In this document: positions 1-31,585 of the stretch, one piece after another
Numbering within the stretch: the first letter of the stretch is position 1
How the letters are laid out: the number at the start of each line of letters is the position of its first letter
Virus record (IMG/VR): IMGVR_UViG_3300025102_000151
Location: 1-31,585 of that record
Origin: a virus
Length of the DNA: 31,585 bases
Strand: one strand, 5' to 3'
Program-made: the position numbers and the translations under genes
Notes under the pieces: generated by a model
What the model was told of the DNA's origin: nothing
The model's database searches: none
What the model saw: the letters and a program-made list of their open reading frames with translations, nothing else

Positions 1-1430
1 AAAACGCAGCTCTTGCCGCAGCAAAAAAAGATAAAAGATTAGATGCTGCTGATGTTCAAAAATTAATAACACATTTTAAAACATCAAAATCTACAAACAA
101 TAATTTAAACAAAGATAACGTATCTCAAATGAAATCTAATTTAGATGCGGGTATTATATTTAGTGAAGATGAATTTAATGCAGCAATAGCAATTGCTACA
201 CAAAATCAAGACGAAAAAACTTTAATTAAATTAAGACAAATGGCTACTGATGCGCCAATCATTCAAGATCTTAATACTAAAACTGTTGCACAAATAGAAG
301 AAAAAATTAATTTTTTTACATCTTTTAAAAATAGAGAAGGTGGTATGACAATAGCTGAAGCTAATGAGTTAAGAATATCACAAGAATATTTAGCATCGCT
401 TACTACTTCATTAGATAAAGATCTAGTTACAACCGCAGCTAATAAAGGTGTTATTTCAATATCTGAAATAAATTTTGAAGATATATTAAATGGTGGCGAT
501 ATGACTGCGTTTATTGATGGTGCAACAAATAGAATTGCACAAGCAGATACAGCTGCAAGTTATTATAAAAGAGAAGTAAAATATTTAACAGCAACAGAAG
601 CAAACACTATTAAAAATGTATTTAATAGTGCAGATACACCAGAACAAATTATAGCTTTATCAAAAGGTATAGTTGAAGCGTTTGGTGTTAAATCAGATAA
701 AGTATTTAAACAAATTTCTAAAGACGAAAATGTTTTAGCTCATCTTGGCGGATTAGTTACAATGAATGATGGTATTCCTGGAGACAATGTAAAACTAGCA
801 GCTGAAGGTTTAATGATTTCTAAAAACGAAACTTTAGCAAAATTATATAAAATGTCGCCAACAGATGTAAGAAGCACAAATATAATTAAAAAATATGCTG
901 AAGTGTTTATTGGTAGTGAAGCAACATTAGATAGTACAATAGAATTAACTAATTTAATCTATGCTGCACAATTAAAAAAAGAAGGCAAAACTACTGCTAA
1001 CTTTTCTAATAATTCTTATCAAAAAGCATTTCTTATGGCAGCTGGCGGTACAACAGTTGATGGTTTTCCTTTTGATAAAAAAATGGGTGGGTTTGATGAA
1101 AACACTAGAGGCACAATGGTTCATATTCCACCTTGGTTACAAAGAGGCAAGTTTGAAAATGTAATTGAAATGTTAAAAACAGATCCACAATTAGTTTTAA
1201 AAGCATCATCAAATGGTAAATCAGCAGTAGCAATGGATGGCGAAGAAGTAAATATATTTACTAATGAAGATCCATATTTTGTAAGTGTTGGTAATGGTAA
1301 ATATAAAATTGCTAATGGCGATAATCCAGTAACGGGCCAAAACCCAGAATACTTACTTAATAGTGATGGTGGATATTTTATTATTGATATTAATAAAATT
1401 AAAGCAGAAATAATTACGGGTATGCAATAA
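1..1430 (+). CDS. internal virion protein, 5' end cut off by window
   Basis: The reading frame is open from the first full codon (position 3) through the ATG at 129, so the gene begins before the window and 129 is probably an internal Met. At least 475 residues are visible. The protein is mostly predicted helix, rich in Lys, Asn, Ala and Thr, with no signal peptide or membrane segment. It comes just before two large proteins of the podovirus ejection type and overlaps the next start by 1 nt. The order portal-scaffold-capsid-(missing)-this gene-ejection proteins-fibres suggests an internal virion/DNA-ejection component. I recognise no enzymatic motif; a catalytic part could lie in the missing N-terminus. 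Confidence 0.7.
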   Translation, partial: NAALAAAKKDKRLDAADVQKLITHFKTSKSTNNNLNKDNVSQMKSNLDAGIIFSEDEFNAAIAIATQNQDEKTLIKLRQMATDAPIIQDLNTKTVAQIEEKINFFTSFKNREGGMTIAEANELRISQEYLASLTTSLDKDLVTTAANKGVISISEINFEDILNGGDMTAFIDGATNRIAQADTAASYYKREVKYLTATEANTIKNVFNSADTPEQIIALSKGIVEAFGVKSDKVFKQISKDENVLAHLGGLVTMNDGIPGDNVKLAAEGLMISKNETLAKLYKMSPTDVRSTNIIKKYAEVFIGSEATLDSTIELTNLIYAAQLKKEGKTTANFSNNSYQKAFLMAAGGTTVDGFPFDKKMGGFDENTRGTMVHIPPWLQRGKFENVIEMLKTDPQLVLKASSNGKSAVAMDGEEVNIFTNEDPYFVSVGNGKYKIANGDNPVTGQNPEYLLNSDGGYFIIDINKIKAEIITGMQ

Positions 1431-4021
1431 TGAGTTTTTTTTTTGAAGAAGATACAGCTCTACAAGTAAAAAGCACAGAAAGTATATCTAAAGGCGAAAG
1501 AACTGATTTTATGGAAAATGCTAGTAAAGCATTTGACGCATTTCGTAGATCAGAAATATTTACATCTGAAGGTAATAACCAGGAAGAAGAATACGTTAAT
1601 ATAGTTAACATATTAACTGCTGCGGGTCATTCAGATTACATATCTCCATTAGAAGTTAATACAGATCCATTAAGTGAAGATGGCGACATGGGTGCAGTAT
1701 TTAAAACTAGAGACGAATTACAAAAAGATTTTTGGGATCAAGTTGCAGTATTACAAACTACTGATGAAAATTTAAAAAATAAATTAACAGAAGCGGGTTT
1801 AGATAATTTTGAGAATATGCAAAAAACTATTGCAACTAAAACTCAAAACGCCTGGAAAGATTATACTGAAGTAAACGAAAGAGCTACTACTGCTGGATGG
1901 TGGGGTGGCATGGGAGGTATGGCGGGAGCTGCATTTACAGATCCTATTATGCTAATGACTATACCCATATCTTTTGGTTATTCTGTACCCGCTGGTTTTA
2001 GTGCCGCTGCATTAAAAATTGGATTAATGGAAGGTATTATTGGTGGTGTTGCAGAAACAATAATACAATTAAAAGCACAACCATACAGAGCAGAATTAGG
2101 TTTTGAAGATGCTGGTTTAGAAACGGGTATAAAAAATGTTGCAATGGTTGGTGCTGCATCAGCTACATTATCTCCATTACTATTCGGTGCATTTAAAGCA
2201 TTTGGTAAAAGTATAGATGCTGGTAAAAAGTTTTTACACAAACAAACTCCAGAAGATTTACAAACTATTTATAAAGAAATGGGAGATATAAATCCTAAAC
2301 TAAAAGACAAAGATTTAACAGAATATCAGTTACCGAAAAAAGATAGTCCGTTTGAAGATACAGCTCCAGCTAGGGTTGAGCATAACGAAAGATTAGATAC
2401 AACAGCAAGAGCTATTGAAAACGGAGAACCCGTAGATTTACCACCAATAAGATCTACGTTAGAAACACCAACACCAACTAAAATAGAATTTAACGATATA
2501 ACTGCAAGCAACCCAGCTATTAAAAATACTTATGATGAAGTAAGTAATATAAAAAATAAAATTGATGGAGAACAAATTACAAAAACTGGAGAAGCTAAAC
2601 AAGTAGTTGAAGGTAATCCATTTTTATTTGATATTAAACCATCTAAATTAGAAAGAACAGAATTTGAAAATAAAAATATAAAAAATTATAAAGGCGATAA
2701 ATCAGAACCTATAATTACAACTATTATTAATAATAGATATAAAATTTTAGATGGCCACCACAGAGCAAAAATAGCAGATAAAGAAAATACACTTGCTAGA
2801 ATAATTGTAATACCAGAAAAAGCATACAAAGAAATGAAATTAAAAGGTATTCATCAAGCAGAAATGTATAAAGAATTTATTGCTACTTATAATCCAATAA
2901 AACAAATTACAGAAACACCAAAGGTTGCAGAAGTAGAAACTGTATCTAAAAATTTTAATAAAGAACCAACTAGATTAGCTGACGATCAGAATAATGTAAG
3001 AGATTTTGATGTACCTAATGAAGCAGCTTATAGAAATCAAGCGTCTGTTCTTGACGGAGATATGTTTGATGAGGGAACTTCAGCAGCCATTAAAGAAGTT
3101 GCTGGTGCTGGATCTGCTGCAAAGACAGTTCCAACAGATAATCCTTTAGCTAAAACCCAAGATTTAGTATCAAAATCCCAACGTACAGAAGCAGCTCCTT
3201 CATCAACAGTTTTAGCAACTGCACAAAGTAAACCACCACTTGTTCTTGGTTCTATTACTAATTCTGTTGGCGATTTTAATTCCATTGGTAAACAATTATA
3301 TCACAAATCAGATAATTTCAACGAAATTTATAAGGCATTATCTGCAAAAATTAATGAGGTTAAAACTGAATTACAACCATTAGCAACTAAATATAGTGGC
3401 GACTTAAAGGCAAGAATTAAAGAAAAAGCTAGTTTAAATGAAAAATTAGCAAGTGATCCTACTTTTACACCGCAAAATATGTCTGATGTTTTAGGTACTA
3501 GAATTACAGTTGACACGATTAACAACGCAAAATTACTCATGGCAGAATTAAATCGAAAATTTAAGTTAATACTTAATGATGATTTTTTAGATGATGTAGG
3601 TAGAACTATATCACACAATACAGATTACAGAGCTATTCATGCACAAATATTAACTAAAGATGGTTATTCTTTTGAACTACAAATAAGATTAAAAGAGTTA
3701 GAAAATTTAACTGAACAATCACACGCTATCTATAAAAAAACAAAATACCAAAAAGATCAAATATCTGCCAAAGAATTAACTGATTTATTAACTCAACAAA
3801 CAACAATAAATAAAAAATTATCAAAAAAATATTTTGAAATAAAAGAAAAAGAATTTAACAGATTAAAAAGCGGAGATCCATTAGATCGAGAAATACCTTA
3901 TGCTTTAAGAATTGATGATGCTACTGGAGAAAAAGTACCAGTAACTATAACTGCTAGAGAAGCATTTGAACAAGCAGCTAAAGATGAGACAATGTTAAAT
4001 AGATTGAAAGATTGCGTATGA
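1430..4021 (+). CDS. internal virion polyvalent-like protein with ParB-like segment and RelA/SpoT domain
   Basis: 863 residues. Residues 155-260 are Gly/Ala-rich and hydrophobic (GWWGGMGGMAGAAF, then further apolar stretches), as in ejected proteins that meet membranes. Residues about 398-470 resemble a ParB/sulfiredoxin-like fold with a DGHHR motif at 441-445. A Thr/Ser/Ala-rich linker (about 540-605) follows. Residues about 622-775 match RelA/SpoT synthetase domains in order: RxKxxxS (R662, K664, S668), DVLGTR (686-691), DYRAIH (732-737), ELQIR (749-753) and a QSHAIYK end motif. These equal the ATP-binding, Mg-binding, guanosine-stacking and catalytic Glu positions of Rel enzymes, so activity is plausible: (p)ppGpp synthesis or tRNA-end pyrophosphorylation. 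Placement among ejection genes suggests the enzyme is packaged and injected. It overlaps the next gene by ATGA. Confidence 0.8.
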   Translation: MSFFFEEDTALQVKSTESISKGERTDFMENASKAFDAFRRSEIFTSEGNNQEEEYVNIVNILTAAGHSDYISPLEVNTDPLSEDGDMGAVFKTRDELQKDFWDQVAVLQTTDENLKNKLTEAGLDNFENMQKTIATKTQNAWKDYTEVNERATTAGWWGGMGGMAGAAFTDPIMLMTIPISFGYSVPAGFSAAALKIGLMEGIIGGVAETIIQLKAQPYRAELGFEDAGLETGIKNVAMVGAASATLSPLLFGAFKAFGKSIDAGKKFLHKQTPEDLQTIYKEMGDINPKLKDKDLTEYQLPKKDSPFEDTAPARVEHNERLDTTARAIENGEPVDLPPIRSTLETPTPTKIEFNDITASNPAIKNTYDEVSNIKNKIDGEQITKTGEAKQVVEGNPFLFDIKPSKLERTEFENKNIKNYKGDKSEPIITTIINNRYKILDGHHRAKIADKENTLARIIVIPEKAYKEMKLKGIHQAEMYKEFIATYNPIKQITETPKVAEVETVSKNFNKEPTRLADDQNNVRDFDVPNEAAYRNQASVLDGDMFDEGTSAAIKEVAGAGSAAKTVPTDNPLAKTQDLVSKSQRTEAAPSSTVLATAQSKPPLVLGSITNSVGDFNSIGKQLYHKSDNFNEIYKALSAKINEVKTELQPLATKYSGDLKARIKEKASLNEKLASDPTFTPQNMSDVLGTRITVDTINNAKLLMAELNRKFKLILNDDFLDDVGRTISHNTDYRAIHAQILTKDGYSFELQIRLKELENLTEQSHAIYKKTKYQKDQISAKELTDLLTQQTTINKKLSKKYFEIKEKEFNRLKSGDPLDREIPYALRIDDATGEKVPVTITAREAFEQAAKDETMLNRLKDCV

Positions 4022-6555
4022 GCCAGTTTAGAAAATGTATTATTAATGGTGCTAAAGAGGGTTTGATAAGTCAAACACAAGCTCAAAAATTACAAGATAT
4101 GTTAAATGAGTTAGAAGATTTTTTTACATATCAAAAAGGTTTAGATAGATCACAAGCTCAAAGAGCTGCTGCTAAAAAAACTTACGATCAATTAAAAATA
4201 GAAAGTGCAGAAAAATTAAGAGCTACATTACTACAAAGAAAAGTAATGGATCAAATCCAGGATAGATTATTAAATTATAGAAATAGTAAAGGCGAAGTAG
4301 ATGTACCTAATGCAGTTAGATCTATGTATGCGCATGATAATTATTCAACTGAATTTAGTATTGAAAGATTAGTTGATATGGAAAGAGGTAAAGCTCACGC
4401 ATTAATGAATAATGTTTTAGATCAGCTAGCTTATAAAATAGGTGGCAGACAAACTAAATTACAAAAAACTAATCTTAAATTAATGATTAGAGAATTAATG
4501 GGAGAAAATACTGGTAATCAAAATGCTAAACAATTAGCTGAAGCCTGGAAACAAACTGCTGAACATTTAAGAAAAAGATACAATAGTTTTGGTGGTAAAA
4601 TTTTATCAAGAAAAGATTGGGGATTACCACAAATACATGACACATTATTAGTTAGAGCTGTCGCTAAACAAGATTGGATTGATTATGTTTTACCAAAACT
4701 AGATCTTGATAAAATGACAGATGAAAGCACGGGTTTACCCTTTACAGATAAAAGTATTCAAAAAGCATTAAGTCAAGTTTACGATAATATTTCAACAGAA
4801 GGTATGGCAACTTTCAAACCTGGTACTAATTCTTATGGTAAAACATTTGCTAATAGAAGAACCGATCACAGATTTTTAGCTTTTAAAAATGCAGATGCTT
4901 GGATGGAATATCAAACAAGATTTGGTAATCCAGATCCTTTTGTAACTATGATGGAGCATATAAACGGCATGAGTAGAGACATAGCTTTATTAAAAACATT
5001 GGGGCCAAATCCAGATGCAACACACTCATTCTTATTACAAACTATTAAGAAGCAATCAACATTAGATACAGCAGCAGAAGCACAAGGTAAATTTAAAAGA
5101 AAAAAAACTAAACTTTCTGGTAGTGAACAAGATAGAGCAAATGCAATAGTTGAAAGTATTAATAATTTATATGCTTATCACAAAGGTACTTTAAACCAAC
5201 CAGTTAATGCTTTTTTTGGAAATACGTTTGCTGGTTTAAGACAAATATTAACTTCTGCACAATTAGGAGGAGCAAGTATTATGGCTCTTTCAGATTTTAA
5301 CTGGTCAAGAATAACATCTAAATTTAATGGTTTACCATCTTTCAAAGCTAACAAAATGGCTACTAAATTATTATACGATGGTATTAAAAAAGATAGTTCA
5401 TTAAGTAGAACTGCTATGCGATTAGGATTAATTGCAGAAATGCAATCAACAGTAGCTGGAGTTCAAGCAAGATATTTAGATGACATAGATACACCTATGT
5501 TAGCTAAAAGAATTTCTGATGTAATTTTAAGAGGTTCTGGATTATCTCATTTAACACAATCTGGTAAGTGGGGTTTTGGTATGTCTGTATTAGGAACACT
5601 TGCAGATGAAAGCGGTAAAGTTTTTAATAAATTAGATCCAAATCTGCAAAAAGCATTAACAAAATATGGTATAGATGATGAGGCTTGGGATATTATTAGA
5701 GCTACTAAATTATATGATGCTGGTATTGATGAACCTTCTATGGTTGGTAAAAATATAACTTTTTTAAGACCCGATGATATTCATGCAAGAGCAGATCTAG
5801 CTCCAGATGTAAGAGAAGATTTAACAACAAGGTTAATGAATTTTGTTACTTCTGAAACTAACTTTGCTGTACCTACTGCATCTGCAAAAGGTAGAACTAT
5901 TTTAGCGGGTAGTACCAAAGCGGGTACTGTACCTGGAGAATTGATGAAATCAGTTTTAATGTATAAAAACTTTGCAATCACGTTAGGTTATACTCATTTA
6001 GCTAGAGGGTTTCAGCAAGTAGGTTTAAAAGGTAAGTTTAAATATTTAGTACCAATGATTGTAACGGGTGGTGTTATGGGTGCTTTAGCTTATGAATTAA
6101 AACAAATAGCAGCTGGTAAAAAACCTACTGAATTAAAAGATATGGGAGTTAGATATTGGATAAATTCATTAGTGTATGGTGGTGGATTAGGAATATTTGG
6201 AGATTTTTTATTTGCAGATCAAAACAGATATGGTGGATCTTTGCAAAAAACTATTGCTGGGCCAGCTGTTGCTTTTATAAATGATGCAATACAATTGACT
6301 ATTGGTAATGCTATGCAGCTAGCCTCTGGGGAAAAAACTAATGCGGGTAAAGAATTAGCGGCATTTATACAAAGATACACTCCTGGTTCAACACTTTGGT
6401 ACACCAGGTTAGCATTTGAAAGATTAATTATAGATACACTTGAAAGGTTAATTAACCCAGATTTTGATGCAGATAATAGAAGAAAAGAAAGAAACTTAAA
6501 AAATCGTACTGGACAAGAGTATTGGTGGTCTCCAGGCGAAATTACACCAAATTAG
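4018..6555 (+). CDS. large internal virion / DNA ejection protein
   Basis: The ATG at 4018 overlaps the previous stop as ATGA; a TTG six bases upstream is possible but less likely. 845 residues. The N-terminal 100 residues are charged and probably coiled coil. The middle is helical. The last 250 residues have apolar stretches (for example LVPMIVTGGVMGALAY and NSLVYGGGLGIFGDFLF) and end in an RYTPGSTLWYTRLAFER motif that I recognise from the C-termini of large virion proteins next to tail genes in podoviruses. Role by context: part of the ejectosome that carries DNA through the envelope. No hydrolase or nuclease motif was recognised. Confidence 0.75.
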   Translation: MSQFRKCIINGAKEGLISQTQAQKLQDMLNELEDFFTYQKGLDRSQAQRAAAKKTYDQLKIESAEKLRATLLQRKVMDQIQDRLLNYRNSKGEVDVPNAVRSMYAHDNYSTEFSIERLVDMERGKAHALMNNVLDQLAYKIGGRQTKLQKTNLKLMIRELMGENTGNQNAKQLAEAWKQTAEHLRKRYNSFGGKILSRKDWGLPQIHDTLLVRAVAKQDWIDYVLPKLDLDKMTDESTGLPFTDKSIQKALSQVYDNISTEGMATFKPGTNSYGKTFANRRTDHRFLAFKNADAWMEYQTRFGNPDPFVTMMEHINGMSRDIALLKTLGPNPDATHSFLLQTIKKQSTLDTAAEAQGKFKRKKTKLSGSEQDRANAIVESINNLYAYHKGTLNQPVNAFFGNTFAGLRQILTSAQLGGASIMALSDFNWSRITSKFNGLPSFKANKMATKLLYDGIKKDSSLSRTAMRLGLIAEMQSTVAGVQARYLDDIDTPMLAKRISDVILRGSGLSHLTQSGKWGFGMSVLGTLADESGKVFNKLDPNLQKALTKYGIDDEAWDIIRATKLYDAGIDEPSMVGKNITFLRPDDIHARADLAPDVREDLTTRLMNFVTSETNFAVPTASAKGRTILAGSTKAGTVPGELMKSVLMYKNFAITLGYTHLARGFQQVGLKGKFKYLVPMIVTGGVMGALAYELKQIAAGKKPTELKDMGVRYWINSLVYGGGLGIFGDFLFADQNRYGGSLQKTIAGPAVAFINDAIQLTIGNAMQLASGEKTNAGKELAAFIQRYTPGSTLWYTRLAFERLIIDTLERLINPDFDADNRRKERNLKNRTGQEYWWSPGEITPN

Positions 6556-6596
6556 TTATAGACAATAAAGACTTTTTTAAATAAAGAAAAACATAG

Positions 6597-6617
6597 TGTA
6601 GGATTTTCATGCCTACA
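6597..6617 (+). other. small hairpin between ejection and fibre genes
   Basis: In the 94-base gap before the tail fibre gene, TGTAGG and CCTACA form a 6-bp stem with a 9-base loop, followed by AAACTATATTTTTC. It could be a weak terminator or a processing site. I see no convincing promoter in this gap. Confidence 0.3.
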
Positions 6618-6649
6618 AACTATATTTTTCACAACCCAAAATAAAAATT

Positions 6650-8617
6650 ATGACGATTAGCACGACAACTATTTTAAATTCATATAGTGGAAATGGATCC
6701 ACAACTGCGTTTGCGTACACGTTTCCAATAAATACGACATCTGAAATTACAGTAATTGAGAGATCTGCTACTGGAACAGAGACAGTTAAATCTGAAGGAA
6801 CTGGATCAACAAACTATGGTATAGCTGACAATGGCGCATCGGGTGGTACAATTACTATGGTTACAGCTCCCGCATCGGGAACTACTTTGCTTATCCGTAG
6901 AAATACAAGTTTTACACAAGAAACTGATTATGTAGCAAACGATCCTTTTCCAGCTGAAACTCACGAAGACGCTTTGGATAAACTCCAAATGCAAAACCAA
7001 GAGCTTGAAGAAGAATTAAATAGATCATTAAAAATTTCAAGAACAAACTCTATGACAAGTACAGAGTTTACTACGTCTGCTTCTGATAGAGCTTCTAAAG
7101 TTTTAGCATTTGATAGTTCTGGAGAATTATCTGTAACCCAAGAATTAGGTACTTTTAAAGGATCTGATGCAACAGTTACAACTGCTGCTTATGTTCAAAG
7201 AGATATAATTAAATCAACGACAGCTGCTCAACTTAACAATGTTTATATTAATGTTGCTGATAGTGTTGTTGGAGATAGCTTAACAGACACCGATCACTTT
7301 GCATTATTACTTGATGCTAAATCTGCGGCTGATAGTGCTACCGCTGCTGCTACATCCGCAACTAATAGTGCAAACTCTGCTACCGCTTCAGCTTCATCTG
7401 CTTCAACTGCATCTGGTCATAAAGATACAGCATCAACTAAAGCTACTGAAGCCGCTAATTCTGCTACTGCTGCCGCAAGTTCTGCAACAGCTGCGGCTAA
7501 CTCCGCTGATGCTTTTGATGATGTTTATCTTGGAACTAAATCTTCTGATCCATCAACTGATAATGATGGTGATGCTCTTGCAGAAGGTATGCTCTATTTT
7601 AATTCTACAAGCGATAGTTTACGTGTTTACAATGGTTCGTCTTTTCAAGATGCAGCTGTTGATACGACATCTTTTTTAACACTTACTGGAACACAAACAT
7701 TAACAAATAAAACTCTTACAGCTCCTAAAATTGGTACTTCTATTTTAGATACTGGCGGAAACGAATTAGCTAAATTAACAGCTACTGGTTCAGCAGTAAA
7801 TGAATTTACAGTTGCCAACGCTGCAAGTAGCAATGCTCCAAGATTATCATCAACTGGTGGAGACAGTAATATTGATTTAGATTTATTAGCCAAAGGTACT
7901 GGTCATATAACTGTTAGAGGAAATACTAATTCTGGTGCTATTCAATTTAATTGTGAAAGTAACAGTCATGGTCAAATTGTAAAATCACAACCTCACTCTG
8001 CTGCTGTTACAAATGAAATGTTATTACCAGCTGGTGCTAGCTCAACTTTAGTATCTTTAGTTTCAACAGATACACTTACAAACAAAACTTTAACATCGCC
8101 AAAAATAAATGAAGATGTAGCAGTAACTTCAACTGCAACAGAGCTAAACGTATTAGATGGTATTACAGCTGTTGTTGGAGAATTAAATGCTTTAGATTTA
8201 GGCAGTACAGCCATTGGAACTGCAATAGCTAGTAAAGCTGTGGTTTTAGATGCTAATAAAGATTATGCTGGAATAAGAAGATTAAGTGTAACAAGAGCAA
8301 ACATTCCACAAGTAGCATTATCATCTTCATCAAATGCTGTTGCTTGGGATGCTTCTGCTGCTCCAAACGCTTATCATATAACAACAGAAAACACGACTTT
8401 TTCTGCTCCAACTAATAATGTTGAAGGTGCTTTTATTTGCATTGAGATAAATTACAATGGTTCACACACTATTGCTTTTAATACAATTTTTGAATTTGCA
8501 GCATCAACTGCTCCAACATTTACATCAACCGATGCAAAAACGGATATATTAGTTTTTCGTTTTAATGGAGCTGTATATCAAGAGGTTGGAAGAACATTAA
8601 ATTTAAGTGAAAGTTAG
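6650..8617 (+). CDS. tail fibre protein with T7-gp17-like N-terminal domain
   Basis: 655 residues. The first 130 residues (SGNGSTTAFAYTFP, then LLIRRNTSF and ALDKLQMQNQELEEEL) match the N-terminal virion-binding domain of T7-type tail fibres. Residues about 220-290 are Ala/Ser/Thr-rich heptad-like repeats, probably a trimeric shaft. TLTNKTLTxPKI occurs twice (around residues 348 and 482) and ATELNVLDGITA follows, both common in marine phage fibres. The C-terminus is probably a beta-rich tip. The protein attaches the receptor-binding apparatus and contacts the host. It is the first of four tail genes. Confidence 0.85.
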   Translation: MTISTTTILNSYSGNGSTTAFAYTFPINTTSEITVIERSATGTETVKSEGTGSTNYGIADNGASGGTITMVTAPASGTTLLIRRNTSFTQETDYVANDPFPAETHEDALDKLQMQNQELEEELNRSLKISRTNSMTSTEFTTSASDRASKVLAFDSSGELSVTQELGTFKGSDATVTTAAYVQRDIIKSTTAAQLNNVYINVADSVVGDSLTDTDHFALLLDAKSAADSATAAATSATNSANSATASASSASTASGHKDTASTKATEAANSATAAASSATAAANSADAFDDVYLGTKSSDPSTDNDGDALAEGMLYFNSTSDSLRVYNGSSFQDAAVDTTSFLTLTGTQTLTNKTLTAPKIGTSILDTGGNELAKLTATGSAVNEFTVANAASSNAPRLSSTGGDSNIDLDLLAKGTGHITVRGNTNSGAIQFNCESNSHGQIVKSQPHSAAVTNEMLLPAGASSTLVSLVSTDTLTNKTLTSPKINEDVAVTSTATELNVLDGITAVVGELNALDLGSTAIGTAIASKAVVLDANKDYAGIRRLSVTRANIPQVALSSSSNAVAWDASAAPNAYHITTENTTFSAPTNNVEGAFICIEINYNGSHTIAFNTIFEFAASTAPTFTSTDAKTDILVFRFNGAVYQEVGRTLNLSES

Positions 8618-8625
8618 GATATAAT

Positions 8626-9252
8626 ATGTACGCATTAATAACAGACGGATCAATTTCAAAATATATTAATAATCCAAAATCTTTAGTAATAGGAGACGTA
8701 AGGTATCCAGCTAAAATATTTCAACTGTGGTCAAAATCAGAATTAAATGCCATAGGTATTTATGAAATAACTTTTGATGACAGTAATAAAAAAGATGAGA
8801 AATGGTACATCAACACTAATCAATCATTTACTTATGATGCTTCTGCTGGAACTGTAACTGCAAGTTATGGATCGGCTACTGCTAAAGCTCATGCAGACAC
8901 TACTTGGTCTCAACAAGATAGTGATGATGGAGATTTACCAGATGACAAAGAAGTTGGAGATATAAAAACTAGAGGATTAAAATATAATTTAATACAAACT
9001 TTAAAATCACAAGTAGCCAATGAACTTTCTAAAACTGATTGGTACATAACTAGAAACACAGAAAAATCTACTGCTATACCAAGTACTATATCTACTCACA
9101 GAGACGCAGTTAGAACTAAACAAGCAGAAATGGAAACTGCTATAACAAACGCAAGTGATACTCCAGCATTAGAAACTTTATACACATACACAGAGCAAGA
9201 TGATGGTTCTGTTACTAGACCATTAGGCGAACTTCCAATACTGGAGAGTTAA
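8626..9252 (+). CDS. tail fibre assembly-like / tail accessory protein
   Basis: 208 residues. The N-terminal part is a small beta-rich region (MYALITDGSISKYI). The C-terminal third has the pattern KTDWYITRNTEKSTAIPSTI followed by a helix with spaced Arg, typical of the C-termini of tail fibre assembly chaperones and DUF4376-like proteins. An acidic stretch (DSDDGDLPDDKEVGD) lies between. It sits directly after the fibre gene and shares its last base with the next start. It may help fold or attach one of the neighbouring fibres. Confidence 0.6.
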   Translation: MYALITDGSISKYINNPKSLVIGDVRYPAKIFQLWSKSELNAIGIYEITFDDSNKKDEKWYINTNQSFTYDASAGTVTASYGSATAKAHADTTWSQQDSDDGDLPDDKEVGDIKTRGLKYNLIQTLKSQVANELSKTDWYITRNTEKSTAIPSTISTHRDAVRTKQAEMETAITNASDTPALETLYTYTEQDDGSVTRPLGELPILES

Positions 9253-10637
9253 TGATTATTCTTGGCACTAATTCTGTAAAAGCAGCTGGTGGTTATGATG
9301 TAGCTAACTCATGTAGGTTTAATGTAGGAAGTAATGATTTTCTATCAAGAACTATTGGAACACCTACTGATGAAGATAAATGGACATTTAGTGTTTGGTT
9401 AAAAATAACAGGAGAAGCACCATCTGTTCAATATGGAATACTATCAGCTGGTAATTATCCAAGTGCTTATGAAACTATCCATCTAAATGGGGGCGATCAA
9501 TTATTTTATCATTATAATGATGGTGGTGGTGCAAATCATGGTGCTGCTAAATATTCTGGGATTATAAGAGACCCATTTGCATGGTATAATTTAATAGTTT
9601 CAAGAAATGGTACTGCTGTTAAAGTTTATATTAATGGAAATGATGTTACAACAACTGTTACCTCATACAATAATAGCACTAATGTAATAAATAAAAGTGG
9701 TGGTACTTTAAGAATTGGTCATAGTGAAAGAGAAACTTCTGGTAGAAGCTGGAATGGTTATATGAGTGAAGTGGTATTTTGTGATGGACAACTACTAGAT
9801 CAAACATCATTTGGAGAATTTGACGAAGATAGTGGAATATGGAAACCAGTAGATGTATCTGGTTTAACCTTTGGCAACAATGGATTTTATTTAGACTTTG
9901 AAGATAGTTCAGCTTTAGGAAATGATGTATCTGGTAATAACAATGACTTCACAGCTAGTAACCTTACAGCAATAGATCAGACTACTGATACTTGTACAAA
10001 TAATTTTATGACACTAAATCCTTTATCAACAGATAGTGGTGTTACTTTATCAGAAGGAAATACTGAAAGTGACTATGATGCAAGTGTAGGAAATGCAAAA
10101 GGAAATTTTGGATTAACAAAGGGTCGTTGGTATTGGGAAGTAAAACTAACAAATTCAACAAGTGGTTATCCAATGATAGGCATTGGAAGTATGAACGAAT
10201 CTCAAATGCAAAAAACAACAGGTGGAAGTTATCCAGGCGGATTTACAAATTCTTATGGTGTTTATGGTGTAAATTTAAGATTATATGCTAATGGTGTAAA
10301 TGAGGGAACACAAGGCTCGTCATATACATCAGGAGATATATTTGGAATTTATTTAGATTTAGAAAGTGGAACAAAAACAATTAAATGGTATAAAAATGGC
10401 TCATCAGTATTAAGCTATAATATTACAAATGCTGGAGATGATTACCCTTATACTTGCATAGATTATAATGGTGGAGAATCAAGTGTGAATGTTAATTATA
10501 ATTTTGGTAATCCAGCTTATTCAATTTCGTCTGGTAATACAGATGATAATGGATATGGCAACTTTGAATATTCTCCAAATATTTCATCAACAAAATATTA
10601 TGCAGTTTGCACTAAAAATTTAGCGGAGTTTGGATAA
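9252..10637 (+). CDS. LamG- and SPRY-domain tail protein, putative receptor binding
   Basis: 461 residues. Residues about 20-180 look like a laminin-G/concanavalin-type sandwich (WTFSVWLKI, WYNLIVSRNGTAVKVYINGN, GTLRIGHSERE, WNGYMSEVVFCDG). A linker GNDVSGNNNDFTASNL is common in marine phage fibres. Residues about 285-420 have SPRY/B30.2 features (KGRWYWEVKL, MIGIGS, IFGIYLDLESGTKTIKWYKNG). Both domain types bind glycans or proteins, so a receptor-binding role is inferred. There is no signal peptide. It shares one base with both neighbours. Confidence 0.7.
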   Translation: MIILGTNSVKAAGGYDVANSCRFNVGSNDFLSRTIGTPTDEDKWTFSVWLKITGEAPSVQYGILSAGNYPSAYETIHLNGGDQLFYHYNDGGGANHGAAKYSGIIRDPFAWYNLIVSRNGTAVKVYINGNDVTTTVTSYNNSTNVINKSGGTLRIGHSERETSGRSWNGYMSEVVFCDGQLLDQTSFGEFDEDSGIWKPVDVSGLTFGNNGFYLDFEDSSALGNDVSGNNNDFTASNLTAIDQTTDTCTNNFMTLNPLSTDSGVTLSEGNTESDYDASVGNAKGNFGLTKGRWYWEVKLTNSTSGYPMIGIGSMNESQMQKTTGGSYPGGFTNSYGVYGVNLRLYANGVNEGTQGSSYTSGDIFGIYLDLESGTKTIKWYKNGSSVLSYNITNAGDDYPYTCIDYNGGESSVNVNYNFGNPAYSISSGNTDDNGYGNFEYSPNISSTKYYAVCTKNLAEFG

Positions 10638-11716
10638 TGGCTTATACAACTGTCGATAACCCAGAACTTTATTTCCAATGCAAACTCTATACTGGAAATG
10701 GTAGCACAAATGCCATTACTTTAGATGGTTCTGAAAATATGCAACCAGATTGGGTTTGGGTAAAGGATAGAGATACTTCTGGTTATAATCATGTTTTAAA
10801 TGATAATGTAAGAGGTGTTACAAAATATTTAAGATCAAACTTAACAAACGCAGAAGCAACAATTACTGATGCAATTACTTCATTTGATAGTGATGGATTT
10901 ACTTTAGGAAGTGATGCTTCAAATGGAGAAAGTAATAGAAACACTATTAATTATGTTTCATGGAATTGGAAAGCTGGAACATCATTTAGTAATGATGCTA
11001 GTGCAACAAGCATTGGAAGTATAGATAGTTCTGGCAGTGTATCAACCGATGCTGGATTTAGTATTATATCCTATCAAGGAACTGGAAGTGCTGCAACAGT
11101 TGCTCACGGATTAGGTGTTGTACCAAAAATGATTATTATAAAAGATAGAGATAATGGAACAGGTTTTAATTGGAGAGTTTATCATCATAAAAATACATCA
11201 GCACCAGAAACAGATGCTTTGAATTTAAATTTAACTAATGCCACTAATGATAATTCTACTTATTGGAATGATACTGCACCAACATCTTCAGTATTTACTA
11301 TTGGAACAGACGCATCATTAAATTATAGTGGAGATGATTACATAGCCTACTGCTTTGCAGAAAAAAAAGGCTACTCAAAATTTGGAAGCTACACAGGTGG
11401 ATCAGATCCATTCGTCTATCTTGGTTTTAAACCAGCTTTCGTTATGTTCAAAAATGCAAGTGCTACTGAAAACTGGAGAATAGTTGATAACAAAAGAGAT
11501 GTAGATAATCCAGTTGTTCAACATTTATATCCAAATCTATCTAATGCAGAGGGAAGTGGTGCTTCTTATAATGATTTTGTAGATTTTACTGCACAAGGTT
11601 TTAAAATTATAAGTGGTTCTGGAGAAATAGATGGTTCTGGAAATACAATAATTTATATGGCTTTCGCAGAAGCACCATTTGTTACGTCATCTGGTGTGCC
11701 AACAACTGCTCGATGA
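10637..11716 (+). CDS. tail fibre protein with three repeats (DUF7483-like)
   Basis: 359 residues. A unit of the form P-x-W/M/F-V/I-x-V/I/F-K-D/N followed by a W-R/N-x-V/I strand occurs three times: PDWVWVKDRD, PKMIIIKDRD and PAFVMFKNAS. A two-domain head with the GSAATVAHGLGVVPKMIIIK motif and the PFVTSSGVPTTAR end are typical of marine phage fibre tips. It probably forms the distal fibre together with the LamG/SPRY protein. It overlaps the preceding gene by one base, and a small gene follows after three bases. Confidence 0.7.
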   Translation: MAYTTVDNPELYFQCKLYTGNGSTNAITLDGSENMQPDWVWVKDRDTSGYNHVLNDNVRGVTKYLRSNLTNAEATITDAITSFDSDGFTLGSDASNGESNRNTINYVSWNWKAGTSFSNDASATSIGSIDSSGSVSTDAGFSIISYQGTGSAATVAHGLGVVPKMIIIKDRDNGTGFNWRVYHHKNTSAPETDALNLNLTNATNDNSTYWNDTAPTSSVFTIGTDASLNYSGDDYIAYCFAEKKGYSKFGSYTGGSDPFVYLGFKPAFVMFKNASATENWRIVDNKRDVDNPVVQHLYPNLSNAEGSGASYNDFVDFTAQGFKIISGSGEIDGSGNTIIYMAFAEAPFVTSSGVPTTAR

Positions 11717-11719
11717 TCC

Positions 11720-11932
11720 ATGAAGTTTATACTGCTAATATCAGTATGCTCTTTTTTAGAAAATACTTGCAAAGATCCAGTAGAATTTAATTTACAGTTT
11801 AATACTTGGAAAGAATGCGCAATGGCTGCGTATGATACTAGCCAAAAATATTTAAATTTAGAAGATGAAAAAACTATAAACAAATATCGCCTTGCAACTA
11901 AATTTAGTTGTGAAGCAATAGAGGAAACGTGA
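11720..11932 (+). CDS. small Cys-containing phage protein, unknown function
   Basis: 70 residues. It begins with a short apolar stretch (MKFILLISVCS) followed by Cys at positions 10, 17, 34 and 64. The pattern resembles small proteins seen between fibre and lysis genes in pelagiphage-like genomes, which I recall without being able to check. The apolar start is too short for a clear signal peptide. It has a purine-rich region before the next gene and overlaps it by one base. Confidence 0.6.
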   Translation: MKFILLISVCSFLENTCKDPVEFNLQFNTWKECAMAAYDTSQKYLNLEDEKTINKYRLATKFSCEAIEET

Positions 11933-12165
11933 TGGCAAAAAAGAAATCTCAACACTCTAACGTAGAGGATTATAATGGTATAAGAATATCTTACCATGAA
12001 AAGGTTTGCGCAGAACGAATGAAAACTTTGTTCAAAGCAATCGATGAAATGCGAGTAGATATTAAATCATTAAAAGCTGACATGAATAGAGGTAAAGGAG
12101 CTGCTACTATAATAATACTCATAGGTGGTTTGCTTGGCTCAATCTTCTACTACTTCACGAAATAG
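11932..12165 (+). CDS. XhlA-like holin or small membrane protein
   Basis: The ATG at 11932 follows GAGGAAA and overlaps the upstream stop, so it is preferred to the GTG three bases earlier. 77 residues: a basic N-terminus, an amphipathic helix around residues 20-50 and one C-terminal membrane segment (ATIIILIGGLLGSIFYYF). That layout is that of XhlA-type accessory holins. It lies two genes ahead of the lysozyme, and its 3' end overlaps the endonuclease start. Confidence 0.6.
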   Translation: MAKKKSQHSNVEDYNGIRISYHEKVCAERMKTLFKAIDEMRVDIKSLKADMNRGKGAATIIILIGGLLGSIFYYFTK

Positions 12166-12427
12166 AACTACTGCTGCTAAAGGTTTATCTAATGAACTAT
12201 TAGCTGCTGCAAAGTTTGCAAAAGATCCAAACTTAATAGTCTTTACACCCATTGGTGCGGGGCCAATAGACATATTAGTTCTAAACATACAGACGGGAGA
12301 GTACACGGCTTATGATGTTAAAACACAAAACTATCGCAAGAATGGCTGGAAGATTAGCCGAAGTAAAACTGGCGAACAAAAAAGATTAGGTGTCAAAATT
12401 CTTAATTTTGATCCAGAAAGTAAATGA
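12134..12427 (+). CDS. PD-(D/E)XK endonuclease, small
   Basis: The TTG at 12134 is chosen because GGTGG lies five bases upstream and the protein then starts MAQSSTTSRNRTTA, as in relatives that I recall; a GTG at 12125 is possible. 97 residues. GxGPIDILVL and, ten residues on, YDVKTQ supply the Asp and Asp-x-Lys of the PD-(D/E)XK fold, resembling small Holliday-junction or restriction-type nucleases. It overlaps the XhlA-like gene by 32 bases. It could process replicated DNA or degrade host DNA; no target can be read from the sequence. Confidence 0.65.
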   Translation: MAQSSTTSRNRTTAAKGLSNELLAAAKFAKDPNLIVFTPIGAGPIDILVLNIQTGEYTAYDVKTQNYRKNGWKISRSKTGEQKRLGVKILNFDPESK

Positions 12428-12430
12428 AGG

Positions 12431-12856
12431 ATGGAAGAAGTTAAACAACGAATTAAAGAACACGAAGGGTTTAGGGATACTGTGTACTCCGATAGCCTGG
12501 GTTTCGCTACAATTGGCTATGGCCATTTGGTTCTACCTACCGATGACTTTGTTGAAGGTGTGGCGTATCCTAAAGAGCAGCTTGAAACTGTTTTTGACAA
12601 TGACTTTCAGATTGCTCTTACATCTGCTGAAGAACTTTTGGAAGAAATAGAAGTACCAGAAACTATTAAAGGTGTCATTTGTGAAATGTGTTTCCAACTT
12701 GGAAAACCAAGAGTTATGAAATTTAAAAAAATGTGGGAAGGTTTAGAAGCTGGAGATTACAATAAAAGTGCGGATGAAATGATTGACAGTAATTGGCATA
12801 AGCAAACTACGTCAAGATGTGAAAGCCTGGCGGAGCTAGTTAGGAGCTGCGCATGA
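12431..12856 (+). CDS. endolysin, T4-type lysozyme (GH24)
   Basis: 141 residues. HEGFRDTVYSDSLGFATIGYGH gives the catalytic triad of T4-like lysozymes with correct spacing: E12, D21 and T27. It hydrolyses the glycan chain of peptidoglycan. There is no signal peptide or signal anchor, so it needs a holin to reach the wall. The length is slightly below T4 lysozyme (164). It ends ATGA, overlapping the holin gene, and codons for the last residues (RSCA) include an AGGAG-like SD for that gene. Confidence 0.92.
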   Translation: MEEVKQRIKEHEGFRDTVYSDSLGFATIGYGHLVLPTDDFVEGVAYPKEQLETVFDNDFQIALTSAEELLEEIEVPETIKGVICEMCFQLGKPRVMKFKKMWEGLEAGDYNKSADEMIDSNWHKQTTSRCESLAELVRSCA

Positions 12857-13221
12857 TACAATTTTTAAACATAATAAAAAACCCATTAACTAAAATGGTG
12901 TTTAATAAAGCAACAGAACATTTTAAACACAAGGCTGAAAAACAAAAAGTAATTAGAGCTGCTGAAATAGAAGCAGCTAAAGATGTAGATATAACTAGGA
13001 TCAAAAGCCAGGATCAATCATACAAGGATGAGATATTGATGCTTTGGCTAATTGGAATGCTAACTACTGGTTGGTTTCCAGGTACTAGAGAAAACTTTAG
13101 AGAATGGGTAGCAATCATAAATGATCTACCAGATAGCGTATGGTATCTCGTAATCATCGTCTTTACAGCAAGTTTTGGATCCAGAGTTTCTGACAAGTTG
13201 ATGAACCGAAAGAAAAAGTAA
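12853..13221 (+). CDS. holin, 3TM-type phage holin family
   Basis: 122 residues. A charged N-terminal helix carries Ala/Asp/Arg spacing (AAEIEAAKDVDITRIKSQDQS) seen in Phage_holin_3 proteins before the membrane part. Apolar segments follow at about 62-75 (ILMLWLIGMLTTGWF) and 95-112 (VWYLVIIVFTASFGS), and the end is basic (KLMNRKKK). It is expected to form the membrane lesion that releases the lysozyme. It is coupled to the lysozyme by ATGA. Confidence 0.75.
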   Translation: MIQFLNIIKNPLTKMVFNKATEHFKHKAEKQKVIRAAEIEAAKDVDITRIKSQDQSYKDEILMLWLIGMLTTGWFPGTRENFREWVAIINDLPDSVWYLVIIVFTASFGSRVSDKLMNRKKK

Positions 13222-13355
13222 TGGCTCGTATTAAGTTTACCCATTTTGTACCAAGGGATAAACCAAAGAAGCGGCCAGGCGTTCATAAAAAATCTTTAAA
13301 TAAATCAGAAAAAAGACAGAAGAAACTTACAAGATACAAGGGTGGTGGCAGATGA
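13221..13355 (+). CDS. small basic protein, unknown function
   Basis: 44 residues with about 17 Lys/Arg (MARIKFTHFVPRDKPKKRPG at the start). Its ATG shares the last base of the holin stop, and its own stop overlaps the next start as ATGA, so it sits in a strict translational chain. I recall similar short FVPxxKPKKRPG proteins in marine phages. It may bind nucleic acid; this is inference. Confidence 0.7.
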   Translation: MARIKFTHFVPRDKPKKRPGVHKKSLNKSEKRQKKLTRYKGGGR

Positions 13356-13534
13356 AACAACATAAATGGATGGTTCCTTTACTGGGTACAATCCTTATGG
13401 GGTTATCTACCTGGGTACTAATAACTTTAGTTGAGCTTCAAACATTAGTTGGAATGCTGCAACAAGAATTAATGAATATAGATAAACAAATGGGAAGGAT
13501 CTATGCACACATGGATCGCTTAATGAACAAATGA
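13352..13534 (+). CDS. small membrane-anchored protein
   Basis: 60 residues: one N-terminal membrane segment (MVPLLGTILMGLSTWVLITLV) followed by an amphipathic helix rich in Met, Gln and Leu. The layout is like an anti-holin or spanin-like subunit, but no family was recognised. It overlaps both neighbours by ATGA and lies four bases from the small basic gene's stop region, inside the lysis cluster. Confidence 0.6.
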   Translation: MKQHKWMVPLLGTILMGLSTWVLITLVELQTLVGMLQQELMNIDKQMGRIYAHMDRLMNK

Positions 13535-13626
13535 TTGACAAATATATAATAAAATTTCTAGGAGCAATAGACAACTTTACTGCGTGGTTATTTACTCCTC
13601 GATGCAAATGTAAGAAAAAAAAATGA
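13531..13626 (+). CDS. tiny Lys/Cys-tailed protein
   Basis: 31 residues: an apolar/aromatic helix (IIKFLGAIDNFTAWLF) followed by PRCKCKKKK. It overlaps the genes on both sides by ATGA, the strongest sign that it is real despite its size. The Cys-x-Cys and poly-Lys tail might bind metal or lipid head groups. No function can be assigned. Confidence 0.6.
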   Translation: MIDKYIIKFLGAIDNFTAWLFTPRCKCKKKK

Positions 13627-14252
13627 AGTGGGTTAAGGGAGTTGCTTATACTTTTTTAGGTATTCTTTGGCTTATTATAATTTTAGGTACAGCTGCATTC
13701 GCTGTTGGTAATCAAACAAATACATCTGGATCTAACACAGCTATTGAAGGTAACTATACTGGAGGATCCACAACTTACGAAAGCGGATCTACGTCATCCA
13801 GTACAACTACAAACAGCACAACATCTAATATTCGATCAGCTCCATACACATCTGCTGCGCCATCGTTGGGTTCAATGAACAATTGTGCATTAGCTTTATC
13901 TGCTGGGGTACAAAATTTCTCAATAGGTGTATCAGCTGGCAGACATTTTATAGATCCCGTATGTCAAACAATTAATCTATCTAAAGCTCTACATGGTATG
14001 GGGATGAAGGTTGCAGCTATAAGTGTTTTGTGTGGTAATCCAGAAATATTCCATGCAATGAGTGCAGCGTTTGCAAATACTCCGTGTCCAATTGAAGGCA
14101 AGATTGGTGCAGAGGCAACTAAAATATTATTTGAAAAATATAATGGCAAGATGCCAACTTACGAACAGTATCTAAAACTTGAATTAAAAAAAATAAAAGA
14201 TCAAAAAAATAAAATTAAAATAGAAAAGATTAAACCTAACATAGTTAGATAA
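13623..14252 (+). CDS. exported protein, unknown function
   Basis: 209 residues. It has an N-terminal signal or anchor (VAYTFLGILWLIIILGTAAFA), then a Ser/Thr/Gly linker (about 30-75). A conserved-looking central domain has four Cys (CALALSAGVQNFSIGVSAG, DPVCQTINLSKALHGMGM, ISVLCGNPEIF, NTPCPIEG). The tail is Lys-rich and helical. Relatives seem common next to lysis genes in pelagiphage-like genomes (memory only). A periplasmic or virion-surface role is inferred. Confidence 0.65.
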   Translation: MKWVKGVAYTFLGILWLIIILGTAAFAVGNQTNTSGSNTAIEGNYTGGSTTYESGSTSSSTTTNSTTSNIRSAPYTSAAPSLGSMNNCALALSAGVQNFSIGVSAGRHFIDPVCQTINLSKALHGMGMKVAAISVLCGNPEIFHAMSAAFANTPCPIEGKIGAEATKILFEKYNGKMPTYEQYLKLELKKIKDQKNKIKIEKIKPNIVR

Positions 14253-15649
14253 TGAAATTTTATATTATATTGGCAGCTTTACTTTGGTTGCTATTATCCT
14301 GGTTTGCCAATTCAGTTGGTTTAAAAGCTGAAGAAATTACAACTGGTAACTTATTAACCAATGGTAATTTTGAAACGGGTAATGCTAATGGCTGGACAAC
14401 AAGCGGTAATACCCAGGTAGTCAACGATTGCTGCGAGCTAAATGGTGTATCAAGTAATTATGATTTAGAGTTTGGCGATAGCGGATCTATTTCACAAGAT
14501 GTTAATTTAACAACTAATACTATTACCCAGAATATGTTGGATAATGGTATTACTTTAAACCAAGTAACCGAGGTGCAAAACGGAGAATGTAATGTATCTG
14601 GTTGTTGGGGAGGCAGCGGAGCTGCGGATCAATTTACTATAAATCTTAATATTAAAGATAGCTCTGGTAATGTTATTGCAACCATGCAATCTACTAGAAC
14701 AGATGTAACGGGTATCAATGGAGCTAATTTTATTGATACTCTTATCTATACTGGTACGGGTTCAAACGTAGGTAACACTACTATTTCTGCCATAGATGCA
14801 AATGCTCCAGCAACTCTTGGTGGGCCAAACATAGACAACATATCATTAACCATGACTTATAATAATGTTGTTTTACAAGTAGAAACTAAACAAGCATTAC
14901 AAGCATTTGAAGAACAAGTTTTATTTCAAGAAGAAGAACAATTTTTTACTGAAGAATTTGTAGAAATATTTACTGAAAAAATAGAAACAATTGCAGCTGC
15001 TGCATTACCACCAGAAGAAAAAGCCGTAGAGATAACAGCTGCTGTATTAGAGTTTGAAGAAAAGACAGAAACTAAAGTAACTAAAGCAGAGATCCAAACA
15101 GCTTCTTTTTTACCACCACCAACAATGATGATGGAAGAAAAGGAAGAAGAAAAACCAGCTAAAATAGCAATGACTATTATAGAAGAAACTGAAAAGGAGA
15201 GTACAAATGTACGGGAAGAAAAAACCAGCGAAAGTAAAGCCGAAGAAAACAAAACAGAAACCGAAGAAAAGGTAACTGCTAAAGCAGAAACTAAAACTAA
15301 TAAAACTAATACTAAAGTAAGTAAATTAGAAGCGTCTATGGATAAGGTAGATGCAGTAGTTAAAGATGCTGCTAAAAATTTAGAAGTAAAAAGTATTATA
15401 AAGCTAGATGCTATGCAAAGTGATAGCTCTATTAACCTGGCTGTCTATAACAACCAGGCGTTTTATAAGAGTAAAGATATATATCTTAATCAAGTTATGA
15501 TGTTTGATAACAGAGACATCTATAACAATGTAACCTTGGTTAATTACATTAGTAATGATCCAATAAACATTAAAGAAAATATCTTACACGACATCAATAA
15601 AAGAAAAGAAAAACTATTAATAGAAATAGAGGTACTTAAAAATGGATAG
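14252..15649 (+). CDS. exported jelly-roll protein with Glu/Lys-rich stalk
   Basis: 465 residues. The signal peptide is residues 1-26 (IILAALLWLLLSWFANSV). Residues 33-205 start NLLTNGNFETGNANGWTTSG, the signature of a carbohydrate-binding jelly roll, with Cys pairs (DCCEL, ECNVSGCWG). Residues 210-390 are a highly charged Glu/Lys/Thr stretch, likely an extended stalk, followed by a helical C-terminus. It may bind envelope polysaccharide during lysis, or decorate the surface. It overlaps the next gene by 8 bases. Confidence 0.65.
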   Translation: MKFYIILAALLWLLLSWFANSVGLKAEEITTGNLLTNGNFETGNANGWTTSGNTQVVNDCCELNGVSSNYDLEFGDSGSISQDVNLTTNTITQNMLDNGITLNQVTEVQNGECNVSGCWGGSGAADQFTINLNIKDSSGNVIATMQSTRTDVTGINGANFIDTLIYTGTGSNVGNTTISAIDANAPATLGGPNIDNISLTMTYNNVVLQVETKQALQAFEEQVLFQEEEQFFTEEFVEIFTEKIETIAAAALPPEEKAVEITAAVLEFEEKTETKVTKAEIQTASFLPPPTMMMEEKEEEKPAKIAMTIIEETEKESTNVREEKTSESKAEENKTETEEKVTAKAETKTNKTNTKVSKLEASMDKVDAVVKDAAKNLEVKSIIKLDAMQSDSSINLAVYNNQAFYKSKDIYLNQVMMFDNRDIYNNVTLVNYISNDPINIKENILHDINKRKEKLLIEIEVLKNG

Positions 15650-15950
15650 TATTAAAAAGAACTTAACTAACATAGTTGTCATCATTGGTTTAATTGGTTC
15701 CATTGGAGCTGGTTTTACAAAGTATGGAGAACTGACTACTAGATTATCTGAAATAGAAAATAGATCTTCTACTGACTATTCTGCGCAGATTGCAGTATTA
15801 GAAGAAAAAGTTGCAAAATTATCAGATGAGATAGAAGGCGCAACGGGTCATGGCCATACTAAAATATTAATAAACGAGAAACAAATTGAATTATTAAAGG
15901 TTAAAATAGACGAGATTAAAGCGTCTGCTTCTAACCCACTTGGCGGATAA
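15642..15950 (+). CDS. membrane-anchored coiled-coil protein
   Basis: 102 residues: membrane segment at 8-26 (LTNIVVIIGLIGSIGAGF) followed by a long heptad helix (LEEKVAKLSDEIEG and INEKQIELLKVKIDEIKAS). The layout resembles an i-spanin or a structural membrane protein, but there is no paired outer-membrane lipoprotein gene. It is the last gene of the rightward late cluster, and its stop is 2 bases from the tRNA 3' end. Confidence 0.65.
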   Translation: MDSIKKNLTNIVVIIGLIGSIGAGFTKYGELTTRLSEIENRSSTDYSAQIAVLEEKVAKLSDEIEGATGHGHTKILINEKQIELLKVKIDEIKASASNPLGG

Positions 15951-15952
15951 TC

Positions 15953-16029
15953 TGGTCTGGGTGGCTGGATTTGAACCAGCGATCCCTAGCTCCCAAAGCT
16001 AGTGCGTTACCAGGCTACGCTACACCCAG
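15953..16029 (-). tRNA. tRNA-Pro (UGG)
   Basis: Read on the minus strand this folds as a full cloverleaf: acceptor CTGGGTG/CACCCAG, D stem GCGT/ACGC, anticodon stem CTAGC/GCTAG with loop TTTGGGA (anticodon TGG), and T stem GCTGG/CCAGC with loop TTCAAAT. The CCA end is encoded. It is antisense to the late genes. It can be a functional phage tRNA, the attP core (integration into a host tRNA-Pro), or both. Confidence 0.95.
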
Positions 16030-16053
16030 ACTTCTATTTTTTCGAGACTTGTA

Positions 16054-16076
16054 TCAGAGAGTTATCGGGGAGTAAA
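16054..16076 (+). repeat. direct repeat copy 1 (arm-type site candidate)
   Basis: It matches 16250-16273 except for one or two bases and one indel: TCAGAGAGT, 5-6 variable bases, then GGGAGTAAA. It lies 25 bases from the tRNA 5' end. Confidence 0.6.
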
Positions 16077-16195
16077 TGATGTATCAACGTGATAACAGCT
16101 AGGAAAAACAAGCCTTATTTTATAACCTTTTTGGTAAATAAAATTTGTCTAATCGTGGTTGTAAGTGTTATATAACAACGATAATTTACAAAATG

Positions 16196-16220
16196 ATTGG
16201 TAGGTTCGAATATTACCAAT
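16196..16220. promoter_or_regulatory. inverted repeat ATTGGTA/TACCAAT
   Basis: A perfect 7-bp inverted repeat with an 11-base centre. The half-site TACCAA/TTGGTA matches the half-sites of the phage's repressor-type operators, but its spacing differs. It may be a protein site within attP. Confidence 0.4.
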
Positions 16221-16249
16221 AGCTATTGGCACACAACAATTCTAAACCA

Positions 16250-16273
16250 TCAGAGAGTAAACGAGGGAGTAAA
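16250..16273 (+). repeat. direct repeat copy 2 (arm-type site candidate)
   Basis: Second copy of the 16054 repeat. Its second half (AACGAGGGAGT) recurs at 16320-16330. It overlaps the 5' arm of the rightward terminator. Confidence 0.6.
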
Positions 16274-16297
16274 CCAAAGAGGTTTGCTATTTTTTTT
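16269..16297 (+). terminator. rho-independent terminator of the rightward late genes
   Basis: Stem GTAAACC/GGTTTGC (one G-U pair) with loop AAAGA, directly followed by TATTTTTTTT. It reads on the plus strand, downstream of the lysis cluster and the antisense tRNA. Confidence 0.75.
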
Positions 16298-16317
16298 GTA
16301 TTTTTTGAGGGGAAAAA

Positions 16318-16330
16318 GTAACGAGGGAGT
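16318..16330 (+). repeat. direct repeat copy 3, partial
   Basis: GTAACGAGGGAGT shares AACGAGGGAGT with copy 2. It also supplies one arm of the leftward terminator hairpin, so the likeness could partly reflect that. Confidence 0.45.
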
Positions 16331-16343
16331 TGCTAGCTCCCTC
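16323..16343 (-). terminator. terminator of the leftward integrase operon
   Basis: GAGGGAG and CTCCCTC form a 7-bp GC-rich stem with a 7-base loop. On the minus strand it is followed by GTTACTTTTTCCCC. It begins 7 bases after the stop of the last leftward gene. With the terminator at 16269 it separates convergent transcription. Confidence 0.7.
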
Positions 16344-16349
16344 AATTAT

Positions 16350-16775
16350 TTACGCAATTTTATTTATTGGAGCAGCAAGTGGCAGCTCTTTATCTTGGAA
16401 TGTATTTTCGCCAGCTAGCTCTCGGTTTAATTTAGGCATTAGAGGCGCATAGAGACGTTGTAGCTTGCGTTCTTCCATAATGTTAGCTTCTATCTCACGA
16501 AACTTTTTAGCCACCATATCTTGCTTAAATAAAGGTATCTGTTGCAGCACCAGTTCTGGATCTCCATTGTATAATAAGTTAATATCCCAACCTTCAGTTT
16601 TAGCTAATAAAAATAGCTTATCAGATCCAATTCCATTTTGAGCTTTTTCGTATTTTTGGATTTGTTGAAACGTAAGATTTAAAGATTTAGAAATTTTAGC
16701 TTGTGTCTTACCGCTAATAGTTCTTAAAACGAACATCATTTTTGCTATTCGTTCCTTCTCTTGTAGTGCTGGCAT
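16350..16775 (-). CDS. XRE-family helix-turn-helix regulator
   Basis: 141 residues. Residues 10-70 are an HTH_3 domain (LRTISGKTQAKISKSLNLTFQQIQKYEKAQNGI), with the TFQQIQKYEK recognition-helix pattern of alphaproteobacterial XRE regulators. The C-terminus is charged, with no peptidase domain. It starts 3 bases after the integrase stop, so it is cotranscribed with it. It may control integration or excision or act on a lysogenic promoter. The ATG at 16775 is the only good start. Confidence 0.8.
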   Translation of the reverse strand: MPALQEKERIAKMMFVLRTISGKTQAKISKSLNLTFQQIQKYEKAQNGIGSDKLFLLAKTEGWDINLLYNGDPELVLQQIPLFKQDMVAKKFREIEANIMEERKLQRLYAPLMPKLNRELAGENTFQDKELPLAAPINKIA

Positions 16776-16778
16776 TTA

Positions 16779-17984
16779 TCATCCTTTAGTTATTTGATTA
16801 ATAGCAGCTTTTCTTTGTTTCTCATTCAAATTCAAATCTCTGATGTAGTTAGCTTGTCTAATATCTTTAGAGTTACCAAATCTATTATCCATTTGCTTAT
16901 CAGTTAAAATTTTAAGTTCTTCCATACGAGATATACTCCACTTTCTAAAAGGAGACATCCCATTTGGCCAATGGATCCCTAATCTTTTAGCAGAAACTTT
17001 AACTCTTTTTCTAGCTCCGTGGATAGGTACATTAAACACTCTCTTAAATGTTCTTCGTTCCATTTTATTTATATCTGGATTATTAAAAGTTACGTTTCTA
17101 TGTGTAATTGGAAACATCTGCGCTTTCATCCATATACTAAACAGCTCTAAACATTGATCTGATACTTCAACAAATCGTCTTTGGGTCTTTACCTGGTAGG
17201 GTCTAAAGTTATTTTCTTCATTGATTGAGTGATCTAAAAACACACCACCAGCATTAAAATCTACATTCTCATAACAGATCCCAAGCAGCTCACTTAATCT
17301 GGCTCCAGTTTCAGCAGCACATTTGTACAAAGTTTTTAATTGTATATCTGGTTCTTTATTTACAACAGCTAACAGCTCTGGAGTAGTAGGCATCCACTTG
17401 ATTTGAGTATTGTAATCTTTAAAATATTTTGGCCCGAATTTAAAATTAGCAATGGTATAGTCAATCTTCCATTGTCTGCTGGCACAAAAATTTACGAATT
17501 TTTTAAATTCTAATACCGCAGCTCTAATAGTTACTCTACCAATGGTTTCAGTTTTTTTCTTATAGAAACCGAACCCATCTTTTTTAACCCATTGTAGAGC
17601 TTTACTATTTTTAATACCAAGTAAAGTTACTTCTCTAAAATCTGATAATAAATAATCTGCTAAATATTGCTTATTGATATGGGGTCTAACATGATTGTTA
17701 ATGTATGCTACTTGCATATCTTTATATTTAGATGTCGTGTCTGGATCGCTATTAATAACTTTAAAGTATTCATCAAAAGCAAAATTAAATTCTATTTTTT
17801 GATCTATGACATCTATCTTATCTGAATTTTCTAGTTTAGATCTTAACGCTTCAGCTTTCCTTTTCTCATTCAAACCAAAAGTTTCTTTATTTTGTTTTTT
17901 AGTTTTGCCGTTTACCTGGTAAACAACTTGAACGCATAGTTTTTTACCGCCAGCTCTGTCAACAGTAACAACTTGAACTTTCAT
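16779..17984 (-). CDS. int: tyrosine recombinase, phage integrase
   Basis: 401 residues. An N-terminal arm-binding-like beta region (about 1-45) is followed by a SAM-like core-binding domain (about 65-185) and a catalytic domain (about 195-385). Visible catalytic positions: R229 (ETGARLSELLG), K267 in the beta hairpin (VKTQRR), R347 and Y380 (ANYIRDL). The usual His of HxxR is Ser344 (SPFRKW) and the usual His/Trp before the Tyr is Asn371 (FGNS). It joins attP to a host attB, probably tRNA-Pro. GGAGG lies 11 bases before the ATG, inside the end of the upstream gene. A DNA invertase role is unlikely given the attP-like region beyond the operon end. Confidence 0.9.
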   Translation of the reverse strand: MKVQVVTVDRAGGKKLCVQVVYQVNGKTKKQNKETFGLNEKRKAEALRSKLENSDKIDVIDQKIEFNFAFDEYFKVINSDPDTTSKYKDMQVAYINNHVRPHINKQYLADYLLSDFREVTLLGIKNSKALQWVKKDGFGFYKKKTETIGRVTIRAAVLEFKKFVNFCASRQWKIDYTIANFKFGPKYFKDYNTQIKWMPTTPELLAVVNKEPDIQLKTLYKCAAETGARLSELLGICYENVDFNAGGVFLDHSINEENNFRPYQVKTQRRFVEVSDQCLELFSIWMKAQMFPITHRNVTFNNPDINKMERRTFKRVFNVPIHGARKRVKVSAKRLGIHWPNGMSPFRKWSISRMEELKILTDKQMDNRFGNSKDIRQANYIRDLNLNEKQRKAAINQITKG

Positions 17985-17987
17985 ATA

Positions 17988-18263
17988 TTAATTATCCTCC
18001 ATCTGTTCGTTAAGTAACATTCTTTTTTCTAAATGATCGATTATATCAAAACTATCTTTTTTAACTTCGCTTTCCTTCCATGTGTTTCCATTAGCAATAC
18101 ATTTACCTAAACCAGTAAGAGCATAAGTTTTACCTTCTTCTGGTTTATCATAAGTAGTCTCTTTAGTTTTTTTTAAGCCATCGCCAGTATATTCATACTC
18201 TGTAATTTTAGTAACTGGATCTGGTTTATTATTGTAAACAACTTGAATTGGTTTTTTTGCCAT
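17988..18263 (-). CDS. small protein of the integrase operon, unknown
   Basis: 91 residues, charged, with a beta-rich start (PIQVVYNNKPDPVTKITEYEYTGDG) and an acidic helical end. There is no HTH that would mark an excisionase. It is translated from an AAGGAGGCTGCTTAATG cassette: the SD lies inside the last codons of the upstream gene and the stop overlaps the start. It lies directly before int, so it is cotranscribed with it. Confidence 0.65.
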   Translation of the reverse strand: MAKKPIQVVYNNKPDPVTKITEYEYTGDGLKKTKETTYDKPEEGKTYALTGLGKCIANGNTWKESEVKKDSFDIIDHLEKRMLLNEQMEDN

Positions 18264-18571
18264 TAAGCAGCCTCCTTAACTTTCATAACTCTTGTTATTT
18301 TTTCTGGGTATCTTTTTTTTTCATCCTCATCATCGTTAGTTTCAAAAGGAACATACCAAACATCAGCACCAGCAGAGATAGTTTTTGTAGTAACATCTTT
18401 ACCAGCAACTAATCTTTTGGTTAATTTTATTTTGTAACAAGCATAATATTTGTCATCACAAGATCCTTTATCTACAACAGTACCTTCAATAAAACTTGCC
18501 TTCTCTCCAAATTGAGCAAAGTCGTAAGCTCTAATTTTATCTCCAAGATCAGCAACATTTTCAAACATCAT
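18263..18571 (-). CDS. small protein of the integrase operon, unknown
   Basis: The ATG at 18571 is chosen because GGAGG lies 7 bases upstream and it overlaps the previous stop (TAATG); the frame is open further upstream but that part overlaps the neighbour. 102 residues. DKIRAYDFAQFGEKASFIEGTV and later short strands suggest a small beta-barrel, similar to hypothetical phage proteins with an IRAYDF motif. It ends KEAA, encoding the SD of the next gene. Function unknown. Confidence 0.65.
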   Translation of the reverse strand: MMFENVADLGDKIRAYDFAQFGEKASFIEGTVVDKGSCDDKYYACYKIKLTKRLVAGKDVTTKTISAGADVWYVPFETNDDEDEKKRYPEKITRVMKVKEAA

Positions 18572-18843
18572 TAAGCAGCCTCCTTTTTTATAACACATTC
18601 ACAACACGCTAAAGTTATTTGAGTTTTATCTTCTGTGTTAATAAATTTGTGTTTGGTTTGTTTATTACATCCAACTCGACATTGTGTAAAACAATATTCA
18701 TTTTTTGGTTTTTTATCCCAGACAAATAAAGTCTTACCAATAACTTTGGATGACTTGTTTTTTTGTGGAAGGATTTTTTGTGTAAAGTATTTCTCTAATG
18801 CAGAGTAGGTAGTGAACTTTTTTTTCTGAAAGTTTTTAACCAT
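18571..18843 (-). CDS. Cys-rich first gene of the integrase operon, probably leaderless
   Basis: 90 residues from the ATG at 18843 (MVKNFQKKKFTTYS). A longer frame from 18894 would place the start upstream of the promoter and inside operators. Seven Cys, mostly in the second half (YCFTQCRVGCN, LACCECVIKK), suggest a zinc-binding fold. The promoter -10 box ends 7 bases before the ATG, so the mRNA would begin at or next to the start codon, and there is no SD. It ends KEAA, which encodes the SD for the next gene. Confidence 0.6.
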   Translation of the reverse strand: MVKNFQKKKFTTYSALEKYFTQKILPQKNKSSKVIGKTLFVWDKKPKNEYCFTQCRVGCNKQTKHKFINTEDKTQITLACCECVIKKEAA

Positions 18844-18849
18844 ACAATA

Positions 18850-18878
18850 TATATAGTTACCTATCTGGCAATAGTCAA
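18850..18878 (-). promoter_or_regulatory. sigma-70 promoter of the integrase operon
   Basis: On the minus strand TTGACT (18878-18873), a 17-base spacer and TATATA (18855-18850). The predicted start is about 18843, the first base of the ATG. Operator 18857-18871 fills the spacer and operator 18888-18902 lies just upstream of the -35. Confidence 0.75.
18857..18871. promoter_or_regulatory. operator TTACCTATCTGGCAA
   Basis: A TTRCC-N5-GGYAA palindrome between the -35 and -10 of the integrase promoter. Its start is 31 bp (three helical turns) from the start of the next operator. Binding should block RNA polymerase. Confidence 0.7.
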
Positions 18879-18887
18879 GATATAGAT

Positions 18888-18902
18888 TTGCCAATCTGGT
18901 AA
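18888..18902. promoter_or_regulatory. operator TTGCCAATCTGGTAA
   Basis: Second TTRCC-N5-GGYAA site, starting 10 bases upstream of the -35 of the integrase promoter and in phase with the spacer site. Confidence 0.7.
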
Positions 18903-18958
18903 GTTTATTTAGGCGTAGGAGGGGTATTACTAAAGTTAATTAGTTTAGAATAGTTCTA

Positions 18959-18988
18959 AAGTAAAATATCTAGGCTTCTATTTTACTT
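18959..18988 (-). terminator. hairpin at the end of the recombination operon
   Basis: A 10-bp perfect inverted repeat (AAGTAAAATA/TATTTTACTT) with a 10-base loop, spanning the stop codon of the last gene of the leftward recombination operon. It is AT-rich and lacks a clear T-run, so termination is uncertain. Confidence 0.45.
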
Positions 18989-19173
18989 AATTGGTCTTGC
19001 AGACTTATAACAGCAATCAATTTTGAATGAGCTGTTTTACTTATAGCCGCAATCCCTGGAGGATACATTCCCCCATTTTTTGCTTTAAGTCTCGTTATCT
19101 TTGCGTTCAGAGACTTTCTTTCTTTCTCGATCTGACTTATTTTTTGTGTCAGATGTTGGTAATGATTTATCAT
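18970..19173 (-). CDS. small coiled-coil protein
   Basis: 67 residues. The first half is a Lys/Glu-rich heptad helix (QKISQIEKERKSLNAKITRLK), then GGMYPPG, then a second helix. It starts inside the previous gene (89-base overlap in another frame), which makes the call less secure. It is the last gene of the recombination operon. Function unknown. Confidence 0.5.
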   Translation of the reverse strand: MINHYQHLTQKISQIEKERKSLNAKITRLKAKNGGMYPPGIAAISKTAHSKLIAVISLQDQLSKIEA

Positions 19174-19345
19174 TACTTACCTCTTTTATTCTAGCGAACT
19201 CAAAGCTAACAGTTTTACCATCAACTTCATATTTAGCTGCATCGCTAGGTATGGTTTGTTTTGCAGCATCAGAAACAGAATTAAAAACTTCACTTGCTGT
19301 AAAGTTTGCGCTTCCATTCCAGAATTTTTCAATCTTCTTGTTCAT
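19085..19345 (-). CDS. small protein, unknown
   Basis: 86 residues from the ATG at 19345, which overlaps the DUF3310 gene end by 17 bases; a GTG at 19357 is possible. The N-terminal 50 residues look folded (FWNGSANFTASEVFNSVSDA), and the tail is very charged (KNKSDRERKKVSERKDNE). No family recognised. Same operon. Confidence 0.5.
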   Translation of the reverse strand: MNKKIEKFWNGSANFTASEVFNSVSDAAKQTIPSDAAKYEVDGKTVSFEFARIKEVSNDKSLPTSDTKNKSDRERKKVSERKDNET

Positions 19346-19583
19346 TTGGATAATCACGTTCTAAAATTATTTTTAAATAGTGGATTGCCTTTTTAATATC
19401 TTCAGATTTATTTTTATTTTGATGTCGGCACACATATTTTACAACATTTCCTTCAGCAAACAATAGTTTATTTTCACTTATAAAATAAGCTGGTTCCACT
19501 TTCATTTTTTTATAATGATTTCCTTGGATCTGCTCTCCTAAACATTCATAATTAAATTCTTTAAAAATATCTGGATGCGTCAT
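19329..19583 (-). CDS. DUF3310 family protein (T7 gp1.7-like)
   Basis: 84 residues from the ATG at 19583, which overlaps the LexA-like stop as ATGA; a longer start at 19634 would overlap by 55 bases. NHYKKMKVEPAYFI, EGNVVKYVCRH and EDIKKAIHYL are the motifs of DUF3310, a phage family that includes, to my knowledge, the T7 nucleotide kinase gp1.7. It may act in nucleotide metabolism. Confidence 0.75.
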   Translation of the reverse strand: MTHPDIFKEFNYECLGEQIQGNHYKKMKVEPAYFISENKLLFAEGNVVKYVCRHQNKNKSEDIKKAIHYLKIILERDYPNEQED

Positions 19584-19801
19584 TGCTTTATTATCTGAAT
19601 GCTTCTTGCTTTTCCTGGTAATCTTTTTATCCATTTTCTATCTTCTAACTGGCTTACTCTTTTGTTAATCGAATTTTTTGATTTTAAACCTACCGCCATC
19701 TTCATTTCTTCATAAGATGGCGATATGTTTTTCTTTGCAATATAGTTTTTAATAAACTTAAAAAGTTTAAGTTGCTTTGCAGTTAAACCATATTGATCCA
19801 T
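19580..19801 (-). CDS. stand-alone LexA-type DNA-binding domain
   Basis: 73 residues that align along their whole length with the N-terminal winged helix of LexA: LTAKQLKLFKFIKNYI, SPSYEEMKMAVGLKSKNSI (recognition helix) and LPGKARSIQI (wing and end). The S24 peptidase/dimerisation half is absent, and the next gene starts at once (ATGA), so this is not a visible frameshift. It probably binds LexA boxes without being cleaved by RecA. Its own operon promoter carries a GTTC-N7-GTTC box, so autoregulation or interference with host LexA is plausible. Confidence 0.8.
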   Translation of the reverse strand: MDQYGLTAKQLKLFKFIKNYIAKKNISPSYEEMKMAVGLKSKNSINKRVSQLEDRKWIKRLPGKARSIQIIKQ

Positions 19802-19807
19802 TCTGTA

Positions 19808-20119
19808 TTACCAGGGAGCATCTTCAAGAACTGGAGCTGCTGGTTGCGCTGGTGCGCCATTTCCAGTACCCGTTTTCTTGATAGTAATCTTTAAAGATTT
19901 ATCTTCTTGGATATAAGCAGATGCTTCCATCCATACTCCATCAATAGTAAAGTTTTTTCTGTACGGCTTACCCGTTTTTTTATTAACACTTTCACTATCT
20001 GTTAAGATAAGATCTGGTCTATTCTTTGTCTCTGGTTTTTGAGGATCCTTATCTCCATTTCTTTTCAAACTAAATGTTGCCACCCAGTTTGGATCTAGTG
20101 GTTTTTTAAAATCAGCCAT
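19808..20119 (-). CDS. SSB-like protein candidate
   Basis: 103 residues. A basic beta-rich body (WVATFSLKRNGDK, FTIDGVWMEASAYIQ, LKITIKKTG) is followed by a Gly/Ala/Pro linker and an acidic-aromatic end, EDAPW. That end resembles the DDIPF-type tail of single-stranded DNA-binding proteins. It lies directly after the annealing-like gene and two genes after the exonuclease. AAAGGAT lies before the ATG. An OB fold cannot be shown from sequence alone; the function is inferred. Confidence 0.55.
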   Translation of the reverse strand: MADFKKPLDPNWVATFSLKRNGDKDPQKPETKNRPDLILTDSESVNKKTGKPYRKNFTIDGVWMEASAYIQEDKSLKITIKKTGTGNGAPAQPAAPVLEDAPW

Positions 20120-20125
20120 ATATGT

Positions 20126-20710
20126 TTATCCTTTCGTAAATTGCTGTTTTCTATCTACAAAGGCTTTTTTTAATTCTTCAAACCTAGGTAAATCTTGTGT
20201 TTTAAGCTCTGTTAAAAATTTTTTATTTTGACTTTTTAACTGCTCTAAATTTGCTTGGTGGGTACACCTTTCAATTCTTTGCATGATTATAGCTGCATGA
20301 TCTAATTTAATACCCGTGTTTTCATTGTTGTTAAATTTTTCATTTGGCATTTCTTGATCTGAATACACGTTGCCGTGAATACCTAATGCTTTTAGTATGA
20401 CACGATCCACAGCTCTTTTTTCTGCAACAGCTATTGGATATTCAAACTGGTTATTTTTAGGAGATACTTCTCCTAATGAATAAAATTTTTTCTGATTGTA
20501 TAGAGCTGCTGCTTTAACTACGGCTACATCTTTTTCTAAATTACAATTAACCAAATCAATATTAGTTTCGATATTGTAAAGTTGAGCTAATTTTTCTACC
20601 TCTAAATGTTTGATAATCCATTTGCCTGGCTTATGTTCCCACATTCCACCATTTTTTTTTAATTTTTCTAAATAACTTTCAAGTGCGTTTAAATTAATAA
20701 CTTTACCCAT
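20126..20710 (-). CDS. putative recombination/annealing protein
   Basis: 194 residues from the ATG at 20710, which overlaps the upstream stop region; an ATG at 20728 is an alternative. HKPGKWIIKHLEVEKLAQLYN, FYSLGEVSPKNN and YPIAVAEKRAVDRVILKALG match a phage family common in alphaproteobacteria. The AEKRAxDR helix recalls the conserved helix of Rad52/Erf-like annealing proteins. It sits between an exonuclease and an SSB-like gene. The annealing role is inferred from context. Confidence 0.6.
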   Translation of the reverse strand: MGKVINLNALESYLEKLKKNGGMWEHKPGKWIIKHLEVEKLAQLYNIETNIDLVNCNLEKDVAVVKAAALYNQKKFYSLGEVSPKNNQFEYPIAVAEKRAVDRVILKALGIHGNVYSDQEMPNEKFNNNENTGIKLDHAAIIMQRIERCTHQANLEQLKSQNKKFLTELKTQDLPRFEELKKAFVDRKQQFTKG

Positions 20711-20966
20711 TTTTATTTTCTTTCGCATAGCCAGAGTTTGAATGAAGGTAAAAGAATACTGCTGTATTAAAACCTTTGTCGTGCATCGCTACACGATCAC
20801 TCTGGCTATATTTAACGAAACCTATTAATGCTAAAGAGAGAGCTAAAACTATTCCCACAAGGAGCAATCGATGTTTCAAATAGTTTTTTTTTGGTTTCGC
20901 TAAATGTCGGTTCAGCAGCCATGGCTGTAAATTCATAACTAATGGATCTGGTTTAATTTCTTTCAT
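20703..20966 (-). CDS. small single-pass membrane protein
   Basis: 87 residues from the ATG at 20966, overlapping the exonuclease stop as ATGA; a longer frame overlaps it further. One membrane segment at about 32-50 (LLLVGIVLALSLALIGFV) follows a basic N-terminus, giving a likely cytoplasmic N-terminus. An unusual gene to find between two recombination genes. Function unknown. Confidence 0.6.
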   Translation of the reverse strand: MKEIKPDPLVMNLQPWLLNRHLAKPKKNYLKHRLLLVGIVLALSLALIGFVKYSQSDRVAMHDKGFNTAVFFYLHSNSGYAKENKNG

Positions 20967-21895
20967 GCTAACCCCCATAGTTTCATTGCAATATCTCTGT
21001 GTTCTCCCATACCCTTCCAAAAGAAATGGTTAAAGTCTGGAGCTATATCTTGATGCCAGGTAGTTTTGCCAGCGTGATTTTCCATTACTCTTTCTCTACG
21101 CTTGGCTACCATAGTTAATCTATTAAGATGTTTTTTTAAATTTTCTGGTTTTAAATCATCGCAATTTTCTGGTGTAAAAATATTGTATTGTTCTTCATTC
21201 ATTACAAACAAATGAGGTTTCTTTTTTTCTTCACACGCAAAATAATAAAAAGCAACTTGGCTTAAATGCTCATCAAATCCTAAATAACCTTCATCTAGTT
21301 TAGGTAATGAATAGTTTGATGTACCATCTTTTCTGGGTCTATTTTTTTTACGCCATTTAGTTTTAAGTTCTACAAAATTATTCTCATCTTCCAGATCTAT
21401 TCTACCTATTGTTGGAAGTATGCAGCCATCTAAAGTTAAAGCCACAGATCTTTCACATTCAATAGGGGAGGTTAAATTAATTTCTCGTAATCCAGTTTTT
21501 AATGTTTGAAATGCTTTAGCTAAACCTAATCGATTTACATCGTGTTGAGCTGCATCGTTATCATCTACTGCTTCGTATAAATTAAATTTATCTAAAATTT
21601 TATCAAAAACTTTTCTTTGTGGTGGGATCTCTTTTTTAACTAATCCTTTACCTACTTCATGCTGCCATAAAAAATTACCAAATACTAATTGAGCTAGATC
21701 TCCAATACAAACACCAGAAAACATTTTAGAATTTATTGGTAAAGCTCTACGTTGTTCTTGTGTAAGATATAAATATTTATAACTCCATAAATCATCTGCT
21801 GCGTTTAGCTGCGATGGCGACCAATGATTTAATTTATATAGCTCTACCCACTCTGGTAGATCTTTTATATCGTCTAAAAAATTATCATTATCCAT
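20963..21895 (-). CDS. RecB-like PD-(D/E)XK exonuclease
   Basis: 310 residues. WSPSQLN (25-31) is the N-terminal motif of RecB/Cas4-type nucleases. GRID (164-167) and VELK (175-178) give the metal-binding Asp167, Glu176 and Lys178. The HLSQVAFYY helix (210-218) is the QxxxY motif. It likely resects DNA ends 5' to 3' for annealing by a downstream partner. It is the first gene of the leftward recombination operon, whose promoter carries both a LexA-type box and a repressor-type palindrome. Confidence 0.8.
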   Translation of the reverse strand: MDNDNFLDDIKDLPEWVELYKLNHWSPSQLNAADDLWSYKYLYLTQEQRRALPINSKMFSGVCIGDLAQLVFGNFLWQHEVGKGLVKKEIPPQRKVFDKILDKFNLYEAVDDNDAAQHDVNRLGLAKAFQTLKTGLREINLTSPIECERSVALTLDGCILPTIGRIDLEDENNFVELKTKWRKKNRPRKDGTSNYSLPKLDEGYLGFDEHLSQVAFYYFACEEKKKPHLFVMNEEQYNIFTPENCDDLKPENLKKHLNRLTMVAKRRERVMENHAGKTTWHQDIAPDFNHFFWKGMGEHRDIAMKLWGLA

Positions 21896-21913
21896 ATCAA
21901 CTAAACTTTATTG

Positions 21914-21928
21914 GAACGATTTTAGAAC
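21914..21928 (-). promoter_or_regulatory. LexA-type box GTTCTAAAATCGTTC
   Basis: A perfect alphaproteobacterial GTTC-N7-GTTC SOS box read on the minus strand. The -10 hexamer TAAAAT of the recombination operon lies inside its 7-base spacer, so bound LexA would block the promoter. Confidence 0.75.
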
Positions 21929-21948
21929 AAAAATAGTCTTATTGGCAA
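21919..21948 (-). promoter_or_regulatory. promoter of the recombination operon
   Basis: Minus strand: -35 TTGCCA (21948-21943), 18-base spacer, -10 TAAAAT (21924-21919), start near 21912, ATG at 21895. The -35 lies in a palindrome and the -10 in a LexA-type box. Confidence 0.7.
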
Positions 21949-21961
21949 ACATTATTACCAA
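21942..21961. promoter_or_regulatory. palindrome TTGGCAA-N6-TTACCAA
   Basis: An inverted repeat with one mismatch that contains the -35 of the recombination promoter. Its half-site is that of the repressor operators, but the halves face the other way. A second copy of this form is at 22800-22817. Confidence 0.6.
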
Positions 21962-21997
21962 ATATGTTTAACCTCTGGTTGTGGAGAGTGGGGATAA

Positions 21998-22687
21998 TTA
22001 GGTATTAAGATTATATTTTTCGAAAAAAGACATTTTTTTTGGTGCTGAAATTTTAATCCAATCTGGATTTACACCAACTGATAACTCATTAAATGGTTTT
22101 TGTGTTTTAGGGTGTAATAAATCTAATGTGTAACTAGGTGTGCTTTCATTAATTTTAACTAAAGCAACTAAAGGCGTACATCCTTGTTTAGTTTTTTTTG
22201 CATTTGGTTCCAAATAACAAATTTTACCAATACTATCTTCATGGAAACCTTCGTAACTATTTTTTATACCTTTTCTTTCAAATAATAATATTTCTTCGTG
22301 ATGTTGACTTCCTATCTTATAAAATTTAACTGCTTTGGTTTCTGGCGTATAATAACCTTCTGGAATTACAACATTTTGATAATATTTTTTACTTAAATTT
22401 TTAACCATAAAACTATCATCAGTATATGAATGTAGTTGTATCGTGTTTATTTTTTTTGGTGGAAACAATATTGCAGCTGGATCACATTTTAATATTTTAG
22501 AAATTTTTATAGCGTTCTCTGGTGTAATCTGTCTTTCTTCATTAAACCAACGATTGATTGTTACAACATTTCTATCTAATTTATTAGCTAACTCTTTTTG
22601 AGTTACGCCAACCTGGTTCATTTTTTCTTTTAAAAAATTCATTTCGGTTTTTTTATTGTTATTTATGTCTGTAACATTATTTACCAT
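21998..22687 (-). CDS. CI-like phage repressor with non-cleavable-looking C-terminus
   Basis: 229 residues. Residues 17-75 are an HTH_3 domain (MNQVGVTQKELANKLDRNVVTINRWFNEERQITPENAIKIS). The C-terminal 130 residues have a strand pattern compatible with the LexA/CI S24 fold, but there is no GDSM-like Ser, no matching catalytic Lys and no Ala-Gly cleavage site that I can place. It is transcribed leftward, opposite a Cro-like gene, as in a lambda-type switch. A TTRCC-N5-GGYAA operator overlaps its start codon, suggesting autorepression. Confidence 0.8.
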   Translation of the reverse strand: MVNNVTDINNNKKTEMNFLKEKMNQVGVTQKELANKLDRNVVTINRWFNEERQITPENAIKISKILKCDPAAILFPPKKINTIQLHSYTDDSFMVKNLSKKYYQNVVIPEGYYTPETKAVKFYKIGSQHHEEILLFERKGIKNSYEGFHEDSIGKICYLEPNAKKTKQGCTPLVALVKINESTPSYTLDLLHPKTQKPFNELSVGVNPDWIKISAPKKMSFFEKYNLNT

Positions 22688-22695
22688 AATGGCAA
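22681..22695. promoter_or_regulatory. operator TTACCATAATGGCAA
   Basis: A perfect TTRCC-N5-GGYAA site across the repressor start codon (22687-22685), downstream of its predicted start of transcription. It is expected to serve autoregulation. Confidence 0.65.
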
Positions 22696-22707
22696 CGTAT
22701 TATCATT

Positions 22708-22735
22708 AGTATATTGTGTCAATCGTTGTTACCAA
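22708..22735 (-). promoter_or_regulatory. repressor promoter
   Basis: Minus strand: TTGGTA (22735-22730), 16-base spacer, TATACT (22713-22708). The start falls near 22701, leaving a leader of about 14 bases without SD. A consensus TTGACA at 22722-22717 is too close to this -10 and has only a poor -10 at correct spacing. Confidence 0.55.
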
Positions 22736-22799
22736 CTTTATACATATTTTTACAACTCGGGGTGCTTGTGGATACATATATGAATAAACACAACATATA

Positions 22800-22817
22800 T
22801 GGCAAACACTATTGCCA
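22800..22817. promoter_or_regulatory. palindrome TGGCAA-N6-TTGCCA
   Basis: A perfect 6-bp inverted repeat in the divergent control region, of the same form as the site in the recombination promoter. Its right half begins the next operator-like site. Confidence 0.6.
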
Positions 22818-22843
22818 ATAAGGTTATATTTCCATAATGACAA
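22812..22843. promoter_or_regulatory. two operator-like sites before the Cro-like gene
   Basis: TTGCCAATAAGGTTA (22812-22826) and TTTCCATAATGACAA (22829-22843) match TTRCC-N5-GGYAA with one and two mismatches. The second ends 3 bases before the Cro-like ATG. No SD is visible there, so this gene too may be translated from a very short leader. Confidence 0.5.
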
Positions 22844-22846
22844 CGC

Positions 22847-23044
22847 ATGGGATTAGAAAAATTTAGAATAAGCAAAGGTTTATCCTACAAAAAACTAGCA
22901 GATTTAATTGGAATTACTGGGGTTTCTTCAGCAACCACTACTTTTAGGTGGTGCAAAGGATCTAGGATCCCTGGTCGAAATTGGATGGCAATCATTAAAC
23001 AAAAAACAAATGGCAAGGTACAGCCGTCAAGTTTTTATGAATAA
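22847..23044 (+). CDS. Cro/YdaS-like regulator
   Basis: 65 residues, a single HTH: FRISKGLSYKKLADLIGITG, then TTFRWCKGSRIPGRNWMAIIKQKTNGKVQPSSFYE. The RWCKGxRIP and QPSSFYE parts are typical of Cro-like proteins of the YdaS/YdaT type. It is divergent from the CI-like repressor, so it is the likely lytic-side regulator. It overlaps the next gene by 8 bases. Confidence 0.8.
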   Translation: MGLEKFRISKGLSYKKLADLIGITGVSSATTTFRWCKGSRIPGRNWMAIIKQKTNGKVQPSSFYE

Positions 23045-23327
23045 AAAGAAACAGAAATTGCATGGAAATATAAATGATTACCCGTTGGTTGAAGTTAAGT
23101 GGCTTGATTGTCTTGCTGATAACAGCTGGATGTCAATCGACAAAGCAGCCAAACTTGAACCCGCTATCGCTTATTCGGTGGGTTATAAGCTCCTCCAAAC
23201 AAAATCAAAAGTTACCATTTTTGCCGATTACACAATCGATCCCGAAGATCAATCAATCACAGTAGGTAACACTAACACTATACCCGCTGCCTGGGTGCAA
23301 GAAGTAACGGAGATAACTTTTAAATGA
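23037..23327 (+). CDS. conserved phage protein, unknown
   Basis: 96 residues from the ATG at 23037 (MNKKKQKLHGNIN), since the frame upstream of it overlaps cro in full. VEVKWLDCLADNSWMSIDKAA, VGYKLLQTKSKVTIFADYT and IPAAWVQEVTEI form a compact beta pattern seen in small hypothetical phage proteins. It overlaps the next gene by ATGA. Early, lytic-side transcript. Confidence 0.65.
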   Translation: MNKKKQKLHGNINDYPLVEVKWLDCLADNSWMSIDKAAKLEPAIAYSVGYKLLQTKSKVTIFADYTIDPEDQSITVGNTNTIPAAWVQEVTEITFK

Positions 23328-23545
23328 AATATATAATTTTATTTTTAGTTTTGTTTAGTTTTAATGCACAAGCTAATGAGAATTGGCCACCAGAATTTGA
23401 AAAATTTTGTAAAGTTTATATGGTTTATGTAAACGAATATCCAATGCACTTTGTTGCTGGCTGTTGTGATTTTAACCACCCATCTAATGACAGACAAAAA
23501 ATAGAATATTTAGGCGACAAGTTTGAAGAAAAGGAGTGTGTATGA
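23324..23545 (+). CDS. small secreted Cys-rich protein
   Basis: 73 residues. A clear signal peptide, IILFLVLFSFNAQA, probably cleaved after residue 17. The mature part of about 56 residues has four Cys (FEKFCKVY, AGCCDF, KECV), which could form two disulfides in the periplasm. Placed in the early/lysogeny side, it is a candidate for superinfection exclusion or envelope modification; this is inference. Confidence 0.65.
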   Translation: MKYIILFLVLFSFNAQANENWPPEFEKFCKVYMVYVNEYPMHFVAGCCDFNHPSNDRQKIEYLGDKFEEKECV

Positions 23546-23799
23546 AGGATGAAGATAAAACATACGAGAATGAAGTTAATATAAGACAAGAGAATTTTAT
23601 TAAAGATCAAAAGCAAACTATTGAAGGTTTAAAAAAAGAAATAGATCGTATCCAGGAGAGCTACGATAATCTTAAAGTTATAAATGATGGCCACCAAAAA
23701 TTAAATGGCGAACTGCGCATTGAAAATAAGAAATTAAAGGAAGAAAACGAAAAATTTAAAGATCCGTTAAATGGTTTTAGAAAAGATGGGGGAGTTTAG
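23542..23799 (+). CDS. coiled-coil protein, unknown
   Basis: 85 residues from the ATG at 23542, overlapping the previous stop as ATGA, with AAGGAG upstream. Almost the whole protein is one charged heptad helix (IEGLKKEIDRIQESYDNLK, IENKKLKEENEKFK). There is no membrane segment. Function unknown. Confidence 0.6.
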   Translation: MKDEDKTYENEVNIRQENFIKDQKQTIEGLKKEIDRIQESYDNLKVINDGHQKLNGELRIENKKLKEENEKFKDPLNGFRKDGGV

Positions 23800-24194
23800 T
23801 GGCCAGGGGAGATCTTAAAAATAACTATTTTAATGTTGGCGATCCATATTCGGAGTGGTGCAGAGAGAATAAAGTTTACATGATTGATATGGATGCTGTG
23901 GGGATTTGCAAGGTTTGTAAAACTCCGTTGTACTTGGCCGAGACTTGTTTTGATCGGGGCCAAACATGGAAGGCAACAACAACTACTGAAGCTCTAGCTA
24001 ATTTAGCTGGTTTACCTTCATTCCTGGTTTTCTACGAAGCTAATGAAGCTCGTAAAGTTATTAGTTTAAGAGTAACGCAGCTTACACCAGAACAAGGTAA
24101 AGAAACACTCATGCTTCCAGATGGCTGGTTCCAAGTATTAGAACTTCTCCAGGAGCAGCACAATCCGTATTGCGTGAAAAAGGAGGCTAGTTGA
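23799..24194 (+). CDS. phage protein with CxxC motif
   Basis: 131 residues. GTG start sharing one base with the previous stop, with GGGGGAG upstream. IDMDAVGICKVCKTPLYLAETC gives CxxC plus a third Cys, which suggests zinc binding. The C-terminal half has two strands and helices (KVISLRVTQL, WFQVLELLQEQH). It ends KEAS, whose codons encode the GGAGG of the next gene. Function unknown. Confidence 0.65.
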   Translation: MARGDLKNNYFNVGDPYSEWCRENKVYMIDMDAVGICKVCKTPLYLAETCFDRGQTWKATTTTEALANLAGLPSFLVFYEANEARKVISLRVTQLTPEQGKETLMLPDGWFQVLELLQEQHNPYCVKKEAS

Positions 24195-24772
24195 GTTATT
24201 TCTTTGTAGGCGATCTAAACATACTAAAGGATAAAAGATTAACTCCGATTGATCGATTGGTTTATTTTAGTTTGGTGTCGTTTATGAGTAGTAAGGATGG
24301 AAAGTGTTATCCTCGATATGCAACGATAAAGCGGGATCTGGGTATTTCTAAAGCATCTATCAATAGATCCATTAAACACCTTGCCAAACTAAAATTGATA
24401 ACAGTAAAACGCTTATCTTCAACAAACCTTTACTTATTATCGCAGCAAGTAGAGCTGGAGAAAAACCGCATAAAACGGCTGAAGTCTCAATTTGATAGCA
24501 CCGATGTATCACAGAGACATTTATTAATAAAACCATCCTTATATAACTATAATAGGAATGTTAATAAGTATCATAGAGGTAAATTTATCTCCCCCCCAGC
24601 CGCTAATCATTCTAAAACAACAATAGAATACAAAGGCGAGAAATACGAGTATTGCGCTGAATTTGGAAATTATATTGAATATAGGAATAAGAAAGGCGAC
24701 AAGGTTGCCAAACATAAATGGAAAGATGAACCTATAAAAAAGTTTGATGCCATCGAAAAGGTGGCTTCTTGA
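24191..24772 (+). CDS. HTH_36 domain protein, possible replication initiator
   Basis: 193 residues. The TTG start overlaps the previous stop (TTGA), with GGAGG four bases upstream. Residues 17-75 are an HTH_36 domain (LTPIDRLVYFSLVSFM, YATIKRDLGISKASINRSIKHL), as in phage replication O-like proteins and plasmid Rep proteins. The C-terminus is basic (KYEYCAEFGNYIEYRNKKGDK). With no polymerase or helicase gene in view, it is the best candidate for bringing the host replisome to the phage origin. Confidence 0.6.
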   Translation: MSYFFVGDLNILKDKRLTPIDRLVYFSLVSFMSSKDGKCYPRYATIKRDLGISKASINRSIKHLAKLKLITVKRLSSTNLYLLSQQVELEKNRIKRLKSQFDSTDVSQRHLLIKPSLYNYNRNVNKYHRGKFISPPAANHSKTTIEYKGEKYEYCAEFGNYIEYRNKKGDKVAKHKWKDEPIKKFDAIEKVAS

Positions 24773-25173
24773 AGTTAAGGTGTGTAAAGATAATGGATAT
24801 ATTGGATGAAGCTGGCTTGGCAGAACGCTTTATGCCTAAACCTAAAATACCAAAAGCAGCTTCAATGTTTGATATTCTGGAATTTACTTATGATCCAAAG
24901 GATCATGGCTATTATAATTCAAAAAAACTTAAATTAAGAGCAAACAACAAACAAATCAATTGCTGGGATTTAACAGTAACAGAGTTGTTACCCCTGGTTG
25001 AACTTGAAGATCGTCAAATACTCTGGGCCAGATCAAAAAGATATTCCTGGGTAGCTCTGGGTAAGATGTTTGGTTGTCATCGTGTTACAATTAAAAAGAA
25101 GTATGTTGCAGCTGTGTTTACTCTTGAAAGCAAGTTAAATAAAACTCTTATAGACAAGATAGATAATATTTAG
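24769..25173 (+). CDS. DUF6362-like HTH protein
   Basis: 134 residues from a TTG that overlaps the previous stop and has GGTGG upstream; an ATG at 24793 is the alternative. The C-terminal half, EDRQILWARSKRYSWVALGKMFGCHRVTIKKKYVAA, is an HTH of the DUF6362 type found in alphaproteobacterial phages. It may be a regulator or DNA-packaging partner. Confidence 0.6.
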   Translation: MKLRCVKIMDILDEAGLAERFMPKPKIPKAASMFDILEFTYDPKDHGYYNSKKLKLRANNKQINCWDLTVTELLPLVELEDRQILWARSKRYSWVALGKMFGCHRVTIKKKYVAAVFTLESKLNKTLIDKIDNI

Positions 25174-25215
25174 TAATTGAAAAGGTACAGTTGGATATAA
25201 AAGTATTCAGATATT

Positions 25216-25470
25216 ATGGCTGGTCATCCACTTAAAAAAATACAATGCGAAAGTATCGCAAGAACATCTGGCAAGCAATGTAGAGCAAAAGGGTATTTAA
25301 TGAAAAGTGGCCATTATCGTTGTCGCTTTCATGGTGGAGCTTCTACTGGCGCAACAACAATAGAAGGTAAGTTGATAGCTTACAAAAATTTAAAACAATT
25401 TAAGAATTTTACAAAAGAACAATTATTACAATGGATCCAAAACAAACAAATGAAATCATCAAGCGTTTAG
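25216..25470 (+). CDS. HGG zinc-finger-like phage protein
   Basis: 84 residues. Cys/His pattern IQCES...KQCRAKG...YRCRFHGGASTG, the signature of small phage HGGxSTG proteins that often come just before terminase genes. It probably binds zinc and perhaps DNA. Its 3' end overlaps the terminase small subunit by 40 bases in another frame. Confidence 0.7.
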   Translation: MAGHPLKKIQCESIARTSGKQCRAKGYLMKSGHYRCRFHGGASTGATTIEGKLIAYKNLKQFKNFTKEQLLQWIQNKQMKSSSV

Positions 25471-25859
25471 AGCTTGGCGAACCTTTATCCAAAATTACCA
25501 AAGATAAAAAACTTCCCGATGTCTCAACTGTGTATAAGCATTGTCGAGACAACAAGGATCTACACGATAAGATTATGCAAGCAAGGCAAACTGGCGTTTG
25601 GACTTTATTGGATAAGATTGCTGAAGATATGGAAGTACCAAAGACACCACAAGAAACACATTTTTTAAGAGAGAAGTATTCACACATTAGATGGTTGGCG
25701 AGTAAACTTGCTGCTAAAACTTTTGGCGATAAAATTCAACAAGACGTTAAACAAGACACGACAATAACTGTGAGTTGGGGAAATCCAAATGATATGGTTG
25801 AAGCTAAAAAAATTGTTGAGGAAGTACAAACGACATCTGTACCGAGCTTACCTGGTTAA
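25431..25859 (+). CDS. terminase small subunit
   Basis: 142 residues. The N-terminal HTH is IIKRLELGEPLSKITKDKKLPDVSTVYKHCRDN. Helices with AxQTGVWTLLDKIAEDM follow, then IRWLASKLAAKTFGDK, the typical Sf6-type small-subunit ending. It recognises the packaging site. The gene is separated from the large subunit by 870 bases holding a noncoding region and three small genes. Confidence 0.8.
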   Translation: MDPKQTNEIIKRLELGEPLSKITKDKKLPDVSTVYKHCRDNKDLHDKIMQARQTGVWTLLDKIAEDMEVPKTPQETHFLREKYSHIRWLASKLAAKTFGDKIQQDVKQDTTITVSWGNPNDMVEAKKIVEEVQTTSVPSLPG

Positions 25860-25926
25860 CAAGTTGTAGGGTTTTTCCGTGTTTCTATACTGGCAGCCAC
25901 GATCCTCGGGTGCGCGTATGAGTGCG

Positions 25927-25941
25927 GAACAAAACAAGAAC
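25927..25941 (-). promoter_or_regulatory. LexA-type box, copy 1
   Basis: GAAC-AAAACAA-GAAC on the plus strand, that is GTTC-N7-GTTC on the minus strand. It shares 17 of 19 bases with the copy at 26052 through the following CATT. Confidence 0.65.
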
Positions 25942-25952
25942 ATTAGCTAGTA

Positions 25953-25974
25953 ACTCTCTGGTTACTCTCTGGTT
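25953..25974 (+). repeat. tandem repeat ACTCTCTGGTT x2
   Basis: Two perfect adjacent 11-base copies, one helical turn apart, between the first LexA-type box and the promoter. Confidence 0.7.
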
Positions 25975-25991
25975 TAGTATAGAATTGTTGA

Positions 25992-26019
25992 TTGACGCTA
26001 ATAGTTGGTAAGATATAGA
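25992..26019 (+). promoter_or_regulatory. promoter of the packaging/head operon
   Basis: TTGACG (25992-25997), 16-base spacer, TATAGA (26014-26019); predicted start near 26026. The LexA-type boxes lie about 65 bases upstream of the -35 and about 26 bases downstream of the start. Confidence 0.55.
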
Positions 26020-26051
26020 TCTACGACCCATGTTTACTGCATATAAAACAA

Positions 26052-26066
26052 GAACAATGCAAGAAC
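26052..26066 (-). promoter_or_regulatory. LexA-type box, copy 2
   Basis: GAAC-AATGCAA-GAAC on the plus strand (GTTC-N7-GTTC on the minus strand), downstream of the predicted transcription start, 125 bp from copy 1. Confidence 0.65.
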
Positions 26067-26156
26067 ATTTGATGGGGTATCCCCGCAAATGAGCCGCATA
26101 TTTTTAAGTATATGTAACATGGGAGTTCAGCACACAGACACAGACAGACAGACATT

Positions 26157-26432
26157 ATGGTTAAAAAAATACATCAAAATAAAACTGGCGGATTAAGCGA
26201 AAGAGGCAGAAAGTTTTTTAACAACAGAGACGGATCTAACTTAAAAGCTCCAGTAAGCTCTGGTACTGGGGGGAGGCGTGTATCGTTTGCTGCCAGGTTC
26301 GCTGGAATGCGTGGCCCCATGAAAGATGATAAAGGCAATCCAACTAGAAAAGCTCTTGCTTTAAAAAAATGGGGGTTTAGTTCAGTAGCCGCTGCCAAAA
26401 ATTTTGCTAACAAAAATAAGAAAACTGCATAA
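26157..26432 (+). CDS. DUF6321-like phage protein
   Basis: 91 residues, strongly basic. GGLSERGRKFFNNRDGSNLKAPV, GGRRVSFAARFAGMRGPMKD and GNPTRKALALKKWGF match the DUF6321 pattern of many marine phages. The ATG is preceded by a GACA simple repeat instead of an SD; the nearest GGGAG is over 20 bases away. Possibly nucleic-acid binding. First gene of the packaging operon. Confidence 0.75.
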   Translation: MVKKIHQNKTGGLSERGRKFFNNRDGSNLKAPVSSGTGGRRVSFAARFAGMRGPMKDDKGNPTRKALALKKWGFSSVAAAKNFANKNKKTA

Positions 26433-26623
26433 TGGATAATTTAAAAAATAAAATGATAACTGCAATGGTATTCCTGGCCGAAGATACAAACGGCATGGTT
26501 ATCCATTTAAACGGATTTGATAATCCAAAGCACGCAAATACTTTTGTCAAAAAATTAATGAAGAATAGTGGGATCGAGTACAACTCAATATTAGATATGG
26601 TTGATCTACCCACATTACACTAG
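26432..26623 (+). CDS. small protein, unknown
   Basis: 63 residues, overlapping the DUF6321-like stop by one base. It has a ferredoxin-like helix-strand order (MVFLAEDTNGMVIHLNGF, ANTFVKKLMKNSGI). No family recognised. Followed by a strong SD for the next small gene. Confidence 0.6.
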   Translation: MDNLKNKMITAMVFLAEDTNGMVIHLNGFDNPKHANTFVKKLMKNSGIEYNSILDMVDLPTLH

Positions 26624-26631
26624 GAGGAAGA

Positions 26632-26730
26632 ATGGAAAAAATAATTAACGAAGTACAACACTATTTAAGAGATCATAAGAAAGTAGTCGCTGGCGTTATT
26701 GTTATTCTAGTAATTGCTATAATTTTATAA
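26632..26730 (+). CDS. tiny single-pass membrane protein
   Basis: 32 residues: a charged helix, then one membrane segment (VVAGVIVILVIAIIL) at the C-terminus. AGGAGGAAGA before the ATG is one of the best SDs in the window, and the stop shares one base with TerL. The SD and packing support a real gene. Function unknown. Confidence 0.65.
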   Translation: MEKIINEVQHYLRDHKKVVAGVIVILVIAIIL

Positions 26731-28010
26731 TGCACATCCAGATACCTTATACACCTCGGCCATTACAAGCGAAGCTGCATGAGGATTTGGATAAACATCG
26801 GTTTGCAGTATTAAATTGCCATAGAAGGTTTGGCAAAACTATTTTGGTTATTCTACATTTGATTAGAAAAGCTCTAACGAATGATAAGAAGAACCCCAGG
26901 TATTATCTGATCGGGCCAACATTCGTTTCGATTAAAAGGGTTTGCTGGGATTATTTAAAGCAATACGCTGGTTGTATTCCTGGTACTACATTTAACGAAA
27001 CAGAATTAAGATGCGATCTGCCAAATGGCGCAAGGATTACTCTGCTATCAAGTGAGGATCCAGATAAAATTAGAGGAATATACGCAGACGGAGTTTGCAT
27101 AGACGAGTGTAGTCAAATGAACCCAATACTTTGGCACGAAATAATTAGACCCGCTTTATCTGACAGACAAGGCTTTTGTTATTTTATTTCTACACCCGCT
27201 GGAATGTCTAATATATTTTATGAGCTGTACCAATATGCTTTAGGAGATCCAAAGTGGTTAGCTTATACAGCAAAGGCAAGTGAAACTAATTTAATAGATC
27301 AAGAAGAATTAAACGCTGCCAAAGCACAGATGGGGGAAAGTAAATTTCTCCAGGAGTTTGAGTGCGATTGGATAGCTAATGTTACGGGAAGTATCTATGG
27401 AAACATAATACAGAAACTAGAAGATAACAAACAGATAACCAGGATTGCCTACGATCCAAGTTTATTAGTTAACACCGCCTGGGATTTAGGTTATGGAGAT
27501 AATACGGCCATAGTTTTTTTTCAACAAGTTGGTAATCAAATAATGATTATTGATTATTATGAAAACAACAAAGAAGGCTTACCGCATTATGTTCAGTTTA
27601 TAAAAGATAAAGATTATGTTTATGGCGAACACTATGCGCCACACGATATAGAAGTTACAGAATTTAGTAATGGTAAGACAAGACGAGAGATTGCTTATCA
27701 ATTAGGAATAAGATTTAGGGTACTACCAAAACTGCCATTAGAAGATGGCATACACAATTTAAAAATGGTGTTACCTAAATGTTGGTTTGATGCAGATGCT
27801 ACCAAACCATTAATAGCTGCATTAAGACATCATCATCGAAAGTTTAACGACAAGATGAGAATTTTTAGTGCAAAACCCGTTAAGGATTTTAGTTCACACG
27901 CTTGCGATGCTGCAAGATACATGGCTATCTCTTTATCGGAATTACCAAGACAAAAAATGGCTGAACAAAAGACAGCCGAGAACGATTACGCAATACACCA
28001 GGAGAAATAA
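26730..28010 (+). CDS. terminase large subunit
   Basis: 426 residues. ATPase: Walker A-type CHRRFGKT (30-37) and Walker B GVCIDE (121-126, D125 E126), with a coupling motif in FISTPAG. Nuclease: TAWDLGYGDNTAIVFF (first Asp), YAPHDIEV (second) and FSSHACDAARY (third). It packages DNA into the prohead and cuts it. It is somewhat short for the family but has all motifs. Its last codons (HQEK) contain AGGAG, the SD of the next gene. Confidence 0.95.
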   Translation: MHIQIPYTPRPLQAKLHEDLDKHRFAVLNCHRRFGKTILVILHLIRKALTNDKKNPRYYLIGPTFVSIKRVCWDYLKQYAGCIPGTTFNETELRCDLPNGARITLLSSEDPDKIRGIYADGVCIDECSQMNPILWHEIIRPALSDRQGFCYFISTPAGMSNIFYELYQYALGDPKWLAYTAKASETNLIDQEELNAAKAQMGESKFLQEFECDWIANVTGSIYGNIIQKLEDNKQITRIAYDPSLLVNTAWDLGYGDNTAIVFFQQVGNQIMIIDYYENNKEGLPHYVQFIKDKDYVYGEHYAPHDIEVTEFSNGKTRREIAYQLGIRFRVLPKLPLEDGIHNLKMVLPKCWFDADATKPLIAALRHHHRKFNDKMRIFSAKPVKDFSSHACDAARYMAISLSELPRQKMAEQKTAENDYAIHQEK

Positions 28011-28013
28011 GTT

Positions 28014-28238
28014 ATGAGTTTTTTAATGCCAAAAATGCCAGCGATGCCAGCAATACCCGCACCGCAACCATTACCAGCACCACCAAAATACGATGATGCG
28101 GATAGAGCTGCGGAGACAGCAGCAAAGCAAGCAAAATTAAGAGCTGCTAGAGTAGGTAGATCTGCAACAATTTTAACGTCAGCACAAGGTTTAGAGGATG
28201 ACGAAACATCAACAAAGAAAACTTTATTAGGAGGATAG
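28014..28238 (+). CDS. small head-region protein, paralogue A
   Basis: 74 residues. Pro/Ala/Met-rich start (MPKMPAMPAIPAPQPLPAPP), an Ala/Lys helix, then VGRSATILTSAQGLEDDE and the end KKTLLGG. The second half is shared with the next gene. The RSxTILTxxxGL motif recurs in phage proteins near portal genes. The codons for LGG encode the GGAGG of the next gene. Role unknown, probably structural or assembly. Confidence 0.7.
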   Translation: MSFLMPKMPAMPAIPAPQPLPAPPKYDDADRAAETAAKQAKLRAARVGRSATILTSAQGLEDDETSTKKTLLGG

Positions 28239-28239
28239 T

Positions 28240-28470
28240 ATGGGAGGAGTAGCAAGAAGAATAATAGCACCAAAACCACCCGCACCCGCACCAGCTCCAG
28301 TATATGCAGCACCCACAAAAGCTGAAGTATCACAAGCAACATCCACGGCAGCTACATCTACAATGGGATTGGCAAGGGGTAAAGGCAGATCATCAACAAT
28401 ATTAACTGGCGCAAAAGGTTTAGGCGATAACGCATTAACAACATCTAAAAGAACTTTACTCGGAGGGTAA
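28240..28470 (+). CDS. small head-region protein, paralogue B
   Basis: 76 residues. Basic start (MGGVARRIIAPKPPAPAPAP), Ala/Thr/Ser-rich middle, then KGRSSTILTGAKGLGDNA and KRTLLGG. It is a tandem relative of the gene before it, with a different N-terminus. CGGAGG in its final codons serves as SD for the portal gene. Confidence 0.7.
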   Translation: MGGVARRIIAPKPPAPAPAPVYAAPTKAEVSQATSTAATSTMGLARGKGRSSTILTGAKGLGDNALTTSKRTLLGG

Positions 28471-30069
28471 ATGGCACAAGATCCAAAAGCAAAAATGGTT
28501 ATAGAGAGATATAAAACTCTCAAAGCACAAAGAGTTACCTGGGAAGATCATTGGCAAGAAATTGCAGATTATTTTTTACCGAGAAAAGCAAACATCACAG
28601 AGAAGCACACAGCTGGCGATAAACGCCACGATCAAATTTTTGATGGAACTGCCACACACGCATTAGAATTGTTGTCTGCGTCTCTTAATGGGATGTTAAC
28701 CAATACTATTTCGCCATGGTTTGTTTTAAAATTTAGAAACCAAATGGCAGCTGACAATGATGCTGCTAACGAATGGTTAGAGAGTTGCGCAAAGATTATG
28801 CAACAAGTCTTTTCAAGATCCAACTTCCAACAAGAAATTTTTGAATTATACCATGAGCTGCTAGCATTTGGTACGTCTGCTATGTTTATTACAGACGATG
28901 TTCAAGATGATTTAAGATTTAGAACATTACATATTTCAGAACTATACATTACTGAAAATGAAAAAGGTTTAGTTGATAGTTTAACTAGAAGATTTCATTT
29001 AAAAAATAAAAATATACCAGCAATGTATCCAGATGCGGATTTACACAAATCTATTTTAGCTGATATTGAAAAAGCTCCGTATGATGAAAGCGTTATTATT
29101 CATTCAGTTTATCCAAGTGTAACACCTATGGGTTATGACAATAATAAAAATATGGATTTTGTTTCTTGTCATGTTCACGAAAAATCTGGAACTTTATTAA
29201 GAGAAAGTGGATTTAAAGAGTTTCCTTATGTAGTACCACGTTACTTAAAATCTTCTTCTAATGAAGTGTATGGTAGATCTCCAGCAATGAATGCTTTGCC
29301 AGATACCAAGATGTTAAACACAATGTCTAAAACAACTATCAAAGCAGCACAAAAACAAATTGATCCACCTTTAATGGTTCCTGATGACGGATTTATTTTA
29401 CCAGTAAGAACTGTACCTGGTGGATTAAATTTTTACAGATCTGGAACTAGAGAAAGAATTGAACCATTAAATATAGGTTCAAACAATCCACTAGGTTTAC
29501 AAATGGAAGAACAAAGAAGAAAAGCTATTAGAGAAAACTTTTTTGTTGACCAGTTAATGACTACGGGTAATCAAAACATGACAGCAACAGAGGTTATGCA
29601 AAGAACAGAAGAAAAGATGAGATTACTTGGCCCCGTGTTAGGTAGATTACAATCTGAATTATTACAGCCATTAATTACAAGATCTTTTAATTTATTATTA
29701 AAAAATAATAAACTTCCACCAATACCAGAAGAACTTGGCGATCAAGATGTAGAAATAGAATATGTATCTCCATTAGCCAAAGCTCAAAAGAGCCAGGAGC
29801 TGTCATCAGTTATGCGTGGAATAGAAATATTTGGATCTATGCAAAACATAGCTCCCGTTTTTGATTATATAGATATTGATGGTTTAGTTAATCACATCCA
29901 AGAAGTTTTAGGATTACCAGCTAAAATTATGAGATCAAAAGCAGAAGTACAACAAAAACAACAACAAAAGCAACAAGCTGAAATGGAACAAATGCAATTA
30001 CAACAAGCGCAGCAAGTTGCAGAAACAGCTGGTAAAATAGCTCCAGCTTTAAAGGTAGCAAATGAATAG
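28471..30069 (+). CDS. portal (head-to-tail connector) protein
   Basis: 532 residues. RYKTLKAQRVTWEDHWQEIADYFLPRK is the typical start of podovirus-type head-to-tail connecting proteins (PF12236). SASLNGMLTN, YGRSPAMNALPDTKMLN, MTATEVMQR and LLGPVLGRLQSELLQPLI are the other motifs. The C-terminus is a Gln-rich helix (QQKQQQKQQAEMEQMQ), the likely barrel/crown. It forms the dodecameric vertex used by TerL. It starts one base after the stop of the previous gene. Confidence 0.95.
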   Translation: MAQDPKAKMVIERYKTLKAQRVTWEDHWQEIADYFLPRKANITEKHTAGDKRHDQIFDGTATHALELLSASLNGMLTNTISPWFVLKFRNQMAADNDAANEWLESCAKIMQQVFSRSNFQQEIFELYHELLAFGTSAMFITDDVQDDLRFRTLHISELYITENEKGLVDSLTRRFHLKNKNIPAMYPDADLHKSILADIEKAPYDESVIIHSVYPSVTPMGYDNNKNMDFVSCHVHEKSGTLLRESGFKEFPYVVPRYLKSSSNEVYGRSPAMNALPDTKMLNTMSKTTIKAAQKQIDPPLMVPDDGFILPVRTVPGGLNFYRSGTRERIEPLNIGSNNPLGLQMEEQRRKAIRENFFVDQLMTTGNQNMTATEVMQRTEEKMRLLGPVLGRLQSELLQPLITRSFNLLLKNNKLPPIPEELGDQDVEIEYVSPLAKAQKSQELSSVMRGIEIFGSMQNIAPVFDYIDIDGLVNHIQEVLGLPAKIMRSKAEVQQKQQQKQQAEMEQMQLQQAQQVAETAGKIAPALKVANE

Positions 30070-30283
30070 TAAAGATTTGAAGCAATTAGAACTTGCTTAC
30101 AAACAAACTTTTAGTTCCGATACGGGTAAAGAAGTATTAGAGGATCTAAAAAAAAGATGCAGTTTTTATTCTACGTCTCACATAAAAGGCGATAGCCATG
30201 AAAGCGCATTTTTAGAAGGAACAAGATCTGTAATCTTGTTTATTAATAATATGCTCAACAAAAAACCAACGGAGGAAAAATGA
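30062..30283 (+). CDS. Bbp19-like phage protein
   Basis: 73 residues. LAYKQTFSSDTGKEVLEDLKKRC and ESAFLEGTRSVILFI match the Bbp19 family, which usually lies between portal and scaffold genes in BPP-1-like podoviruses. It overlaps the portal gene by 8 bases and the scaffold gene by ATGA. Role unknown. Confidence 0.8.
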   Translation: MNSKDLKQLELAYKQTFSSDTGKEVLEDLKKRCSFYSTSHIKGDSHESAFLEGTRSVILFINNMLNKKPTEEK

Positions 30284-31110
30284 GTAGTGAAACAAACCAG
30301 GTAGCAACGGAACAACCAAGTACGTTGTCTGCGGAAACACCAGTAACACCAGAAACAGTAAGTACAGATTGGAAAGCCAATTTGTCGGAAGAAATAAGAG
30401 CAGATAAATCTTTAGAAAATATTAAAGATATAGAAGGTTTAGCAAAATCTTATGTTCATGCACAAAAATTAGTTGGCTCGGATAAAATTCCAGTTCCTAA
30501 TAAATATGCAACAGAACAAGATTGGGATGCCGTTTACGAAAAATTAGGCAGACCCGCAGACGCTGATGGTTATAAATTTGATTTACCAGAAGATCAGCAA
30601 ATAGATGCTGAAGCGTTAAAAAGTTTTTCAAGTCAAGCGCATAAGTTAGGATTACTTCCTGGCCAGGCGAATGGCATGGTAAAATTTTATAATGAAATGA
30701 CAAGTGCTGCAATGCAAGAACTAGATACAAAAGCAACAGCAGCGAGAGAAGCTAGCTCTACTGAACTTAAAAAAGAGTGGGGTCAAGCATTCGATCAAAA
30801 AGTAACACAAGCTGCTAATCTTGCTAAATCAGTTGGCGCAACAGAATTGTTTAACGCTAATATGGCAGATGGAACCAAACTTGGAGATCATCCAGTTATG
30901 ATAAAAGCATTTGCAGAGTTAGCAAGCAAGATGGGAGAGGATACAATTACTCAATCATCTGGGCCAGTTTTTCAAACTCCAGAGCAAATAGAAAAAGATA
31001 TTGGAGAGTTGACAATGCCAGGTTCAGCGTATTGGGATAAAAATCATCCTAACCATCAAGCGGCAGTAGCAGAAGTTTTGGCTTTACGAGAAAAGAAAAA
31101 TCAAGTATAG
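30280..31110 (+). CDS. capsid assembly scaffolding protein
   Basis: 276 residues, acidic and helical. TDWKANLSEEIRADKSLENI, AKSYVHAQKLVG, VPNKYATEQDWDAVYEKLGRPADADGY and LDTKATAAREASSTELKKEWG are typical of T7-like scaffolds. It guides capsid assembly and leaves the prohead. GGAGG before the ATG. It directly precedes the capsid gene. Confidence 0.9.
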   Translation: MSSETNQVATEQPSTLSAETPVTPETVSTDWKANLSEEIRADKSLENIKDIEGLAKSYVHAQKLVGSDKIPVPNKYATEQDWDAVYEKLGRPADADGYKFDLPEDQQIDAEALKSFSSQAHKLGLLPGQANGMVKFYNEMTSAAMQELDTKATAAREASSTELKKEWGQAFDQKVTQAANLAKSVGATELFNANMADGTKLGDHPVMIKAFAELASKMGEDTITQSSGPVFQTPEQIEKDIGELTMPGSAYWDKNHPNHQAAVAEVLALREKKNQV

Positions 31111-31251
31111 CTCAAAATATTAGGATAATCGCAAGACCCTAGTTGACATTAGGAAAAGACTAACATCTACAAGATGTAAAACCTAGGTTTCGACCCGCAA
31201 GGATAATCAGCCGTTTTACTTAAATATAAACATAACCAAGAGGAGAATAGT
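31111..31251 (+). promoter_or_regulatory. structured leader of the capsid gene
   Basis: 141 noncoding bases. A perfect hairpin ACATCT-ACA-AGATGT (31163-31177) lies inside an outer pairing CCTAG/CTAGG (31138-31142 with 31183-31187). GGATAATC occurs at both ends (31123-31130, 31201-31208), each next to GCAAG and GACCC in changed order. TTGACA at 31143 could be a -35, but I see no good -10 at the right distance. AGAGGAG is the SD. Confidence 0.45.
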
Positions 31252-31585
31252 ATGTCTATTCAAATAACTACTTCTTTTGTAGAGCAGTATAGTTCAAATG
31301 TAACTATGCTTTCTCAACAAATGGGAAGTAAATTAAGAGGCTCTGTGGATGTTGAAACAATTAACGGCAAAAATGCGTTTTTTGACCAAGTAGGCGTAAC
31401 TGCTGCTCAAATAAGAACGAGCAGACACGGAGATACCCCTCAAATTGACACACCACATAGTCGGAGACGTTTGAGCTTGGCTGACTACGAGTGGGCTGAT
31501 CTTGTTGACGATGTTGACAAGGTTAGAATGCTTATAGATCCAACAAGTTCTTACGCAAAAGCAGCGGCAGCAGCTATGAACAGAA
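31252..31585 (+). CDS. major capsid protein, 3' end cut off by window
   Basis: 111 residues visible. MSIQITTSFVEQYSSNVTML, INGKNAFFDQVG and TPQIDTPHSRRRLSLADYEWADLVDDVDKVRMLIDPTS fit the N-terminal arm and first domain of BPP-1-type/HK97-fold capsid proteins. A strong SD lies six bases before the ATG, and the leader is long, fitting high expression. The gene runs past the window end. Confidence 0.9.
   Translation, partial: MSIQITTSFVEQYSSNVTMLSQQMGSKLRGSVDVETINGKNAFFDQVGVTAAQIRTSRHGDTPQIDTPHSRRRLSLADYEWADLVDDVDKVRMLIDPTSSYAKAAAAAMNR

What the first reader, a model, noticed from the sequence alone, without database searches (positions are those of the whole stretch)
3290..3760. RelA/SpoT-type synthetase domain inside a virion ejection protein
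Residues 622-775 of the 863-residue protein keep all the main motifs of Rel synthetases in order: RIKEKAS, DVLGTR, DYRAIH, ELQIR and SHAIYK. R662, K664, D686, Y733 and E749 fit the ATP, metal, guanosine and catalytic positions. The host gene lies among ejection proteins, so an alarmone-synthetase-like enzyme could be packaged and injected with the DNA, reprogramming growth at once or, like toxSAS enzymes, pyrophosphorylating tRNA ends. Large phage polyvalent proteins with mixed enzymatic domains are known in general; a virion-borne Rel domain with an intact site in this phage type seems little described.
Basis: partly seen in the sequence, partly recalled or inferred. Interest (0 to 1): 0.85.

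Follow-up and report, generated by a model that had tools for sequence, protein, structure and literature searches.

The report
Alarmone-synthetase domain in phage ejection protein
An uncultured temperate marine podovirus carries, in the gene slot for a capsid protein injected ahead of its DNA, an intact-looking enzyme of the kind bacteria use to make the starvation alarm signal, so the phage may deliver a ready-made growth brake at the moment of infection.

Summary
Confirmed: the 863-aa ORF 1430-4021(+) contains a RelA/SpoT synthetase domain (Pfam PF04607, E 1.6e-11, residues 662-772). Its AlphaFold model matches RelP/RelQ (Z 13.7/13.4; unrelated folds at most 7.5) over residues 627-816, the extent of a complete small alarmone synthetase. 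R662, K664, K672, D686, R691, Y733, H737, E749 and Q751 are invariant in 27 aligned rows. dN/dS is 0.13-0.52.

The gene sits at the epsilon15 gp16 position, between gp15-like and gp17-like virion genes of a temperate podovirus. The domain is one module of a polyvalent ejection protein: N-terminal helical region and C-terminal tail are constant, a central slot swaps between ParB-like, ADP-ribosyltransferase and other modules, and one contig lacks Rel but keeps the tail.

Most likely: a virion-packaged effector whose C-terminal half reaches the cytoplasm and makes a (p)ppGpp-type product. Fold and conserved site are shown; packaging, injection, activity and acceptor are inferred. RelA/SpoT domains in phage polyvalent proteins (Iyer 2017) and MuF virion toxins (Apk2) are known. 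A podovirus ejection-protein chassis with a near-universal Rel domain was not found in the papers searched. New variant of a known kind.

The parts
1430..4021 (+). 863-aa polyvalent ejection-type protein, in the epsilon15 gp16 gene position
1430..2434 (+). Residues 1-335: constant N-terminal helical region with hydrophobic segments near residues 164-255; ends in an 'ARxEHxERL' motif
   Evidence: PHROG 342 internal virion protein E 0.0047; hhalign E 5.9e-7 to the same-position protein of MT835618; hydropathy
2462..2929 (+). Residues 345-500: swappable module slot
   Evidence: different unrelated modules in relatives; ART-PolyVal above cut-off in L011
2645..2830 (+). Residues 406-467: ParB-like module (GHHR) occupying the slot in this phage
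   Evidence: phrog_17560 E 3.3e-4 and phrog_2159 ParB-like E 0.031; L006 carries the same module; no Pfam hit
2930..3268 (+). Residues 501-613: linker with conserved FDVPNE and AKTxPT motifs
3308..3877 (+). Residues 627-816: small-alarmone-synthetase-like domain
   Evidence: AF2 model; VIA-align Z 13.7 to 6fgk, 13.4 to 5dec; Foldseek
3413..3745 (+). PF04607 RelA_SpoT core, residues 662-772, with the catalytic residues
   Evidence: conservation; reference alignment
3878..4021 (+). Residues 817-863 and stop: constant C-terminal tail ending ...RLKDCV
   Evidence: kept in the Rel-less relative L057; a Cys near the C-terminus also occurs in same-position proteins of other phages, although profile comparison was not significant
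3..1430 (+). gp15-like virion protein, truncated by the window start
   Evidence: phrog_992 E 5.4e-8
4012..6555 (+). gp17-like virion structural protein
   Evidence: phrog_684 E 3.7e-161; relatives in phiV10, VP2, epsilon15, Pelagibacter phages

Best explanation
The ORF is a polyvalent ejection protein of a temperate podovirus. It is made late, packed inside the head with the gp15- and gp17-like proteins, and expelled before the DNA. Its N-terminal hydrophobic helical part works at the cell envelope, and the C-terminal half, with the swappable slot and the Rel domain, ends up in the cytoplasm. There the Rel domain binds ATP and a metal ion and moves a pyrophosphate onto a 3'-OH acceptor, most likely GDP/GTP, giving an immediate (p)ppGpp-type pulse that brakes host growth or biases the lysis-lysogeny choice. 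Shown here: fold, conserved catalytic residues, purifying selection, gene position, modular architecture. Inferred: packaging, topology, activity, acceptor, effect.
For: PF04607 E 1.6e-11. Fold matches RelP/RelQ at Z 13.7/13.4 over about 170 residues. ATP, metal, guanine-stacking and catalytic residues invariant. dN/dS of the Rel domain 0.13-0.52 in eleven of twelve pairs, the other undefined. The syn2/3/4 signature positions look RSH-like (R691, H737, often IR) rather than Apk-like RYT/GxN/YH. Gene order equals epsilon15 gp15-gp16-gp17; epsilon15 ejects internal proteins, and the C-terminal part of T7 gp16 is placed in the cytoplasm (PMC8954989). All 24 complete N-terminal relatives carry Rel, while L057 lacks it but keeps linker and tail, as expected of an accessory effector. 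Rel alleles move between backbones: N and Rel trees conflict with strong support.
Against: No virion proteomics or assay. Homology of the N-terminus to gp16 of epsilon15/phiV10 reaches only a 27-column end motif. The 'PK' lysine and the Ser of YxSxH are missing and R753 is often Ser, so the acceptor site is not a plain GDP/GTP site. L057 begins at a contig edge. No in vivo phenotype is known.
Confidence: 0.55

Rival explanations
1. Same delivered effector, but the acceptor is not guanine nucleotide: it pyrophosphorylates tRNA CCA ends (toxSAS-like) or adenine nucleotides (Apk-like), acting as a toxin on translation or ATP pools.
For: CapRel (Z 10.7) and Tas1 (Z 10.0) are in the structural list. 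Virion-linked MuF Apk2 domains make only (p)ppApp. The acceptor loop differs from RSH: no PK lysine, A/R instead of S before IH.
Against: RelP/RelQ score clearly higher. Apk signature residues RYT/GxN/YH are absent. No immunity or hydrolase gene recognised among the window ORFs scanned.
Confidence: 0.3
2. The Rel fold is catalytically inactive and serves as a structural or nucleotide-sensing part of the ejection protein.
For: S668 not conserved, R753S in 12 of 27 rows, PK lysine lost. Near-universal presence in this clade could mean a structural role.
Against: Every ATP/Mg/catalytic residue is invariant down to about 45-50% identity, and L057 does without the domain.
Confidence: 0.12
3. The domain acts in the producing cell late in infection or after induction, not in the newly infected cell; packaging is incidental.
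For: Late operon position; the phage is temperate (integrase, repressor).
Against: The gene is fused within an ejection-protein architecture with N-terminal hydrophobic part and constant tail; free SAS genes exist in other phages, so a fusion would not be needed.
Confidence: 0.1

Closest known systems
Phage polyvalent proteins with RelA/SpoT domains (Iyer et al. 2017, PMC5512222)
   Same: Multidomain phage proteins near late genes combining RelA/SpoT with ParB-like, ART and lysozyme domains; predicted to be injected
   Different: Those cited are in (pro)phages of epsilon-Proteobacteria and Spirochaetes, and MuF fusions; here the chassis is a podovirus ejection protein at the epsilon15 gp16 position, with Rel as the constant domain and another module swapped
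Apk2 MuF polymorphic toxins (PMC12226406)
   Same: RelA/SpoT-fold synthetase fused to a virion-associated protein of temperate phages
   Different: MuF head protein, C-terminal toxin end, immunity genes iapK/aph1 and Apk signature; none of these found here
Small alarmone synthetases RelP/RelQ
   Same: Fold, extent and catalytic residues (Z 13-14)
   Different: Stand-alone cytoplasmic enzymes with the PK lysine and YxSxH; here embedded in an 863-aa virion-type protein
Epsilon15 gp16 / phiV10 PhiV10p19 (phrog_1145)
   Same: Gene position between gp15 and gp17; Cys near the C-terminus; a short HxxAL...G.PVD-type motif
   Different: No Rel domain; overall sequence homology not detectable
Exported alarmone synthetases (PMC12691689)
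   Same: Rel-type synthetases delivered out of the producing cell
   Different: Export domains listed there are WXG/LXG, XopAD, MuF, DUF4157 and Rhs/PAAR; no podovirus ejection protein

Membership tests
RelA/SpoT synthetase domain (PF04607) | Profile match over the curated cut-off | tested here: met
   44.9 bits against 27; 48 bits
RelA/SpoT synthetase domain (PF04607) | Rel/SAS fold | tested here: met
   AF2 pLDDT 72.7; Foldseek E 6e-7; Z 13.7 to RelP
RelA/SpoT synthetase domain (PF04607) | ATP R/K/K, Mg Asp, stacking Tyr, catalytic Glu | tested here: met
   R662, K664, K672, D686, Y733, E749 invariant and aligned with E. coli RelA
RelA/SpoT synthetase domain (PF04607) | Pyrophosphokinase activity | not testable with these tools
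   needs purified protein
Long RSH (Rel/RelA/SpoT) | HD hydrolase region plus TGS/ACT regulatory domains in the same protein | tested here: not met
   Pfam shows only PF04607
Apk2 MuF toxin | N-terminal MuF domain | tested here: not met
   no MuF hit at E <= 1 in Pfam or E <= 0.1 in NCBIfam
Apk2 MuF toxin | Apk signatures RYT / GxN / YH at syn2-4 | tested here: not met
   GTR / AIH or RIH / IR or VS-IS
toxSAS acting on tRNA | Basic patch for the tRNA acceptor stem (FaRel2 K28, R29; PMC11559606) | tested here: inconclusive
   No toxSAS sequence was aligned; CapRel is structurally similar at Z 10.7
Phage polyvalent protein | Several unrelated effector domains in one polypeptide, swapped between relatives, encoded among late genes | tested here: met
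   slot swaps ParB-like/ART-PolyVal/others; late-gene context
Podovirus ejection protein (gp16 position) | Gene position between gp15- and gp17-like virion genes | tested here: met
Podovirus ejection protein (gp16 position) | Homology of the N-terminal region to known ejection proteins | tested here: inconclusive
   PHROG 342 E 0.0047; MT835618 E 5.9e-7; epsilon15/phiV10 only an end motif
Podovirus ejection protein (gp16 position) | Present in virions and ejected | not testable with these tools
   needs proteomics

The most novel reading that the evidence does not exclude
A marine podovirus lineage ships a ready-made alarmone synthetase in its capsid and fires a stringent-response signal into the host before any phage gene is expressed, with the accompanying slot domain varied between phages as a second effector.
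Probability: 0.35. Interest if true: 0.85.

Novelty: new variant of a known kind. Interest (0 to 1): 0.6.

Why it matters
If true, a podovirus would alter host second-messenger state at DNA entry through a virion enzyme, which could help explain how temperate phages of small marine bacteria set infection outcome before transcription. The swap slot, the constant Rel domain and the Rel-less natural variant give a ready comparison set. It would also add a delivery route for alarmone synthetases to those listed in PMC12691689.

Tried and rejected
tblastn of the whole protein against 50,697 phage records found nothing; the N-terminus alone gave one meaningless hit. hhalign of the N-terminus with the phiV10/epsilon15/BcepC6B/HB2107 gp16 set gave only a 27-column end motif, and with the Pelagibacter phage Skadi and Dunaliella virus SI2 proteins nothing. 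C-terminal tails: not significant by profile, so the shared Cys is only an observation. The AF2 model of the N-terminus was too poor to search (pLDDT 54). ParB-like module: no Pfam or useful NCBIfam hit. Host from the tRNA-Pro: best identity 80-85% in genomes of the order and class of the Pelagibacter MAG, not resolved. A search of 289 genomes of that class with the N-terminal profile found only the phage-like MAG contig. FaRel2 and Apk2 sequences were not aligned. Rejected: chance motif match; structural-only reading as the main explanation (invariant active site). Literature searches on Rel/alarmone with internal virion or ejection proteins found no paper on a Rel domain in podovirus ejection proteins, within an open-access library only.

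Full report
Observation. The ORF at 1430-4021(+) encodes 863 aa. Pfam places RelA_SpoT at residues 662-772 with E 1.6e-11, and one search finds the same stretch at 3413-3745. An AlphaFold model of residues 614-863 built from 11 relatives has pLDDT 72.7 and pTM 0.62. Foldseek's 50 listed best PDB matches are all Rel/SAS enzymes. VIA-align gives Z 13.7 to B. subtilis RelP, 13.4 to RelQ, 10.7 to CapRel and 10.0 to Tas1, then falls to 7.5 and below for unrelated folds. The matched range, residues 627-816, covers a whole small alarmone synthetase including its C-terminal helices. Long RSH enzymes align over only about 120-135 residues.

Active site. In 27 aligned rows (some near-identical; 19 in the thinned set) R662, K664, K672, D686, G689, R691, D717, D718, Y733, R734, H737, Q739, E749 and Q751 do not vary. 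Aligned with E. coli RelA, two other long RSHs, a SAS and the RSH of a Pelagibacter relative, they fall on the canonical ATP, metal, guanine-stacking and catalytic positions. Departures: S668 varies; the 'PK' lysine is missing and the loop before Y733 is longer, with R725 invariant; the Ser of YxSxH is Ala or Arg; R753 is Ser in 12 rows. Roles of individual residues are from general knowledge of RelSeq/RelA and from PMC12226406 for the syn signatures. Nei-Gojobori dN/dS of the Rel domain is 0.13-0.52 in eleven of twelve pairs (the other pair has no synonymous change in the domain), whereas the slot shows values near or above 1 where unrelated modules are compared, which is an artefact of aligning non-homologous modules.

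Context. The window is a 31,585-base virus record of a temperate podovirus: integrase, CI-like repressor, terminases, portal and capsid. The gene lies between a phrog_992 and a phrog_684 protein. Epsilon15, phiV10, VP2, BcepC6B, Skadi and HB2107-3I show a protein in the same position, and so does the unannotated gut record MT835618. In epsilon15 these are gp15, gp16 and gp17, and epsilon15 is reported to eject internal virion proteins (PMC8954989). The N-terminal 335 residues match the MT835618 protein (hhalign E 5.9e-7 over 254 columns), which has a GH108 lysozyme domain after the shared region. They weakly match PHROG 342 (E 0.0047), in the same profile region hit by the VP2 and Skadi proteins. 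Homology to gp16 of epsilon15 itself is not shown beyond a short motif.

Modularity. Twenty-four complete IMG/VR relatives found through the N-terminus all carry the Rel domain; six more run off their contigs before it. Of 17 contigs found through gp17 that cover the gene, 16 have Rel; the exception, L057, retains the end of the N-terminal region, the FDVPNE linker and the C-terminal tail but no Rel domain. That contig starts inside the gene, so its N-terminus is unseen. The slot at residues 345-500 holds a ParB-like module here and in L006, ART-PolyVal in L008, L011, L033 and relatives (E 3.8e-7 in L011), and other modules elsewhere. L044 has a second ART-like module after Rel. Trees of the N-terminus and of Rel plus tail conflict with strong support: L002 joins the window in the first (100/100) and L036 in the second (100/97). 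Rel alleles therefore move between backbones.

Mechanism. Shown: fold, conserved site, selection, gene position, module exchange. Inferred from T7/epsilon15 biology: the protein is packaged, expelled first, its hydrophobic helices act at the envelope, and the C-terminal half reaches the cytoplasm (PMC8954989 places T7 gp16-C there). Inferred from the residues: ATP-dependent pyrophosphate transfer, most likely to GDP/GTP. A few copies could suffice in a tiny marine cell: the exported synthetase SaEAS turns over about 100,000 per minute (PMC12691689); this is an argument of plausibility, not a measurement here.

Comparison. Iyer et al. 2017 described RelA/SpoT domains in phage polyvalent proteins and MuF fusions and proposed an alarmone-like response. 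Apk2 MuF proteins of temperate phages make (p)ppApp. The new element is the podovirus ejection-protein chassis, the constancy of Rel in this clade, the swap slot, and the Rel-less variant.

Limits. Host unknown: one homologue lies on a contig binned as Candidatus Pelagibacter, but its large ORFs look like phage structural genes only; the tRNA-Pro gives no exact match. 'Marine' rests on that bin and on the kinship of the neighbouring gene to Pelagibacter and Vibrio phages, not on sample records. No experiment was possible. The literature searches cover only the open-access library.

Noticed in passing
L044 (also held as L083), L044 6189-9158: A 989-aa relative has an ADP-ribosyltransferase-like stretch inserted between the Rel domain and the C-terminal tail, in addition to a different module in the usual slot.
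   Followed up: partly
L057 3-557: A relative of the ejection protein without Rel domain or recognisable slot module, keeping linker and tail; the contig begins within the gene.
   Followed up: partly
L022 3810-6989 (MT835618): Human-gut phage protein in the same gene position, 1059 aa, with a GH108 lysozyme domain after the shared N-terminal region.
   Followed up: partly
C-termini of the gp16-position proteins in L017-L024 and window 3990-4018: Proteins in this gene position from diverse podoviruses end with a Cys close to the C-terminus; profile comparison was not significant.
   Followed up: partly
window 15953-16029: tRNA-Pro (tgg) on the minus strand close to the integrase (16779-17984); possible attachment site or phage tRNA, 80-85% identical to the best alphaproteobacterial matches.
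   Followed up: partly
window 9252-11716: Two adjacent proteins, one with LamG-like and SPRY domains (461 aa) and one DUF7483 (359 aa), matching consecutive parts of phrog_19943; possibly a split virion or fibre protein.
   Followed up: no
window 14252-15649: 465-aa ORF without any significant Pfam, PHROG or NCBIfam hit.
   Followed up: no
L046 (PAFP01000050) 1-9572: Contig in a Candidatus Pelagibacter MAG whose large ORFs look like phage structural genes only; likely a phage contig binned with the host.
   Followed up: partly
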